Below, in pieces: positions 1 through 64,000 of a stretch of DNA of 64,000 nt. Below the pieces are notes generated by a model. It was not told where the DNA came from and searched no databases. It saw nothing but the letters and a program-made list of their open reading frames with translations. Numbering within the stretch: position 1 is the stretch's first letter; every line of letters starts with the position of its first letter. The position numbers and the translations under genes were made by a program. The stretch is from Stigmatella aurantiaca DW4/3-1 (GTDB lineage Bacteria; Myxococcota; Myxococcia; Myxococcales; Myxococcaceae), in the NCBI RefSeq assembly GCF_000165485.1, contig NC_014623.1, positions 9,008,893 through 9,072,892 on the forward strand, written 5' to 3'.

Positions 1-861
1 ACCCGCCACCGGCGCATTGAAGGAGGCGGCGATGCCCGCGCCGGCGCCGCTGGCCATCAGGATGGACAGCTCCCGCTGGGTGAAGCCCAGGGTGCGGCCA
101 ACCTCCGAGCCCAGGGCCGCGCCGCCGTAGACCATGGGGCCCTCCCGGCCCGCCGAGCCCCCCGTGCCAATGGTGACGGCCGAGGCCACCAGCTTGAGCA
201 AGCCATTGCGCGCCGACAGCCGCCCCTCGCGCTCCACGGCGGCGACCACCTCTGGCACGCCATGGCCGTGCGTCTCCGGCTTGTTGCGCAACATCCGCCC
301 TACCACCGCGCCGCCCAGCATGGGCGCCACCACCACGAAGAAAGGGGAGATGTGAGACAGACCCCGCCCCGCATCGTGTCCGTGGCCGAGCCCTGAGTTC
401 ACCGCCGCCAGCGCCACGAGCGGGTAGTAGAGCGACAGCGCCCCCAGCACGAGCAGCGCCAGCACCTCTAGGCGGCGCTTCACCACGTCCCGGGGTCCCC
501 CGGGGGCGATGAGCCGGGCCAGCCCCAGCGCCGCCAGCCCCAGCGGGACGCCGACGATGATGAACTCGAAGTGCCAGTGCGCCTCGGCGAGCGCCTGCCC
601 CAGCCGGAGGCGCGCGGTCGAACCGGACCGGAGCGCCTCCACCACCACGGGCAAACCGAAGCTCACCCCGCTGACGAGGGCGATGAGGTTGGCGAAGAGG
701 CCCGCCGCCAGACCGCTGTAGACCCCCACCACCGCGCCGGCCACCGGCAAGACCGAGGGGCCTGGCAGCCGGAGCCGCTGGGCCGCTTGCAACAGTTGCT
801 GGACGAGGTCCCGGACCAGGGCCAGGAGCCTCAGGGCCAGGAGCCTCAAAGAAGCCGCCAT
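1..861 (-). CDS. ClC-family chloride channel or H+/Cl- antiporter, C-terminus outside window
   Basis: Reading the minus strand from ATG 861 gives 287 residues of a hydrophobic protein that stays open to base 1, so the C-terminal half is missing. Two ClC selectivity-filter motifs are visible: GHGVPEV near residue 195 and GSAGREGP near residue 237. The Glu in GREGP is the gating glutamate of the family, so gating is probably retained. The usual GSGIP serine is replaced by His (GHGVP), a variant I believe occurs in other prokaryotic ClCs. ClC proteins are inner-membrane anion channels or proton-coupled exchangers. The N-terminus is longer than in E. coli ClcA, so translation may start further in. 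DoxX lies upstream on the same strand, about 80 bp away. Confidence 0.85.
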   Translation of the reverse strand, partial: MAASLRLLALRLLALVRDLVQQLLQAAQRLRLPGPSVLPVAGAVVGVYSGLAAGLFANLIALVSGVSFGLPVVVEALRSGSTARLRLGQALAEAHWHFEFIIVGVPLGLAALGLARLIAPGGPRDVVKRRLEVLALLVLGALSLYYPLVALAAVNSGLGHGHDAGRGLSHISPFFVVVAPMLGGAVVGRMLRNKPETHGHGVPEVVAAVEREGRLSARNGLLKLVASAVTIGTGGSAGREGPMVYGGAALGSEVGRTLGFTQRELSILMASGAGAGIAASFNAPVAG

Positions 862-942
862 CCTTGGCACCCTCGCACACACGGGAGGAGATGGCATGCA
901 CCATTCACGGCGAGGGGCCCGGAGCGTCCAGCGGACGACCTC

Positions 943-1410
943 TCACCTGGAGTGAGGGGCGCCCGCGGTGCTCCCCCGCGCGCGCCAGCCATCCACCGAG
1001 AGGGTGTTGAACCGCAAGGTCCCCAGCAACGCGGAATACAGGGCCACGTAAATCATCTGGAGGCCCAGCGTGTCCCACTGGCTGCGAAGGGCGGTGCCGA
1101 AGACGAGCACCGCCATGAGCACTCCCCCTGCCAGCAACGCCGCGCGCGTCCACGCCCCCACCATCAGCAGCGCGCCCGCGAGGGTTTCGAAGAACGGGAG
1201 CGACCAGGCGAAGGCATGCACCCAGGGCAGCGGAAGCGGCGTCTCGGCGAAGCCCTTCTCCAGCGTGCCGGCAAAGACCGACGGCCCCATGGCCAGCCGC
1301 ACCACGCCATGCATGAGGATGTTGAGACCCAGCGTGAAGCGCAGCAAGGCGTAGGCAGCGGCCTCGTTGGAGAAGGCGAACCGGGAATCGGGAGGGGGCA
1401 TATCGGCCAT
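943..1410 (-). CDS. DoxX family membrane protein
   Basis: A 155-residue protein with four hydrophobic segments. The first carries the DoxX-type stretch GLNILMHGVVRL near residue 28, followed by a second conserved hydrophobic block FFETLAGALLMVGAWTRAAL. DoxX proteins are small four-helix inner-membrane proteins, some of them linked to quinone or thiosulfate redox chemistry; no specific substrate can be read here. I chose ATG 1410; ATG 1401 is an in-frame alternative and neither has a strong Shine-Dalgarno. The frame is open far upstream, but that extension only shadows the ATPase gene. The gene follows the ABC ATPase by 88 bp on the same strand. Confidence 0.8.
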   Translation of the reverse strand: MADMPPPDSRFAFSNEAAAYALLRFTLGLNILMHGVVRLAMGPSVFAGTLEKGFAETPLPLPWVHAFAWSLPFFETLAGALLMVGAWTRAALLAGGVLMAVLVFGTALRSQWDTLGLQMIYVALYSALLGTLRFNTLSVDGWRARGSTAGAPHSR

Positions 1411-1498
1411 GTCATCACATTGCAGCGCCCGGCAGACGATGAGAACCCCACGCCGGGGAAAGGCACCTTTGTCCCCCTGGAAAAGGTCCCGCGAGGCC

Positions 1499-2275
1499 TC
1501 ACCGCGCCCGGGGCGCGAAGAGGCGGACGCCCGAGGGCGCCAAGGCCGTCTCCATGGGCAGGCCGTAGAGCGCCTCGAGCCGCTCGCGCTCCAGCACCGC
1601 CTCCACTGGGCCCTGCGCCAGCACCCGGCCATCGCGCAGCAGCACCACGTGGGTGGCGAACGCGGCGGCGAGGTTGACGTCATGGAGCACCGCCACCGCG
1701 CCCAGACCCGCCTCCACCCGGGCGCGCACCCGCGCGAGGGCGCCCACCTGGTGGGCCACATCGAGAAAGGCGGTGGGCTCATCCAGCAGCAACAGCGAGG
1801 GCTGCTGCACCAACCCCCGGGCGAGCAGCAGCATCCGGCGCTCGCCTCCGGACAGCGCCTCCCCGGGCCGGTCCGCCAGGTACCCCACGTCCAGTTCCTC
1901 CAGCACCGCGCGGGCCAGCGCCACGTCCCGCTCGGAGGTGAGCCCCCACAGCCCCAGGTGGGGGCTGCGCCCCATCAGCACCAGCTCCAGCCCACTGAAG
2001 CCCTCCGCGGGCTCGAACGTCTGTGGCACCCACGCCACGTGCTGGGCCAGGGCCCGGGGCGGCCACTCCGGGCGCTCACGCCCCAGCAGCCGCACGCTGC
2101 CGCGCGTCCATGGCAATACGCCCAGTACCCCGCGCAGCAACGTGCTCTTGCCCGTGCCATTGGGCCCCAGCACCGCCCACAGTTCGCCCGCGCGCACCGT
2201 CAGGTCCACCCCCTGGAGCACGGGCGAGGGGCCATAGCCGGCGACGAGGCCCTGGGCGCAGAGGAGGGGTTCCAC
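1499..2275 (-). CDS. ABC transporter ATPase, iron-siderophore/cobalamin (FecE/BtuD) type
   Basis: A 258-residue nucleotide-binding subunit. The Walker A GPNGTGKST is near residue 38, the signature LSGGERR near 140, Walker B LLLLDEPT near 155 and the H-loop VLHDVN near 195. Length and sequence match the BtuD/FecE/FhuC group, which powers two-domain FecCD-type permeases importing B12, heme or ferric chelates across the inner membrane. The start is GTG at 2275, 13 bp after the kinase stop. No permease or binding protein is next to it. The only FecCD permease in this window is at 49.5-50.6 kb, in a B12 operon that lacks an ATPase, so this could be its partner, but that is inference. Confidence 0.87.
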   Translation of the reverse strand: MEPLLCAQGLVAGYGPSPVLQGVDLTVRAGELWAVLGPNGTGKSTLLRGVLGVLPWTRGSVRLLGRERPEWPPRALAQHVAWVPQTFEPAEGFSGLELVLMGRSPHLGLWGLTSERDVALARAVLEELDVGYLADRPGEALSGGERRMLLLARGLVQQPSLLLLDEPTAFLDVAHQVGALARVRARVEAGLGAVAVLHDVNLAAAFATHVVLLRDGRVLAQGPVEAVLERERLEALYGLPMETALAPSGVRLFAPRAR

Positions 2276-2288
2276 GGTCCGGCGGAGC

Positions 2289-5165
2289 CTAGTTCATCGC
2301 CTGTTGAATGACCTTGCGCAGATCCTTCACGCGCTCGTGCGTCCGCTTGTCATACGCATCCCCCAGCTCCAGCAGATCATTCTGCAAGTTCTCGAAGCGG
2401 TTGCAGAGGATGCCAATCCGGGGGCTCTCGCACGAATGCTCATGGGTGAGCCGCGTGAAGGCGCCGCGCGTCTGGGCCCAGTCCCGCTGGAGATCCAGGA
2501 CCTCCTTGCGCGCCGCCTTCTTCACGGCCCCAGCGCCCTTCACGGTTCTCTTGGACGTGGCCGCCGCGGGCTCGGGAGGCCCGGGTGTCAGGGGGACGAA
2601 CATCTCGCTCTCCGCCACCTCCACCGCGGTCAGCCCTGGGTTCGCGGCGGGAGGGGGGGCCGCGGCGGCCGTCTCGGGCCCCTTGTCCTCGGCCGGAGGG
2701 GGCTCGGTGGGCGAAGGCGCCGCCGCCGCGTGGGACGGGGCCGCCTCTCCGGGGGCAGCCGCTTCGGACGGAGGCGGGGCGGAAGGCGGAGGCGGAGAGG
2801 TGACCGCCTTCGGCGGGGAGGCAGAACGCCCCGGGCTCAGGGGAATCGCGGGAGGCGCGGGGTTCACCGGATCCTGCAACATCTCTTGGATCAGGGGCTT
2901 CAGCCGGGGAAGCGCCACCAGCACCCCACCCACCACCAGCAGCGGCAGTCCCAGCCCCACGGCAAGCCGGAGCCATGAAGCCTTCCGGGGGCGCTGCGAC
3001 ACGGCCGTGCGCCGGGTGTCCTCGCGGTGGATGCGGCGGGGAGGCTCCGCCGGCGGGGGAGGCATGGCCGTCCGGCGCGTCTCCTCGCGCGGATCCCGGC
3101 TTCCCCCCTCCTCCTTGAAAGCGGCGAGCGCGGACTCGGACGTGACGGCCCGCACGGAGCCGCTGCGCGGGGCCCCGGTCCGGGGAACCGAGGGCATGCC
3201 CGTCGTGGACACGCGCGTGCGCTGCGAGGTGGTCGCCGTCTTCGGCCGGACCGGCGCGGGCGCCCCTTCGTCCATGTTGCCGACGATGACCCGTGAGGGC
3301 TCCTCGTCCTCCCGCTCTTCATCCTTGAAGGCGGCCTCGTCCAGCACGACGCGAGGATGGGTGTCATCGCTCCGGGCCGGGGTGAGCATCTGGTAGCTCG
3401 GGTGCGTGTCGTCTATGCCGCGCCGGCTCTGCTCCACCGGAGCAGGGGCCACGGGGGCGCGCGAGACGGCCGCAACGGGCGGGGGCAGGCTCCGGGACTC
3501 GGACGAAGGGACGGGCGGAAGATCTCCTGGGAATGAGGGCGCCGCCGGCGCGGCATCGGGGACCGTGGGAGCTTCCTCGGGAGGCGCGGGACGGGCGGAC
3601 GCCTGCGGCATCATGGCGCGGCTCATCTCCATCGCCAGGGAGACGTAGGCCGGCGTGCCAGACGAGGCCGTTCCAGGGACCGAACTCCCCGCCGGCCGTG
3701 CCGCGGACCCAGGAGAGGCTCGCGGAGGCTCCCCCGGCCTGGGCGGTGAGCCCCCGGGGGACGGTCCCCCCCCGAACCGGGGAGGCTCCGGCGCGCGCGG
3801 AACCGGCGGCGGCGAGAAGACAGGAGGACCCGCCGACAGCCCCCCTCCGGGAGCCACGCTCTCCACCTCGGGAGGCGGCGGCGGGGGGGGCGACATCCGC
3901 AGTTCCACCGGGGGCAGGGGACGCTCGGCGGTCGTCTCGTCCAGGGAGACGGCCGGACGGGTGGACTCGTCCAGCACCACCCCGGGCCGGGTCTCCCCTT
4001 CGTCCACGGGAACGCCCTCGCGGCTCCGGGGCGTGGGCTGGAACGAGAGCGGCTCGACGGGCCCATCCAGCCGGATCGTCCGAGGAGGCAGGGCGGGATT
4101 GGGCGCCCGCGCCAGGCCCGGCTCCGAGGGAATGGCGGGGCGCGCCGGGGGCTCGGCCATCCGGGGCACTTCCTTGAGCTGCGCCAGCAGCTTGCGCTCG
4201 CCCTGGTACTCGACGGCGAACAGCTCCCGCATGAAGCGGCTGACGGTCTCCGGGCCCGCGGCCTGATCAATCTCCTGCAAGCAGCTCGTCAGCTTGCCGC
4301 GAAACTCCTCGGCCGACTGGAAGCGCTGGGCCGGATCCACCGCCAGCGCCTTCATCACCACCTGCGCCACCTGCGGGGGCGTCATCGGCTCCACTTCGCT
4401 CAGCGGCGCGATGCGGGGCTGGGCCACCGCCGTCATCAGCTCGCCAGGGGAGACGTTGTCGAAGGGGTTCTTGCCGGAGATGAGCTCGTAGAGGCACAGC
4501 CCCACGGCGTACAGGTCGCTTCGGCGGTCCACCTGCTGGTGCCGCGCCTGCTCCGGCGACATATAGAGGAACTTGCCCAGGATGATGCTCGGGTTGGTCT
4601 TCGCCGCCGACAGCCGGCTCTTGGCCAGACCGAAGTCGATCACCTTCACCTCCCCCTCGTAGGAGATGAGGATGTTCTGCGGGGAGATGTCCCGGTGGAC
4701 GAGGTTGATCTCCTTCTCGTCGTCGTCCCGCTTGCGGTGCGCATACGCCAGCGCGTCCAGCACCCGGGCCATGACGTACAGCACGAAGGTCAGCGGCAGC
4801 GGGGACTGGCGGTCCCTCACCCGCCCGGCCACCTTGCGCAGGTCCTTGCCGTCCACGTACTCGAGGGCCATGTACGCATCGCCCTCGTGCAGCCCCATGT
4901 CGAGCACCTGGGCGATGGAGCCATGGCTGAGCTTCACCAGGACCCGGGCCTCACCCACGAAGCGCTCGACGAACTCCGTGTCCGCCGCGAGCTGGGGGAG
5001 GATGCGCTTGATGACACAGAGCTTCTCGAAGCCCTGCGCCCCCTCCAGACGCGCCAGGTAGATTTCTCCCATCCCGCCTGTCGCCAACTGCGACAGGAGG
5101 GTGTACCGGCCGAACGGCTGCGGACGGAAAGGGCGCAGCCGGGCTGAGGGCAAGGACGAGTTCAT
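2289..5165 (-). CDS. Membrane-anchored Ser/Thr protein kinase (PknB type)
   Basis: 958 residues. The kinase domain occupies about residues 19-300: Gly-rich loop ATGGMGEIYLA (28-38), catalytic Lys in CVIKR (K53), HRDISPQN (157-164) and DFG (177-179), then an APE-like segment MSPEQA. All catalytic residues are present. A long Pro/Ala/Ser/Thr-rich linker follows, then one transmembrane helix near residues 730-752 (LGLPLLVVGGVLVAL), and a second Pro-rich stretch ending in a charged helical C-terminus that ends outside the cytoplasm if the kinase is inside. This is the classic Hanks-type receptor kinase of myxobacteria. It follows the FHA-cyclase gene by about 100 bp, so phosphorylation-dependent binding between the two products is a reasonable guess. 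Confidence 0.93.
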   Translation of the reverse strand: MNSSLPSARLRPFRPQPFGRYTLLSQLATGGMGEIYLARLEGAQGFEKLCVIKRILPQLAADTEFVERFVGEARVLVKLSHGSIAQVLDMGLHEGDAYMALEYVDGKDLRKVAGRVRDRQSPLPLTFVLYVMARVLDALAYAHRKRDDDEKEINLVHRDISPQNILISYEGEVKVIDFGLAKSRLSAAKTNPSIILGKFLYMSPEQARHQQVDRRSDLYAVGLCLYELISGKNPFDNVSPGELMTAVAQPRIAPLSEVEPMTPPQVAQVVMKALAVDPAQRFQSAEEFRGKLTSCLQEIDQAAGPETVSRFMRELFAVEYQGERKLLAQLKEVPRMAEPPARPAIPSEPGLARAPNPALPPRTIRLDGPVEPLSFQPTPRSREGVPVDEGETRPGVVLDESTRPAVSLDETTAERPLPPVELRMSPPPPPPPEVESVAPGGGLSAGPPVFSPPPVPRAPEPPRFGGGPSPGGSPPRPGEPPRASPGSAARPAGSSVPGTASSGTPAYVSLAMEMSRAMMPQASARPAPPEEAPTVPDAAPAAPSFPGDLPPVPSSESRSLPPPVAAVSRAPVAPAPVEQSRRGIDDTHPSYQMLTPARSDDTHPRVVLDEAAFKDEEREDEEPSRVIVGNMDEGAPAPVRPKTATTSQRTRVSTTGMPSVPRTGAPRSGSVRAVTSESALAAFKEEGGSRDPREETRRTAMPPPPAEPPRRIHREDTRRTAVSQRPRKASWLRLAVGLGLPLLVVGGVLVALPRLKPLIQEMLQDPVNPAPPAIPLSPGRSASPPKAVTSPPPPSAPPPSEAAAPGEAAPSHAAAAPSPTEPPPAEDKGPETAAAAPPPAANPGLTAVEVAESEMFVPLTPGPPEPAAATSKRTVKGAGAVKKAARKEVLDLQRDWAQTRGAFTRLTHEHSCESPRIGILCNRFENLQNDLLELGDAYDKRTHERVKDLRKVIQQAMN

Positions 5166-5266
5166 GCGGTGTGGAGACCCACGGGAACCGCATTCAAGCC
5201 GGTTCGGCGCCTGCTCTCAACCCGTCAACCGGCCGCGGCCCCCGGAGAAAGCGTTCCCCCTCCTGC

Positions 5267-6955
5267 TTATTTGACCCCTGGGCTGGTGATTTGGGCGAGG
5301 TCCTCCTCCAGAACCTCGAAAGCCGCCGTCCGGTCCCTCGGCGGCCGGATGATGCGCTCCCCCAGGGGGACGACGTCGAACCGGGCCCCGATGGAGGCCA
5401 GGGTCTTACCCGTGATGAGCACCTGCCCGGCCGAGGCGGTGGCGGCCAGCCACCGGGCCACCGGCATCCCCTCCCCCACCGCGGTGAAGTCCAGGCGGGC
5501 ATGCTCCCCCACCATGCCCACCAGCGCCCGGGTGGTATGCAGACCGATGCGCAGCGCGCACCGCTCCTCCGTGGGACGGCGGGACATGGCCCGCTCCCAG
5601 TCCATGCGCAGCGCCAGGCTGGCCCGCACCGCCCGGACCGCATCGTCCGGCTGGGTGTAGGGCGCCCCGAAGAGGGCCCGCAGGGACTCGCCCAGGAACG
5701 TCTCCACCGAACCATCGAAACTGAAGATGAGCCCGCTCATCTTGGCGTGGAATTCCGAGAGAACGGCGCTTGCGCGCAAGGGGCCCAGTTTGGCGGAGAG
5801 GGCGGCGAATCCCACCATCTCCACATACAGAACGGTGAGGGTGCGCTCTTCCAGCCCAGGCAGACGGCCCCCGCCCCGGAGGGCCTCGACGGCGCGGCGC
5901 TCGGCGACCTCGAGGGAGTGGAAGCGATCCAGGGTGCGGCGAAGAAAGGAACCTCCTCCTCCGGGCCCCCCTTCCTTGGGGCTGAAGCGCTGCACGCCGC
6001 TGGCCACCAGGTGGGCCACGGCGGAGCACGCGTCGAGCATGACCTCGAGCGTGGTCTCCCCGCTTGCGGGCGTGTTGACGTAGAGAACGCCCGCGAAGGG
6101 CGGCTCGCGTCCAATGGGGATGCAGAGCACCCGGTTCACCCCATAGAGGATGACGCTCTCGCGGCTGGCGAAACGCCGGTCATCGCGCACGTCCCCCACG
6201 GCCAGGGCGTGGCCCTGGCGCACGGCCTCCTCGACGATGGCATCCGAGACGGGCACCTCGCCCGCGGTCAGCTTGCCGCGGTGGCGCACCGCCGCGGGGA
6301 CGAGCGGGCCACTGGGGTGGCGCAGCAACACCACGGCGGTGGTGGCCTCGGTGCGCTCGAGCACCCGGTCCATGACGTTGTCGAGAAAGGAGGCGAGCGT
6401 GTCGGCGGTGGCCAGGGCCTCGGCGGCGCGAAAGAGCAGCACGAGCGTCTCGTAGGAGACGCGCGGCGCGGCGGTGCCGATGGGGCTGGCCTGGGGGTTC
6501 TCCTCGAAGGGAAAGGGGGTGAAGTTGTCGAGCGCGCGCAGCACGTCCAAGTCCTTCACGTTCTTGGCGAGGATGACGGCCGGAGACACGTCCTCCCCAT
6601 GGCCGAAGCGCCGGACCCCGCCTGCCCCCAGATCGATCATCTCCGTGGCGGCGTTCTCCACGGTGTGCGGCTGCCGGATGGAGAGGGTGTTCTCGCCCAA
6701 GGTGACGGTGTCGCCCGGGCTCAGGGGCTTGCTGCCCTGCAAGGGGGTGCCGTTGACGCGGCTGCCGTTGCGGCTGCCCATGTCCTCGACGCGCAGCGTG
6801 TCCCCCTCGACATGCAAGCGGGCATGCCGCCGGGAGACGAGCTCCCCGCCCAGCACGATGTCGTTCTCATCCGCGCGGCCAAGACAGGTGATGCCCTCCG
6901 GCAAGTCGTAGGGGGTATCGAAATAGCCGGGGCCGTTGATGATGATCTGCCACAT
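5267..6955 (-). CDS. FHA-GAF-class III nucleotide cyclase-like protein, catalytic site altered
   Basis: 562 residues. An N-terminal FHA domain (residues 1-105) shows LGRADENDIVL, SRRHARL and GSRNGS, the usual phosphothreonine-binding residues. A GAF-like domain covers about 150-310. The C-terminal domain (about 370-545) aligns with class III adenylate/guanylate cyclases, but key positions differ. The first metal-binding Asp is Glu (LYVEMVGF, about 375-382), the second is Glu (FLGESLRALFG, about 417), and the transition-state Asn in the GDAVNLAARL region is Pro (GEGMPVARWL, about 492). I chose ATG 6955 because GGGGAA precedes it and the FHA fold begins there. Catalytic loss is inferred; a sensory or scaffold role is possible. 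Confidence 0.85.
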   Translation of the reverse strand: MWQIIINGPGYFDTPYDLPEGITCLGRADENDIVLGGELVSRRHARLHVEGDTLRVEDMGSRNGSRVNGTPLQGSKPLSPGDTVTLGENTLSIRQPHTVENAATEMIDLGAGGVRRFGHGEDVSPAVILAKNVKDLDVLRALDNFTPFPFEENPQASPIGTAAPRVSYETLVLLFRAAEALATADTLASFLDNVMDRVLERTEATTAVVLLRHPSGPLVPAAVRHRGKLTAGEVPVSDAIVEEAVRQGHALAVGDVRDDRRFASRESVILYGVNRVLCIPIGREPPFAGVLYVNTPASGETTLEVMLDACSAVAHLVASGVQRFSPKEGGPGGGGSFLRRTLDRFHSLEVAERRAVEALRGGGRLPGLEERTLTVLYVEMVGFAALSAKLGPLRASAVLSEFHAKMSGLIFSFDGSVETFLGESLRALFGAPYTQPDDAVRAVRASLALRMDWERAMSRRPTEERCALRIGLHTTRALVGMVGEHARLDFTAVGEGMPVARWLAATASAGQVLITGKTLASIGARFDVVPLGERIIRPPRDRTAAFEVLEEDLAQITSPGVK

Positions 6956-7151
6956 CGTTCCCCGAAGCCTACACGACCCGCCCGGCAACCAAGAACGCCT
7001 GGCCCCGCCCCCGGTGACGATTTTGAGACGAGCTCCCGTCGGCGGACCCCTTTGGCACCAGCGCCCCTTCGCCGTGGCAGTGCTCCAGGCGGCCAGGCGG
7101 CATCGCCGCCAAGCGCGAATCCAGGCAAAGTATCCCTCCGGAGGAGACTCG

Positions 7152-7793
7152 ATGGCCGCGCAATCGCTGGCGACGAAAATGCTGGAAGGTGCTTTCGACT
7201 GGGTGAAACGGCTGCCCTCGGCCCTGTCGAAGGACGTGGTGATCGACATGGGACAGAAGCGGGTGCGCCTGTCTCACGCGCGCGTGGAAGCCCTGACCCG
7301 GCAGGCCCTGGGCAACGTGAAGGCGATGGAGCTGCGCGCCTGGGAGTCCAGACCGGAGGTCTACGACGTGCGCCTCGCGGTGAGCGGCTGGCGGCTCCGG
7401 GTGGAGGCCACGCTGGAGCGCCTGGAGCTGTCCTCCAGCCGTTACAAGCTGTGGCTGCGCACGCCGGGCAAGGTCGAGTTGGAGGAATCCCTCACGGCGT
7501 CCGCGCTGATGGGGGTGTTGCGCGCGGGCGCGGGGAAAGCAGCGGTCCAGGTCCTGGCGGAGAAGCTGCTGCCGCCTGGCCTGAGATGGAATGGGCGGGT
7601 GCTGGAGGTGGAGGGAAAGCTCCCGGCCGATGGCGTGGTGCCAACGCGGCTCTTCGAGTCCTGCCCGCTGGCGCTGGCCGCCGAGCACTCCGAAGAGGGG
7701 CTGTGGCTCTCGGCCGAGGCCTGGCCAGGGCTGGTGGACCTGCTGCAAGCCGTGTTCGGCGCGGATCTGCCGCGCAAACCCCCGGGCGCCTGA
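7152..7793 (+). CDS. Conserved hypothetical protein, no recognised domain
   Basis: 213 residues starting at ATG 7152, preceded by a good ribosome site (GGAGGAGAC). The protein has no signal peptide or clear transmembrane helix. It alternates charged and hydrophobic beta-like stretches, for example YDVRLAVSGWRLRVEATLERLEL (central part only shown as 'YDVRLAVSGWRLRVEA'), which resembles a lipid- or ligand-binding beta-sheet fold, but I do not recognise the family. It is transcribed divergently from the FHA-cyclase gene and ends 3 bp from the convergent L,D-transpeptidase stop codon. Its codon use is typical of the flanking high-GC genes, so it looks like a resident gene. Confidence 0.7.
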   Translation: MAAQSLATKMLEGAFDWVKRLPSALSKDVVIDMGQKRVRLSHARVEALTRQALGNVKAMELRAWESRPEVYDVRLAVSGWRLRVEATLERLELSSSRYKLWLRTPGKVELEESLTASALMGVLRAGAGKAAVQVLAEKLLPPGLRWNGRVLEVEGKLPADGVVPTRLFESCPLALAAEHSEEGLWLSAEAWPGLVDLLQAVFGADLPRKPPGA

Positions 7794-7796
7794 GCC

Positions 7797-9347
7797 TCAC
7801 GGCAAGGGCACCGTGGACACGGCAACCGGCAAGGGCACTTCTCCGGTGGGCTCCAGGCCCTGGCGCACCCGGATCCGGGAGCCCAGAAAGTCCGCGGTGC
7901 CGTAGGCCATGGACCAGCCCAGGGGCACCTCGGGGCCAGACCAACGGTAGAGCGCCCGCGCATCCCTGGGTGAGAGGTTGATGCATCCGTGGCTCACCGG
8001 CTCGCCCCACCGGTCGTGCCAGTACGCCGTGTGCAGGGCGAAGTTTCCCTGGAAGAACATCGTCCAGGGCACTGTCGCCACCCGGTAGCGGCTGCGCCCC
8101 TCCGCGCCCGTCATGTCCGCCTCGGACGACTTGAGCCAGATGCGAAAGATGCCCGTGGGCGTCTCATGCAAGGGCTTCCCCGAGGAGATCAGGGTCGCGT
8201 ACACGGGCTTCACCCCTTCGTAGGCCACCAGCACCTGCTCCGTCAGATCGACGTCCAGCCACCGCTCTTCGGGTAGCAGGTCCGGGAGCGCGGGCGCCGC
8301 GCGAAGGCGGTGCAGGTTCTCCACCGCCACCCACTGCTCCGGCGCGAGGCGTGCCCACTGTCCATCCCCGGAGAACTCCTGAAGGGCCACCACCGTGCGG
8401 GGCGCGAGCACGCCCACCGTCTCGGAGGCGGCACCGGGCGCGGCGCGCACCTCCACCGGCTCACGGGGGGTGGCCCGGGATTGAGCCCATGCCACGAGCG
8501 GGGGGAGCGCCTCCAGCGCCACACGGTCGAGCCCCCCGAACGCCGAGGGGGTGTAGGGCCGCAAGAAGCGCGCATCGATGTACTTGCCGTCCGAGGTGCG
8601 CCAGAAGTGGCGGCGGCCCCTCCGGACCTCGGACACGAGCTTGACCGTCACCGAGCCCTTCACGCGGCGGCCCCGAGGACGCCGACGAATCTCGGCCAGG
8701 CTCTCGTAGACACGGGCCCGGCGGCTCACGTGGGCGTAGACGCCTGGCGTCAGCTCCTCGGATGAGAGCAGGGGAAGTTCCCGGGTGCGAGGCTCCCGCC
8801 AGTTCGACTCCAGGTAGCGCTCGCAGATCCACCCGCGTGGTTCGATCTCCACCCACGCGGTGCACCCGGGCCCCTTCACCGCCTGCTTCCAGCGCACCCG
8901 CATGTCCTGGGCGAGCGTCCCCAGGGACGCCGCATCCTGCCGGGGCTCGGCGCGCACGGCGATGGAGCGCTTCGCGCGCAGGGAGCGCGTGTCCGGCTTG
9001 AACAGCTTCTCTCCCGGCGCTGGCTCCTCCTCGAAGGCATCGCGCAGATCGAGCCCCAGTTCGATCTCTGGCTCGGGCTCCAGTTCTGCCTCCTCGGGCT
9101 CTGACTCCTCCACGTCAAAGCCCTCGCCGAATTCCTCGGCAAAGGCTCCGAGATCCGCCTCCAGCACCGGGGGATCAGCCGACACCGGAGGAGCAATGGC
9201 TTCAGGCGCGGGCGCCTCCACGGGCAACGGCGTGGAAGACGGGGCCTGCGGGGCGCCAGCATCCACGGCCTCCCCAAGAGGAGCCCCTGCGCTGGGCGCC
9301 ACGGAAGGGGTGCACGCCAGCCAGAGGAGCGGAAGCCACCGTCGCAT
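7797..9347 (-). CDS. Lipoprotein L,D-transpeptidase (YkuD) with SH3-like domains
   Basis: 516 residues. The N-terminus has a lipoprotein signal with lipobox LLWLAC, followed by a Pro/Ala/Glu-rich acidic spacer to about residue 120. Two SH3-like segments come next (about 130-200, containing KRSIAVRAEP, and about 285-345). The C-terminal YkuD domain (about 360-490) carries the catalytic motif SHGCINLSPRDAR with Cys near residue 455 and an upstream His in FALHTAYWHDRWG. The family forms 3-3 crosslinks in peptidoglycan or attaches proteins to it. As a lipoprotein it should act in the periplasm, tethered to a membrane. The active-site residues are intact. Confidence 0.9.
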   Translation of the reverse strand: MRRWLPLLWLACTPSVAPSAGAPLGEAVDAGAPQAPSSTPLPVEAPAPEAIAPPVSADPPVLEADLGAFAEEFGEGFDVEESEPEEAELEPEPEIELGLDLRDAFEEEPAPGEKLFKPDTRSLRAKRSIAVRAEPRQDAASLGTLAQDMRVRWKQAVKGPGCTAWVEIEPRGWICERYLESNWREPRTRELPLLSSEELTPGVYAHVSRRARVYESLAEIRRRPRGRRVKGSVTVKLVSEVRRGRRHFWRTSDGKYIDARFLRPYTPSAFGGLDRVALEALPPLVAWAQSRATPREPVEVRAAPGAASETVGVLAPRTVVALQEFSGDGQWARLAPEQWVAVENLHRLRAAPALPDLLPEERWLDVDLTEQVLVAYEGVKPVYATLISSGKPLHETPTGIFRIWLKSSEADMTGAEGRSRYRVATVPWTMFFQGNFALHTAYWHDRWGEPVSHGCINLSPRDARALYRWSGPEVPLGWSMAYGTADFLGSRIRVRQGLEPTGEVPLPVAVSTVPLP

Positions 9348-9504
9348 ACCCCGTCAGGCTAGAGGGCCACACGATCGGGCTCAACGGAGGAAAGGTGGTC
9401 TCCTTCCCGGCAAGCCAACCCGTGCGGCACGGATGGCGGTTGCCGCTCCCGGTGAAATTCCGGACGCTGAAGTTCGCGTTTCCAAGCGGCGGATGCGTGA
9501 ACCG

Positions 9505-11715
9505 TCACTGGCGGTACAGTCCGTGCTGGCGCGCGATGGTCTCGTAGTCCGCTTCCGAGAACTGGTTGGTCACCCAGCCCGCGCCGATGAGCGCCGCGCC
9601 GACGACCGCCACGCCCGGCGCCGCAGTGCCGGTGAACACGCTGCCCGCGAGCACGCCGGAGCCGACGGCCATGAGGCCGGTACCCGCCGCGCCGACGTAA
9701 TCACCGCGCATCGCTTCCTGGTACGCGGAGATGCCATTCAGCACCGCGGAGGCACCGTTGCCGACCACACCTGCCCAACGCGCTGCGCTGCCGATGAGGC
9801 CCGGCGAGTTCGAGAAGAGGGTCGAGAGCGACGCCGAGAGGCCCGAGCCGTTCGACACCGCGCCCAGCACGTCTCCCGCCATGGCCGCATCGACGAGACC
9901 TGCCGCCGAGATGGCCGCGGCAATGCCGTTGAGCGCGTTCGCCCCGGAGCCGAAGGCACGCAGCAGCGTCGTGCGCTGGTCGGCCGGCAACGACGAGAGC
10001 AGCTGGTCGACGCCCGGAATGGGCTGCCGGTTCATGCGCGAGTCGAGAATCGACTGGGCGATCTGCCCGAGCGCCGCGGGAGGAACGCCGAGTTCCGACG
10101 CGAGCGCCGCGATGGCCGCCTGCCGCTGCTCTTCAGGCATGTTCGCCAACGCGCCGACGGGGTCGGACGTAATCTGGTCGGCGGTCATCTTCGCCGTGAC
10201 GGCCTGCGCACGCGCGGGGTCGACGCTCGCGAGCTGCCCCAGGTCACGAGCCAACGTGGCCTGACGTTCCTCGGGCGACATGAGCTTGAGCCGGTCCTGG
10301 TACGCCGGGCTCTCGATGCGTTCGGCCATGCGATCGCCGACGTTGAACAGGTCTGACTGATCGCGAATCTCCGCCAGCGTCTGCTGCACCGACGGCTTCT
10401 CCATCAGCTCTCGGATCTGCTGCTGCAAACGGCCTTGATCGACGCGTGCGGCGAACTCCGGGTCGGTGGCGCTGCGGTGCGCGACCTGCAACAGGTCCGA
10501 CAGCTTCTTCATGTCGGGGTCGGTCTCGGCGCGGCGCTGGATCTCCTGCATGACACCCGCGCGGGCCCTGTCGATGTCGCTCTGGCCGTGCTCACGCAGC
10601 ATCTGGCTGGCGTCGAAGTCAGCGCGCCCCAGCGCCTCACTGAGCGCGCCGCGCACCGCGTCGTTCGCCGGAGGGCCGAGCGCTGCCTTCATGAGTTCGT
10701 CACGCAGCGGCCCTTCCGTGAGGCGCTGCGGGTGCACGGAAGACACGAACGAAGCGAGCGTGCCGCGCTCGTTCATGTGCTGCACCTCGGTGGCGATGCG
10801 CGCGGGGTCGGTGAGTCGCGACGTGGCGTTGAAGTACGCGTCGACGTTGTCGACCTCACGGCGCGTGGCTCCGCGCTCGTGCATGCGACGGAGCGTGTCC
10901 ATGGCCGCGGGGCTCTCGATCGCCGCCGTGGCCAGCGCGTCGCGCGCCTGATCGCGGTGGCTCGGCGAGATCCCGTGCAACGTCATCGCTTCCAGCCCCT
11001 GCAATGCGCCTGCCTGACCGGACCTCGCGTCGGTCTGCAGACGCTCGAACGCGTCGCGGTTGCCCGCGCCTGCCTCCTTGCCGAGCGCCTCGTAGGCCCG
11101 CGGCGTGAGCGAGCCGGCCGGAGCCGCCGCCAGCGCCGACGCGAGCGCGGTGCGGTTCGGGTTCATCTGGTGAATGGCCGACGAGAGCCCCTCGATGGCA
11201 TTGGCATCGCCCGCCGCCACGCGCGTACGCAGCTCCGCCCGCACCGCGGGGTCGCTGCCCGCAAGGTCGGCGATGCGCGTGTAGTTGGAAGCCGACAACG
11301 CGCTGGCCGGAGCACGCAGCAGCGCCTTCGCAGCTTCGGGCGTCGACATCAGCGACAGCGCACGCACCGCTTCCTGATTGCCGGCGGTCGCGAGGTCACC
11401 GAGCTGGCGCGTGGCAGTCGCGCGCTCCTCGGCGCTCGCCCCGAAGTCGTCGGCCTTGCGGCGCAGCTCGTTGACGTCACCGGTCGGTGCCGCCTGCTGC
11501 GTCTGAATGCCGCGCACATTGAATACCGGAGCTTCGCTCGTGAGCTGCGGCAGACGGGCGTCGATGCTCACCGGCGGCGGGGGGGCGGCCATGAACGTGT
11601 CGCGCTGCGTCTCGGGCTGCTGCGCAGGGCGGAGGGCTTCAGCCGGCGGCGGGGTCGTCTCCGTTCGCGCGGGCTGAATGACACGGGGGCCCGTGCGGCT
11701 GATCTCATTGGGCAT
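9505..11715 (-). CDS. Large alpha-helical protein of unknown function with hydrophobic C-terminus
   Basis: 736 residues, no recognised domain and no signal peptide. Residues 1-75 are Pro/Thr/Gln-rich (MPNEISRTGPRVIQPARTET at the start). Residues about 80-560 are Ala-rich amphipathic helices with HEAT-like spacing (repeated 'ALSLM', 'LLRAPAS', 'ELRTRVAAGD' segments). Residues about 590-720 are Gly/Ala-rich and hydrophobic, with several stretches long enough to enter a membrane. A GAGAGG-type ribosome site precedes ATG 11715. The upstream bases hold a short GTGAAC direct repeat and a GAACGTTC palindrome (11734-11750) that might be an operator. Its layout is like that of the 925-aa protein at 15.6-18.4 kb. 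A secreted effector is possible but unproven. Confidence 0.65.
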   Translation of the reverse strand: MPNEISRTGPRVIQPARTETTPPPAEALRPAQQPETQRDTFMAAPPPPVSIDARLPQLTSEAPVFNVRGIQTQQAAPTGDVNELRRKADDFGASAEERATATRQLGDLATAGNQEAVRALSLMSTPEAAKALLRAPASALSASNYTRIADLAGSDPAVRAELRTRVAAGDANAIEGLSSAIHQMNPNRTALASALAAAPAGSLTPRAYEALGKEAGAGNRDAFERLQTDARSGQAGALQGLEAMTLHGISPSHRDQARDALATAAIESPAAMDTLRRMHERGATRREVDNVDAYFNATSRLTDPARIATEVQHMNERGTLASFVSSVHPQRLTEGPLRDELMKAALGPPANDAVRGALSEALGRADFDASQMLREHGQSDIDRARAGVMQEIQRRAETDPDMKKLSDLLQVAHRSATDPEFAARVDQGRLQQQIRELMEKPSVQQTLAEIRDQSDLFNVGDRMAERIESPAYQDRLKLMSPEERQATLARDLGQLASVDPARAQAVTAKMTADQITSDPVGALANMPEEQRQAAIAALASELGVPPAALGQIAQSILDSRMNRQPIPGVDQLLSSLPADQRTTLLRAFGSGANALNGIAAAISAAGLVDAAMAGDVLGAVSNGSGLSASLSTLFSNSPGLIGSAARWAGVVGNGASAVLNGISAYQEAMRGDYVGAAGTGLMAVGSGVLAGSVFTGTAAPGVAVVGAALIGAGWVTNQFSEADYETIARQHGLYRQ

Positions 11716-11918
11716 GACGCGACCTCTCGAAGTGTGAACGTGAACGTTCGACCCCGGCCCCCCCGCAAGACGGGCGCACCGGATCTCCGGGCGAGATTAT
11801 CAGAGGTTTCGGCCGAAATGTTGCGGCTCAAACAACGCCCGTGCCGTCGCTGCGGTTCCGTCAGGCGTGCGAGCGCCGCTCAATGAAATATGGCTGGAAC
11901 TTCCAGAACGAGAAGAAC

Positions 11919-12338
11919 ATGAAAAAGTCAGGCGCGCTCCAGGGCCAGCAGGCATCGGAGCTCATCTCGAAAAGAATCGCCGAACTCGGGGACTGGCGCG
12001 GGGAAACCCTCCGCAGAATGCGCAAGCTCATCCAGGAAGCAGACCCGGACGTCGTCGAGGAGTGGAAGTGGATGGGCACTCCGGTTTGGTCGCATGACGG
12101 CATCATCTGCACTGGCGAATCCTATAAGCATGCCGTGAAGCTGACCTTCCTCAAGGGCGCATCGCTGAAGGATCCGGCCCGACTCTTCAACTCGAGTCTC
12201 GACGGAAACGCACGCCGCGCGATCGACATCCACGAGGGAGAAGAAGTCGACGCGTCTGCCTTCAAGGCGCTCATTCGCCAAGCGGTCGCCCTCAACAGTT
12301 CTGGCAAACCGAAAACGCCGAAGAAAGCGAAGTCCTAA
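11919..12338 (+). CDS. DUF1801 (YdhG-like) domain protein
   Basis: 139 residues from ATG 11919, which is preceded by AGAAG. The sequence [18 protein letters not shown], then [20 protein letters not shown], is characteristic of the DUF1801 family, whose biochemical role is not firmly established. An in-frame ATG at 11883 would add 12 residues, but family members usually begin just before the 'ASELISKR' segment. The C-terminus is Lys/Pro-rich ([10 protein letters not shown]). It is divergent from the 736-aa gene and lies about 90 bp upstream of the ArsR operon, whose promoter is separate, so it is probably its own transcription unit within the same cassette. Confidence 0.82.
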
Positions 12339-12394
12339 GGGATTCCGCGGCGAGGCTCGAAGGTCGCCTTGAACTGGCGACCCGATCCGCGCTC

Positions 12395-12430
12395 TTGACG
12401 ATTCATAAGCATGGGCTTATGTATTGCGCA
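12395..12430 (+). promoter_or_regulatory. arsR operon promoter with an operator palindrome between -35 and -10; probably leaderless
   Basis: TTGACG at 12395-12400 fits a -35 box. The perfect inverted repeat CATAAGC-ATGG-GCTTATG sits at 12404-12421, and the -10-like TTATGT/TATGTA lies at 12417-12423. The transcription start would then fall at or next to ATG 12430, and no Shine-Dalgarno precedes that ATG, which points to a leaderless message. A dyad placed between the promoter boxes, just before an ArsR-type gene, is the usual arrangement for autorepression. Positions are read directly; the functions are inferred. Confidence 0.65.
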
Positions 12431-12759
12431 TGCAGAGCACGGCCGTGGCCGAGAACAAGATCTTCCAGGCGCTGGCGGACCCCAGCCGCCGAGCGATCTT
12501 CGAGTCGCTCACACGTGGCGAAGCGGCGGTGAAGGACCTCACGGCGCGCTTCGACATCTCGCAGCCGGCGGTCTCGCAGCATCTCGCCGCTTTGAAAGAC
12601 GCCGGCTTGGTGAACGGCCGGCGCGAGGGGCGGTGCGTCTACTACCGGGTGGAGCCACGCGGGATGAAGCCGCTCATCGACTGGATCGCGCACTACCGCG
12701 CCTTCTGGACGGAACGCGTCGATCGCCTTGAACAACTGCTGGAGAAAATGGACGAATGA
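12430..12759 (+). CDS. ArsR/SmtB-family (SdpR-like) transcriptional regulator
   Basis: 109 residues. The winged-helix domain contains KIFQALADPSRRAIFESL at the start, the recognition helix DISQPAVSQHLAALKDAGLV and the wing GRREGRCVYYRVEPRGM. No CxC metal-binding motif is present in the alpha-3 helix, so it is unlikely to be a metal sensor. It belongs with the ArsR regulators that pair with AHSA1/SRPBCC proteins. The stop codon overlaps the next start by four bases (ATGA at 12756), so the two genes are translationally coupled. It probably binds the palindrome at 12404-12421 and represses its own operon. Confidence 0.9.
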   Translation: MQSTAVAENKIFQALADPSRRAIFESLTRGEAAVKDLTARFDISQPAVSQHLAALKDAGLVNGRREGRCVYYRVEPRGMKPLIDWIAHYRAFWTERVDRLEQLLEKMDE

Positions 12760-13196
12760 ACCCCGTCGACAAGACCGCCCCATCTCAAACCGAATCCATT
12801 GCATTCGAATTCGATTTGCATCATTCGCCGGAGAAGGTGTGGCGCGCGCTCACCGACCCCGCGCTGCTCACCGAGTGGCTCCTGCCCGTCGTGGGGCTCA
12901 AGCTCGAGCCAGGGGCCGCGTTCATGTTCAAGACGCAGCCGTACCCCGGGTGGGACGGCACCGTGAACTGCCGGCTCCTCGAGATCGAAGCGCCTCGGAA
13001 GCTCAGCTACACGTGGGGCGTCCCATTCCTCGACACCGTCGTGACCTTCACGCTCACGCCCACGGCGTCGGGCACGCGCCTGTCCCTCGTGCAGTCGGGC
13101 TTCAAGCAGGACCAGAAGAAGGAATTCGGCGGCGCGCGCTACGGCTGGACGATGATGGGCGGGAAGCTCGTCGACCTGCTCGCGAGGGTCTCATGA
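12756..13196 (+). CDS. SRPBCC/AHSA1-domain protein coupled to ArsR
   Basis: 146 residues. The opening IAFEFDLHHSPEKVWRALTD, then LLTEWLLPV, GRLLEIEAPRKLSYTW (near residue 75) and TFTLTPTASGTRLSLVQSGF show the START/AHSA1 helix-grip fold typical of proteins encoded directly after SdpR-like ArsR regulators. The fold binds hydrophobic small molecules; the ligand is unknown here. The gene overlaps arsR by ATGA and is followed after 52 bp by the UvrA-like gene on the same strand. Together they look like a stress- or drug-responsive cassette. Confidence 0.87.
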   Translation: MNPVDKTAPSQTESIAFEFDLHHSPEKVWRALTDPALLTEWLLPVVGLKLEPGAAFMFKTQPYPGWDGTVNCRLLEIEAPRKLSYTWGVPFLDTVVTFTLTPTASGTRLSLVQSGFKQDQKKEFGGARYGWTMMGGKLVDLLARVS

Positions 13197-13248
13197 TCCG
13201 CTCGCGGCTCGCGGCCGCCTGGGTGAACACCGGCCTGGTCTCGCTGAC

Positions 13249-15640
<2,392 letters not shown>

Positions 15641-15657
<17 letters not shown>

Positions 15658-18418
15658 GTTGGCTGATCTGATGCTCGTCGTCGTTGAAGAGGTCAATGAG
15701 GTTCTTGACGAGGAACCCTCCCAGGCCGATGGCCGCGCCGATGATGGGTGCGCCCAGAACGGCGGCCAGCGCGCTGGCCGTACCGGCGATGATATCGACG
15801 GAGCCCTGGGCAATCTTGCCTGTGAGACCGGATTCCATTCCCTCCTTGATGCTGTTCGCGCCATCCCAGATGGCTGCGGCTGCGCCGACCACGGCCCCCG
15901 CGGCCCCCAGCGGCTTGTCGAGGCCCATCTGGCGCAGCGTCGAACTCGCCACGCTGGCTGCCGCCGTCATGTCCAGGGTGGCTCCCGAGAGCTGGAGCCC
16001 TGCGAGGGCCTGCCCCGCCTTGTCCTTGTCTCCGATGGCCTGAGCCAACGAGACGGCGGCTCCCGCCACGCCCACGGCCCCCCCGACGCCTCCCGCGACG
16101 GCACCGACCGTATCGCTCGCGGACTTGATGCCGTCGGCTGCCGCGTTGAGCTGGGCGGTACCGCCATGCAGGGCGCTCGCCACGGCCATGTGCATCCCCA
16201 GACCCGTGGCGGCATAGCTGCCGTCGACGAAGGCCTTCGAGGCCGTCATGCTCATGGCCGCTGCCGTCAGCGCCAGGCTCTTCTCGTCCTCATTCTGGAA
16301 CTGGGATGCGTCGGTCACATCGAACACCTGGCCCGATGCGTTCTCGAACGTGAGGTGGTCGCCCTCCTCTGTCACCTCATGGACGGCCTTGCCCGCCGGG
16401 CCGGTCAGCTCATTGCGCTGGCTGATTTCCCTATCCGCCTGACCGAGGCTCTTGTCTCCCTCGAGCCAGACCCGTGACTGATTCGCGGTGCTTTCTTGTC
16501 CCTCCGCGTCCCAGTACTTGCTGGAGGTGTTCTCGGTGTGGCGCGGCCCCTCCGCGGTGCTCTCGGTGGTGCGGGCATAATGGTGCTCTTGCCGGGTGCC
16601 ATCCGGATCCTGGCGGGTGCTGTCCAGTTGGGAGAGCCGGCCGTCCGCGCCATATTTGCTCGTGGAGGAGCCGCTCACGTCCACCAGATCATCCCCATCG
16701 GGGGGATAGGTCTTGCCGCTGTAACTCTCCGTCACGGTGTCGCCGGTGCGCTGGCGCTGGGTGGTGATGGTGGCGTTGGGGGAGCCCTCCAGGAACGTCT
16801 GGGAAGAGTAGCTGTCCGGGGTCTTCTTCAGCTCGACCAACCAGCGCTTGGGGGTGGAGCCAGTGTCCACCGCCTCGTCGGCATCGAACTGACCGTGCCA
16901 GAAGCCTTCGTGCGCGCTGCGGAGTTTGTCGAGGTCCTCGCGGTTATGGGGCTCCTTGCCCGCCAGTGGCTCGTAGTTCACCACGACCCCTGGATGGACG
17001 GGGGGCGCCATCGGGGTGGGTCCAGGGATGGGAGGCCGGATGTCATGCGTCAACTCGCTGTTGACGAAGGAGGTGGCCTGGACATCTCCCTTGGAGAAGC
17101 GCTCGATGCGCTGGTACTCGGGCTTGGGCTGGTTGCCCTCCGCGTCCGGAGCCGCGATGGCATAGGAATGTGTCGTGGCCCGATCCACGGGCTGGCCGTC
17201 GTCGAGGTGGAAGGGCCCTTGGAGCTTTTCGTCGAGCCGGTCGCCGCCTTGCTGGGTGTAGAAGGTGGTTCGGCTGCCCTTCACGGAGCCCCCACTCTGC
17301 ACGTACTCATCGACGGTGAGTTGGCTCAGGCCATTGGTCTCCCAGTTGCCGAACACGTCCCGTTGGCCCATCCGGTTGTCGGTGAGGGTGTATTTGGGAT
17401 CTCTCGATTGTTCGATGTCCTCGAAGGACGGCTGCTGGCCGATTTCGCTCTGCTCACTCTGCCAGTTCGCATGCCGCACGCGCGAACTGCCATCCGCGAG
17501 CATTTCGGTCCTGTCGTGGGTGTTGACCCCATCCTTGAAGCCCCTGGAGTCAATGCTGACCGAGCCGTCTTCGCCCCGTGTGGCCACGGTGTGCTCGATG
17601 ACGTTGCCATCGGCGTCCTGGCGCACCATCTCCGCCGTATTGGCGTCGACGCTGCGGACCGAGGTTCCCTCGGGGGCCGTTTCCGGCGTCTGGGACTGCG
17701 TCAGGAGATCCTGGACCTGCTGGGTGGTGTTGTCCTTCAAGGTCTGTTGAGCATCCAGGGCGTTCTGGCGATCCTCCGCCACCGTCTGGATGTCCACGTC
17801 CTGCGCGGCCCGTTCCTCGGCGGAGAGCGTTTGGGTCTCTGTCGGCGCGGTGGGGCCAATCTCCGCCGGGGTGTCGACCGCGGCCAAGGAGACGGGAGCG
17901 GGAAGATCCTGAACGCCTTTGGACAGGTTCGAGGAAACGGTGGAGGAGGGAGTCTCGCCGAGGTCGGGAACCTCCAGGGGGCCGGTGGTGGCTTCACCGA
18001 GTTCTGGGGCCACGAGACGGGTCGCGGAGGCGCGGAGGGCCTCGCCGGGCCCACCCGCCAGCCGTTTCTGTGCGTTCTGGACCGGCTCGAGTCCGTTTTG
18101 GGCTGAAGCCGGGGTGGCCTCACCGATCTCCACGGGGGACTCGGAGTCCTCTGGCACGGCGGCGTTCGGCTCGCTGCCTGCCTTGGAGGTCAGGTTCACG
18201 GGGGAGGCCGTGGCCTCGGCATCCGCGGAGAAGGTGTCCTGGGGCTTGCGCGCCAGGAGTTCATTCTTCTGCTCTGCCTTCTGGGGGGCTTCCACCTCTG
18301 TCTTGGGAGAAGTCTTTTGGGCCGGGGCCGCACTGCCGACCTCCTTTTTCTCCACTTCTTTCTTCTTCGGAGGAGGGGGAGGAGGAGGCGGGCGCTGAGG
18401 AACGCGGCTGACGGCCAT
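15641..18418 (-). CDS. Very large protein of unknown function; Pro-rich head, hydrophobic Gly/Ala tail
   Basis: 925 residues with no signal peptide. The N-terminus is a run of prolines (about residues 9-17) followed by a Lys/Glu-rich stretch. Residues about 60-270 are low-complexity Pro/Ala/Thr/Glu. Residues about 290-680 are polar and beta-rich, with many tryptophan/tyrosine-aspartate turns (RDPKYTLTDN, YGADGRLSQLDSTR, SSKYWDAEGQES) reminiscent of, but not matching, RHS/YD repeats. Residues about 690-910 are Gly/Ala-rich with several membrane-length hydrophobic stretches, ending in a charged tail (DLFNDDEHQISQLTIDD). The 736-aa protein at 9.5 kb has the same order of regions. GGAG precedes ATG 18418. 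I do not recognise the family; a secreted or membrane-inserting effector is one possibility. Confidence 0.65.
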
Positions 18419-18511
18419 GGATGAACTCCGCTGGGCAGACAGGGGGGAAGAGCTTCCCGTCTCCCGAAGTGTGCAACAGATTTAGAAGCCTTTAAAGCGA
18501 GATTAGAGAGA

Positions 18512-18877
18512 AAGGCTCGGACGGGGCGGCTCCTGCAAGCTGTTGCCATTGTCGTGGCTGGGTGCGCCACTTCTCAAAAGGCACCTGAGACTCAAGAGGC
18601 GCCTGAGACCTACGCTTGGGCGCCTGTACGCCCACCCGCTGTGCCCGGAACGGGCCTCCCCACCCTCGGACAGCCGGGGCAGGTTCGCCCTCAGCCCCTG
18701 CCAAGGAGCCCGCACAAGCGCGTGTTGCCACCCACCTGGGAACCGGGCCTTTGGGCTGGAGATGCTCCTCACGCCTCGAAAGAACCGGAGGCGAACCCCA
18801 CACCGGAGAAGTCCAGAGCGAACAGGAGGGATCCGCCTGCCCCGGTGACGACGGAGCGCCGCCTACAGTGCGACCCT
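18512..18877 (+). pseudogene. 5' fragment of a lipoprotein gene, cut by the IS3 element
   Basis: An open plus-strand frame encodes a lipoprotein-like N-terminus: basic residues (KARTGR), a hydrophobic run LLQAVAIVVAGCAT with lipobox Cys near 18563, then a Pro-rich extracytoplasmic stretch to the IS3 boundary at 18877. No ATG is visible upstream in frame; GTG 18554 lies inside the signal, so the start has decayed or is unusual. The frame runs on into non-coding repeat sequence after 18878, so the protein is truncated. Myxobacterial polymorphic lipoprotein toxins begin this way, but the diagnostic C-terminus is lost and no family can be named. Confidence 0.5.
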
Positions 18878-18897
18878 TGGGCTTGCCCCGATTTGGT

Positions 18898-19203
18898 GGC
18901 TCTCCCGCACGTTGTGTGGCTGCCCACCAGGAGCCTCCGCTTCGCCCCTCCCGAAGAGGGAAGGCACGAACCTGTCCGACAACAGGGTCGCGCAGAACAG
19001 ATATGGCGCGGCAACCGAGCGAGGAGGCCCTCGGTGCTGGCAAAGCGAATGAGACGTCCCAGCCCAGCTTGGGCCCTCCTGCCAACCAAGTTCAAATCGC
19101 TATTCTGCGCGACCCTGCAAGCAGACAGGTTCTGTGAGGCTGCGACAGGCACACGCCCTTGTGAATTCCTCAGAACGCGATCCACACGAAGCGCGGGAGA
19201 GCC
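18898..19203. mobile_element. 306-bp MITE-like element, left copy
   Basis: Terminal inverted repeats GGCTCTCCCGC (18898-18908) and GCGGGAGAGCC (19193-19203) bound 306 bp that show no convincing gene. A perfect 8-bp direct duplication GATTTGGT flanks it (18890-18897 and 19204-19211), so it transposed into the IS3 left terminal repeat. No transposase is encoded inside, so it would depend on a transposase elsewhere. A second, seemingly identical copy lies in inverted orientation at 20442-20747. Confidence 0.8.
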
Positions 19204-19222
19204 GATTTGGTGGACACAGGAC

Positions 19223-20098
19223 TTAAGCTGCCAACGTAACAGGTAGGGTGGCGTTCTCAAAGTCCACCGGGCTCATGTAGCCCAGCGTCGAGTGCCGCCG
19301 CTGCCGATTGTAGAAAACCTCGATGTACTCGAAGAGGGCCGAGCGAGCCTGCTGACGGGTGGCGAAGTCAGTCCGGTAGACCAGTTCCTGCTTCAGGCTG
19401 CTGAAGAAGCTCTCCACCACCGCGTTGTCCCAGCAGTTGCCCTTCCTGGACATGCTGCACTCAATGCCTCGAGAGGCCAGCGCCTGCTGGTAGTCGGTAC
19501 TGGCGTACTGGCTGCCCCGGTCCGAGTGGTGCAGGAGCCCCTTGGGAGGCTGGCGCCCTTGCAGGGCCATCTCCAAGCCTGAGAGTACCAGGTGCCGGTC
19601 GATGTGCTCGCCCATGGCCCAGCCCACCACCTTGCGGCTGAACAGGTCCAGCACCACCGCCAGGTACAGCCACCCTTCGGCTGTCCACACGTAGGTGATG
19701 TCCGTGGCCCAGGTGCGGTTGGGGGCCTGGGGGCTGAAGTCCCTGTTGAGCACGTTGGGGGCCACCGGCAGGCCATGCCTGGAGTCCGTGGTGCACACCC
19801 GGCGGCCTCTGCGGCGGGCGGCCAGCTTCTGCTGCCCCATGAGCCGCGCCACGCGCTTGCGGCTCACCCGGCGGCCTTGCGCTCGCAGCTGCGCGTGCAC
19901 CCGCGGGCTGCCGTACACCCCGCGGCTGTCTCGGTGGGCTTGGGCCACCTCGGCCGCCAGCCGCTGGTCTTCCTCCTGTCGGGCAGAGGCTGGGCGGCGG
20001 CTCCAGGCGTAGAAGCCCGAGCGCGACACGCCCAACTGCTCACACAGGAACTCCACCGGGAAGTGGGCCTTCTGCGCCTGGATGAACTCGAACTTCAC
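19223..20098 (-). CDS. IS3-family transposase OrfB (rve integrase core)
   Basis: About 291 residues if started at GTG 20098; more likely made as an OrfAB fusion by -1 frameshifting at the A7G site. The opening FPVEFLCEQLGVSRSGFYAW is the HTH_21-type segment. The DDE triad is visible: D in TWATDITYV, D in HHSDRGSQY, and E in NAVVESFFSSLK. All three residues and the usual spacing are intact, so the enzyme looks active. It cuts and joins IS3 ends through a figure-eight/circle intermediate. The flanking terminal repeats, however, are interrupted by MITEs, which may block mobility. Confidence 0.92.
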   Translation of the reverse strand: MKFEFIQAQKAHFPVEFLCEQLGVSRSGFYAWSRRPASARQEEDQRLAAEVAQAHRDSRGVYGSPRVHAQLRAQGRRVSRKRVARLMGQQKLAARRRGRRVCTTDSRHGLPVAPNVLNRDFSPQAPNRTWATDITYVWTAEGWLYLAVVLDLFSRKVVGWAMGEHIDRHLVLSGLEMALQGRQPPKGLLHHSDRGSQYASTDYQQALASRGIECSMSRKGNCWDNAVVESFFSSLKQELVYRTDFATRQQARSALFEYIEVFYNRQRRHSTLGYMSPVDFENATLPVTLAA

Positions 20099-20394
20099 TT
20101 CGAGCCCTCCTTGGCGAAGAAGGCCGCCGCTTTTTTTAGGAAGTCCCGCTCCATCAGCAGCTGCCGGTTCTCTCGCCGCAGTTGGAGCAGTTCCTCCCGC
20201 TCCGACTGGCTCAATGGCTCGGGCCCGGCAGGGGCCTCGCTGCGCTCGGCGTGCTGCACCCACTGCCGCAGCGCCGACTCCGTCAAGTCCAAGTCCTTGG
20301 CCACCTGCGGCAGGGACTTGCCACTCTCTCGGGCCAACTTCACCGCCTCGGCCTTGAACTCCTCGGTGAACTGCCGCCTCTTTCTTCTCTCCAT
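20095..20394 (-). CDS. IS3-family transposase OrfA (helix-turn-helix)
   Basis: 99 residues from ATG 20394 (a GTG two codons upstream is possible). The N-terminal HTH contains RRQFTEEFKAEAVKLARESG and the C-terminal leucine-zipper segment LRRENRQLLMERDFLKKAAA. OrfA binds the terminal repeats of IS3 elements and regulates transposition. Its 3' end holds the A7G frameshift site and overlaps the OrfB frame. Confidence 0.9.
   Translation of the reverse strand: MERRKRRQFTEEFKAEAVKLARESGKSLPQVAKDLDLTESALRQWVQHAERSEAPAGPEPLSQSEREELLQLRRENRQLLMERDFLKKAAAFFAKEGSK
20130..20137 (-). other. Programmed -1 ribosomal frameshift site (A7G) of the IS3 element
   Basis: On the minus strand, CTA AAA AAA G occurs near the end of OrfA. 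Slipping back one base moves the reading from ...DFLKKAAAFF into ...KKSGGLLRQGG, which continues in frame into OrfB. A7G slippery runs are the known frameshift signals of many IS3 elements, producing the OrfAB transposase. Confidence 0.7.
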
Positions 20395-20441
20395 GGACAC
20401 TCCTCCCTGTGCTTCGACTTATTGGGGGTGTCCACTAAACC

Positions 20442-20747
20442 GGCTCTCCCGCGCTTCGTGTGGATCGCGTTCTGAGGAATTCACAAGGGCGTGTGCCTGT
20501 CGCAGCCTCACAGAACCTGTCTGCTTGCAGGGTCGCGCAGAATAGCGATTTGAACTTGGTTGGCAGGAGGGCCCAAGCTGGGCTGGGACGTCTCATTCGC
20601 TTTGCCAGCACCGAGGGCCTCCTCGCTCGGTTGCCGCGCCATATCTGTTCTGCGCGACCCTGTTGTCGGACAGGTTCGTGCCTTCCCTCTTCGGGAGGGG
20701 CGAAGCGGAGGCTCCTGGTGGGCAGCCACACAACGTGCGGGAGAGCC
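20442..20747. mobile_element. 306-bp MITE-like element, right copy (inverted)
   Basis: It is the inverted counterpart of the element at 18898-19203 and appears identical: translations in several frames match along the whole length. Its outer flank ACCAAATC (20748-20755) is the complement of the left copy's duplication, but its inner flank ACTAAACC (20434-20441) differs from it at two positions. This suggests that the right copy arose by copying the left arm onto the right one rather than by a second independent insertion. Confidence 0.75.
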
Positions 20748-20767
20748 ACCAAATCGGGGCAAGCCCA

Positions 20768-21192
20768 GACAGTTCCACGCGGCACGCCTCGAAGGTCTGC
20801 TGCGGACGGCTCACGTTCACCAGCCCATCCACCGTGCCCGGCTGCCCGGTGAGCAGAAACACGACGCTTGCGGGCGAGCCCTCGCGGTAGGTGACTCGCA
20901 GCGCGAGCCGTTCCCCGGGCCCAAGCGCCACTGTGGGCGAGACCGTCACGCTCTGTTCCCCCTCCTCGACCACAGCGAAGCGGGCGCGGCCCTCCAGTTG
21001 GACAGACTCAGGGACGATCCGAGCATCCAGGCGGATCATCGTCACGACGCCAGGCGCGACATAGATCAACGGGGGCTCGCCAGCCTTGCCCGTCAGAACG
21101 AGGGAGCGCCCTGCGGGCGCGGCCTGTGCCGTAGCGGTGAGGCCCACCAGCAGGGAGGCGAGCGCAAAACTTGGTGTGAACGGTCGGAGCAA
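20768..21192 (-). pseudogene. DUF2381 (TIGR02268) family protein, 3' part lost at the IS3 boundary
   Basis: The minus-strand frame from ATG 21192 encodes a signal peptide (FALASLLVGLTATAQA) and about 120 residues typical of the myxobacterial DUF2381/TIGR02268 family: PLIYVAPGVVTMIRLDARI, VALGPGERLALRVTY and, just before the junction, RPQQTFEACRVEL. After 20768 the frame runs into IS3/MITE sequence. Intact members have roughly another 150-200 residues, which are absent. The family is a Myxococcota speciality of unknown function, often near Ser/Thr kinases. This copy is broken and probably inactive. Confidence 0.8.
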
Positions 21193-21255
21193 GACGGGGG
21201 AACCTCCCGGGTAGGCCGCCAGAGTAGCAGACGGGAGAGGCCCCCCGCGTCGAAG

Positions 21256-22000
21256 TCAGGCGCCCTCCATGCGCCGGGCTCCTGCGTCCTTTTCCGCGCG
21301 TCCTTCACGGAGCACCGTACGCGCCACGACTCCCAGCAGGCCCAGCGCGAGAACGGCGCCGCGTTGGCTCCGGCAGCCCTTTGGATTAGCGCCTACCCCC
21401 GCGCCCTTACGCGCCGCGCGCCGTGCCCTTTCGCGCTCCCTTTGGCGCCGTTCCGTGCGGCGTTTCTCGCACCCTTTCGCTGCGCTCTCGCCCCCACCGC
21501 GAGCCCTCCACGGACCCAGCCGCATCCCTTCGCCGTTCGCTCGCTCTGCCATCCCAGCAGACGAGCTTGGACGCGGGCGCTGCATTCGCTCCCGCGCGCC
21601 CTTTGTATTCGCTCCCGCGCGCCATTCTGGGAGCCATTCCGCGCGCCGTTCGTCGCGCCATGTGCCGGCCATTCCGCGCGCCATTTCGCGCCCCGGAGTG
21701 GGAGAGCGAGACACAGCACGCCCGGCGAGAAGATCGCGCCGCGAAAGGCTCCAGGGGCCCTTTGCATTCGCTCCCGTGAGAGCGTTTCTAAGTGACCAGA
21801 CGCGCACCGTGGGCGGTGCTTCCCAGGCCCAGCAGGCGAGCCTCGACGCGCGTGGGCTCCACGGGCCCGGTTTCACCCGTCCGACGCGTGCGCCCTGAGT
21901 GTCCGACGCGCGGGGCTCCACCGGGCCAGCAGGCGAGCCTCGACGCGCGAGGGCTCCACGGGCCCAGCTTCACCTGTCCGACGCTCGCGCCTTCCCCCGG
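21256..22000. repeat. GC-rich repeat array R1
   Basis: No credible gene. The first part (21395-21780) is a degenerate run of units resembling GCGCGCCATTCC and TTCGCTCCCGCGCG. The second part has two near-identical units of about 66 bp at 21829-21892 and 21923-21990, sharing CAGGCGAGCCTCGACGCGCG, then GGGCTCCACGGGCCC and CGTCCGACG. The same unit returns at 23.3-23.5 kb and 41.47-41.53 kb. The array separates the truncated DUF2381 gene from the SUKH immunity gene. Long open frames here are GC artefacts. Confidence 0.75.
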
Positions 22001-22003
22001 CCA

Positions 22004-22495
22004 TCAGGTGTTGCCCGGCGCTGACCTCTTGAGCCAGTACGCAGGGCGGCGCGCACGCAAAGCGGCCTCCAAGAAGTCCGAGAATGAATCCTCGATCTTG
22101 TCGCAGTAGTTCGGATCCGGCCATGCCTCATGCCACGCGTCGAACAGTGGATAGCGCCCGTTCACCTGTTGGCTCACGTCGATCACCACGTAGTTGCCGT
22201 CTTGAACGTCGCAGACCGTGTACACGGAGGCAGGGCCCCACTTGTCGTCATCTTCGCCGTAGATGGCTACGCGCGCCCGGACGATCTCGGTCAGGGGAAG
22301 GATCTGGTAAGGCGAATTTGGCAGCCGCTTGATCAACTCTGCGCCGTTGCAGTGCAGATAGAACGCCCGCAGGTCGGGATCCAGCTTCCAGCCCACGCGC
22401 TGCTCGAATTCCGCAATCTCCGCAGGCGTAGCGGATGGATACGGGAAGTGATCGCGCGAGACTTCTTCAAGCAAGCTGATCATGGGCTTTGGCAT
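22004..22495 (-). CDS. SMI1/KNR4 (SUKH) family immunity protein
   Basis: 163 residues. The start SLLEEVSRDHFPYPSATPAE, then EIAEFEQRVGWKLDPDLRAF with YLHCNGAELI, is the conserved SUKH core, and GNYVVIDVS plus ALDA-like C-terminal helix positions follow. SUKH proteins are the commonest immunity proteins of bacterial polymorphic nuclease toxins and act by binding the toxin in the cytoplasm. The start codon is two bases after the stop of the lipoprotein toxin gene, so the two are coupled. It should protect against that toxin. Confidence 0.88.
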   Translation of the reverse strand: MPKPMISLLEEVSRDHFPYPSATPAEIAEFEQRVGWKLDPDLRAFYLHCNGAELIKRLPNSPYQILPLTEIVRARVAIYGEDDDKWGPASVYTVCDVQDGNYVVIDVSQQVNGRYPLFDAWHEAWPDPNYCDKIEDSFSDFLEAALRARRPAYWLKRSAPGNT

Positions 22496-22497
22496 CG

Positions 22498-23157
22498 TCA
22501 GTAGTCCGAGTAGGGCAGATCAGGCCCAACCGTATTCCAGGGCGGCCCTCCGGCGTAGCACCTCGGATACTCCTTGTTCAGTACGTCGTGGATGGTCGGG
22601 GGCGTCGGGAGAATGTTGTTCGGATCGACCGGATCCCCGCCGTGCTTCAGGTCGCGGATGTGGTGCCCTGGCCAGGACTTGCCCCGCTCCAAGGGCCAGT
22701 TTCCAAACTTCTTGCTCCAGTCCTCCCGGAAGGACTCGCGGATTGCCTCCCACCGATCACGTGCCGCCTGGGTCGCGTCCTTCGACAGCACGGGGTAATC
22801 GCAGCAGCAGTGCGTGATCGCGTACCGTCCACCTGCGTTGTGGGTTCTCCCTTCCCAATCCAGTTTGAGATCCGCGAGCCACATGCAGCCCTTGAGGGTG
22901 TATCCCTCGGCTGCGCACTGTCTCTGGCAATAGGTCATCCATCGCTGGCTGCACTGCCATGGACCGTAGAACAGCGTCGGCTTGAAGCTCCCGGCGATAA
23001 CGCTGATCCGTGGTCCTTCCACCTTGGCGCGCGCGGGCTGGGCGCCCGGTGAAGGGAGCGCTCCGTTTTGGGGGCCCGGTGATGGGATTCCGTTTCTTGC
23101 CCCACACCCGCTCACGACAAGGAGCATCGACACGACAACTGCCCAGCGTTGCCTCAT
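22498..23157 (-). CDS. Lipoprotein toxin with HNH-like nuclease C-terminus (SitA-type candidate)
   Basis: 219 residues. A lipoprotein signal ends in lipobox LLVVSGC (Cys 18). A Pro/Gly-rich spacer follows, then a Cys-rich middle (YGPWQCSQRWMTYCQRQC, ITHCCCDYP). The C-terminus contains WPGHHIRDLKHGGDPVDPNN, with ILP and PTIHDVLN after it. The spacing HH...N...H is that of HNH/GHH-type toxin nucleases. A lipoprotein toxin plus a directly linked immunity gene is the layout of M. xanthus SitAI modules, which are passed between cells by TraAB outer-membrane exchange. GGGAGAG precedes ATG 23157. Nuclease activity is inferred from motif spacing only. Confidence 0.72.
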   Translation of the reverse strand: MRQRWAVVVSMLLVVSGCGARNGIPSPGPQNGALPSPGAQPARAKVEGPRISVIAGSFKPTLFYGPWQCSQRWMTYCQRQCAAEGYTLKGCMWLADLKLDWEGRTHNAGGRYAITHCCCDYPVLSKDATQAARDRWEAIRESFREDWSKKFGNWPLERGKSWPGHHIRDLKHGGDPVDPNNILPTPPTIHDVLNKEYPRCYAGGPPWNTVGPDLPYSDY

Positions 23158-23184
23158 GCTGATCTCTCCCGCTCTGGCGTGTCA

Positions 23185-23301
23185 CTAGGAGTGTGTTGCA
23201 GTAACGGGAAAACCGAGCTTCGACCTACGAGCGGTAGTACCGGCCCCAGAGTCGAAGCCCATCAGGTAGTAGGTCATCGGATTACCCCAACAGGCTCCTA
23301 G
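23185..23301. repeat. 117-bp CTAG-bounded MITE-like repeat, copy 1
   Basis: Starts CTAGGAGTGTGTTGCAGTAA and ends with the complement of CTAGGAGCCTGTTGGGGTAA, so the ends are imperfect inverted repeats beginning at CTAG. An exact-length inverted copy is at 24043-24159. It is non-coding. The bounding CTAG probably marks the insertion target. Confidence 0.75.
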
Positions 23302-24042
23302 CAGGCGAGCCTGGAAGCGCGGAGGCTCTACTGGGCCCAGCTTCACCCGTCCGACGCGCGCGCTGCCGGTCCGACGCGTGCCAGGGCTCCACGGGGCCCG
23401 GCTTCACCTGTCCGACGCGCGCTGCCGGTCCGACACGCGCCAGGGATCCACGAGCCCAGCAGGTGAGCCTCGACACATGCGCGCATGATGGCGCCGGGCG
23501 TGGGCCCCGGTGGCTCCGGCCGTGGCTCCGGCCGTGGCTCCGGGCCGGGCCCGTAGAAGCCCCGTAGAAGTCCCGTCACTGCTCCGCATCCGTCACGGTC
23601 CAGCCGCACCACACCGCACCGCGCGCGATCAGTCCGCCCGCCCGCATGGGCCCTTGGTTGCCCGGCTGCACGCTTGCCGATCAACGTTCGCGTTTCGCCT
23701 GTCGTCTAGACACACGCCTTTGCGCTGTGTCACTTCTGCCTTGGGTAGTTGTGGGTAGTTCCGGGCAGGTTGGCGAGTTTGTAAAGGGCGGGTAGGGGTA
23801 TGGTTGGGAAAAACTCCCAGGAGGGGCAACCCTCCATGTGCGGCGCAGTCGTGCGCCGTTGGTTGGCTGGCAGCAACGCCGGGAGAAGCGCCGGTAACAC
23901 CGGCGAGAACACCGGCGGAAACGCCAGGAATGCCAGCGAGCAACGCCAGCAGCAACGCCATGGCGCGCCGGTAGTCACTCCAGGCCGCGCCGCGCGTTCT
24001 GCGGCGTCGGCTGATTCGGAGCTGCGCTGCCTCGTTGCCGGG
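23302..24042. repeat. Repeat-filled non-coding region R2 between two MITEs
   Basis: No credible gene in 741 bp. 23302-23470 holds diverged copies of the roughly 66-bp unit of R1. 23480-23745 is related to 31680-31972 in the same orientation; the best-matching part includes GGCCCTTGG, then CTGCACGCTTGCCGAT, and later TGTCACTTCTGCC. 23870-23960 is a short imperfect minisatellite (units like AACACCGGCGA and AACGCCAGCA). The function is unknown. Confidence 0.65.
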
Positions 24043-24159
24043 CTAGGAGCCTGTTGGGGTAATCCGATGACCTACTACCTGATGGGCTTCGACTCTGGGG
24101 CCGGTACTACCGCTCGTAGGTCGAAGCTCGGTTTTCCCGTTACTGCAACACACTCCTAG
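24043..24159. repeat. 117-bp CTAG-bounded MITE-like repeat, copy 2 (inverted)
   Basis: It is the reverse complement of 23185-23301 along its whole length, with CTAG at both ends. Its right-hand CTAG (24156-24159) is shared with the left edge of the IS1182 element, so the IS1182 element inserted at that very tetranucleotide or the MITE did. Confidence 0.75.
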
Positions 24160-25769
24160 AGCACCGAACAGGTTAGAGCCCCTCCGTTCGCCGCTGAGCG
24201 GCGTGCGAGGGTCTCCAGGTTCTGCACGGCACAGAGGCGACGCAGGTCGAATGTATTCTTGCGCGTGCCCAGATAGCGAGCACGAGGCCCCTGCCGATTG
24301 CTCAGGTGGGCCAGCCGATGTTCGACACCGACGCGCTCGCGCAGTTTGGCGCGTCCGGTGCGGGTTTCTTGAAGACTTCGCAGCTTCTTCTGGAGGGCTT
24401 CATCCTCCCCCATCGTGACGGTCCGTCCCCGGCCGGTCGCTGCATGCGTACACTGCGCGCGCAGGGGGCACGGGCCGCAGACTTCAGGGTCGAACTGGAC
24501 TACCTGCCCCGGTTCAAAGGCCTCCACCTGTCCTCCGGGACAGGTGATGGTTCCGTCACGGACGTTGATCTTGAAGTCTCTTTTCCCAAAGAGCCCAGGC
24601 TTGCCGTGAGCACCTTTCCACGGTTTGCAGACGATGGCACCTGCCCTCCCCACCACGTGCTCCACCAGGGTGCTGTTCAGATAGGCCCGGTCTATCAGCA
24701 GTTCATCCGGCTCGAATCCTATCCGCGCCATGTCCGCTTGAAGCTGGGGAGCCGCCTCCTCCTCAGGCCGATTGGCGGGCGTCACCGCACAGGCCAGCAC
24801 CCGCTCCGAATCCAGATGCGTGCTCAGGTGCTGCTTGAAACCATTGAACCGCTTGCTCTTGCTCTTGCGGCCGTGGCGCATCTGAGCATCTTCAATGGAG
24901 ACGCGCCGGTCCTCGGCGACACCTTGCCGAATCCGTACCCCGCCTGGCACAGGCTCCAAGTCCTGTGCTTTCACCTGAACGAGCGCTTCGATATAGCGCC
25001 CCAGCGGTGCCTCCTCGCTCTCATTGGGACGCCTCTTCTCCACCCACGCTGACAGCCGATCCAACTGCTTGCAGAGGCGATTGAGTGCCTCGGCCTTCTG
25101 TTCCGAATCGTTCCAGTCGACGTCCAAGGCGGCCTTGATGCTCGAGGCCGCCAGCAGCGGCGCGCCCGCCTGAGCACAGACCTCCTCGACGGTTGTTTCC
25201 AGCGCCACGGCCATGCACTCGGCTATTTTCCGCCCCGCGTGGCCGAGCAGGTTGAAGGTGTCCTCAACCCGCCCGGCTCCTTCTAAAGGGCGGCTGTCCA
25301 CCGCCACTCTCAGCTGCTTGGGCAGCTTCTTCCAGTCGAAGGCTCTCGTCTCTTTGGCCAGCTCTACCGTCCGCTCCAGCAGCCGACGGTCCATGTCGTG
25401 GCGGATGAGCCGTTGGCGAAACTGCTGCAGCCCTCCCTGCGAGAAGGCGGGTTTGTCATCGTCTTGCGCAAGCGTCCCCAGCACCAGTCTCCAGCAACGG
25501 TCCGTCGCCGACAGCCGTACCGCCTCCGCATCCGAGACTTGGAGGTAGGCCTGGAGCAGCACTCCCATGCACATCAGCGCGGGCGGCTGCGGCTCGTCTC
25601 CTTGTCCCGAGTCGCGATACATTGCCTCCAACTCCGCTTGGAAGGCCTCCGCGAACAGCTCGTGGCGATGCTCTCTCAGGAACACGAACAGCTTTCGGCT
25701 CCTGCCCGCCAGCTTCAGCAGCCTCTCCTCCCGCTCGCTGCACTTCACCTCCGGCTTCCATCGCTCCAT
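24156..25769 (-). CDS. IS1182-family transposase (DUF772 / DDE_Tnp_1-type)
   Basis: 537 residues from ATG 25769. The N-terminal DUF772-like part contains LFAEAFQAELEAMYRDSG and QPPALMCMGVLLQAYLQVSD. The catalytic region shows VAVDSRPLEGAGRVEDTFNL and, later, RRVSIEDAQMRHGRKSKSKR, ELLIDRAYLNST and a CxxC cluster CPGGQVEAF...CGPCPLRAQC. These are hallmarks of IS1182 transposases. No frameshift or stop was seen. The frame stays open upstream of ATG 25769 through repeat array R3, but the family starts near 'RWKPEV'. The stop codon lies in the CTAG at the element's edge. A degraded relative occurs at 40.8-41.2 kb. Confidence 0.92.
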   Translation of the reverse strand: MERWKPEVKCSEREERLLKLAGRSRKLFVFLREHRHELFAEAFQAELEAMYRDSGQGDEPQPPALMCMGVLLQAYLQVSDAEAVRLSATDRCWRLVLGTLAQDDDKPAFSQGGLQQFRQRLIRHDMDRRLLERTVELAKETRAFDWKKLPKQLRVAVDSRPLEGAGRVEDTFNLLGHAGRKIAECMAVALETTVEEVCAQAGAPLLAASSIKAALDVDWNDSEQKAEALNRLCKQLDRLSAWVEKRRPNESEEAPLGRYIEALVQVKAQDLEPVPGGVRIRQGVAEDRRVSIEDAQMRHGRKSKSKRFNGFKQHLSTHLDSERVLACAVTPANRPEEEAAPQLQADMARIGFEPDELLIDRAYLNSTLVEHVVGRAGAIVCKPWKGAHGKPGLFGKRDFKINVRDGTITCPGGQVEAFEPGQVVQFDPEVCGPCPLRAQCTHAATGRGRTVTMGEDEALQKKLRSLQETRTGRAKLRERVGVEHRLAHLSNRQGPRARYLGTRKNTFDLRRLCAVQNLETLARRSAANGGALTCSVL

Positions 25770-25879
25770 GCCGCTCCTCCTCGCACCGGCAGCACTCATG
25801 AGCATGGACGCGCTCGGGTGTCGATCCCCCTCTCCAAGCGCTCGAATTGACGTAGGTTTCAGCCTGATCGGTGCTCTAG
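24156..25879 (-). mobile_element. IS1182-family insertion sequence, complete
   Basis: Terminal inverted repeats AGAGCACCGAACAGGTTAGA (24160-24179) and the complement of AGAGCACCGATCAGGCTGAA (25856-25875) bound the element. CTAG lies directly outside each end (24156-24159, 25876-25879), consistent with a 4-bp target duplication. One intact transposase gene fills it; its stop codon TAG is formed by the flanking CTAG. Confidence 0.85.
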
Positions 25880-25899
25880 CGCCGTGCTCCCCGGGCGCG

Positions 25900-26440
25900 C
25901 TCCCTTGCCCGGTTTCCGCACTGCCAAGCTGCGTGCGCCACCGGCCCGAGCTGGAGCTGTCCGACGCGCGCGCCACCGGGGCCGAGCTGGAGCTGTCCGA
26001 CGCGCGCGCCACCGGGGCCGAGCTGGAGCTGTCCGACGCGCGCACCACCGGGGCCGAGTTGGGAGCGGCGACGATGGCTGCCGTCCTGACGCGCGCCCCG
26101 GGGCCGAGCTGGAGCGGTCCGCCGTGCGCGCGCCACGGGCCGAGCTGAACGCGGCGACGATGGCTGCCGTCCTGGCGCGCGCCACCGGGGCCGAGTTGGA
26201 GCGGTCCGACGCGCGCGCCACCGGGGCCGAGTTGGAGCGGTCCGACGTGGGCGGCCACAGGGCCGAGTTGGAGCTGTCCGACGCGCGCTCACCACCGGGC
26301 TGAGCTGGAGCCGTCCGACGCACGCCACCGGGGCCGAGGAGGACGCGGCGACCATGGCTGCCGTCCTGGAGCGCGCCACCTGCCCGAGCTGGCGCTGTCG
26401 GACGCGCGCTCCTCCATCGGCGCTCTCTGGTGGGGCGTGC
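25900..26440. repeat. Tandem 36-bp repeat array R3
   Basis: GAGCTGGAGCTGTCCGACGC begins at 25948, 25984 and 26020, an exact 36-bp period, with the rest of each unit reading GCGCGCCACCGGGGCC. Further diverged units continue to 26410, some with a second motif CGGCGACGATGGCTGCCGTC (26065, 26152, 26347). The last unit (26377-26410) has the variant GGCGCTGTCGGACGCG, also found just after the immunity gene at 28211-28245. No gene is supported despite long open frames on both strands. Confidence 0.85.
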
Positions 26441-26507
26441 TGATATGCTCTAGCGGAGAACCGGAGCCGTGACCCGCAGCACCTCGCTTGATTGAAAGGA
26501 CGTGGCC

Positions 26508-27425
26508 ATGAGTGCGCGAACTTGCAGCGCCCCCCTGCTCCTGCTCCTGCTCTCGGCCTGCGCCACGATGGATCCGAGCCCGGGAGAGCTGGAGGACCCG
26601 AGTCCCCAGAGTCCGAGATTCGCCAACCTTCAGCGGGCGGCGCAGTACCCGTGGACGGATGATGGGAAATGCGTGGTGCGGGAAGCCTCCAACGAGTGGC
26701 CGATCCTTGCGGAGCGGTGCTTTCATGCTCTCGATCGCGACAGGGTCAGGTTCAGGGATGTCACGAAAAGATGCGCTGTCGCCTACGCGGATGCAGCCGC
26801 TCCCGCAGTCGTGGCCCTCTGTGTTTTCGCGGCACCCGAGATCGTTGTCGGTGCAGTGATTGTGATTGGCGCGGTGGTCGTAGCAGCCGCGATCCAAGAG
26901 GGGATTGATGCTTATCAACGGAACGCATCCCGCGAGCGCGCGAAGCCCAAGGCTCAAACGCGGCCCGCTAAGGAGCCGTTAGCGAACCGAGCGCCTCAGC
27001 CAAAGGGGTCGAGCACCGGAGACATCTTCCCCCCACCGCCAGAAACCCAGCCGCGCCCTCCGTCGTGCGAGCCCATCCCGGTGCGGCATGCGGGCGAAGA
27101 TGCCCCGCATAACGAGTGCGCCGATAAGTTTCCGCCCAACCGTTATCCCGGCATGGACGTATTCGTGGGCGGTGAGCGCTTCGATGCGCTGCAAGTCGGC
27201 GTGCGCGTGCTGTGGGAGATCAAGACCCACCGATTTGACACCTACGCTGATTTTATCCAGGAGCGGGAGATTGAGAAAGAGGTGGAGCAATTGACCAAGG
27301 AACGCGACGCTGCGCGGACCTGTGGATACGACTTCGTCGTTGGGGTGAGCACGCAAGCGCACAAAGACGCGCTGCGCGCCTTGATTCCCACGCTCCATGT
27401 CGTCGTCACGGGGTGCACACGATGA
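26508..27425 (+). CDS. Lipoprotein toxin candidate with DUF6310-like nuclease C-terminus
   Basis: 305 residues from ATG 26508 with AAAGGA upstream. The lipoprotein signal ends in LLLLLLSAC (Cys 16). Residues about 92-135 are strongly hydrophobic (APAVVALCVFAAPEIVVGAV). A Pro-rich linker follows (GDIFPPPPETQPRPPSC). The C-terminal about 100 residues match the myxobacterial DUF6310 pattern: NRYPGMDVFVGGERFDALQV, then RVLWEIKTHRFDTY and CGYDFVVGVST. FDAL...WEIK has the D-(x)n-ExK arrangement of PD-(D/E)xK nucleases. The immunity gene overlaps by ATGA. The layout is that of SitAI-like polymorphic lipoprotein toxins. Confidence 0.8.
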   Translation: MSARTCSAPLLLLLLSACATMDPSPGELEDPSPQSPRFANLQRAAQYPWTDDGKCVVREASNEWPILAERCFHALDRDRVRFRDVTKRCAVAYADAAAPAVVALCVFAAPEIVVGAVIVIGAVVVAAAIQEGIDAYQRNASRERAKPKAQTRPAKEPLANRAPQPKGSSTGDIFPPPPETQPRPPSCEPIPVRHAGEDAPHNECADKFPPNRYPGMDVFVGGERFDALQVGVRVLWEIKTHRFDTYADFIQEREIEKEVEQLTKERDAARTCGYDFVVGVSTQAHKDALRALIPTLHVVVTGCTR

Positions 27426-28180
27426 TCATGCCTAGAGTCCTCGTCTTCATCGTCTACGCGCCTGCGCTCGTGGGCAAAGACGGCCGCTCGCTTAAGGTCA
27501 TCCATGGGATGGAAAAGGCACTTCCCGGCTTGCGCTTGGCATGGAGGATCTCCGAAGGCGGGCGCCCCATCGCATTGCCGCATCGCGACGCGTGGCTCGC
27601 GGAAAGGACGCAGGACGGGAGATTCCCTCTGCTGTGCAACGGGGACGAGAGTTACCCAGTGACGGTTTCGGGGAGGGAAAACTCGGCACTCTTCAGCCCG
27701 GGCGGTCAGCCGCAGCTCGACGTTCATGCGAAGTTGCCACTAGACGAGGCTGTTATCTCGGCAGCGCCGGCCATCCTTGAGGCCATGGCGGAGGGGGCGC
27801 GCGCGTTCTGGGGGCATGCGTCCCGGTATAGTTACGGCTCGGAAGTCGGGGAGCAGTTTCGCCGCTCCGCTGATGGACCGGAGCGCTCACCCCGTGGGCT
27901 TCCCATGCTCAATCTTCCAGAAAAACTCCCCGCGCCTGAGATTCCCTGTTTCCTCGGGTGGTTGAACTATTGGTCTGCTGCTGCCGCGCAGGCCATCGGG
28001 TTCCCGGATCCTGCTCGCGACGCCGAACTGCTCACGCGGGCGCGGCGCACGCCGTCGGGCGGATGGATTGTGAAGCTCACGGATGCGCCGCTCGATTATG
28101 ACAACCCCGCCCACCTGGACGCGCTCAATCGGGCCTACGAGCGCTTCCCGAAGATCGGCGGGCGCGACTCTCCACGCTGA
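27422..28180 (+). CDS. DUF5953 family protein, probable immunity protein
   Basis: 252 residues from ATG 27422, overlapping the toxin stop by four bases. The sequence VLVFIVYAPALVGKDGRSLK, then GMEKALPGLRLAW, FPLLCNGDESYPVTVSG, LPEKLPAPEIPCFLGWLNYW and AQAIGFPDPARDAEL is the DUF5953 family, which is found in Myxococcota next to DUF6310 lipoproteins. No signal peptide is present, so it acts in the cytoplasm, as expected for an immunity protein against a toxin delivered to that compartment. The immunity role is inferred from position. Confidence 0.8.
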   Translation: MIMPRVLVFIVYAPALVGKDGRSLKVIHGMEKALPGLRLAWRISEGGRPIALPHRDAWLAERTQDGRFPLLCNGDESYPVTVSGRENSALFSPGGQPQLDVHAKLPLDEAVISAAPAILEAMAEGARAFWGHASRYSYGSEVGEQFRRSADGPERSPRGLPMLNLPEKLPAPEIPCFLGWLNYWSAAAAQAIGFPDPARDAELLTRARRTPSGGWIVKLTDAPLDYDNPAHLDALNRAYERFPKIGGRDSPR

Positions 28181-28194
28181 AGGAGGCTGCCGCG

Positions 28195-28445
28195 CGTCTC
28201 CTGGCACACTCCACCGGCCAGAGCTGGCACTGTCGGACGCGCTCTGCACCCGGGCCGAGCTGGAGCTATCCGACGCGCGCGCCACCGGGGCCGAGCTGGA
28301 GCTGTCCGACGCGCGCGCCCCGGCCCGAGCTGGAGCTGTCCGAGGTGCGCGCGCCCCGGGGCCGAGCTGGAGCGGTCCGACGTGCGCGCGCGCCCCGGGG
28401 CCGAGCTGAACGCGGCGACGATGGCGCCGCGCTGCCATTCGCGGC
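28195..28445. repeat. Repeat array R4, left part (cut by IS66)
   Basis: Units like those of R3: the variant GGCACTGTCGGACGCG (28225-28240), then three or four copies of GAGCTGGAGCT..TCCGACGCGCG, and a final GAACGCGGCGACGATGGC. The array breaks off at the IS66 target duplication TTCGCGGC (28438-28445) and resumes at 31029. Confidence 0.8.
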
Positions 28446-28506
28446 GTAAGCCTCCGCTCCCGCCCATGTCGCGCAGAAGGGAGAGAGTCGCCAGAGTGAG
28501 CGGACG

Positions 28507-28902
28507 ATGACGACCAGCGCAGAGACGACAAAGACAGAAGAGCCAGGGTGGTTGGCAGCGGCCCGACAACCGAGGTGGACGCCGGAAATAGCAGCCGAGG
28601 TGGTACGAGCCTGGCAGAAGGAAGGAGGAGCGCAGAGCGCGTTCATGCGCAAGCACGGGCTGCCCCGAGAGAGGCTGCGATTCTGGTCGAGGAGGCGCGC
28701 AGAGTGGGAGCAGAAAGAGAAACCTGCAATGGGCTTCGTGCCGGTGGAGGTGACGCCGGAGGCACCGAGTCAAAGGAGGCAGGGAGTTGGGGAGGCGGTA
28801 GTGGTGGAAGTGAAGGGAGTGAGGGTGAGGGTGGAGGGGGGAGCCAGCCAGGAGTTGGTGGAGCGGGTGCTGAGAGCTCTCCAGCGGGTGCAAGGATGCT
28901 GA
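28507..28902 (+). CDS. tnpA: IS66 TnpA (InsA-like DNA-binding protein)
   Basis: 131 residues from ATG 28507. The region RWTPEIAAEVVRAWQKEGGA, then FMRKHGLPRERLRFWSRR, is the HTH of IS66 TnpA proteins. The C-terminal half (GFVPVEVTPE, VEVKGVRVRVEGGASQELVE) matches the family's beta-strand tail. It is required together with TnpB and TnpC for IS66 transposition. The stop codon overlaps the tnpB start (ATGCTGA). Confidence 0.85.
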   Translation: MTTSAETTKTEEPGWLAAARQPRWTPEIAAEVVRAWQKEGGAQSAFMRKHGLPRERLRFWSRRRAEWEQKEKPAMGFVPVEVTPEAPSQRRQGVGEAVVVEVKGVRVRVEGGASQELVERVLRALQRVQGC

Positions 28903-29240
28903 GACTGCCGGAGGGGGTGAAAATCTGGGTGGCGACGGCGCCGTGCGACATGAGAAAGCAGGCCGACGGGTTGAGCGCACTGGTGGAGGGAAGCTTGGGC
29001 CAGGCGCCGAAGTCTGGCCACCTGTTTGTCTTCTTCTCGCGAAGGAGAGATTTCGTGAGGATTCTGTTCTGGGAGACGAATGGATATTGCACGGTGAGCA
29101 AGAGACTGGAGGCAGGACGCTTCCGGGTGCCTGAGCCGGTAGAAGGCCAGGGAGCGGTGCACCTGGAGGCGAGGCAACTGGCCGAAGTGCTGGCCCTGGT
29201 AGAGACAGGCAGCGGGGTGCGCCAGAGGCCGGTGCATTGA
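28896..29240 (+). CDS. tnpB: IS66 TnpB (Orf2 family)
   Basis: 114 residues from ATG 28896. MLRLPEGVKIWVATAPCDMR, then KQADGLSALV, GHLFVFFSRRRD and ILFWETNGYCTVSKRLEAGR are diagnostic for the IS66 Orf2/TnpB family. It overlaps the end of tnpA by seven bases, giving translational coupling. The function of TnpB in transposition is not enzymatically defined. Confidence 0.92.
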   Translation: MLRLPEGVKIWVATAPCDMRKQADGLSALVEGSLGQAPKSGHLFVFFSRRRDFVRILFWETNGYCTVSKRLEAGRFRVPEPVEGQGAVHLEARQLAEVLALVETGSGVRQRPVH

Positions 29241-29284
29241 GTCTTCAGTTGCGCACCCTACCTGGGACGTAGCATACCTGGGGC

Positions 29285-30946
29285 ATGAGCAGGCCCACAA
29301 CAGTCCAGGAGCAGGGGGCCGGGCCGGAGCCGAGACCGGAGCCCCCCGGCGAAGCCAGTGACATGGAGGCGGTGCGTGCGTACATGCGGCAGTTGCTGGA
29401 GGAGGGCCGAGGTGAGGAGGCCATCGAGTTGTTGCTGGGCCTTTTAGGAAGGCTGCGCGAGGAGCATTCCAGCACGGCGATGAGGCTGAAGGAGGCGTTG
29501 AGGCAACTGTACGGGCGCAGGAGTGAGAAGACCCCCGCCAGTTCCCTGCAACTGCTGCTGTCACTGCTCACCCAGCCGCCGCCTGGCCCGCCCGAGGCCG
29601 ACAGCGGAGCGCAAGCGCCTGCGGCGGCCCCAGCCGCCCCGCCGGAGCAGGCGCCGAAGAAGCCGCCCCGGCGTGTCCTGGCGCGCGGCGCCAAGGCGCT
29701 GCCGGCCCACCTGGAGCGGCGCGAGGTGCAGGTGGAGCCTTCTGCCGAAGAGTGTACGTGTCCTGAATGCGGTCAGCCCAGGAAGAGCATTGGCCAGGAA
29801 GTCAGCCAGCGGTTGGAATTGGAGCCCGCGCGCTTCTATGTGCGAGTGGAGAAGCGGCCCAAGCTGGCGTGTGCTCGCTGTAAGGAGGGTGTGGTGGCCG
29901 CCCCCGCGGGCGAGACGCCGCTGCCAGGAGCGTTGCCGGGCCCCGGCCTGCTGGCGCAGCTGTTGGTAGGCAAGTACCGAGACGGCCTACCGGTGCACCG
30001 CCAGCAGGCCATTTTCGATAAACGGTATGGGGTGAAGCTGCCGCCTTCCACCCTGGGCGACTGGGTGGCCGGTGCCAGCGACTTGCTGGTGCCCCTGGTG
30101 GCGCTGCTCAAGCGCCGAACGCTCAGTGACTTCCTGCTGCATACTGATGACACCGGGGTGCGAGTGCTGGACAAGGAGGACGCGCGTGGCGTCAAGCGCG
30201 GCCACCTCTGGCCTTACATCGGCCAGGGCGGCAATCTCTTCGTCGAGTACACACCGGATTGGAGTAGCCAGGGGCCCCAGGCGGTGCTGGCCAACTTCCA
30301 GGGCTATCTCGTGGTGGACGGCTACAAAGGCTACCAGGCGCTCTTCGGCCACGCTTCGCCTCGCACCGAGGTGGGATGTTGGATGCACGCCCGGCGTGGC
30401 TTCGAGCGTGCTCACCTGGCAGGTGACGCGCGTGGCAGCACAGTGCTGGCCCTCGTGCAGAAACTGTATGCCGTGGAACGCCAAGCCACCCAAGCCAGTC
30501 TGTCCTGCCAAGCCCGGCTGGCGCTGCGCTTGGAGAAGAGCGCTCCGGTCTGTCTCGAACTCTTCGGTTTGCTGACGGATTGGGCTCCTCACGTGCCCCC
30601 GAAAACGCCGCTGGGTAAGGCCATTGCCTATGCGCTCCACCGCTCTGTCCCCTTGGGCCGCTTCCTCGAGGATGGACGCGTGCCTCTGGACAATGGAGAG
30701 GCCGAACGGCTCATCAAGCTGATTGTCCTCGGCAGGAAGAACTGGCTCTTCCTGGGCAGCGACGCCGCAGGCCACCGCGCGGCGGCTGTCTATTCCCTGG
30801 TCCTCAGCTGCTATCGGCTGGAGATGGACCCCTGGGCTTACTTTCGCGACGTGTTGCCCAAACTCGGTGACACCCTCTTCCCCGCCTCTCGCATCGCGGA
30901 GCTCCTCCCCGAGGCGTGGGCACAGCAACCAGCTCAGCAGCGATAG
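29285..30946 (+). CDS. tnpC: IS66 transposase TnpC
   Basis: 553 residues from ATG 29285. The N-terminal leucine-zipper-like helix lies at about residues 20-85, a Pro/Ala linker follows, and a zinc-finger-type CTCPECGQP is near residue 158 with a second pair CARC near 196. The catalytic domain shows LPGALPGPGLLAQLLVGKYR, PPSTLGDWV, HTDDTGVRVLD, VVDGYKGYQAL, CWMHARRGF and the C-terminal LDNGEAERLIK...GRKNWLFLGS, all typical of DDE_Tnp_IS66. The protein is full length with no interruption. Confidence 0.95.
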   Translation: MSRPTTVQEQGAGPEPRPEPPGEASDMEAVRAYMRQLLEEGRGEEAIELLLGLLGRLREEHSSTAMRLKEALRQLYGRRSEKTPASSLQLLLSLLTQPPPGPPEADSGAQAPAAAPAAPPEQAPKKPPRRVLARGAKALPAHLERREVQVEPSAEECTCPECGQPRKSIGQEVSQRLELEPARFYVRVEKRPKLACARCKEGVVAAPAGETPLPGALPGPGLLAQLLVGKYRDGLPVHRQQAIFDKRYGVKLPPSTLGDWVAGASDLLVPLVALLKRRTLSDFLLHTDDTGVRVLDKEDARGVKRGHLWPYIGQGGNLFVEYTPDWSSQGPQAVLANFQGYLVVDGYKGYQALFGHASPRTEVGCWMHARRGFERAHLAGDARGSTVLALVQKLYAVERQATQASLSCQARLALRLEKSAPVCLELFGLLTDWAPHVPPKTPLGKAIAYALHRSVPLGRFLEDGRVPLDNGEAERLIKLIVLGRKNWLFLGSDAAGHRAAAVYSLVLSCYRLEMDPWAYFRDVLPKLGDTLFPASRIAELLPEAWAQQPAQQR

Positions 30947-31028
30947 GCTCGTCGACTCTCCTTCTCTCACCCTCCCTTCCTGCCACGCTCTTCGCCCTAC
31001 GACACCCTGGGTCGGAGCGGAGGCTTAC

Positions 31029-32410
31029 TTCGCGGCGCCATTCTGAGGGGGCGCCGCGCAGCCAATTCCGCCGCCGTTCTGAAAGGCGCCGCGCTGCCCG
31101 AACTGGGCGCGATGGCTGCCGTCCTGGCGCGCCCCCGGGGCCGAGCTGGGCGCCGCACCATGGCCCCGCGCGGCCAATTCCGCCGCCGTTCTGAAAGGCG
31201 CCGCGCTGCCATTCGCGCCGCCGTTCTGAAAGGCGCCGCGCCGCCATTCGCGCCGCCGTTCTGAAAGGCGCCGCGCTGCCCGCGCTGGGCGCGATGGCTG
31301 CCGTCCCGGCGCGCACCACGGGGCCGAGCTGGGCGCGGCGACGATTGGCGCCGCGCAGCCAATTCCGCCGCCGCTGCGAAAGGGCGCCGCGCTGCCCGCG
31401 CCGGGCGCGGCGACTTGGCGCCGGGTTGCATCTAGCGCGCTGCTCCACCTTCCCGCGTCGGAGCACTCCACCGGCCTAGCAAGCGAGCGGGGATGCAGGC
31501 GGGCTCCGTCTGCCAGTAGGCAAGCCGCGACGCGGGCAGGCATCACCGGGAGCCCCGGTGGCGTCGCTGGTGACGATCCCGAATTGGCGCCGTGGCGGCC
31601 CCGGTGGTGGCGTGGTGGGCGCCGGGGTGAGGCGTAGTGGGCTCCAATTGCGCCGGGGTGGGGCCGTCATGGGTTCCGGTGGTGCCGGGCGTGGAGCCGG
31701 GGTGGAGCCGGGGTGGCCCCGGCCGTGGCGCCGGGCGTGGCGCCGGGGTGGCCCCGGCCGTGGCGCCGGAAAACGTCGCGCAGAAGTCCCGCTGTCAGCC
31801 CCGCATCAGCGCCGTGCCCGCGACGCGGTCAACGATTCCGCCGCGCCGCACGGCGGTTGATCCGCCCGCGCGCATTGGCCCTTGGCTGCCCGTCTGCACG
31901 CTTGCCGATATGCTGTCACGTTTCGCCCGTGGCCTGGACACCCGCCGTTGCCCTGTGTCACTTCTGCCCGGCGGCTCGGAGGCGTGCTTGGGGGGCCTTC
32001 GTGGCGAGCGTCCAGGCCAACCATGTCGGACAATTTCGACGCGGGCCTCGTGGCCTCGTGGTGCGCGCGGAGACCTCGCGCGCGTGGCAAGCGTCCAGGC
32101 AGGCTGGACACGGGGCACATCGGACGTGCGCCTTGCGGTGCATGCTACGGGCCTCTTGGCGCGTCCAAGCGGCTGGACGCGGATCACGCGTCGACGCGCC
32201 TCGTGGAGCTAGGCAGGCCGGACGGGGGCCTCGCGGTGCTGGCTCGTGGTGCTGGCCCGTAGTGTGAGCGTCCAAGCCGGACATGTTGGATGCGTCGGAC
32301 GTGCCCTGCGATAAGCGCTGGGAACTCGTGGTGTGCGTCCGGGCCCGATGCGTCTGACGTGGGCCTCGTGGTGCGCGCTGGGGCTCGAGGCTCGCATTCA
32401 CGCCGGACAC
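31029..32410. repeat. Repeat array R4, right part, with several repeat families
   Basis: About 1.4 kb with no credible gene. 31040-31420 repeats AATTCCGCCGCCGTTCTGAA and GGCGCGATGGCTGCCGTC units. 31560-31790 is a GT/GC-rich minisatellite (GGAGCCGGGGT, GGCGCCGGG). 31680-31972 is a relative of 23480-23745. 31975-32410 carries degenerate units around GCGTCCAAGCCGGACATGTT and GACGTGGGCCTCGTGGTGCG. Before IS66 inserted, this and 28195-28445 formed one array of about 1.6 kb between the DUF5953 gene and hamA. Confidence 0.7.
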
Positions 32411-32483
32411 GGGCCTCGTGCGTAATTGAACCCGCCGCCTCCAGCGCTCAACACCCTCTAAGGAATGGCGGAAGGCCGAGTGC

Positions 32484-32499
32484 TGGCACGCATCGTGCC
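32484..32499 (+). promoter_or_regulatory. Dyad with sigma-54-like -24/-12 spacing upstream of hamA
   Basis: TGGCACGCATCGTGCC contains the perfect inverted repeat GGCACG-CAT-CGTGCC (32485-32499). It also approximates the sigma-54 consensus TGGCACG-N4-TTGC with one mismatch (GTGC), about 100 bp before ATG 32600. It could be an operator, a sigma-54 promoter, or chance in GC-rich DNA. Confidence 0.35.
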
Positions 32500-32599
32500 T
32501 TGCCTCGTTTGGATCCCGGCCGACATAGCGATAGAACGTCGATGACGCCAACGCGACGCTGGCCCAGTGGAAGCGCGCGCTGACCCAGGAGGTGGAGGG

Positions 32600-33793
32600 A
32601 TGACCACGAGCGCTGATGCGACGGGGGCCACTGCGACGCCCCCCACGTCGACGACCGATTCCGTAGGCGCCGCGCATGAATCCATCGAGGAAGCGCTGAA
32701 GCGCCTCGCGCGAGGCACGCCGACCGCCTTGGCCGGCCTTCTCCACGACGTCGAGAGTCATGTGACCGTCGATGGCACGCTGGTGACCGCGCACTGCCAT
32801 TGCCTGAAACTCGACGGTAACGGGCGGCCCCGCACCGAAGACCTCGTGAAAGTCATCGCCGAGCACGTCCTCGACTACGCCATCCCGAGGAGCCACATCC
32901 GCGAGGCGGCCGAGGAGCTCCAGCGAAGCCGATCGACGCAGAAGCTGGTCCGGCTCGTCGACGAAGCGAGAAGCCTGTTCACCGATCTTGAACAGAGCGG
33001 CGAGGGAGGAGAGCTTCTGCTGTTCGCCTTCGCGGAGAAAATTCTCCACCTCCCGCAGCTCATCTGCAAGATGAGCCTCAAGACCAACACCAGGATGCAT
33101 GTTCACGGTGCGGACGGACTTCACGCTGGGGTCGATCCCACGACGGGCAAGCTGCTCTTGTACTGGGGTGAGTCGAAGATCTACGGCGACGTCACCGGGG
33201 CCGTGCGCGAGTGCCTGGCATCCATCCGCCCGATGCTCGCCGAGTACTCCTCGGGCCAGAGGGACCTCCAGCTCCTCCAGAGGCATGCGGACCTCGACGA
33301 TCCGGCGCTCGAAGCGGCTCTCAAGAAGTACCTCGATCCCGATGCGGACGAATTCAACTCGTTAGAGTTCCGCGGGCTCTGCCTCGTCGGCTTCGACTGC
33401 GATGCGTATCCGACCGGTCCCTCGACCACGCAGCTCGCCGCCATGGCTAAGCAGATCGCAACGACGCTTCCGACGTGGAGGGGGCACGTCAAGAAGCGGC
33501 TCACCGAGGAGAAGCTCGATGCGTTCGCGATGCACTTCCTGTTCGTGCCGTTCCCGTCCGCTGACGGGTTCAGGCAGTTGCTCCGCGACAAGCTGGGCGT
33601 CTCCAAGCAGGCAATGCCTGCTGCCCCGACTGCAGTACCGAGCGCGCCCGTTTCAACGCCTGCTGTTGTTGCCGCCAAGGCTGCTAAGCCCACGCCCACC
33701 CGTAGAACCACTCCGGCGCCCGTTTCCGGCGTGACGACGCCGCGCAAGGCGCGCGCGACAAAGCCGAGGGGGACTCCCAGTGGCGCTGCGTGA
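32600..33793 (+). CDS. hamA: Hachiman anti-phage system protein HamA (DUF1837 nuclease)
   Basis: 397 residues from ATG 32600, preceded by GGAGGTGGAGGG. The core (about 30-330) fits DUF1837/HamA. KMSLKTNTRMHVHGADGLHA, then LLLYWGESKIYGD, supplies D172 and the ExK pair E191/K193, the PD-(D/E)xK nuclease residues of HamA; ALEAALKKYLDPD and CLVGFD follow. In Hachiman, HamA is a DNA nuclease held inactive by the helicase HamB until phage DNA damage releases it. Residues about 335-397 form a Pro/Ala/Thr/Lys-rich tail (TRRTTPAPVSGVTTPRKARA) that I do not recall from described HamA proteins. hamB starts 14 bp before the hamA stop. Confidence 0.88.
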   Translation: MTTSADATGATATPPTSTTDSVGAAHESIEEALKRLARGTPTALAGLLHDVESHVTVDGTLVTAHCHCLKLDGNGRPRTEDLVKVIAEHVLDYAIPRSHIREAAEELQRSRSTQKLVRLVDEARSLFTDLEQSGEGGELLLFAFAEKILHLPQLICKMSLKTNTRMHVHGADGLHAGVDPTTGKLLLYWGESKIYGDVTGAVRECLASIRPMLAEYSSGQRDLQLLQRHADLDDPALEAALKKYLDPDADEFNSLEFRGLCLVGFDCDAYPTGPSTTQLAAMAKQIATTLPTWRGHVKKRLTEEKLDAFAMHFLFVPFPSADGFRQLLRDKLGVSKQAMPAAPTAVPSAPVSTPAVVAAKAAKPTPTRRTTPAPVSGVTTPRKARATKPRGTPSGAA

Positions 33794-36407
33794 TCTCGGA
33801 CCTTGGCTCCTCGACGTTCCCGGCTTCCGGCGGCAGGCTGACAAGGTCCTTGTCGACGCCGCGTGCGGCGAGCTCGGTACGGACTTCGTCCGCCTCGATC
33901 AGCATCGCGACCTCGAGCACGACTGGCGGTACCTGCTACTCGCAGCGAGCGTACTGGCACAGTCGACGGACGGCCGCTGCCAGCTTGCTGCGCTGCGCAT
34001 CGCGCAGAGCTGCCTTTCGGGTGCGAATGCGACCGAGGTCCAGCGCGACTCCGCTGCTCTTGTTCTCGACGCACTGGCGAACCACCCAGCCATCAAGCTC
34101 GCGGAGAACCGGCAGCTTTTGAAGCCGTCCTTCGTGACGAGACTTCCCGGGGCGGCGCTCATCGAGTACACGCGGCGCTGGTACGAGAACTCCGTCGCGG
34201 TGCATGGCAACAAGCTGCTGCGGGTGAACCGCTTCCAGCGGAGGCTTTGGGACGAGGTTCGGAACCAAGGATGGATGTCGGTCTCGGCGCCGACGTCTGC
34301 CGGGAAGTCGTTCATCCTCGCCCGGTGGATCTGCGAACTGATGCGCACGTCGACGGTTGCGACGGTGGTGTACGTCGTTCCAACACGTGCGCTCATCAGC
34401 CAAGTGGAGCGCGACCTTCGAGATCTGTTCAAGGACGAGGGACTCCAGGACGTCTCCGTGTCGGCATTGCCGATCTTGAAAGCCGACTCCGATGCCGAGC
34501 CGGTACGTCGGCGGGTCTTTGTCTTCACGCAGGAGCGGCTTCACATCCTCCTCTCTGCGAAGCCCGACCTCGCGGTCCGGGCACTCATCGTCGACGAGGC
34601 TCACAAGGTTGGAGACCGCCAGCGCGGCGTGCTGCTCCAAGACGTGATCGAGCGCGTGAGCGCAGAGAACCCGGAGCTTCGCGTCCTGTTCGCCAGCCCG
34701 ATGACGAGCAATCCTGGGCTTCTGCTCGAGGATGCGGCGGGGGGCCCCGCCAACCCTGCGTTTGCTAGCGACGACGTGACGGTCGCGCAGAACCTGTTCT
34801 GGGTCAGCCAGCGTCCGCGCCGAACGACGGAGTGGGACGTGTCGCTCTGCGAGCGAAGCGAAACCATCGCGCTTGGCACCGTCTCGCTCAAGGCGAGCCC
34901 GACGCCGGCCAGCAAGCGCCTGCCCTTCGTCGCGCACGCGATCAGCGCAACGTCACCCGGCAACATCGTCTACGTCAATCGTGCCGCAGATGCCGAGACG
35001 GTTGCTGGACAGCTCTACGGCCTGATGGGTGTCGACTGCGAAGCCGAGGAGGGCGCCGCACTCAAGGAGTTGATCGAACTCGCGCAGCATGTCGTGCACA
35101 AGAAGTTCCTGCTCGCGACCTACCTGCGTCGAGGCGTGGCCTTCCACTATGGGAACATGCCTTTGCTCCTTCGCGAGGAGATTGAGCGTCTCTTCACCGA
35201 GGGCATCATCAAGTACTTGGTGTGCACGTCGACCCTGATCGAGGGGGTCAACATGGCGTGCCGTAACATCTTCATGCGTGGGCCGACGAAGGGGATCGGC
35301 AACCCGCTGTCCGCAGAGGACTTCTGGAACCTTGCCGGGCGTGCCGGCAGGTGGGGCAAGGAGTTCCAGGGCAACATCTTCTGCGTCGACGCCGACCGAA
35401 AGGAGATCTGGGGTGAGAACGGACCTCCACGTGAGCGAACGCGGCAGCCGATTCGTCGCACGACCGACGAGGTGCTTCGGATCGAAGTAGCTCCGCAGTT
35501 CGTGAAGTTCATCAAGGACGGTGCGCCGCTCGAGACGCTGAAGGAGCATCCTGAGTTCGAGCCGGTGTTCGCGTACCTCGCCGGTGTTCACGTGCGCTAC
35601 GGAGGCCTCCTCGAAGCGCGATGGGCGGGGCGCTACGACGAAACGATGCTCAGCGAGTTGGCCGCCGTCGTGGAGGAAGCCGTCGATGGACTGGCGATCG
35701 AGCACGACATCATCGTGAGGAACCCTGGCATCAGTCCGTTCGCTCTGGACGAACTCCTCAAGTACTTCCGCGAGCGAGAGGGTGACGTCGAAGAGCTCCT
35801 GCCGTCGGAGCCGTCGAGCAAGGACGCCGCCAAGGTGTACGCAGGGATCTTCGGGCGCCTTTGCAGGCGGGCTTGCCCCAAACTCGGTCCCGAGGGCCCG
35901 AGAGCCTTCGTGCTGGCGCTGCTCGTCACGCGGTGGATGTCGGGATTCCCACTCTCACGTCTGATCGATGACCGGCTCAAGAGGAAGGGCGACGACAAAG
36001 CAGCAGCAGAGATCAGGAACGTGATGAACGACGTCGAGCAAATCGCACGATTCGAGGCGCCGCGCGGTCTCAGCGCCTACTGCGACGTGCTCCGGCAGTT
36101 CCTGCGGGAGGTGGAGCGCGAGGATCTCATCGAGCGCATCCCGCCGTTCAACGTGTTTCTGGAGCTTGGTGTCAGCCTTCAAACGCAGATCGCTCTTATC
36201 GGCGTCGGCCTTTCGCGCACGTCAAGCGTGGCGCTGTCGGAGATCATCACCGAGGACAAGCTGACGGAGCCGCAGGTGCTCCAGTGGCTCCGTGACAACG
36301 AGGAACTGTGGCGCAACTTCCCGCTTCCCTCGCTGGTGAAGAAGGAGGTCGAACGCGTCCTGAATCAGCACAAGGAGCGAGCTGGCGTGAAGGAGGCCTC
36401 CTCGTGA
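33780..36407 (+). CDS. hamB: Hachiman anti-phage system helicase HamB (SF2)
   Basis: 875 residues from GTG 33780, overlapping hamA by 14 bp; GAGGGGG precedes the start. SF2 helicase motifs are present: APTSAGKSFI (motif I, about 170), VVPTRALI (Ia), VDEAHKVGD (motif II, about 271), ASPMTSN (III), YLVCTSTLIEGVNM (IV-V, about 485) and NLAGRAGRWG (VI, about 518). The remaining 300 residues are helical and without known enzymes. HamB monitors DNA ends or damage and restrains HamA in the known systems. All ATPase motifs are intact, so the pair is likely functional. Confidence 0.9.
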   Translation: MALRDLGPWLLDVPGFRRQADKVLVDAACGELGTDFVRLDQHRDLEHDWRYLLLAASVLAQSTDGRCQLAALRIAQSCLSGANATEVQRDSAALVLDALANHPAIKLAENRQLLKPSFVTRLPGAALIEYTRRWYENSVAVHGNKLLRVNRFQRRLWDEVRNQGWMSVSAPTSAGKSFILARWICELMRTSTVATVVYVVPTRALISQVERDLRDLFKDEGLQDVSVSALPILKADSDAEPVRRRVFVFTQERLHILLSAKPDLAVRALIVDEAHKVGDRQRGVLLQDVIERVSAENPELRVLFASPMTSNPGLLLEDAAGGPANPAFASDDVTVAQNLFWVSQRPRRTTEWDVSLCERSETIALGTVSLKASPTPASKRLPFVAHAISATSPGNIVYVNRAADAETVAGQLYGLMGVDCEAEEGAALKELIELAQHVVHKKFLLATYLRRGVAFHYGNMPLLLREEIERLFTEGIIKYLVCTSTLIEGVNMACRNIFMRGPTKGIGNPLSAEDFWNLAGRAGRWGKEFQGNIFCVDADRKEIWGENGPPRERTRQPIRRTTDEVLRIEVAPQFVKFIKDGAPLETLKEHPEFEPVFAYLAGVHVRYGGLLEARWAGRYDETMLSELAAVVEEAVDGLAIEHDIIVRNPGISPFALDELLKYFREREGDVEELLPSEPSSKDAAKVYAGIFGRLCRRACPKLGPEGPRAFVLALLVTRWMSGFPLSRLIDDRLKRKGDDKAAAEIRNVMNDVEQIARFEAPRGLSAYCDVLRQFLREVEREDLIERIPPFNVFLELGVSLQTQIALIGVGLSRTSSVALSEIITEDKLTEPQVLQWLRDNEELWRNFPLPSLVKKEVERVLNQHKERAGVKEASS

Positions 36408-36611
36408 CGAAGCGAGCGCGGCCTAGGCAGGCGTGTACCTCAAGGGGCTGCGCGGCTTCTCCACCCGCTTGGCTCACTGCTCGGGCGGCCCCCGCCTGCG
36501 GCTCTCCTCGGCACCTCCGCTCCAGCCCTCACCCTCCACATGGCCTCTATCCCGCCTATACGCATACGCTACGCCGATCCACGGCTTGCTCATGTCGTTT
36601 CCGTCTCCGGT

Positions 36612-36766
36612 TTGGTCCTTTTTTGGTCCCAAAAAACCGGATTTGGTCCCGAAAATGCGAGCGCAGACCCCGTTTTCAGAGGGCGGCGCCTTGAAAGCGG
36701 CGGGTTGCTCTGTGTGGAAGCGGCGGCAATCGAACCCACCGCTCTGAACATCCGGCGAGGGCGAGC
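36612..36766 (+). other. Attachment-site-like sequence A (TTTGGTCC repeats plus tRNA T-arm-like core)
   Basis: Downstream of hamB. TTTGGTCC occurs three times (36610-36650), including the hairpin TTTTTTGG-TC-CCAAAAAA. About 80 bp on comes GGAAGCGGCGGCAATCGAAC followed by CCACCGCTC, which on the minus strand looks like a degenerate tRNA T-arm (GGTTCGAT) and 3' acceptor strand. Site B at 39044-39168 repeats this layout in the same orientation with the same spacing. No intact tRNA can be folded. The rest of 36408-36641 holds nothing recognisable. Confidence 0.5.
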
Positions 36767-36821
36767 AGGAGTTGACCCGGTTTCATCGTGGTCCGCCCCG
36801 AAGCTACGCACCGCGAGTACC

Positions 36822-37157
36822 TCAACCGATGAAGATCCCGGCGATCTCGTGGGTGTCCACCGCACTGAGCCTCTCAAGGATGAAGTCGAGACGTTCCACA
36901 GTCGAAGCCTGCCTGGGAGCATCCGCGAGCGCGGTGCGCAGGCACCGGAGTTCCTCCACGACCGCAGGCAGGTCTTCAACATCCACGGAGGTCCCCGTGA
37001 GGAAAAGCGGCAGCCACTGCAGGCCAAGCTCTTTCGACGCTGGCACCCACTCGCTGCTGTATGCCCCCTGCGTTGCCAGAGGAAGGTAGAGCTCTTCTCG
37101 ACTCGACTCTTTGAACTCGATGAGGATCGCCACGGACATGCTTAACTCCTCGCTCAA
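36822..37157 (-). CDS. Small protein of unknown function, second candidate immunity gene
   Basis: 111 residues from ATG 37157 (ATG 37139 is possible). The sequence SVAILIEFKESSREELYLPL, then GLQWLPLFLTGTSVDVEDL and VERLDFILERLSAVD is acidic and has no signal peptide; I recognise no family. Its start overlaps the stop of the 73-aa gene (ATGA), so it is the last gene of a three-gene unit led by the nuclease effector candidate. Small acidic cytoplasmic proteins at this position are usually immunity proteins. Confidence 0.6.
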   Translation of the reverse strand: MSEELSMSVAILIEFKESSREELYLPLATQGAYSSEWVPASKELGLQWLPLFLTGTSVDVEDLPAVVEELRCLRTALADAPRQASTVERLDFILERLSAVDTHEIAGIFIG

Positions 37158-37375
37158 CGGCTTCCCTGATCGAGCAAAACCTCATCGGGTAGAGGCGGCA
37201 GGAGGATGTTCACGCCGAAACGAGCCTCGAAGCTCCACCCTGGGTACTGCTGTCGGAGTTTTACCAGCACCGCCGAAACCGCTGTTCGCAAGCTCGGGGT
37301 GTTGCCATCGATGTGGAATTCAAAGCGCCGGATGCCTCTGATCTCTTGAATGGGGGGGTACATTCTGCGAGCCAC
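37154..37375 (-). CDS. Small protein of unknown function, first candidate immunity gene
   Basis: 73 residues from ATG 37375, or 69 from ATG 37363. It overlaps the 3' end of the effector gene by 44-56 bp in another frame and is followed directly by the 111-aa gene. RGIRRFEFHIDGNTPSLRTA with VSAVLVKLRQQYPGW has alternating hydrophobic positions of a small alpha/beta protein. No family was recognised. The overlap could instead mark a frameshifted effector C-terminus, but the effector frame is open to its own stop. Confidence 0.55.
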   Translation of the reverse strand: MARRMYPPIQEIRGIRRFEFHIDGNTPSLRTAVSAVLVKLRQQYPGWSFEARFGVNILLPPLPDEVLLDQGSR

Positions 37376-38768
37376 TGGATTGCGCCCGCGTTTGGGTGGT
37401 TGGGTCGAGCAGCGCGCTGATCCGCTTCTTCGTCTTGCCGAAGAGTTGCTTGTCCGCCCAGTCCACCGGGGTTTGCTGAGGCTTGCCGGTGCGTGGATTG
37501 AGCTTTGAGATATGTCGGGCTGCCTTGTACTCGATGAATTTCTTCCCGGTCAGATTGATGCCATCAAATTCTCCGACCGGCTTCCCGTTCCCATCTGCGA
37601 GTTCCACCCTTCGGAAGAAGCGCGTCAGGACTTCCTTTGGCCTCCCACCGCGCCCATCTCGGAAATTATCGATGCGAGCGTCGAGCCAATCCCCTAGCTT
37701 GTTCTCACCGAAGCGTCGGCCGAACGCCGTTCCTCGCAGCATGTTCACGGTGGCACTCACGCCACTAGAGGCGGCAATCATCACCAGTGCCTCCAGGATT
37801 GTTCCTAGCAAGTCGGCCAAGGCCTCGGCGAACGCCCGTGCGCCGCGGTCGACCTCGCTTTGCTTGCCGCCAGCCTTCCACACGGTGCAGAGGAATGCCC
37901 AAAATGCCGCACCGATCCTCTTGAGGGACTCGGCCGCCCAGCCCACCAGCATTGCCAGCCCTAACCACTCGAGAATGATAAGGCCCACCTCGAACCCGAT
38001 GGCAGCACCCGCCACCGCCGTGACACCGCCGAAGAAAACTCCAATGGCCGCTCCCGCCCCCGTTGCCAACGCCATCAAAGCGATCCCGCCCACCACCAAT
38101 TCCGCTATCGCTAGCACGGAGTTGATCAATGCCTGTTGGAAACGTTTCCCCAGGGCGTCCCACAGGTAACGCCGTGACAACATGATCGCCCGATGGCTAT
38201 TCTCTAGGAACTGCTCGATGCGCTGGAGGGAGGCGTTCAGGCCCCTGGCCAGTTCGTACGAGAGCGAACCGGCATTGATGACATCCTGCAGGCTCTGAGC
38301 GTAGGCGCGTCCCGGAACCCAGATGAGATTGCCAAAATTGAAACGCACCTGGCGCCATCCGGTCGTGCTTGAAGGCACCGCGACACGGTTCGCATGAGCA
38401 AGGACATTGACATAATAGCGCAGATCCTGCCCCCATTGCTCGGCCTCGCTACCGTAATAGGTCTCGGCGATGGCGATGGCGGTACCGAGAACACCTTGCT
38501 TTACCCGGTGCAGCCGAGCCGTTGGCTCGGGCAGATGGGTCCAAACATAAGTGGATGCGACGAACCCCATATCGCCCCACGGCGTGGTGACAAAAAGCCA
38601 GCCCCCAGCAAAGCTCTTGATGACTTGGACGTGCAGGTTGAATGGCAACGTCCGGATCACGTTTATGGCTGTATTAGGAGCAGAGCGCAGCCGAACCTGG
38701 GTCTTACCGTCCCAGTTGATGATCCCTATTTTACCTACCAGTTCTCCTCCTTCTGGGATCTCCCCCAT
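37320..38768 (-). CDS. Effector candidate: SH3-like, hydrophobic middle, PD-(D/E)xK-like C-terminus
   Basis: 482 residues from ATG 38768, preceded by AAAGGGGG. Residues about 8-85 are a bacterial SH3-like domain (TQVRLRSAPNTAINVIRTLP, GWLFVTTPWGDMGFV). Residues about 210-300 are hydrophobic and Gly/Ala-rich (VVGGIALMALATGAGAAIGV), enough for several helices. The C-terminus has PVGEFDGINLTGKKFIEYKA with later KQLFGKTKKR, the D-(x)n-ExK order of restriction-endonuclease-fold toxins. There is no signal peptide, so delivery by a type VI-like or other contact-dependent machine is plausible. Two small genes follow. No named family could be assigned with confidence. Confidence 0.65.
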   Translation of the reverse strand: MGEIPEGGELVGKIGIINWDGKTQVRLRSAPNTAINVIRTLPFNLHVQVIKSFAGGWLFVTTPWGDMGFVASTYVWTHLPEPTARLHRVKQGVLGTAIAIAETYYGSEAEQWGQDLRYYVNVLAHANRVAVPSSTTGWRQVRFNFGNLIWVPGRAYAQSLQDVINAGSLSYELARGLNASLQRIEQFLENSHRAIMLSRRYLWDALGKRFQQALINSVLAIAELVVGGIALMALATGAGAAIGVFFGGVTAVAGAAIGFEVGLIILEWLGLAMLVGWAAESLKRIGAAFWAFLCTVWKAGGKQSEVDRGARAFAEALADLLGTILEALVMIAASSGVSATVNMLRGTAFGRRFGENKLGDWLDARIDNFRDGRGGRPKEVLTRFFRRVELADGNGKPVGEFDGINLTGKKFIEYKAARHISKLNPRTGKPQQTPVDWADKQLFGKTKKRISALLDPTTQTRAQSSGSQNVPPHSRDQRHPAL

Positions 38769-39043
38769 GTTCGTGAACCCCCTTTTTGAAGAGATGGCTA
38801 GACTAGGCGCCCGGGCGCGTTGCACGTCAAGCTGAGAGAATACCTGGTGCGTCGTTACAGAAACTGGAACCACAGATCCTCACTCAGGGATGAGCACTTG
38901 GTCCAGCAGGTTCTCCCCCCACCAGCGCGCCGGTTCTGGGTTCGTGGGTCCTCCGCCGACCGCCCCACGCCCCAGATGCGGTCCGACAGGCTGGGCCTCC
39001 ACCCCATGCGTCCACCTCTCCGGGTTGGGTCCAACAAGAACCG

Positions 39044-39168
39044 TTTGGGTCCCCGAAGGAGATTCGAGCTGCCTCTTCACCTGCGGACATGGCTCGGAAC
39101 GGCGGGGTGCTCTGAATTGGAGGCGGCGGGTTTCGAACCCGCCGCTCGAAGCTTCTGGCGAGAGCGAT
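39044..39168 (+). other. Attachment-site-like sequence B, direct counterpart of site A
   Basis: TTTGGGTCCCCG at 39044 is followed after about 70 bp by TGGAGGCGGCGGGTTTCGAA (39118-39137) then CCCGCCGCTC. On the minus strand this forms a perfect tRNA-like T-arm (GCGGG-TTCGAAA-CCCGC) plus acceptor-like CGCCTCCA. GGCGGGGTGCTCTG aligns with GGCGGGTTGCTCTG of site A. The 5' half of a tRNA is not present. It bounds the effector gene trio on the right; 38769-39043 holds no recognised gene. Confidence 0.5.
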
Positions 39169-39177
39169 CCAACCCCA

Positions 39178-39312
39178 GTGCCGGACGGCGTTTTCGTTCC
39201 GGGCGAAGACGGCGTGCGCTTCGAGGCGTTGCCGCCGCCCACGCCCGGAGAGGTGGAGCGGTTGCTGAGGGGGGTGCACCACCGGGTACAGCGGCCCTTG
39301 CGTCTTCGCTCC
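39178..39312 (+). pseudogene. IS91-type transposase fragment
   Basis: A short frame reads PDGVFVPGEDGVRFEALPPP, then TPGEVERLLRGVHHRVQR, which resembles the segment between the catalytic domain and C-terminus of IS91 (Y2) transposases. Nothing before or after continues the protein, so it is a remnant. 39313-39570 holds no recognised gene. Confidence 0.5.
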
Positions 39313-39570
39313 GGACGCGCAACTGCGGCCATTTCCGGTCCTCCAAGCAAGAGTGGACGAGGCGAGAGCGGCGCCCCAGACAGGAGGCAGGCATGCAGGC
39401 AGGAGAGGACGCCGCGAGCGGACGGTGGGAACATGCTCCCCCTCCCCGTCCCACCTGGATCGTCTTCCCCTCGGGTTGGCATCACCTACACTGGATGCAG
39501 TGATGACGCTCACCTGCCGCTGCGCCCGCGAACAGCGTGGGCCCGCAGCCTACCCCAAGGACCATGTCCC

Positions 39571-40776
39571 ATGACCTCCCCCCCTGGAGCGCCGTACTCG
39601 CTTGCCCTGTTCCTCCTGACTCCCGCCCTGCTCCTGGCGTGCGGCAGCGGCTCCCAAGGTAGCCCCCCGTGCGGGAACACGCTCGCCCCTCCCACCACGG
39701 CCTATGCCTTCACCGACAACGTGGCACCTTCCGCCCACCCGCCGCGAGGGCTCCAGCCCAGCCAAGTGCCACAGTTCGTGAGCATCAGCTGGGACGACAA
39801 CAGCCGCGAGGATGGCATGGCGTGGGCGCTCCAGCTGGCCGCGGCGCGGAAGAACCTGGATGGAACTCCCATCAACATGACGTTCTTCATGACCACGAAG
39901 TTCATCGCGCGGGACGCCATCACCGATCCGAAGGCGCTCAAGAAGATCTGGCGCGAGGCCCTGGCCGCGGGCCACGAGGTGGCGCTCCACAGCGTGACCC
40001 ACGAGACGAGCAAGAGCGCGGACACGAACCGCTGGACCGAAGAGCTCACCGGCACCATTGACGCGCTCACGAAGGACTACGACGCGAACGAGGAGCCTTG
40101 GGACACGTCGTTGAAGAGCGGTCCGGGGCTCCCGAGAGAGCCGCTGGTCGGCTGGCGCACACCGTCGCTCGCGACGAACGATCTGCTCATGCCCGTCCTG
40201 AAGGCCCACGGGGTCTGGTACGACTCCAGCCTGGAGGAAGGCTTTCAGAACGACCAGGATGGGACCAACTTTCTCTGGCCCTACACGCTGGACAGCGGCT
40301 CTCCGGGGGACGCGTTCCTGGCGGCGCGGGGCGCCCAAGACACGAAGGCCCCCATCACCCGGCATGCGGGCCTCTGGGAACTGCCGGTCTACACCTTCAT
40401 CACCCCGCCGGAGATCCGGGCGGCACTCAAATACCGCGTGAGCTGGTTCGACGAAACGAACGGAAAGATCACTGGCTTCGACTTCAACCTGCTCACCCAC
40501 TCCATGTTCCAGATGAACAAGGCAGAGTTCCTGGCGACGCTCAAATACACGCTGGATCAGAGGCTCCGGGGCAACCGCGCGCCCTTCCTCATCACCTTGC
40601 ACTCTGACTACTACTCGCCCGAGTTTACGTATGCGCCCAAAATCACCAGCGCTGAGCGCCGGGCCGCGATCGAGGAGTTCCTCGACTACGCGCTCAGCAA
40701 GCCAGAAGTCCGGGTCCGCTCCTACAAGGAGATCTTCGACTGGATGCGCAGCCCCGCTGCGATGGAGTGCCACTAG
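39571..40776 (+). CDS. Lipoprotein polysaccharide (chitin-type) deacetylase
   Basis: 401 residues from ATG 39571. The signal peptide ends in lipobox LLLAC (Cys near 22). The NodB-like domain shows FVSISWDDNS (motif 1, catalytic Asp pair), HEVALHSVTHE (motif 2, His-x3-His metal site) and VGWRTPSL (motif 3), then LHSDYY near the C-terminus. These residues deacetylate N-acetylglucosamine polymers such as chitin or peptidoglycan in the cell envelope or outside the cell. Upstream sequence is open in frame but contains the IS91 fragment, so it is not part of the gene. An IS1182 remnant follows directly. Confidence 0.87.
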   Translation: MTSPPGAPYSLALFLLTPALLLACGSGSQGSPPCGNTLAPPTTAYAFTDNVAPSAHPPRGLQPSQVPQFVSISWDDNSREDGMAWALQLAAARKNLDGTPINMTFFMTTKFIARDAITDPKALKKIWREALAAGHEVALHSVTHETSKSADTNRWTEELTGTIDALTKDYDANEEPWDTSLKSGPGLPREPLVGWRTPSLATNDLLMPVLKAHGVWYDSSLEEGFQNDQDGTNFLWPYTLDSGSPGDAFLAARGAQDTKAPITRHAGLWELPVYTFITPPEIRAALKYRVSWFDETNGKITGFDFNLLTHSMFQMNKAEFLATLKYTLDQRLRGNRAPFLITLHSDYYSPEFTYAPKITSAERRAAIEEFLDYALSKPEVRVRSYKEIFDWMRSPAAMECH

Positions 40777-40799
40777 GACACGGATCGGTTTTAGCCCCA

Positions 40800-41205
40800 G
40801 TGAATTCAAGCGTTTATCGGAGGGATCGACAAGAGCGCCGCAAGAAGAGCAGGAAGTGGGTGAGAAAGAGCCTGCCGGAGCAGGTGAAGCAGGCTCCGTT
40901 ATCCGAGCACCTGAAAACGCTGGAGCACGTGAGCCGCCAGAATCTGGAGCCAGACCCAAACGGAGGAGGAGTGCGAATCCGCCGGGGAGTGGCCAAAGAC
41001 AGGCGTGTGTCTATTGAAGAGGGGCAAATGCGCCACGGCCGCATGAGTCGGAGCAAGCGTTTCAACGGCTACAAGCAACACATCGCCACGGAGTTGGATA
41101 GGGATCTCATCCTTGCGTGTGAAGTGACGCCCGCGAATCGTCCCGAGCAGGAGGCAACGCAAGCGCTCCAGAAGGACATCGACCGGCAGGGCTTACAGAT
41201 TGCAG
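40800..41205 (+). pseudogene. IS1182-family transposase remnant
   Basis: A plus-strand frame reads GGGVRIRRGVAKDRRVSIEE, then GQMRHGRMSRSKRFNGYKQH and ACEVTPANRPEQEA, closely matching the middle of the intact transposase at 24156-25769. The N-terminal and C-terminal parts are missing, and the frame degenerates after about 41190. It is a decayed insertion next to the deacetylase gene. 41206-41454 holds nothing recognised. Confidence 0.8.
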
Positions 41206-41454
41206 TGTTGCATAACGCAAGAGTCCCGCGTCTACGGCGAGAGTCTGTGCCAATCTTGCTCGCGCGTCTGTAGGCGCACGGGCCAATGGCCAGCAGATTT
41301 CAACGGGCATCCATGCCCCGGCGGTTGAGTGTGCGGACCACTCGTGCGGAGCGGATGCTCAAGCGCCTCCGCAAGAGCCACCCCCTACGGAGCGAAGGAA
41401 TGCAGGGGATAGCTCACGCGCGCGCGGTAGCAGCAGCAGCAGGCATCACACCGC

Positions 41455-41540
41455 CGAAGGAGCGCGCGCGGGGCTCCATGGGCCCCGCAGGCGAGCCTCG
41501 ACGCTCGCGCGCTCCACCGGGCCCAGCTTCACCGTAAAGG
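41455..41540. repeat. Isolated copy of the ~66-bp repeat unit
   Basis: CAGGCGAGCCTCGACGCTCG (41489-41508), then GCGCTCCACCGGGCCCAGC, preceded by GGGGCTCCATGGGCCC, matches the R1 units at 21829-21990. It lies between the IS1182 remnant and the GST gene. Confidence 0.7.
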
Positions 41541-41705
41541 TTCGCCCTGGCCCGTGGTGATGGGGCGGCCACTGCCCATGATCCGCCACACCGACAACTC
41601 TGTTCCACTCGGAGCGGAAGCAGGGCGCGCAGGATGCTGACGCAGCGTCTCCAGTTCGGCAGGTCGCTCCCTCTTCCTCTCACACAGGCACGGCGATCAG
41701 TTACG

Positions 41706-41719
41706 ATGTTCTTGAACAT
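41706..41719. promoter_or_regulatory. 14-bp palindrome upstream of the GST gene
   Basis: ATGTTC-TT-GAACAT is a perfect dyad 41 bp before ATG 41760, and a -10-like TATTTT overlaps its edge (41719-41724). It could bind a dimeric repressor. The regulator is not encoded next to it. Confidence 0.4.
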
Positions 41720-41759
41720 ATTTTACCGCCGGGCAAGCGCCCCGAAAAAGGAGACAGCG

Positions 41760-42431
41760 ATGACCACACCACAAGCCATTCAAGTCAGCGTTCTGGGTTG
41801 GGCGCCCCCGATCGTTCACGGGTTGGTGCGAGACCTGCGCGTGCGCTGGGCACTCGAAGAAGCCGGCTGGCCCTACAGCGAGCACGTCGTCAACCAGGCA
41901 GAGCAAGCGAGCGCGAAATATCGCGAGCTGCAGCCGTTCGGTCAGGTGCCTGCGATGCAGTGCGACGGGCTGAAGCTGTTCGAGTCCGGGGCGATCGTGC
42001 ACTACATCTCGGAGCGCAGCCCGGCGTTGATGCCGGATGATCCTGCGGCGCGTTCGCAGGTTACGGCCTGGATGTTTGGCGCGCTCAATTCGATCGAGCC
42101 GCCCATCATGATGCTCAATGTCCTCGACATGATCTACCAGGGCCCGAAGGGAGACGAATACAACGGGCTGCGCGCGTGGGTCGCTGGCTGGGTCGAATCT
42201 CGCCTCGACGTTCTCGGGGGCGTGCTGGAAGGCAAGGAGTACGTGCTCGGTCGCTTCACCGCTGCCGACGTGCTGCTTACGACCGTGCTGCGGATTCTGC
42301 GCGACACGGACTACGTCACCAAGCGATCGGTGCTCGATGCTTATCAGCGCCGCTGTGAGGCGCGGCCAGCATTCAAAAAAGCATTGAAGGACCACATGGC
42401 CAGCTTCGAGAAGCACGCGCCGAAAACCTGA
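41760..42431 (+). CDS. Glutathione S-transferase family protein
   Basis: 223 residues from ATG 41760, preceded by AAAAAGGAG. The N-terminal thioredoxin-fold domain contains RVRWALEEAGWPYSEHVVNQ, QPFGQVPAMQCDGLKLFESG and AIVHYISER, the conserved cis-Pro and Glu-Ser glutathione-contacting residues. The C-terminal helical domain includes YVLGRFTAADVLLTTVLRIL, the N-capping box of GSTs. It acts in the cytoplasm in detoxification; the substrate is unknown. A 14-bp palindrome lies in its promoter region. Lower GC than its neighbours suggests acquisition. Confidence 0.92.
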   Translation: MTTPQAIQVSVLGWAPPIVHGLVRDLRVRWALEEAGWPYSEHVVNQAEQASAKYRELQPFGQVPAMQCDGLKLFESGAIVHYISERSPALMPDDPAARSQVTAWMFGALNSIEPPIMMLNVLDMIYQGPKGDEYNGLRAWVAGWVESRLDVLGGVLEGKEYVLGRFTAADVLLTTVLRILRDTDYVTKRSVLDAYQRRCEARPAFKKALKDHMASFEKHAPKT

Positions 42432-42460
42432 AAACCGATCTGAACCGTTAGAGCACGCTC

Positions 42461-42886
42461 GTGGCATCGGCGATCCCTGAATGGGCCGACGGAAGTAAGC
42501 CCTCCAGGCGACTGAAGGAATCGACCCGTCCCGCGCTACGCGTTCGGGTTGTGCGATCCGGTCCGGCGGACGTAGGGGCGCCCTCTACAGCAGACCCGTA
42601 TGACTGGGAGTACGTCACCCCCGAGGGCCAGCAGCGCATCTCGCGACTCATGGTGGGTCGACCAGTGCACTCCCCCCAGGAACAGGTCTGGTACTGCCCT
42701 GTATTCATCGAGGGCTACACCACTCCGCGAATCAAACCGATCTTCAAGGCGCCAACCGCACCCGCTCGACCAGCCATGGGACGAGGCCGACTTCGCGGGG
42801 GCAGTTACAAAAGGCTCATCCGGAGAGGCCCCAGAGACCTCTGGCGAAGCCAAAGCCACGGCGACCATGATGCGTTGAAAGGCTAA
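42461..42886 (+). CDS. Possible small protein, C-terminus probably frameshifted
   Basis: An open frame from GTG 42461 gives 141 residues. The middle DPYDWEYVTPEGQQRISRLM, then QEQVWYCPVFIEGYTTPRIK, looks like a genuine folded protein, but after IKPIF the composition changes to Arg/Gly/Pro-rich sequence as if the reading frame had shifted. The start could equally be ATG 42650. I do not recognise the family. It is probably a degraded gene. Confidence 0.35.
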   Translation: MASAIPEWADGSKPSRRLKESTRPALRVRVVRSGPADVGAPSTADPYDWEYVTPEGQQRISRLMVGRPVHSPQEQVWYCPVFIEGYTTPRIKPIFKAPTAPARPAMGRGRLRGGSYKRLIRRGPRDLWRSQSHGDHDALKG

Positions 42887-43383
42887 TGCTGTTGCTCGGG
42901 CATGGTGCCGTCCGAAGGGTGCCGCCTTGAGAGCGGCGGCTTTCGAACCCGCGCCGGGCGGTGCGAAACATGGCTGGGCGGGTCCGCCACAGGGAGGACC
43001 GTGCGGCGGGGCTTCCTTCGGGAGCTTGCCTGGCCCGAGGAGGTGGATCGATGGCCTCGCCGTTGGGATACAGCGGACCGGCTGCGGCCCCACTCCCTGA
43101 CCTCTTGATGTGCAGGCGCAGGACGCCGGCTCCAGGCATGAAAGCCCGAGCGCGCCGCGCCCAAGCTTGGCCTCGAAAACAAGGGTGTCTAACAGAACCC
43201 TCGTCCGAAGGGGCTCTGCCGCTGCAAAGCCACTCAGCCCATCGTTACGTTGGGCGCTCTGAATGCGAAAAAGGGCGGCCTCATTCCCTGATGGCCCGCA
43301 CAGCTTGGAAGCAACGGCGTTCACATCAGGGCAAAGCATGTACCGGAGTTGATGCCGGACAGTTTTTTGGAGAGGGCTTTATC
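42887..43383. other. Gene-poor junction with a T-arm-like motif and IS3 debris
   Basis: GCCGCCTTGAGAGCGGCGGC (42921-42940) then TTTCGAACCCGCG resembles the core of sites A and B, and GCCTTGARAGCGGCGG also occurs at 36688-36703 in site A. No TTTGGTCC repeats are present. 43080-43182 contains an IS3 OrfB fragment on the minus strand. The remainder holds no recognised gene. Confidence 0.4.
43080..43182 (-). pseudogene. IS3 OrfB fragment
   Basis: The minus-strand frame reads LGAARSGFHAWSRRPAPAHQ, matching LGVSRSGFYAWSRRPASARQ of the intact OrfB at 19.2-20.1 kb. Nothing else of the transposase remains. Confidence 0.65.
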
Positions 43384-43884
43384 ATGAGAAAGCTGACCGT
43401 TTTGGCTATGTCTTTGTTCTCGTTTGTTGCCACCGCCGATCCTGTGAACCTGTACCGCGCATACAGCGACAAGGCATCGGATCATTTCTACACCACCAGC
43501 ATGGATGAGATGTTTCAGGCGGTTAACGGCATCTACAATTACGAGGGAGTCGCCGGCAAATGTCTTTCGACACAAGAGGCAGGGGCGGTTCCGCTCTACC
43601 GGCTGTGGGGAGGCGGTAAGCTGAGCGATCACTTTTACACGACATCTTGGCAAGAGCGAGACATCGCCATCGCCCGTGGCACGTACACTGACGAAGGCGT
43701 TGCGTGTTACGTTTACATGCAGCAGCAGCCGGGGACCTGCGCGTTCCATCGGCTTTGGAACGGCACCGACCATTTCTACACGCTGTCGTGGCAGGAGACG
43801 TTAACCGCCATTGGCACTTACAAGTACACTTATGAAGGTGTCGCAGGATACCTCTTCTCTTCCTACGGGGCATGCCCCAACTAA
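43384..43884 (+). CDS. Secreted DUF5648-type repeat protein
   Basis: 166 residues from ATG 43384, preceded by GGAGAGG. A signal peptide (LTVLAMSLFSFVATA) is followed by three repeats: NLYRAYSDKASDHFYTTSMD, LYRLWGGGKLSDHFYTTSWQ and FHRLWNGTDHFYTLSWQE, each followed by a YEGVAG-like or DEGVAC-like turn. This is the DUF5648 repeat, a small beta fold of secreted proteins with unknown ligand. The end of the gene holds the palindrome GGGGCATGCCCC, three bases before the stop. It converges on the pectinacetylesterase-like gene. Confidence 0.85.
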   Translation: MRKLTVLAMSLFSFVATADPVNLYRAYSDKASDHFYTTSMDEMFQAVNGIYNYEGVAGKCLSTQEAGAVPLYRLWGGGKLSDHFYTTSWQERDIAIARGTYTDEGVACYVYMQQQPGTCAFHRLWNGTDHFYTLSWQETLTAIGTYKYTYEGVAGYLFSSYGACPN

Positions 43885-43912
43885 GCGGCACTGGACGTTG
43901 TCCCGCTTTGCC

Positions 43913-44980
43913 TCAGGGCTGCACGGACTTCCACTCTGCATCGCTCGCGGTGTGCATCTGCTGGAGCCAGTCCAGCAAACCCACGTTCTGGGAGCGATGC
44001 GCCGCGGGCTGGGTCAACAGGGTGTGGCCCTCCCCCGGGGTGAGGAAGGTGCGCGTGCGCGGCAGCGGTGCAATCACCGTGGTGGCCAGGTCACGCAGCG
44101 CGATCTCGAAGCGCTCCGGCGTCAGCTGGAAGTAAGCGCGGATGGTCTCGTCCTGCAACGAGGACAGGAGCGCCATGCGGTCCTCGGGGAACTTGCGCGC
44201 GAGCACCGGGTAGAGCGCCGAGAAGTCCTCCCTCACCGCCGGGTCGATGCCTTCGAGCACTGCATCGTAGTTCCAGGCCTGAGCCCAGGCGGCCCGGAGC
44301 GCCGGGGACAGGGCGTCGTTCTTGAACAGCGGACCAGCGTCATCCACCAGGAAGACCCGGGCGCGGGGGAAGGCCTGGCGGATGAGCGTGTAGTTGAGCG
44401 CCGCGCCGAAGCCGCCCGCGCTCGAGCCCGTCACCAGCACCTGCTCGGGCTCGGGCACCGTGGCGGCGATGCGCGCGAGGAACGCCTGGGTGTTCTTCAG
44501 GCCCCGGTGACGAATCGTCTTCGTCACGGAGCCTGCTGTGTACACCTGGTCCGCGTCCCCGATGTGCAGGTCCCCCGTGCAGTACGGGAGGAAGAACAGG
44601 TTCCAGTCCTGGTACGGGTTGTGGGCAAGCGTCCGGTCCAGGATGGACCCCTTGAAGGTGTTGTCCTTCACGAGGGTGAAGAGAAACCCGGTGAAGGGTC
44701 CATGCAGGGAACTGTTCGCCTCCAGGCACGTGGTGGCATCCCAACACGCGCCGCCCCCGCTGAAGTAGATGACCAGGTTCTTGCTGTCCTCGGCGAGGTT
44801 GCTGCCCAGCCCGGTGGGGGTGCCCTCGTCACAGGTGGACTCAGGGACTGCTGTCCAGCCCCAGGTCCCGGGCTCTGTACCGACGGATTCTTCCTTGGAC
44901 GCGTCCCCACAGCCCACGGCCAGCGCCGCCACCACGGCGAGCCCCCATCTCCCGTTCCTTGCTTCACGTTGGCTGCGCAT
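43913..44980 (-). CDS. Pectinacetylesterase-like lipoprotein hydrolase
   Basis: 355 residues from ATG 44980 with GAGGGC upstream. The lipoprotein signal ends in AVVAALAVGC. LVIYFSGGGACWDATTCLEA is the oxyanion/entry motif of the pectinacetylesterase (PAE/notum) family. The nucleophile elbow VTGSSAGGFGAALN lies near residue 185, Asp in VDDAG near 212 and His in PGEGHTLLT near 322, giving a complete Ser-Asp-His triad. The family deacetylates polysaccharides, and some members act on lipids. The cellular target in a myxobacterium is unknown. The upstream frame is open beyond ATG 44980, but the signal peptide fixes the start. Confidence 0.85.
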   Translation of the reverse strand: MRSQREARNGRWGLAVVAALAVGCGDASKEESVGTEPGTWGWTAVPESTCDEGTPTGLGSNLAEDSKNLVIYFSGGGACWDATTCLEANSSLHGPFTGFLFTLVKDNTFKGSILDRTLAHNPYQDWNLFFLPYCTGDLHIGDADQVYTAGSVTKTIRHRGLKNTQAFLARIAATVPEPEQVLVTGSSAGGFGAALNYTLIRQAFPRARVFLVDDAGPLFKNDALSPALRAAWAQAWNYDAVLEGIDPAVREDFSALYPVLARKFPEDRMALLSSLQDETIRAYFQLTPERFEIALRDLATTVIAPLPRTRTFLTPGEGHTLLTQPAAHRSQNVGLLDWLQQMHTASDAEWKSVQP

Positions 44981-45090
44981 GGTCACGCCCTCGGTGCGGA
45001 AAAGGGCATGATAGGCAAGCGCCAAGAAGGCGGATCTCCCCTGGTCTCCGAGCGTCCAGAGGAACACAGACCCCCTGAGAGAGGAACGGC

Positions 45091-46176
45091 TCAGCCCGCG
45101 GGGCAGAACGTCACGTTGAGCTGCGTGCCGTTCGTGCACGAGTAGAAGCCGGCCTGGTTGGCGGCCATCGGGTAGTCGTCATAGGGGAACCCGTACACCG
45201 CGCCGCACTGGTCATGAACCCATTTGGCGTACTGGTTGTAGGGCTTGCCCGTGTTGTAATACTGGGCCACGTTGGTGCTGTCCGGAGCGTCCACCATGCC
45301 GCGGGTGATGGCCGCGCACCACTTGGCGCTCTGGGAGAAGAAGCCGCCCGAGCAAGCGTAGACCTGGGGCGTCTTGTCCCCGCCCGGGTTGCATTGGCCA
45401 GGGTATTTCTGCGCGCACCGGGTGATCTCCGAGTCCAGGCGCGAGCAGATGGAGCCGCGGCGCGGATCGCTGGCGTACTCTCCGTCGATACAGAAGGAGC
45501 GCGGCGCCAAGCACACCGTGTTGCCACCCATGGAGTAACGCAGCCCGTCCGGACATCCGTTGGAAATGGCCGACGTCAGGGTGCTGTAAGACTTGTTGCA
45601 CCGCACGTCCACACATCCCGCGCCAGAGCCGGTCGCGGCGATCTGCATGGGCAGGCCCACGTGATCCACGTACGTGAGGTTGTAATAGATGTTCTGGGTG
45701 CCGCTCACCCCCAGCGTGAACTCGGCCTTTTCCAGCTCGCGCGGCGAACTGGGCGAGGGCAGGGTCTTGTACGCGCTCACGCGGCCGCTGGGATAGTTCC
45801 CCGGCGGGTAATAGGTGTAAGTGCCGCCCGTGCCGAGGTTGCGGAAGATCTTGTTACCCGCGGCATCCTTCTCCAGCGGGGCGTCGCCCACGCCCGTCAG
45901 CGCCACATGCAGGGGGAAGGGGCACTTGTTCGTCACCTTCACCGGCACCGTGGCCGCCAGCGGTTGCATGCCAGCCGTCGCGAGCGCGGAGTCCTGCGCG
46001 CCGCTGCTCAGGCTCGCCTCCTGCGCCTTGAGTACCAACTCCTCATGGCTGTTGGTCTCCGGCACCTGGCCACAGCCCAGCGCCGAAGCGATCATCCATC
46101 CCGCGCCACTCGCGAGCAACGCGGTCTTACCACCCATCCGAAAACCACGCGCACCACGCAATCTCAAAGAAAACAT
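45091..46176 (-). CDS. Thaumatin-like lipoprotein
   Basis: 361 residues from ATG 46176, preceded by GAGGGGAGAAC. The signal ends in lipobox ASALGC. The domain starts at VPVKVTNKCPFPLHVALTGV, shows paired cysteines (GAGCVDVRCNK, SNGCPDGLRYSMGGNTVCL, GQCNPGG, AKWCAA) and ends in YGFPYDDYPMAANQ...SCTNG...VTFCP, the thaumatin/GH64 closing pattern. Thaumatin-like proteins bind or cut beta-1,3-glucans; the acidic cleft residues cannot be assigned here. Being a lipoprotein, it is probably surface-exposed and could target fungal walls. A promoter candidate lies just upstream. Confidence 0.72.
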   Translation of the reverse strand: MFSLRLRGARGFRMGGKTALLASGAGWMIASALGCGQVPETNSHEELVLKAQEASLSSGAQDSALATAGMQPLAATVPVKVTNKCPFPLHVALTGVGDAPLEKDAAGNKIFRNLGTGGTYTYYPPGNYPSGRVSAYKTLPSPSSPRELEKAEFTLGVSGTQNIYYNLTYVDHVGLPMQIAATGSGAGCVDVRCNKSYSTLTSAISNGCPDGLRYSMGGNTVCLAPRSFCIDGEYASDPRRGSICSRLDSEITRCAQKYPGQCNPGGDKTPQVYACSGGFFSQSAKWCAAITRGMVDAPDSTNVAQYYNTGKPYNQYAKWVHDQCGAVYGFPYDDYPMAANQAGFYSCTNGTQLNVTFCPAG

Positions 46177-46217
46177 GTTCTCCCCTCTGTGAAATTCAGC
46201 TCTTCCGGGCTAAATCC

Positions 46218-46245
46218 ACAATACACGACTGCCGTGTTATTCCAA
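46218..46245 (-). promoter_or_regulatory. Sigma-70-like promoter candidate for the thaumatin-like gene
   Basis: On the minus strand TTGGAA (46245-46240) and TATTGT (46223-46218) are separated by 16 bp, ending about 40 bp before ATG 46176. 46246-46554 between this and the cadD start holds no other recognised feature. Confidence 0.45.
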
Positions 46246-46554
46246 TACCGGATTGGCCTGTCCCTAGACGGGTGCGATGACACTGGGCGTTATGGTTGGC
46301 TCCACAACTTGGCGCCGTTGTCCGCCTGTGCGCCCGGAGAACCCTGATGCAAGGGCCGCCGGTCCACTCAACCGCGAGGGCAGGACTGCGATCGCGCAAC
46401 TGGAGGGAGACTGCCTCATGGTCGTCGTCGAGGGCGTGGAGGCATTCCCCACCGGAGGCACCCGCGCCATGATGCTCGGCGCCTTCGGCAGGTTCCGGTC
46501 GCTTCCCCCGCGCCCCATCCAGTCCTCCTCAGAACCAGCCTCAGGAACTCAATC

Positions 46555-47214
46555 GTGTTCGCCGCCATCGCCGTTTCCGTCGTCGCATTCGCATCGACCA
46601 ATGTGGATGACATTTTCGTTCTGATTGGCTTCTTCGCTGACCCCACCTTCCGGGCACGACATGTCGTTACCGGGCAGTACCTGGGTATCGGGGCCTTGGT
46701 GGCAGTCAGTCTGATCTGCTCGCTCGTCGCCCTCGTGATCCCGCCGTCCTCTATTGGTTTTCTCGGACTGCTCCCCATCGGAATCGGGGTGAAGAAGCTC
46801 TGGGACGCGCGGCGCAACGAGGGGGACAGTGCGGAAGCCGCTCCCCCCGCACCTGGGGCCCACAAGATTCTTTCCGTGGCAGCGGTCACTGCCGCGAACG
46901 GAGGCGACAACATCGGGGTTTATACCCCGATGTTCGCGACGCGTTCCGTTGACGCGAAACTGGTCATGATCGCGGTGTTTGCAGCGATGACGGCGCTCGG
47001 GTGCCTTGTGGCCCATCACCTCGTGAACCACCGCGCCCTCGGGTCACCTATCCGCCGATACGGCCATGGGCTCTTGCCGTGGGTACTCATCGCCATCGGC
47101 ATCGCCATCCTGGTGGAGAACGACCTCCCCCCCCCAGACCGGGCTACCCCGCCTCCTGAAGAGGCTGCGGCACGAAGGCACAGCGCCGCTGCCTCCTCCC
47201 AAGGCGCTACTTGA
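46555..47214 (+). CDS. CadD-type cadmium resistance transporter
   Basis: 219 residues from GTG 46555; no strong ribosome site. Five hydrophobic segments; the CadD signatures SVVAFASTNVDDIFVLIGFF (near residue 8) and TAANGGDNIGVYTPMF (near residue 110) are present, each with the conserved Asp/Asn. CadD belongs to the LysE-related transporter superfamily and exports cadmium in staphylococci; substrates of distant members vary. The C-terminus is a soluble Pro/Ala/Arg-rich tail. The gene converges on, and overlaps by 8 bp, the VIT/vWA gene. No regulator is adjacent. Confidence 0.82.
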   Translation: MFAAIAVSVVAFASTNVDDIFVLIGFFADPTFRARHVVTGQYLGIGALVAVSLICSLVALVIPPSSIGFLGLLPIGIGVKKLWDARRNEGDSAEAAPPAPGAHKILSVAAVTAANGGDNIGVYTPMFATRSVDAKLVMIAVFAAMTALGCLVAHHLVNHRALGSPIRRYGHGLLPWVLIAIGIAILVENDLPPPDRATPPPEEAAARRHSAAASSQGAT

Positions 47215-49456
47215 GGAAGGCGCGAACCTTGCCTTCGTCTTCCTCTCCCTCGGGCCCCACCTGCACGCTCTTGCCCTTGGCGATCACCACCACCACCCGG
47301 TCTCCCAGGGCGAACGCGGCCTTCAACTCCGGGCGCGCCTGGAGCAACGCGAAGTAGCCCTTCGAGAGGAATTTGATCTGAAGCGGCTTGCCCGGGTTGG
47401 CCAGCGCCTCGGAGTCAATCCAGCCTCCGTCCCGGTAGAGGAACGTTCTGCCCGCGGCCACCCGCACCGGCTCGCTCGCCGAGGGGCCTCGCTCCTCCTC
47501 CTTCATCTTCTTCATCTCACGCGAGACGGCCACGCCGCCCCTCCCGTCCGCCCTCGCCAGCGACTCGGCCGGCGCGGCGGCGGCGGGAGCCGGGACACCG
47601 CCCCCGCCCTTCCTCGGCGCCGGAGGGGGCGCGAAAGCAGAGCCGGAGGATTCCGCCTCATCGGCCCCGGGGCGCATCACCGGCATGGGCCGGGCCACGG
47701 GCGGCGTGTCCTCGACCACCAGGTAGCTCGTATAGGGCGTGACGATGCCGAACTTCTTGGCCAGCGAAATCACCTCGTCGCGCAGCTCGGGGCGCTCGCC
47801 CCGCAGGCGGATCTCCTCCAGCAGGAAGCCCACCTTGCGGATGGCCCACAACCGGGGGATGAAGCCATCTCGCGTGGCCTCCTTGGGCGCGGTGGTGCCG
47901 TAATCGAAGGTGCGCTTCTCGCCGTTCACGTAGCCCGTCAGCACCGCCTTCGCGTCCCCGGACTTGCGGTAGCGGCCCATCACCACGAGCTGCGTCCCCT
48001 TGAACAGGTCCGGCAGTTTGCGCGGATAAAGGTCATACGCATCGATGGACGACAGGTCGAGCGAGAGGTCCGACAGCACTGGGTTGCTCACCTTGTCGTA
48101 GAAACTCGAGATCTTCGTTTCGAACTCCTTGCCATCCCGGACGAAGTCGGAAGTGCCCGCCCCATCGGAGGAGAGCCGGTCCAGCAAGCGCGCATTGAGG
48201 TCCTCGCCGACGCCGAAGGTGAACAGCCGCGTCTTCGCCTTGCGCCCGTCCTTCGCGTGCTGGGCAATCGCGCCCTCATCCGTCTCACCGATGGTGGGCT
48301 GGCCATCCGTGATGAACATCAGCAGGTGGGGCGCCGAGGACTTGCCGTCATTGTCCTGGAGCCCGCGCACCAGCGCCTCGTCGATGGCCGTGCCCCCGAT
48401 GGCCTCCAGTTGCTCCACGAAGGCAACCGCCTTTTGGATGTTCTCCGGCTGGGCGGACTTCAACGCCGGGAAGAGCGCCTCCACGTCCGTGGAGAACCGC
48501 ACCACGTTGAAGGTGTCCTGGGGGTTGAGCCGGGTGACACAGTATTTGAGCGCGTCCTTGGCGATCTGCATCCGGCTGCCCTGCATCGAGCCCGAGGTGT
48601 CGATGACGAAGGTGACGCGCTTGGCGGCGATCTCGCTGGCGCTCACTTCCGTCTTCGGGGCGATGAGCGCGATGAAGTAGCCGGGCTCGTCCGCCTGCTT
48701 GTACGTGAGCAGCGACAGCCCCACTGCCTTGTCCGAGACGGAGAAATACAGGTCCAGGTCCTTGGAGAGGTCCGCGCCGTTCACCTGCTCCAGCCCCACC
48801 ACCGCCTCCGCCTCCCCCCGGCGGGACACATCCATCGGGTGCGTAGGGGAGTAGATGCTCTTGAGCGGCACCTTCGAGGACACCTTCGCGCTGAAGGTAA
48901 AGTCGTTCTTCGCCGAGCCCCCCACCAGCCGCCAGTCCGCGGGCTGGCCCTTGGCCGTCGCCCCCAGCGGATAATGGTAGTGGTACAGGCCCGCGGAGTA
49001 GTTCAGCACCTGGCTGAAGGTCAGCTCGACCTTCTGCTCGCCCCGCGCGGGGACCGGGAAGACGCGGACCCGGAACACATCCGAGTCCACGTACTCCAGC
49101 AGCCCCGGGTCCGCCAGGCGCCGGACGATGCCTTCATAGATGTGGGTGGCCTTGTCGCGTTCGAGCAGTTCGCCCTTCGTCTTCTGGCCGTTGATCCACA
49201 GGTAGAACTCGGAGAGCGCGGCGCCCTTGGGCAACGGGAAGATGTAGTGGGCCTCGAGCTGCGTGGGGCCCTCGTTCAGGAACGTCTGCTCCACCCGGGT
49301 GACGGCCGTGCCGTCCTGGATGTCCACTTTGACCCGCTGACTCTTGATGGCCAGGGGACGTGCGTTCGGAGGCGTCGGCAGCAGCAACCCCTGGGCCGAG
49401 GCCACCAGCGGCATCAGCAGGGTGCTCATCAGCAGCAATCGGAGGGGGGTATGCAC
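47207..49456 (-). CDS. VIT and vWA domain protein, secreted
   Basis: 749 residues from GTG 49456, preceded by GAGGAGAC. A signal peptide (LLLMSTLLMPLVASAQ) is followed by a VIT domain (about 30-165: RVKVDIQDGTAVTRVEQTFL, LPKGAALSEFYLWI). The vWA domain (about 275-450) has an intact MIDAS, FVIDTSGSMQGSRM. A Gly/Pro-rich linker near 640 and a C-terminal domain follow (FLYRDGGWIDSEA). VIT-vWA proteins resemble inter-alpha-trypsin inhibitor heavy chains and bind partners through a metal ion; the bacterial role is poorly known. It starts 76 bp downstream of btuC on the same strand, so it could be co-transcribed with the B12 operon. Confidence 0.9.
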   Translation of the reverse strand: MHTPLRLLLMSTLLMPLVASAQGLLLPTPPNARPLAIKSQRVKVDIQDGTAVTRVEQTFLNEGPTQLEAHYIFPLPKGAALSEFYLWINGQKTKGELLERDKATHIYEGIVRRLADPGLLEYVDSDVFRVRVFPVPARGEQKVELTFSQVLNYSAGLYHYHYPLGATAKGQPADWRLVGGSAKNDFTFSAKVSSKVPLKSIYSPTHPMDVSRRGEAEAVVGLEQVNGADLSKDLDLYFSVSDKAVGLSLLTYKQADEPGYFIALIAPKTEVSASEIAAKRVTFVIDTSGSMQGSRMQIAKDALKYCVTRLNPQDTFNVVRFSTDVEALFPALKSAQPENIQKAVAFVEQLEAIGGTAIDEALVRGLQDNDGKSSAPHLLMFITDGQPTIGETDEGAIAQHAKDGRKAKTRLFTFGVGEDLNARLLDRLSSDGAGTSDFVRDGKEFETKISSFYDKVSNPVLSDLSLDLSSIDAYDLYPRKLPDLFKGTQLVVMGRYRKSGDAKAVLTGYVNGEKRTFDYGTTAPKEATRDGFIPRLWAIRKVGFLLEEIRLRGERPELRDEVISLAKKFGIVTPYTSYLVVEDTPPVARPMPVMRPGADEAESSGSAFAPPPAPRKGGGGVPAPAAAAPAESLARADGRGGVAVSREMKKMKEEERGPSASEPVRVAAGRTFLYRDGGWIDSEALANPGKPLQIKFLSKGYFALLQARPELKAAFALGDRVVVVIAKGKSVQVGPEGEEDEGKVRAFLK

Positions 49457-49532
49457 GGCGTGTCGTCTCCTCAGGAATCCGAGACCTTCTTCAACGCACG
49501 AGACTTCGGCGCGGTCTGCGCACATTACCCCC

Positions 49533-50621
49533 TCAGGCCTGGGTTCCGGGACTCCCCCTCCGGGAAAGCAGGCCGATGAAGAGCGGGCCTCCGAGCATTG
49601 CGGTGATGACGCCCACGGGCGGCTCGGCCCCGAAGAAGGCAAAGGACAGCCGCGCCAGCAGGTCCGCCAGCACCAGGAACGCCGCCCCGCCCAGGGCCGA
49701 GAGCGGAATCAGCAGGCGCTGGTCTGGCCCGAAGGCCAGCCGCAGCAGGTGCGGGACGATGAGGCCCACGAAGCCAATGAGGCCCGTCAGGGCCACCGCC
49801 CCCGCCACGCTGGCGCTGGTGGCCAGCAAGAGCAGCCGCCGCGTGCGCGCCACGGGCACTCCGAGCGTCTGGGCGTCCTCGTCCCCCAGCGTCATCAGGT
49901 TGAGCTGTCCCGAGAGCGCCAGCATCACGGCGAGGGCGCCCCCCTGGAGCAGCGCGGCGAGCCCCAGCGTGGCCCCGCGCTCGTAGCCCAGCGTCCCCGC
50001 GAGCCAGTAGAGGATCTCCCCCAACCGGTCCGGCGCCGACAGCGTCTTGACGAGCGTGATGGCGGCGGAGGCGAACGCGTTGAAGACGACCCCGGTGAGC
50101 AACGCCGCATAGGGGGCCCGCGCGGCGTGGCCCCGGCTGGCGGCGAGGACGAAGAAGACGGAAGCCCCCGCCCCGAGGAAGGCCAGGAGCGCGGGCCCGG
50201 AGAGCCGCTCCAGGCCTCCGGCCAGGCCGGGGGCCACCTGCCCCACCGTGGCCAGGCCCAGCGCCAGCGCGAGCGTCGCCCCCAGGGCCGCCCCACCGGA
50301 CACCCCCAGCACGAAGGGGTCCGCGAGCGGGTTGCGCAGCAGCCCCTGGAGCGTCGCCCCGGACGCGGCGAGCCCCGCCCCCACGATGACGCCCAGCAAG
50401 GCCCGGGGCAGGCGCAGCGACCAGAAGATGACAGCATCCGAGGACCCCGCGTCTCCCAGCGCGGCCATCAGGGAGATGGGCTGCTCGCCAAAGCGCACGG
50501 CGAACGCGAACGCAACGAGCGTCAACCCCAGGAACGCGGCGCACAGGCCGAGCACGCGGGAGGCTCGCAACCTCCGTCCCGCGCCCACCGTGGCACGGGG
50601 CCGCGCGTCCCCGGGGCTCAC
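49533..50621 (-). CDS. btuC: Cobalamin ABC importer permease BtuC (FecCD family)
   Basis: 362 residues from GTG 50621. About ten transmembrane helices; FecCD hallmarks LRLPRALLGVIVGAGLAASG, ATLQGLLRNPLADPFVLGVS and GFVGLIVPHLLRLAFG are present. FecCD permeases import B12 or iron chelates across the inner membrane. The cobalamin riboswitch heading this operon and the btuB and btuF genes upstream make B12 or a corrinoid the likely substrate. The start lies one base after the stop of the small DUF4177-like gene (TGACGTG), giving coupling. No ATPase gene follows; a VIT/vWA gene does. Confidence 0.9.
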   Translation of the reverse strand: MSPGDARPRATVGAGRRLRASRVLGLCAAFLGLTLVAFAFAVRFGEQPISLMAALGDAGSSDAVIFWSLRLPRALLGVIVGAGLAASGATLQGLLRNPLADPFVLGVSGGAALGATLALALGLATVGQVAPGLAGGLERLSGPALLAFLGAGASVFFVLAASRGHAARAPYAALLTGVVFNAFASAAITLVKTLSAPDRLGEILYWLAGTLGYERGATLGLAALLQGGALAVMLALSGQLNLMTLGDEDAQTLGVPVARTRRLLLLATSASVAGAVALTGLIGFVGLIVPHLLRLAFGPDQRLLIPLSALGGAAFLVLADLLARLSFAFFGAEPPVGVITAMLGGPLFIGLLSRRGSPGTQA

Positions 50622-50622
50622 G

Positions 50623-50880
50623 TCATCTCCGCGAGCGCATGAGCACGTAGCGCTTGGTGGTGCCATCCACCTCCACGGTGGCCGCCACCTTCCAGCCTTC
50701 GGCCCCCAGCTTGCGCAAGTTCGTGAGGTCCTCCTCCGGCCCCTCGCGCTTGAGGGACTCGTACTCCACGGGATCGGCGAATGGCGCCTGCGCCTGAGCC
50801 GCCCGAGGCAACAGGAAGGTCGAGAGGGCGCCGGTGACCAGGCCCGCAAGGAGAAGGAGCGACGCGGAACGGCGATCCAT
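50623..50880 (-). CDS. Small exported DUF4177-like protein of the B12 operon
   Basis: 85 residues from ATG 50880. A signal peptide or N-terminal anchor (SLLLLAGLVTGALSTFLLP) precedes a short domain LTNLRKLGAEGWKVAATVEV, then DGTTKRYVLMR, which has the 'LG..GW......Y.L.R' pattern of DUF4177. The function of that fold is unknown. Its position between btuF and btuC, with a one-base gap to btuC, suggests a part in corrinoid uptake or just operon membership. It lies 68 bp downstream of btuF. Confidence 0.7.
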   Translation of the reverse strand: MDRRSASLLLLAGLVTGALSTFLLPRAAQAQAPFADPVEYESLKREGPEEDLTNLRKLGAEGWKVAATVEVDGTTKRYVLMRSRR

Positions 50881-50948
50881 GGATGCACTCCACTGAGGAG
50901 AACGCTCTGCCTAGCATCTAATCCCTGTCTCCCAGTGCCGGAAGCGCC

Positions 50949-51818
50949 TCAGCGCACTTGAACCCCGGGATGCACCAGACCGAACAGCTCCTCCAGTCCC
51001 TTCCCCAACGAAGGGCCTGGTTGTAGGAGCGCCAACGAAGGCACCTCCACCCAGCGCGCCGAGGAGACCCCTGGCAACGCCCGGAGCTTGTCCTTGCCCA
51101 CATCCACGTCGGCCGCGTCCACCACCACCTCGGGCCGGGCCCGCACCACGCGCTCCACGGAGTAGACGGGATAGGCGGAGCCCGCGTCGGCCGCGACGTT
51201 GAGCGCGCCCACATCGCGCAGCAGCTCGTTCGCGAAAGAGCCGGGACCGGCGACGACGAGCGGCTCGAAGCCGTAGACGAGCAGCACCCGGGGGGTGGGC
51301 AGCGACTTCGCCGCCTCGCGGATGCGGGCCCGTGTCGCCTCGAACCGGGACACGAGCGCCTGGGCCTCCTGGACGTGGCCCAGGGCCTGGCCCACCGCGC
51401 GCAGCGCCCCGAGCGTGTCCGCCACGGAGTGCAGCGGCAGCAGGAGCACGGGCACGCCCAACTCCGCCATCCGCTCCACGGGACGCTGGTTGCCCGGCCC
51501 TGGCTGCACCAAGACGAGGTCCGGCTTGAGGGCAATGACGGCCTCCACGGACGGGTCCACGAAGCCGCCCACCCGGGGCAGCGCCGCCACGGCCTTGTCC
51601 TCATCGAAGCGGGAGACGCCCACGAGCGTGCTCCCCGCCCCCACGGCGAGCACCATCTCCGTGAGGGAAGGCGCGAGCGTCACCACGCGCCGCACCGGGG
51701 CTGTCCGCTTCGGTCCCAGGAAGCGGGGCCCGGAAGGCGTGTTGGCGGCATCCACCGCGCTGGAGAAGGCCAGCACGGCCAGCACGAGCAGCGAGCACCA
51801 GGGTGTCCTCATGGCCAT
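50949..51818 (-). CDS. btuF: Periplasmic corrinoid-binding protein BtuF (helical backbone fold)
   Basis: 289 residues from ATG 51818 (alternative ATG 51812). A Sec signal peptide (LLVLAVLAFSSAVDAA) has no lipobox. RRVVTLAPSLTEMVLAVGAG, then LPRVGGFVDPSVEAVIALKP and DLVLVQPG match the BtuF/FecB helical-backbone metal-receptor family: two lobes joined by one long helix. It should capture B12 delivered by BtuB and hand it to BtuC. The start is three bases after the stop of the beta-propeller lipoprotein gene. Confidence 0.87.
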   Translation of the reverse strand: MAMRTPWCSLLVLAVLAFSSAVDAANTPSGPRFLGPKRTAPVRRVVTLAPSLTEMVLAVGAGSTLVGVSRFDEDKAVAALPRVGGFVDPSVEAVIALKPDLVLVQPGPGNQRPVERMAELGVPVLLLPLHSVADTLGALRAVGQALGHVQEAQALVSRFEATRARIREAAKSLPTPRVLLVYGFEPLVVAGPGSFANELLRDVGALNVAADAGSAYPVYSVERVVRARPEVVVDAADVDVGKDKLRALPGVSSARWVEVPSLALLQPGPSLGKGLEELFGLVHPGVQVR

Positions 51819-51821
51819 CTC

Positions 51822-53417
51822 CTACGGCAGGGCGACGACATCTCCCACCAGGGAGAAGCCATTGCTCGGACAGGCAAGAATGGAAGAGTGGGAACCGGGG
51901 CCGCGCCGCTCGATGAGCTGGTTTCCCACGGCCTCGATGACGAAGATGCGGCCGGCGTTGTTGTCGCCCAGGTAGATGCGGTTGCCCACCACGGCGAAGC
52001 GGCCCGCGGAGGACAGCGGACAGTCCGTGGCCCCCGGCGGACACGCGAGCGGGTAGGTCGAGGACACTTGGTCCCGCGCATCGAGCAGCACCAGCCCTGT
52101 CTTGTCCACGGCCACGAGGTTGTAGTGGATGTCATACAGGGCCTCGCCGCCACAGCTCACGAGCAGTTGTTCGCCCATGGGCGCCAGCCACCCCGCGTTC
52201 AGGCACCCTTCCCCCAGCGGCACGAGGGACACCTGGCGTGTCTGGGGGTTCACCTTGGCCAGACTGCCGGGCCCCCCAGCGCGGTACGTCTCCGGGTCCA
52301 GGTTGTTGAGCGCGGTGTAGAGGTTGCCCTGGTGGACCACGATGCCCGTGGGCGTGGGGGCGGCGGCGCCGCCGGGGAAGGGCGCCGAGGGAAGCACCAC
52401 GGGGCTCGGATCGAGCACGGGGGCGAGCGGGTTCGCCACGCTCACCCGCGCCACCTTGCCGCCCGCCGAGACATCCCCGCTCAAGTTGCCATACAGCGCC
52501 ACCCAGAGATCCGTGCCGAGCTTCGCCATCGCGAAGGGATTGGTGTTGGCCCCGAAGTCCACGCTGGCCACCGGCTCCAGCCCCAGGCCGTTGGGAAAGC
52601 GCGTCCCCTCCCGGGACGGTGTCGTGGGCTCGGCCCGGCGCCGCAACACCAGCAGCGTGTTGCTGGTGGAGTTGATGACGTAGACATAGGGCTCGTCGAC
52701 GAGCAGTTGGTTGGGCGCGTTGCCCGTCTCGGGGGCCTCGGCCAGCGTGCCGTAGTCCGACAGCCGGGCCTCCCGCACCCGCTTCGCGGCGTCGAGCACC
52801 AGCAGCACGTCCTGCATGCGCGTCACCGTCTGGGGGCGCTCGCCGATGGCGGCATTGGGCCCCTTGAGGTCCGTGCCCGCCTGGAGGCCCACCACCTGGC
52901 CGCTGTTGAAGCAGGCGGCGACGACATCATAGGTGCACACGCCCGCGCGGCAGCTCTTCACCCCGCCACACGAGGTGTCGCAACTGCCGCAGTGGTAGGG
53001 ATCCGTCTGGAGATCGACACACCCATTTCCGCAGCGTGTGGAGGTCGCCAAGGAGCAGGCCGCCTGGCACTGGCCCGCCTCACACACCTGGCCCTCGGCA
53101 CAGGCCACCCCACAGCCCCCACAGTGCTCCGCGTCGGAGGCGGTGAGGACACATTGCCCGCCACACGGGGTGGCCCCGGGTCCACACTGGCAGGCCGATG
53201 CGGCGCACACGCCCGCGCTTCCACACGTGACGCCGCAGGCGCCACAGTGGCTCGCCTCACTGGTGAGGTCCACGCACTCCGAGCCGCACAGCGAGAGCCC
53301 GTCGCCACACTCCACCCCCTTCTCCGGGCAGCCCGCCAGCACCAGCGCGAGTGCTGCCACCGCCATCAGAAGCCGCGGACTGGGCCTTCTCCGCTCCATC
53401 CCTTCAAGGCTGTTCAT
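51822..53417 (-). CDS. Cys-rich, beta-propeller (YncE-like) lipoprotein of the B12 operon
   Basis: 531 residues from ATG 53417, overlapping the btuB stop (ATGA). A lipoprotein signal ends in ALVLAGC. Residues about 34-165 hold four or five Cys-rich modules of the type CGACGVTCGSAGVC and CGGCGVACAEGQVC, common in myxobacterial surface proteins. The rest reads as a beta-propeller (DVLLVLDAAKRVREARLSDY, YVYVINSTSNTLLVLRRR, DLWVALYGNLSG, LYTALNNLDPETY). It is translationally coupled between btuB and btuF, so it may be a surface partner of the receptor that holds corrinoid or a carrier protein. That role is inferred. Confidence 0.82.
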   Translation of the reverse strand: MNSLEGMERRRPSPRLLMAVAALALVLAGCPEKGVECGDGLSLCGSECVDLTSEASHCGACGVTCGSAGVCAASACQCGPGATPCGGQCVLTASDAEHCGGCGVACAEGQVCEAGQCQAACSLATSTRCGNGCVDLQTDPYHCGSCDTSCGGVKSCRAGVCTYDVVAACFNSGQVVGLQAGTDLKGPNAAIGERPQTVTRMQDVLLVLDAAKRVREARLSDYGTLAEAPETGNAPNQLLVDEPYVYVINSTSNTLLVLRRRAEPTTPSREGTRFPNGLGLEPVASVDFGANTNPFAMAKLGTDLWVALYGNLSGDVSAGGKVARVSVANPLAPVLDPSPVVLPSAPFPGGAAAPTPTGIVVHQGNLYTALNNLDPETYRAGGPGSLAKVNPQTRQVSLVPLGEGCLNAGWLAPMGEQLLVSCGGEALYDIHYNLVAVDKTGLVLLDARDQVSSTYPLACPPGATDCPLSSAGRFAVVGNRIYLGDNNAGRIFVIEAVGNQLIERRGPGSHSSILACPSNGFSLVGDVVALP

Positions 53418-55429
53418 GGTGTGTTCGTCCTTGCCCCCTTCGAGGAGGCGCGAGAGGGACCGCCGAACGACGCCGCCACCGTCACGGCGGCGGAGCGTCC
53501 TGGCAGGGGGTAGCCATCGAGATCCTCGGCCTGGGCATCGAGGAGGTTCTTGAATTCCAGCGAGACGGTCAGCTCGGGGAAGCGGCCGAAGGTGCTGGAG
53601 AGCCCCGCGTGGAGGAAAGTCCGCCCCGGCAGCACCGCCTCCTCCGTCCGGTTGATGAACTGCGAGGACTGCGTGGCTACCTCCATGCGCCCGGTGAGCC
53701 ACCGAGGGCCTCCCGAGGCGCGGGCGCTCAGCTTGTGGCGCGGCCGGTAGGGCAGCTCCTTGAGGTAATAGCGCGGATCATCCCGGAGGTTGCGCGACAC
53801 GAGCAGGGTGTAGCTGAACACCCCGGCCACCCAGGGGAAGGGGCGCCACTCGCCCTCGGCCTCCAGGCCCACCACGCGCGCGGAGGCGAAGTTGTACGGC
53901 TTCGCGGCGAAGGGGGGATAGAGCTCGTAGGCGATGAGGTTCTCGTAGAGGCTGTAGAAGCCTCCGACCGAAGCCAGCGACTGCGCCGTGCGGTGAACCA
54001 CCGCCGCGTCCGTGTACAGCACCCGCTCGGGCCGCAGGGCCGGATTGGGCAGCAACAACCCCTGGCGCACGTAGAGTTCCTGGAAGGAGGGCGCGCGGTG
54101 GGCCTGCCCCCCGTTGGCGCGCAGCTCGAAGCCCTCGGGCAGCCTCAGGGTGGCGCCCACCTTCGGGGACAACAGCGTGTATGACCCCGCGCGCTCCACC
54201 CGCATCGAGGGCGCGAGGCTCAGGCGCTCTCCAGCCAGGGAGATTTCGTCCATCACCATGGCGCTGGCACGCCACCAGCCCGGCCGGGAGCCTCCCTCCG
54301 GGGCACCTTCCGCCCGGGTGACATCCTCGGCGGACACGGACACCATCGCCGAGACGCCGTGCCGCTCGCCCAGCAGCGTCCGTGCCTCCACCTCTCCGCC
54401 GCCCAGCCGCAGCACCTGGCGGCCCTGCGTCACCACGGGGCCCCCGGACAGCTCGATGCGGTCGCCCCGGAACCAGCCCCGTGCCGAACCCCGTACTGCG
54501 CCCTGCTCCCCCGACAACCGCAGGCTGGCCGCGGCCCGGCCTCCACCCTGCCTCGCGTCCGGCAACGGGTTCTGCGCGGTGCCGGCCAGCCCCCGGTCAT
54601 CGGTGGACAGCTCCGCCATCGCATCCAGCTCCAGGGACTCGCCCAGCCCGTGCCGCACCCGGAGCAGCCCGCCCGCCCCCCACGCATCATTGTTGGCGCG
54701 GCGCCGCTCGACGAGCGCATCTCCCGGCAACGCGGGGCTCGCATCGAAGCGGAAGGGAAAATCCCCCGTGGAGCGGCCCCCGTGGATCAGCAGCAAAGCC
54801 TCGCCCTCCAGCACCGGGCCCGTCGCCGACACCCACCCGCGCACGGTGTCCCAGCTTCCATAGGTGGCCTCTCCCGCCACCTGCGCCTCGCTGCCGGGCC
54901 TCCGGGTGATGACGTTCACCACACCGCCCAGCCCACCCGAGCCATAGCGGGCGCCCGCCCCACCACGCAGCACCTCGAAGCGCTCCACCACCGCCAGGGG
55001 CACGCGGGACAAGTCGGCGATGCCGCCCGCACCATTTAAAGGAATGCCATCCAGCAACAGCAGCGTCCCATTGGAGGACGCGCCGCGCACCACCAGGCTC
55101 TTGCTCTGGCCGTAGCCGCCGCTGTCCTGCACCACCACGCCCGGCGCGGTGGAGAGCACCTCGGCGGTGTCCCGGGCCGCCCCACCAAAGTCAGCGGTCT
55201 GGATGAGGGTGAGCGCCCCGCTCGGGTCTCTCTGCGCGGCCGAGTCCGACGGCTCGCGCTCCGGGGCTGCCTGAACCTCCACGGTGGGCACGGAAAAGAC
55301 CGGCACCCCAGGCTCGTCCGCGGACGCTCCCGCGGAACCGGGGTCCCCGCCCGCCTCTTGGGCCCTTACGGCCCCACTGATGCTGAGCGCCAGGCACACT
55401 CCCAGCCCGGCGCGCGCTGGCCACCCCAT
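53414..55429 (-). CDS. btuB: TonB-dependent outer-membrane cobalamin receptor BtuB
   Basis: 671 residues from ATG 55429 with a signal peptide (AGLGVCLALSISGAVRAQ). The plug (about 55-185) has TAEVLSTAPGVVVQDSGGYG, SLVVRGASSNGTLLLLDGIP and ARYGSGGLGGVVNVITRRPG. The barrel follows and ends in VTVAASFGG and a short basic tail. The receptor imports its ligand through the outer membrane using TonB energy. Assignment to cobalamin rests on the cobalamin riboswitch in its leader. GGCGGGAGC precedes the start; upstream in-frame codons belong to the riboswitch leader. Confidence 0.9.
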   Translation of the reverse strand: MGWPARAGLGVCLALSISGAVRAQEAGGDPGSAGASADEPGVPVFSVPTVEVQAAPEREPSDSAAQRDPSGALTLIQTADFGGAARDTAEVLSTAPGVVVQDSGGYGQSKSLVVRGASSNGTLLLLDGIPLNGAGGIADLSRVPLAVVERFEVLRGGAGARYGSGGLGGVVNVITRRPGSEAQVAGEATYGSWDTVRGWVSATGPVLEGEALLLIHGGRSTGDFPFRFDASPALPGDALVERRRANNDAWGAGGLLRVRHGLGESLELDAMAELSTDDRGLAGTAQNPLPDARQGGGRAAASLRLSGEQGAVRGSARGWFRGDRIELSGGPVVTQGRQVLRLGGGEVEARTLLGERHGVSAMVSVSAEDVTRAEGAPEGGSRPGWWRASAMVMDEISLAGERLSLAPSMRVERAGSYTLLSPKVGATLRLPEGFELRANGGQAHRAPSFQELYVRQGLLLPNPALRPERVLYTDAAVVHRTAQSLASVGGFYSLYENLIAYELYPPFAAKPYNFASARVVGLEAEGEWRPFPWVAGVFSYTLLVSRNLRDDPRYYLKELPYRPRHKLSARASGGPRWLTGRMEVATQSSQFINRTEEAVLPGRTFLHAGLSSTFGRFPELTVSLEFKNLLDAQAEDLDGYPLPGRSAAVTVAASFGGPSRASSKGARTNTP

Positions 55430-55497
55430 GCTCCCGCCTTCCGCTCTCTCTCTCGAAGAGAGAAGGCCCACCGGAGCCCTGGTAGGGGCGCCCGGAC

Positions 55498-55605
55498 CCC
55501 TGGGCAGGTCTCCTGGCTCATGGGCGTGGCTGCCCACTCACAGTGGCGGGACCGCGCCGGTCTTCCACCGGCTTCCCTCTTGCGCGCCCGATGTGGGCAC
55601 CCAAG
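55498..55605 (-). promoter_or_regulatory. Cobalamin riboswitch controlling btuB operon
   Basis: On the minus strand the B12-box GCCAGGAGACCTGCC reads at 55518-55504. Upstream of it GTCCCGCCACTGTGA (55552-55538) and GAGGGAAGCCGGTG (55580-55567) match the conserved core of cobalamin riboswitches in order and spacing. It lies about 70 nt before ATG 55429. A GC-rich stem (GGGGTCCGGGCGCCCC, 55498-55483) between the box and the start could be the expression platform. Binding of adenosyl- or methylcobalamin should switch the operon off. Confidence 0.9.
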
Positions 55606-55625
55606 GGCGCGGCCTTTGTAGGGGC

Positions 55626-56144
55626 TCACCCCACGTGCGTCAAGCGCAGCGGCGGGGGTGACAGGCGCGTGCGGACGTACTGCTCAAAGGCGGAGGCCTG
55701 GAGAAAGCTCATCTCCACCCCCCCGAAGCGCAGCAGGGAGCAGTCGAACAGGGGCATGGGCCGGCCCGGAACGATGAGCACTCCGCCCACGAAGGTGCCG
55801 TTGTGACTCCCGGCATCCACCACATGCCACATGCCCGTGTGCGGCTCCTGACGGAAGAAGGCGTGGGTGCGCGAGACGGTGGCCTCCTCCAGCACCACGT
55901 CGCTGTCGAGGCTGCGGCCGAGCTTCAGCGCCTCCTGCTGGGCAGAGCGCTTGCGCAGCTCGACCACGTGCCACTCCAGCGGACCCTGCTGGGGCATCCG
56001 GGCCGAGGACCTCCGGGCCGGGGTCACCGGACAGGGGCTCACCTGGGAGTCCCGCGGCTGAACAGGGGACTCCCACACCAGCACGGGCCACGAGACAGAC
56101 CGCAACACCACCTCGCGATCGGCGAGCAACTGCGAGGCCAACAT
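55626..56144 (-). CDS. FHA-domain protein
   Basis: 172 residues from ATG 56144. The C-terminal FHA domain (about 70-150) has KLGRSLDSDVVLEEATVSRT, then HAFF and VVDAGSHNGTFVGG, with the Arg, Ser-Arg-x-His and Asn-Gly-Thr residues that contact phosphothreonine. The N-terminal part (MLASQLLADREVVLRSV) is unassigned. The start is uncertain: TTG 56162 has a better ribosome site (AAGGGAG). The frame is open for over a kilobase upstream but only as a GC artefact. It probably binds targets of Ser/Thr kinases such as the one at 2.3-5.2 kb type. Confidence 0.82.
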   Translation of the reverse strand: MLASQLLADREVVLRSVSWPVLVWESPVQPRDSQVSPCPVTPARRSSARMPQQGPLEWHVVELRKRSAQQEALKLGRSLDSDVVLEEATVSRTHAFFRQEPHTGMWHVVDAGSHNGTFVGGVLIVPGRPMPLFDCSLLRFGGVEMSFLQASAFEQYVRTRLSPPPLRLTHVG

Positions 56145-56473
56145 GGCGAATCGGAGAGCCAAGACACTCCCTTCGGCGAAAACGAGGCCGGAAGCTGTAC
56201 ACGTACCCTGAGTGCGTCCACCCCCCTCCGCTTCCGAAATGCCCCGTGCCTTCCCGACCTGAAGGCACGGGTGCGAGGAGGTACGTTCTGGCCGGACCTC
56301 CCGTCCCATTTCGTGGACGCATGCGCCGGGGCGGGACGGCCGTTCTCCGCGCTTCCCGAGGGAGGGCTCCTTGGCATGAAGGCTGCTCAACACCCCCGTG
56401 GCCTCAGGCGGCCGAAGCCGGTGAGGCGGCCGTGCCATGGGTGGCACGGGGGGCGTGAAGGAGTGGGCAGACG
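56145..56473. other. Intergenic region, divergent promoters expected
   Basis: It separates the minus-strand FHA gene from the plus-strand 83-aa gene. I see no gene, repeat or clear promoter motif here. Confidence 0.4.
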
Positions 56474-56725
56474 ATGCTGACGGCAGGGAAGCGATTGGCG
56501 GTGTTCTCCATCCGGGAGGGCAAGGGCGGGAGCATCTGGGTACGGGCCGGAAGCGCCTTCGTGAACAAGGACGGCTCGCTGAACGTGCTGTTGGACGTGC
56601 TGCCCCTGGACGGAAAGCTGCACGTGCGCGAGGCGGCGGAGCGGCGGGATGGGGCGCAACCCTCGGGGGGACGTTACGCGCCCGGCACGGGGCTCGAGCC
56701 CGAGCTGGTGGGGAGCCACCCGTGA
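56474..56725 (+). CDS. Small hypothetical protein upstream of comEA-like gene
   Basis: 83 residues from ATG 56474. KRLAVFSIREGKGGSIWVRA, then GSAFVNKDGSLNVLLDVLPL and DGKLHVREAAERRD has the look of a small beta-rich protein, similar to short myxobacterial proteins with the 'W.R.G.AF.N.DGS..V.LD..P..G.L..R' pattern. No signal peptide is present. The stop overlaps the GTG start of the HhH gene (GTGA), so the two are coupled. Function unknown. Confidence 0.75.
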   Translation: MLTAGKRLAVFSIREGKGGSIWVRAGSAFVNKDGSLNVLLDVLPLDGKLHVREAAERRDGAQPSGGRYAPGTGLEPELVGSHP

Positions 56726-57078
56726 GGACCGCCCGGCGTTTGGCGTGGGGGGGGATCCTCGCACTGGGGCTGATGGGCTCGGGAACCGCCGCGGCCCGCG
56801 AGAAGGCGCGCACGCAGTACACGGGCGTGGTGAACCTCAACGAGGCGACGGAGGAGGAGCTGGACCGGTTGCCCGGCGTTGGAAGGAAGGCCGCGCAGCG
56901 CATCCTCGCGCAGCGGGCGAAGCGACGCTTCCAACGCCCCGAGGAACTGGTGAAGGTGAAGGGCTTCGGGAAAAAGAGGTTCCAGAAGCTCAAGCCGCTC
57001 CTGACGGTGGCGGGCCCCTCGACCCTCACGCAGACGCAGGCTCCTGCCGAGCCTCCGCCGAAGAAGTCCTCTCCGTGA
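56722..57078 (+). CDS. ComEA-like exported helix-hairpin-helix protein
   Basis: 118 residues from GTG 56722. A signal peptide (LAWGGILALGLMGSGTAAA) precedes two HhH motifs: VNLNEATEEELDRLPGVGRK and ELVKVKGFGKKRFQKLKPLL. The first is the ComEA-type 'NLNxA...L..LPGIG' signature, which binds double-stranded DNA without sequence specificity. ComEA proteins take up DNA into the periplasm during transformation. A Pro/Thr-rich tail ends the protein. The overlap with the preceding 83-aa gene indicates co-translation. Confidence 0.88.
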   Translation: MRTARRLAWGGILALGLMGSGTAAAREKARTQYTGVVNLNEATEEELDRLPGVGRKAAQRILAQRAKRRFQRPEELVKVKGFGKKRFQKLKPLLTVAGPSTLTQTQAPAEPPPKKSSP

Positions 57079-57268
57079 CAGGCGAGGGCTGCGCTGGGCC
57101 AAGACCCGCCCGGCAGCCCTCTCGCCCCGCCGTCCCACGCCTGGTAAGGCCGGCCACCAGCCATGACGCATCGCGTCATAAACATGGAAAGGAGGGCATC
57201 GCGCCCTCCAGGAGCCCTCCTGGCCAGCCGTGTCACAGGCCACCAAGCTTGTACCGGCCGAACAGGTA

Positions 57269-57285
57269 GTGGATCTTCGATCCAC
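57269..57285. promoter_or_regulatory. Perfect dyad upstream of the MarR gene
   Basis: GTGGATC-TTC-GATCCAC is a 17-bp perfect inverted repeat 20 bp before ATG 57305. It could be the MarR regulator's own operator, or a hairpin in the leader. Confidence 0.4.
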
Positions 57286-57304
57286 GGATGGGCGCCTGAG
57301 CTAC

Positions 57305-57898
57305 ATGTCTGCAACGGGCGACACGGAGGCGGAGTTGAAGGAAACTGAGGGCATGAAGGAGCTGGACGAGAGCAGCGAACCGGAGTCGGCCTCACGCGCC
57401 AAGGTCCAGGGGCCCCCATTGGGAGAGGTGCTCGAGTTCATGCGCCTGTTGTGGGCCGTGGATCATGGTCTGCAATCGACCTCCAAGCGGATGGAATCGA
57501 ACCTGGGCGTCACCGGCCCTCAGCGGCTGGTGCTCCGGCTGGTCGGGCGGTTCCCGGGCATCACCGCTGGCGCACTGGCGCAGATTCTCCACGTGCACCC
57601 GAGCACCCTCACGGGCGTGCTCAAGCGCCTGGAGAAGCGGGGCGTGCTGGAGCGCAAGTCCGATCCACTCGATGGGCGCAAGGCGCTCTTCGCCCTCACC
57701 GAGGCGGGCCGGGCGCTGGATGTGCCCGCCACGGGAACGGTGGAGGCGGCCGTGCAGCGGGTCCTGTCACGCATGCCTCGCGCGCGCATCGTCCACACCC
57801 AGGAGGTCCTCACCGCGCTCGCCGAGGAGCTGGGCGGTGTCCCCACGGAGGCCACGCCAGCATCTCCGCCGGAGCCCGACGAAACGGACGCCAGCTGA
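57305..57898 (+). CDS. MarR-family transcriptional regulator
   Basis: 197 residues from ATG 57305; ATG 57353 has a better ribosome site (GAGGGC) and would give 181. Residues about 45-170 form the winged helix: MESNLGVTGPQRLVLRLVGR, the recognition helix HVHPSTLTGVLKRLEKRGVL, and the wing ERKSDPLDGRKALFALTEAG. The N-terminal extension is acidic (LKETEGMKELDESSEPES). MarR proteins are dimeric repressors that release DNA on binding small molecules. It stands alone, transcribed toward the DUF4175-like operon. Confidence 0.88.
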   Translation: MSATGDTEAELKETEGMKELDESSEPESASRAKVQGPPLGEVLEFMRLLWAVDHGLQSTSKRMESNLGVTGPQRLVLRLVGRFPGITAGALAQILHVHPSTLTGVLKRLEKRGVLERKSDPLDGRKALFALTEAGRALDVPATGTVEAAVQRVLSRMPRARIVHTQEVLTALAEELGGVPTEATPASPPEPDETDAS

Positions 57899-57915
57899 AC
57901 ATCCCGCCGGGCAGG

Positions 57916-57932
57916 CTGTCCGTACCGGACAG
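57916..57932. promoter_or_regulatory. Inverted repeat after the MarR gene
   Basis: CTGTCCG-TAC-CGGACAG lies 18 bp after the MarR stop and about 120 bp before the next gene. There is no T-run after it, so it may be an operator for the downstream operon rather than a terminator. Confidence 0.35.
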
Positions 57933-58055
57933 AAGGCGCACGCTCAGCGGTGGGGATCGCCGCGCGGGGCGGACCGCCCGGGGGGAGAGCTTGATAGAGA
58001 CTTGGGAAATAGGCGGCCTCCCCACGGGTTGCCTCGCCACTGAGCGGACGAGACA

Positions 58056-61000
58056 TTGAACCTGGAAACCCCGCAGAGCCCAGGCCCGGACCTTCCCCCT
58101 TCCCCCCCTTTCCCGCCGCCGCAGCCTCCAGCCTCACACCGGAGGGCGTGGCGGGGGCGTGAGGTGGAGGCCCTGCTGGGCGCGGTGCGCGACCACCAGC
58201 GCCGCCAGCTCTGGCTGGAAGGGGCCCTGCTGGGAGCAGGGGTCCTCCTTCTCCTGGCGACGGCGGCCGGTTTCCTGGGCGGGGTGTGGCCCCTCCTTGG
58301 CCGGTGGCTGCTGTTTCTGACCCCCGTCGCGGCCGTGGCCGTGGCGTGTGCTTGGAGCCTCCTGTTCTCCCGGAAGATGGTGGGGGACGACGTGCGGACC
58401 GCCCGGCTGGTCGGCCTGCGGCGACCGGAGCTGTCCCTGGACGTGCTCGCCGCCGTGGAGCTGCGCCGCGAGAGCGGCGGGAACCAGCACTCCGAGGTGC
58501 TCGCGGACGCTTTCCTCTCGCAGATGGACGTGCGGGCGCGCCGGGTGAACCCCGCCAGCGTCGTGGATGGCACCCGGGTGAAGCGCATGGCGCAAGGGCT
58601 GGGCGCCCTGGCCCTGGCGACGGTGCTGGTGCTGGCCCTGGCGGGAGGCCGTTGGCGCGCGGGCGTGACAAAGGCCTGGGAGGCGGGCCGGGAGACCGAG
58701 GCCTCCGCCCTGCTGGAGCCCATCACGGGGGACATCGAGCTGACGTACCGCTACCCGTCTTACACGGGGCTGGCGCCGCGCACCGTGGCCGGGACCAACG
58801 GCGAGGTGAGCGCGCCCTCCGGCACCGAGGTCGTGCTCAAGACGCGCTCGGACCGGGAGGTGGAGCGCGCGGAGCTGAGCATCAACGGGGAGACCTTGCC
58901 GCTGCAGGTGGCGGACAGCCGGGAGCTGACGGGCTCCTTCGTGGCGAAGAAGACCGGCACTTACCACTTCATCTTCTATGGCTCGCGCACCAAGCCCCTG
59001 GCGGTGGGGCCGGACATCCCCCTCACCGTCGAGGCGGACGCGGCCCCTCAGGTGACGCTGCTGACCCCCGCCTCGGAGCTGGAGGTGGACCCCGACCAGG
59101 CGGTGGCCCTCAAGTACGAAGCCTCGGATGACTATGGGCTGGGCGAGTTGTCGCTCGTCTACCGCATGCCCGGCTCGGCGCAGGAGCAGCGCGTCCCGCT
59201 GAGGCGCGAGGATGGCCGCCGCAGCCGTGGCCTCCATGAGTGGAAGATGAACACGCTCAAGGCGAACCCGGGCGACCGCATCACCTATTACATCGAGGCC
59301 AAGGACAACGACACGGTGGAGGGCCCCAAGCGCGGGGTCAGCCGCACGCTGGCGCTGCGCATCTACAGCGCCGCCGAGCACCGCCGCGCCGCGCTGGAGA
59401 AGATCGAAGCGCTCTGGGGCCGGCTGGTGGACCACCTCGCGGAGCGGCTGGAGAGCCCGGACCGGGCCAAGGAGAAGACGCTGGAGCGCATCGCGGCCGG
59501 TCAGTCCGTGGACGCCAGTGGGCAGCAGCTCCTGGGCGACATGCGCGCCCTGGCCCAGGAACTCTCACGCGAGCGGGACGTGCCGGTGGAGCTCGTCTCG
59601 GCGCTGACCAACGTCGCGGACGGCATGGCGCGCCGGCTCACCACCACCCAGGACCTGCGCCGCATCTACCTGCGCACCCAGAAGATGCGCGGCGAGGACT
59701 GGGGCACGGGCGCGCGGCTGACCGGAGCGGTGAATGAAGAGATCACCGAGACGGAAAAGAACGTCCTCTACCTGGAGTCGCTGCTGGACCGGCAGAAGCT
59801 GGAGGCGCTGCGCGAGCTGGCCGAGGAGCTGAACCGGGAGCGCAGGGACCTGGCGCAGCTTTTGGAGGAGTACAAGAAGAGCCCCAGCGACGAGGCCCGT
59901 CAGCAGGTGATGCAGCAAATCCAGCAAATGCGCGAGCGCATCCAGGAGCTGGTGCGGCGCATGGCCGAGCTGCGCAAGAGCATCCGCGACGAGCACCTCA
60001 ACGCCGAGGCGCTCGAGGAGATGATGAAGGACCAGGACGTCTCGAGCGCGCTGGACGACGTGGAGCGGCTCATGCGCGAGGGCAAGGTGGACGAGGCGAT
60101 GGCCAAGCTCCAGGAGCTCTCCATGCAGATGGACCAGATGATGGAGTCGCTCAACAACGCCCAGCAGGAGTTCGGCGGCGAGCAGTACCCGGAGCTGACG
60201 GAGAAGTTCGGCAAGTTCATGGAGGACCTGCAGCAAACGGTGCAGGAGCAGCAACAGGTCTCCGAGGCCACCAAGTCCCTGCGCGACAAGGCCCGCCAGC
60301 AGAACCGGGAGCGCATCTCCGAGCGCGGCAAGGCGATGAAGGACGAGCTGATGCGCCAGGTGGAGCAGGTGCAGAAGAGCTACGCGGAGCTCGGGCCGGA
60401 GCAGCTCGACAGCCGCGCCGCGGCGCCCATGGCGGAGGCCCAGTCGCAGCTGGAGAACCTGAAGAACGCGCTGAAGCAGGAGGACTTCGACCTGGCGTCG
60501 GAGGCGGCCCAGCGCGCCGAGGAGATGGCCCAGCAGCTGGCCGCCCTGGGCGAGCGCCAGCGCCAGCTCGACGAGATGTTCGGCAACCCGCCCGACGCGC
60601 GCGAGCAGTCCGCGCAGATGGCGCAGCGGCTCCAGCGCGACGCGAACCGCGTCCAGGAAGTGAACCAGCAGCTCCAGTCGCTCTTCCCCCAGCCGGGCTC
60701 GCAGATGAGCGCCCAGGACCGCCAGCAACTCCAGCAGCTCTCCGAGCAGCAGCAATCCCTGGAGCAGCGCGCCCAGGGGCTGCGCCAGCAGATGGAGGAG
60801 ATGGAGCAGACGGCGCCCCTCTTCGGCAAGGAGGCGGGCGAGCAGATGGAGGGCATCGGCCAGCGCATGGGCGAGGCCGCCCAGCGGATGCAGGGGCAGG
60901 ATCCCGGCCGAGGCTACGGCGAGCAGCAGGCGGCGCTGGATGGGCTGCGGCGCTTCCAGAAGCAGATGCGCGAGAGCCAGCAGGGCGGCGGCAAAGGCGG

Positions 61001-61202
61001 ACTGCCCCTGCCCATGGGGGCGGGAGGCCGGGGCCGCGAGGGCAACGGCCATGACCCGCGCGACAAGGTGGAGCTGCCCGACGAGGACGCCTTCCAGGCT
61101 CCCAAGGAGTTCCGCAAGGACCTGCTGGACGCGATGAAGCAGGGGGCTCCAGAGCGTTACCGGGAGCAGGTGAAGCGCTACTACGAGGAGCTGGTGAAGT
61201 GA
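58056..61202 (+). CDS. DUF4175-like large membrane protein with Gln-rich coiled coils
   Basis: 1048 residues from TTG 58056, the most upstream reasonable start. Two closely spaced helices (about 50-100: EGALLGAGVLLLLATAAGFL, LLFLTPVAAVAVACAWSLLF) and a third (about 185-205: GALALATVLVLALAGG) lie in the N-terminal third. A beta-rich extracytoplasmic part follows (about 220-430: GDIELTYRYPSYTGLAPRTV). Residues about 560-980 are Gln/Glu/Arg-rich coiled coil (QQIQQMRERIQELVRRMAEL). The layout matches DUF4175 proteins of alphaproteobacteria and myxobacteria, whose function is unknown. The stop overlaps the next GTG (GTGA). Confidence 0.8.
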   Translation: MNLETPQSPGPDLPPSPPFPPPQPPASHRRAWRGREVEALLGAVRDHQRRQLWLEGALLGAGVLLLLATAAGFLGGVWPLLGRWLLFLTPVAAVAVACAWSLLFSRKMVGDDVRTARLVGLRRPELSLDVLAAVELRRESGGNQHSEVLADAFLSQMDVRARRVNPASVVDGTRVKRMAQGLGALALATVLVLALAGGRWRAGVTKAWEAGRETEASALLEPITGDIELTYRYPSYTGLAPRTVAGTNGEVSAPSGTEVVLKTRSDREVERAELSINGETLPLQVADSRELTGSFVAKKTGTYHFIFYGSRTKPLAVGPDIPLTVEADAAPQVTLLTPASELEVDPDQAVALKYEASDDYGLGELSLVYRMPGSAQEQRVPLRREDGRRSRGLHEWKMNTLKANPGDRITYYIEAKDNDTVEGPKRGVSRTLALRIYSAAEHRRAALEKIEALWGRLVDHLAERLESPDRAKEKTLERIAAGQSVDASGQQLLGDMRALAQELSRERDVPVELVSALTNVADGMARRLTTTQDLRRIYLRTQKMRGEDWGTGARLTGAVNEEITETEKNVLYLESLLDRQKLEALRELAEELNRERRDLAQLLEEYKKSPSDEARQQVMQQIQQMRERIQELVRRMAELRKSIRDEHLNAEALEEMMKDQDVSSALDDVERLMREGKVDEAMAKLQELSMQMDQMMESLNNAQQEFGGEQYPELTEKFGKFMEDLQQTVQEQQQVSEATKSLRDKARQQNRERISERGKAMKDELMRQVEQVQKSYAELGPEQLDSRAAAPMAEAQSQLENLKNALKQEDFDLASEAAQRAEEMAQQLAALGERQRQLDEMFGNPPDAREQSAQMAQRLQRDANRVQEVNQQLQSLFPQPGSQMSAQDRQQLQQLSEQQQSLEQRAQGLRQQMEEMEQTAPLFGKEAGEQMEGIGQRMGEAAQRMQGQDPGRGYGEQQAALDGLRRFQKQMRESQQGGGKGGLPLPMGAGGRGREGNGHDPRDKVELPDEDAFQAPKEFRKDLLDAMKQGAPERYREQVKRYYEELVK

Positions 61203-62983
61203 GCCCGAATCAGGATGCTTCCGCGCGCGGGGCGCGCCCCCGGAGCGGGTGGAACGCTGGGCTCGGGGCCCTCCTGGCCCTGTTGACCCTGCTTCTGGCC
61301 GCGCCTCCGGCCCACGCGGACGATGAGCTCAAGAACGAGGTCAAATCGCGCCTGACGAAGATCGAAGAGGCGCTGGATGGCTGGGACGTGGTGGGGGCCC
61401 GGCGCGAGCTGACGGAACTGGAGGAGCTGGTCCCGGCGGACATCGAGCCGTTGAAGTACTTCCAGGGGCGCATCGCCTTCGAGGAAGGGCTCTACACCGA
61501 GGCGGTGGAGCTGCTCCAAGCCTCGCGGGTGGAGGACAAGCCCGGCAGCTACCTGCGGCTGGCGAAGGACACGCAGCGGATCTTCAAGAACCACCAGCGC
61601 ACCGAGAGCGACCACTTCATCCTCTTCTACCCCAAGGGCAAGGAGGAGATCCTCGTGCCCTACGCGCTGGAGACGCTCGAGGCCACCTACCGGGCCATGG
61701 TGGAGGACCTGGGGTGGACGCCTCCGGGCAAGGTGCGCGTGGAGCTGGTGAACAACGCCCGTGAGCTGTCCAAGGTCAGCACCCTCACCTACGAGCAGAT
61801 CCAGACGACGGGCACCATCGCCATCTGCAAGTTCAGCAAGCTGATGCTGACGAGCCCCAAGGCGGTCGCGCGCGGCTACGACTGGCAGGACACGCTGGCG
61901 CACGAGTACATCCACCTGGTGGTGAGCCAGATGAGCCACAACACGGTGCCCATCTGGCTGCACGAGGGGCTGGCCAAGTTCATGGAGTCGCGCTGGCGCG
62001 GCAAGGCCGGCATGGCGATGACCCCCTCCACGCTGGCGCTGCTGGGCCGGCGGGTGAAGGCCGACACGCTGGTGCCCTTCGAGAAGATGCACCCGTCCAT
62101 CGCCATGCTGCCCACGGCGGAGGATGCGGCCACGGCGTTCGCCGAGGTCTATTACGCCATCGACTACGTCCACCAGACGAAGGGCACCGCGGGGCTGCGG
62201 ACCATCATCCAGGAGCTCCGCAAGGGACAGCAGGACCGCAAGGCGGTGGAGATCGCCATGGGGGTGCCGTTCGCCCTCTTCGAGAAGTCGTGGCTGGCGC
62301 ACATCAAGAAGCAGCCCTTCCCCAAGGAGCTGCTGCCGCGCGAGGAGGTGGTGCTCAAGGAGCACGCCAAGGACAAGGACAAGGAGGATCCGAAGAAGGG
62401 CAAGGAGATCTCCTTCGGCGACTTCGTCGAGGTGACGGAGATCCCGGCGCGCAAGTTCGCGCACCTGGGCGAGCTGCTGCGCGAGCGCAACCGGATCCTG
62501 GCCGCCTCGGAGGAGTACGCCAAGGCGCATGACATCGTCGGGGACAAGTACGAGTCGGTGTCCAACAAGTACGCGCTGGCGCTGCTGCACCTCAAGCGGC
62601 TGGAGGAGGCGGAGCAGGTGCTGCGCGGCTCGCTGCGGGTCCACCCCGGCTCTCCCCAGACGAATGTGCACCTGGGCCGCATCCTGCTGTTCCGCAAGGA
62701 CTACCCGAAGGCGAAGGCGGCCTACCAAGAGGCGCTGTCCACCAACCCGTTCGATCCCGAGGTCCACGTGGCCCTCACCCGCATCCACCAAGCCCTCGGG
62801 GAGACGGTGCTGGAGGCCCGCACGCGCGCGGCGAGCGCGCTGCTGCTCAACAAGCACCCGGATCAGGTGGACACCCTGGTCCGGGCCTTCTTGCGCGAGC
62901 ACGGCCAGCTGTCCGAGATGGACGTTTCCGGCGAGCCGGAGGAAGCACCCGCCTCCAAGCCCTCGCCAGATGGCGGGCCCTGA
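61199..62983 (+). CDS. Peptidase MA-like (HExxH) protein with TPRs, exported
   Basis: 594 residues from GTG 61199, overlapping the preceding stop. A signal peptide (LGALLALLTLLLAAPPAHA) leads into a helical part, then a metallopeptidase-like core with LAHEYIHLVVSQ (HExxH at about 235-239) and the downstream WLHEGLAKFMES, whose Glu is the expected third zinc ligand of gluzincins. The C-terminal third contains TPR-like helices (YALALLHLKRLEEAEQVLRG, TNVHLGRILLFRKDYPKAKA). It should act in the periplasm. It forms one operon with the DUF4175-like gene and the next gene. Confidence 0.87.
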   Translation: MSPNQDASARGARPRSGWNAGLGALLALLTLLLAAPPAHADDELKNEVKSRLTKIEEALDGWDVVGARRELTELEELVPADIEPLKYFQGRIAFEEGLYTEAVELLQASRVEDKPGSYLRLAKDTQRIFKNHQRTESDHFILFYPKGKEEILVPYALETLEATYRAMVEDLGWTPPGKVRVELVNNARELSKVSTLTYEQIQTTGTIAICKFSKLMLTSPKAVARGYDWQDTLAHEYIHLVVSQMSHNTVPIWLHEGLAKFMESRWRGKAGMAMTPSTLALLGRRVKADTLVPFEKMHPSIAMLPTAEDAATAFAEVYYAIDYVHQTKGTAGLRTIIQELRKGQQDRKAVEIAMGVPFALFEKSWLAHIKKQPFPKELLPREEVVLKEHAKDKDKEDPKKGKEISFGDFVEVTEIPARKFAHLGELLRERNRILAASEEYAKAHDIVGDKYESVSNKYALALLHLKRLEEAEQVLRGSLRVHPGSPQTNVHLGRILLFRKDYPKAKAAYQEALSTNPFDPEVHVALTRIHQALGETVLEARTRAASALLLNKHPDQVDTLVRAFLREHGQLSEMDVSGEPEEAPASKPSPDGGP

Positions 62984-62985
62984 CC

Positions 62986-64000
62986 ATGCCCATGGCCAAG
63001 GCACGGCCTCCCCAGGACGCCCTCCCCTCCCGCCTCGAGGTGCTGCTCGATGCCCTGACGGACCGCCACCTGGCGGACCGGCTGGAGCACGTCTACCGCG
63101 CGGCGGCGCTGGCCATCGACCGGCTGGGCCACCTCAACATCGTCAAGTACGAGCCCACCAGCGTGGAGCCGGACGGCGCGGACCTCTCCCTCTGGGAGAC
63201 CATGGCGCCCGCCATCGGGGAGACGCTCATGGGCGTCAACCACCTCATCGCCGTCATCCGCGAGAAGTTCCCCGCGGACGAGCGCGCGGTGGATGCCGGC
63301 AAGGGCTGGCGGCCCCCTCCGGCCAGCACCGATGAGCGGCTCGCCCAGGAAGTCGAAACCCTGCTCCAGGCCAGCGCGGTGCGGCTGGCACGCCGGGTGG
63401 GGGATCTCGGCGAGCGCGTCCGCCGCCCCGAGGTGGTGAGTGACCGGTGGGGGCTGATGACGGAGTTGCAGACCTTCCGCCTGGACTTCCGCTCGCGCAT
63501 TGGAGACCTCGTCTACCTGACGGCGGCGGCTTTCGAAGACGTGCGCCGCGAGGATGTGGTGCCCGGCCACACGCACCAGGTGAACGCGGCGGTGGCGCTG
63601 CGCGGGGCCACGATGGACCTGCGCCGCTCCCTCCAGGGACGGCTCGAGCGCGCGGCGAAGGCGCCTCCCGAGGGGCTGCCCGCCCTCGCGCGCCAGTTGG
63701 AAGACAGCCTGGGGGCATTCTCCACCATGCCCGCCTCGCTCACCCTGCGCACGCGGGACAAGCAGCGCGTGGTGGAGCTGCGCGCCCAGCTCCGGGAGGC
63801 CGGGAGCCGTCCCCTCCTGGAGGCCGAGGCGCTGCCCCAGCTCGTCCAGCCCCTCTTGGCGATGCTGGAGCGGGTGGCCGAGGAGCTCACCACCCAGCTG
63901 CTCACCGCGCACGACCGGGGGGTTTGGGCCTCGTGTGGCGCGCGCCTGGAGCAGGTCTCCATGCACCTGGCCCTGGGCTCCCCGGGCGCCGAGCGCGTCC
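62986..64000 (+). CDS. Helical hypothetical protein, C-terminus outside window
   Basis: 338 residues are visible from ATG 62986, two bases after the preceding stop; the frame stays open to the window edge. The protein is almost entirely helical, Leu/Arg/Glu-rich (LADRLEHVYRAAALAIDRLG, LGAFSTMPASLTLRTRDKQR), without a signal peptide or recognised motif. As the third gene of the operon with the DUF4175-like and MA-peptidase-like genes, it probably works with them in an envelope-related process, but no function can be named. Confidence 0.75.
   Translation, partial: MPMAKARPPQDALPSRLEVLLDALTDRHLADRLEHVYRAAALAIDRLGHLNIVKYEPTSVEPDGADLSLWETMAPAIGETLMGVNHLIAVIREKFPADERAVDAGKGWRPPPASTDERLAQEVETLLQASAVRLARRVGDLGERVRRPEVVSDRWGLMTELQTFRLDFRSRIGDLVYLTAAAFEDVRREDVVPGHTHQVNAAVALRGATMDLRRSLQGRLERAAKAPPEGLPALARQLEDSLGAFSTMPASLTLRTRDKQRVVELRAQLREAGSRPLLEAEALPQLVQPLLAMLERVAEELTTQLLTAHDRGVWASCGARLEQVSMHLALGSPGAERV

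Follow-up and report, generated by a model that had tools for sequence, protein, structure and literature searches.

An ISL3-type mini-element in each terminal repeat of an IS3-family insertion sequence of Stigmatella aurantiaca

The stretch of the Stigmatella aurantiaca DW4/3-1 genome analysed here (64,000 nucleotides, positions 9,008,893 to 9,072,892 of contig NC_014623.1; hereafter the window) contains an insertion sequence of the IS3 family enclosed by two long inverted arms, which raises the question of how the same short element came to lie in both of its terminal repeats. The arms (18878-19217 and 20428-20767) are inverted copies of 340 nt each, 99% identical and 1210 nt apart. Each joins the outer 20 bp of an IS3-family terminal repeat to a 306-bp element that begins with GGCTCTCCCGC and ends with GCGGGAGAGCC (Table 1). 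In the left arm, TGGGCTTGCCCC and GATTTGGT are followed by the 306-bp core, a second GATTTGGT and GGACAC of IS3. The terminal repeat is divided by the core after base 20, and the 20-bp IS3 tip plus GG, the latter common to IS3 and the mini-element, remains in place at the insertion.

We aligned the two arms base by base over 340 bp, as the original prediction for this locus had proposed, and found two differences, at arm positions 328 and 332. Both fall within the inner 8-mer, GATTTGGT in the left arm and GGTTTAGT (minus strand) in the right one; the outer 20 bp of both arms are identical, as are the cores (306/306). The direct duplication flanking the core is therefore perfect in the left arm (8/8; at any given place, chance would produce this with a probability of about 4^-8) and matches at 6 of 8 positions in the right. 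The alignment thus bears out the claims that a 306-bp element interrupts the left IS3 terminus within a perfect 8-bp duplication, and that its inverted copy at the mirror position on the right has an inner flank unlike the outer one. Taken with the evidence below, the locus is very probably an IS3-group element whose two terminal repeats each hold a non-autonomous ISL3-type mini-element, the left of which would have entered in the manner of ISL3 elements at a preferred target.

Table 1. Coordinates of the IS3 element, its two arms and its flanks in the window.
Feature	Position	Strand	Evidence
Left flank: 5' portion of a gene cut off at the element	18554..18877	+	relatives continue with other sequence; no family match
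IS3 right terminal repeat (IRR), outer 20 bp, TGGGCTTGCCCCGATTTGGT	18878..18897	.	20-mers contiguous with GGACA in element-free IS3 relatives
Target duplication GATTTGGT, outer copy, left arm, 8 bp	18890..18897	.	arm alignment
ISL3-type mini-element, left copy, 306 bp	18898..19203	+	ends common to ISL3-family element L049
Nested insert, left copy, 135 bp, own inverted ends CAGGGTCGCGCAGAACAG...CTATTCTGCGCGACCCTG	18983..19117	+	
Target duplication GATTTGGT, inner copy, left arm, 8 bp	19204..19211	.	
IS3 IRR, inner part (GATTTGGTGGACAC)	19204..19217	.	
IS3 OrfB reading frame, IS3-family transposase, rve/DDE	19223..20263	-	NCBIfam NF033516 1.7e-118, Pfam PF00665
IS3 OrfA (HTH_Tnp_1)	20095..20400	-	Pfam PF01527, NF033516
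A7 run in OrfA, site type usual for -1 frameshifting OrfA/OrfB	20131..20137	-	putative frameshifting
IS3 left terminal repeat (IRL), inner part, GGTTTAGTGGACAC on minus strand	20428..20441	.	8-mer unlike outer flank
ISL3-type mini-element, right copy, 306 bp	20442..20747	-	identical and inverted
Nested insert, right copy, 135 bp	20528..20662	-	
IS3 end at IRL side, outer 20 bp, TGGGCTTGCCCCGATTTGGT on minus strand	20748..20767	.	same as IRR side
Right flank: TIGR02268-family gene cut off at the element	20768..21192	-	1.3e-23

The assignment of the host to the IS3 family is based on its transposase, encoded by OrfA and OrfB frames with a DDE domain (NF033516, PF00665 and PF01527). Its terminal repeats have the TG...CA form, with TGGGCTTGCCCC at both outer ends. 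A 3-bp target duplication is missing in the window (CCT on the left, GAC on the right), which we attribute to rearrangement. Ordinary IS3 copies show one in 5 of 23 end pairs (L210 entered as two pairs), against a shuffled mean of 0.69 and none of 5000 shuffles as high.

Among 91 genomes of the window's family that were searched for IS3 relatives, 26 gave a match at 1e-100, and 29 loci (L208-L236) were fetched. Both IS3 ends are uninterrupted in 22 of the 29, by a scan that needs an unbroken TG-N16-GTGGACA, so that breakage, truncation or divergence may account for the other 7 (in L223, an end is interrupted). One relative without the insert, L208, has an IS3 93.75% identical to that of the window over 1232 bp, with the repeats TGAGCCTGCCCCGGTTTTGTGGACAC (IRL) and TGGGCTTGCCCCGATTTAGTGGACAC (IRR). 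IS3 copies free of the mini-element, which the original prediction had proposed to look for, therefore do exist, and their ends argue against the 306-bp sequence being native to IS3 termini, the finding on which that prediction would have fallen. Because the repeats of these relatives are undivided, the 20 bp outside each 306-bp core can be identified as the IS3 tip. Another element-free relative, L209, carries TGGGCTTGCCCCGATTTGGT at both ends, so the outer tip of the right arm in the window need not be foreign; the mismatch between this tip and the inner 8-mer is the sole sign that something was replaced. When compared with the 29 IS3 loci by blastn, the core gave one match with an E value below 0.01, at L223 (29 bp, 4e-4), the rest being at least 0.06. 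In L223, the coding end of an ISL3 element stops at GCGGGAGAGCC, and the sequence continues immediately with GGTTCCGT and the inner portion of an IS3 IRR; this locus is a further case of an IS3 end occupied by an ISL3 element.

The guest can be placed through a longer element of the same genome. L049 (1757 bp, 9911969-9913725) has GGCTCTCCCGC-type ends (GGCTCTCCCGCACTTYGTGTGG) and a transposase frame of the ISL3 family (NF033550, 1.4e-108; PF01610, 5.7e-27), and so supplies the transposase with the same ends that the original prediction had suggested searching for. Its open frame has 584 aa, probably more than the protein itself, since the first start codon lies 21 bp outside the element; the frame also gives a weak match to an IS21 model (1.1e-9, residues 335-423). 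ISL3-family elements duplicate 8 bp of their target. The members found here do likewise, the direct duplication being 8/8 in the left arm and in each of the short copies L002, L019 and L053; the right arm (6/8) and the composite copies described below do not show it. By its sequence, the window's mini-element thus resembles insertion sequences of the ISL3 family (NF033550, PF01610), and non-autonomous elements derived from them, in the ends shared with L049 and in the 8-bp duplications, and we class it as a short, non-autonomous relative of the genome's ISL3-family transposon, whose transposase may mobilise it in trans. The window's group differs from the ISL3 family at large in being concentrated at IS3 terminal repeats.

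The mini-element has the characters of a MITE: it is short, has inverted ends and a target duplication, occurs in many copies and, judged by its length, has no room for a transposase. Its core measures 98-170 bp at many loci and 306 bp with an insert. The 306-bp element of the original prediction is confirmed in length and ends and refined in composition: the window's 306 bp are made up of a 168-bp copy, a 135-bp nested insert and a repeated CAA. The nested insert lies between two CAA triplets and bears its own inverted ends (CAGGGTCGCGCAGAACAG). Elsewhere among the 276 loci compared we found only a 93-bp partial copy of it (L006:1501-1593), which is also preceded by CTGTCGGACAA; in the own-genome DNA searches, the best 40 of 233, 76 and 184 candidates were scored.

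The insertion recurs at the same position of the IS3 repeat. Direct 8-bp duplications flank copies in an IRR (L002, ACCAAATC), in an IRR remnant (L053, ACAAAATC) and in an IRL (L128, GATTCCGT), and in L131, again in an IRR, the duplication matches at 7 of 8 positions; a further direct duplication (ACGGAATC) lies in an IS3-type tip of L133 whose end is not assigned. We considered whether the left-arm insertion might be shared by descent with L002, and thought this unlikely. The mini-element of the window shares 98% identity with the L007 copy and 89% with the L002 copy, suggesting separate insertions; the IS3 of L002 is 92.1% identical to the window's over 635 bp, a small difference from the 93.75% over 1232 bp of the element-free L208.

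To what extent these elements favour IS3 ends can be read from three counts. Among 51 element ends (own-genome matches to GGCTCTCCCGCRCTTYGTGTGG with at most 3 mismatches), 40 adjoin an IS3 end, 35 of them an outer tip and 5 an inner end, the window's own four being among the 40; the background computed from the window is 1.7% (outer) and 0.6% (inner). The pattern IS3 tip-N8-GGCTCTCCCGC (at most 2 mismatches) gave 224 matches, compared with 4 for the reversed control, and these occur in 47 of the 145 genomes of the order; like the count of ends, the number is raised by copies descending from one another. The 47 genomes are among the 96 of the window's family, and none of the 49 outside it has the pattern. 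A less biased sample is provided by ISL3 copies found by their transposase and not by IS3 sequence (80 of 110 relatives kept). Eight Myxococcaceae copies in it have both flanks, and five of these lie in IS3 tips (L128, L130, L131, L133 and L154): direct duplications in IS3-type ends account for three of the eight and composites for two, and the other three lie elsewhere (L129, L132 and L135). The last three, and the 11 of 51 ends that adjoin neither kind of IS3 end, count against the association.

The simplest reason for the association may be a target preference, because IS3 repeats contain TGCCCC-N8-GGACA, a case of the near-palindrome TGYCC-N9-GGRCA. Outside recognised IS3 ends, the insertion sites have few mismatches to this motif (0 in L132 and L135, 1 in L129 and 2 in L019), with a background of 0.034% at up to 1 mismatch and 0.46% at up to 2; L131, though in an IS3 end, has 2. 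The fit is suggestive only, as the motif was derived from the same data on which it was tested, and L147, L152 and L167, which are distant relatives, depart from it at 5 to 8 positions. On this proposal, the mini-element would have entered the right terminal repeat of IS3 (the left arm) as ISL3 elements do, duplicating 8 bp, at TGCCCC-N8-GGACA, a preferred target that close ISL3 relatives would also use outside recognised IS3 ends.

The mini-element also occurs in composites, in which an IS3 tip lies on each side of it, the two 8-mers are mutually inverted and the IS3 interior is gone. Pairing of ends by a mismatch rule, with 27 loci omitted beforehand as duplicates or overlaps, gave 35 composites, 13 direct duplications and 31 others in all collected genomes; the loci from other Myxococcaceae came mostly via the IS3-tip pattern and from 40 regions selected among the matches listed, a non-random sample in which composites are over-represented. 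Within the own genome, 9 of the 17 paired copies are composites, 4 have direct duplications and 4 are others (18 rows, of which L092 repeats L061). With 22 IS3 loci as reference, the tips are one IRL and one IRR in 21 of the 26 classifiable composites (p 0.0012) and of the same type in 5, and the remaining 9 of the 35 are ambiguous. In some composites the 20-mers match a single IS3 exactly (L247 compared with L219 and L100 with L211, for instance), and in six the core is longer (935-1769 bp), the ISL3 copy of L049 being one of them. They probably derive from IS3 copies hit at both ends, and could have formed by recombination between the two guests or by deletion from one guest to the other end. 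Only 2 of the 35 (L007 and L049) are flanked by 3-bp duplications (shuffled mean 0.94, p 0.24), so that mobilisation of composites by IS3 is unsupported in aggregate; nor did the 35 give a duplication signal at 2, 4, 5 or 8 bp.

The presence of the 20 bp, inverted, on both sides of 35 collected copies could also mean that they are part of the ISL3 element, which would then have a 42-bp terminal repeat alongside which IS3 merely inserted. Several distant ISL3 relatives do have outer inverted repeats of about 20 bp, of other sequence. We nevertheless rejected this reading as highly improbable: in element-free IS3 copies (22 of 29 loci) the 20-mers run unbroken into GGACA, and where a copy is flanked by direct 8-bp duplications, the 20 bp are missing from one or both of its sides.

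The flanks of the window element bear on its later history. It is bordered by two different truncated genes without a 3-bp duplication, and a rearrangement has therefore probably passed through or beside it. The missing gene parts were not found on the opposite side of the element. Each flank was found in relatives; an empty site with both flanks contiguous was found in none of 59 genomes (the best 8 candidates being scored in most), where one match, G079:C4, continued across the junction for 14 bp. The own-genome loci that were fetched, a small part of the genome, showed no reciprocal junction. A candidate for the displaced half of the left gene, at 27065-27475 of the window, was rejected, as it lies inside an intact 307-aa DUF6310 ORF and is read as a paralogue.

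Beyond the right flank, the window holds further mobile-element features. Inverted repeats of 136 nt (23185-23320 and 24024-24159; 94% complementary, 703 nt apart) are possibly the ends of another mobile element. A 700-aa ORF with DDE transposase domains (24156-26258, minus strand; PF13751, PF01609) overlaps, with its 5' part, direct repeats spaced by 36 bp (25907-26324), and IS66-type TnpB and transposase genes (PF05717, PF03050) follow at 28548-30946 on the plus strand. The minus strand at 22004-22495 encodes a protein of the SMI1/KNR4 (SUKH) family, whose members are often immunity proteins beside polymorphic toxins.

The anatomy, the duplication, the identity of the arms and the recurrence at one IS3 position were observed directly; the recombination step behind the right arm, like any continuing mobility, is reconstructed. 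According to the original prediction, the mini-element was inserted once and copied to the opposite end by gene conversion between the arms, which would have run from the outer tip of the right terminus to the inner edge of the mini-element. This history would account for the identity of bodies and outer tips, the rare 135-bp insert included, and for the difference in the inner 8-mer alone. However, the recipient would have lacked the element, so that about 14 bp of imperfect homology would have been available for conversion to begin in, and the switch would have had to fall no more than about 1 bp from the element's inner edge; moreover, both kinds of IS3 end are hit elsewhere (IRL in L128; IRR in L002, L053 and L131). 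We regard it as possible, with somewhat less than an even chance.

Alternatively, the element may have entered both the IRR and the IRL, the inner 8-mer GGTTTAGT being kept at the latter, after which the body and outer tip on the right would have been overwritten from the other arm or a similar copy, either by conversion between the arms or by a crossover with a composite elsewhere that also swapped the right flank. In such a history GGTTTAGT needs no chance breakpoint. Composites that pair left and right IS3 tips exist (the 21 classifiable cases above), and two different truncated genes without a 3-bp duplication are what a crossover through the element would be expected to leave. On the other hand, more steps are required, the fetched own-genome loci (part of the genome) contain no reciprocal junction, and the flanks are equally explained by a deletion beside the element. 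We give two insertions roughly even chances of being right, and rank them somewhat ahead of a single insertion with conversion, because the inner 8-mer then stays untouched automatically. Of the history originally predicted, the left insertion with its duplication thus stands, and conversion becomes one of two histories that fit, as ISL3-type hits in both the IRL and the IRR elsewhere make two insertions with recombination fit as well.

Targeting of terminal repeats is already known for a few elements, and ISL3 and IS3 are other families. IS4321 and IS5075 (IS1111 family) insert preferentially into the terminal repeats that bound transposons of the Tn21 family (Partridge and Hall 2003, cited in PMC11187229). 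They resemble the group described here in being insertion sequences that prefer another transposon's terminal inverted repeat; here, in contrast, the transposase family is a different one, 8 bp are duplicated, IS3 ends are the targets and, in composites, the host's two tips surround the guest. The likeness is behavioural, as the L049 transposase belongs to the ISL3 family and is not of the IS110/IS1111 (DEDD) type. TIMEs, mosaic non-autonomous transposons derived from Tn3, likewise show mini-elements participating in larger mosaic mobile units (PMC4133298); their composite-like units are bounded by two mini-element copies, whereas the guest of the window lies within two tips of its host. The titles and abstract openings of the open-access matches listed describe no ISL3 group that targets IS3 ends.

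More distant ISL3 relatives were also noted. L151, L157, L166, L188 and L159 (another phylum) have outer inverted repeats of about 20 bp of other sequence, and L147 and L152 have direct 8-bp duplications. One such outer-repeat sequence also occurs without ISL3 in Cupriavidus necator A5-1, where two facing matches 8.27 kb apart enclose an IS3-family ORF (NF033516, 3.6e-53), an IS4-type ORF and a group II intron reverse transcriptase. L190:4821-5256 and L286 (G145:C1:1290500-1299300) are Cupriavidus stretches between facing CGTGAAGTGTAGTAA-type sequences, as found around local ISL3 copies; L286 contains an IS3-like ORF, an IS4-like ORF and a group II intron reverse transcriptase.

As a tentative and rather doubtful extension, these elements might belong to an ISL3 clade specialised on the terminal repeats of other insertion sequences, in which double hits and loss of the interior would yield a nested-end hybrid movable by either of two unrelated transposases; relatives in Betaproteobacteria would perhaps use a different host element. 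If composites are moved by the IS3 transposase, the mini-element would gain a second mobilising enzyme by capturing the ends of its host, and IS3 copies with inserts in both ends would be natural tests of the length of repeat needed for movement.
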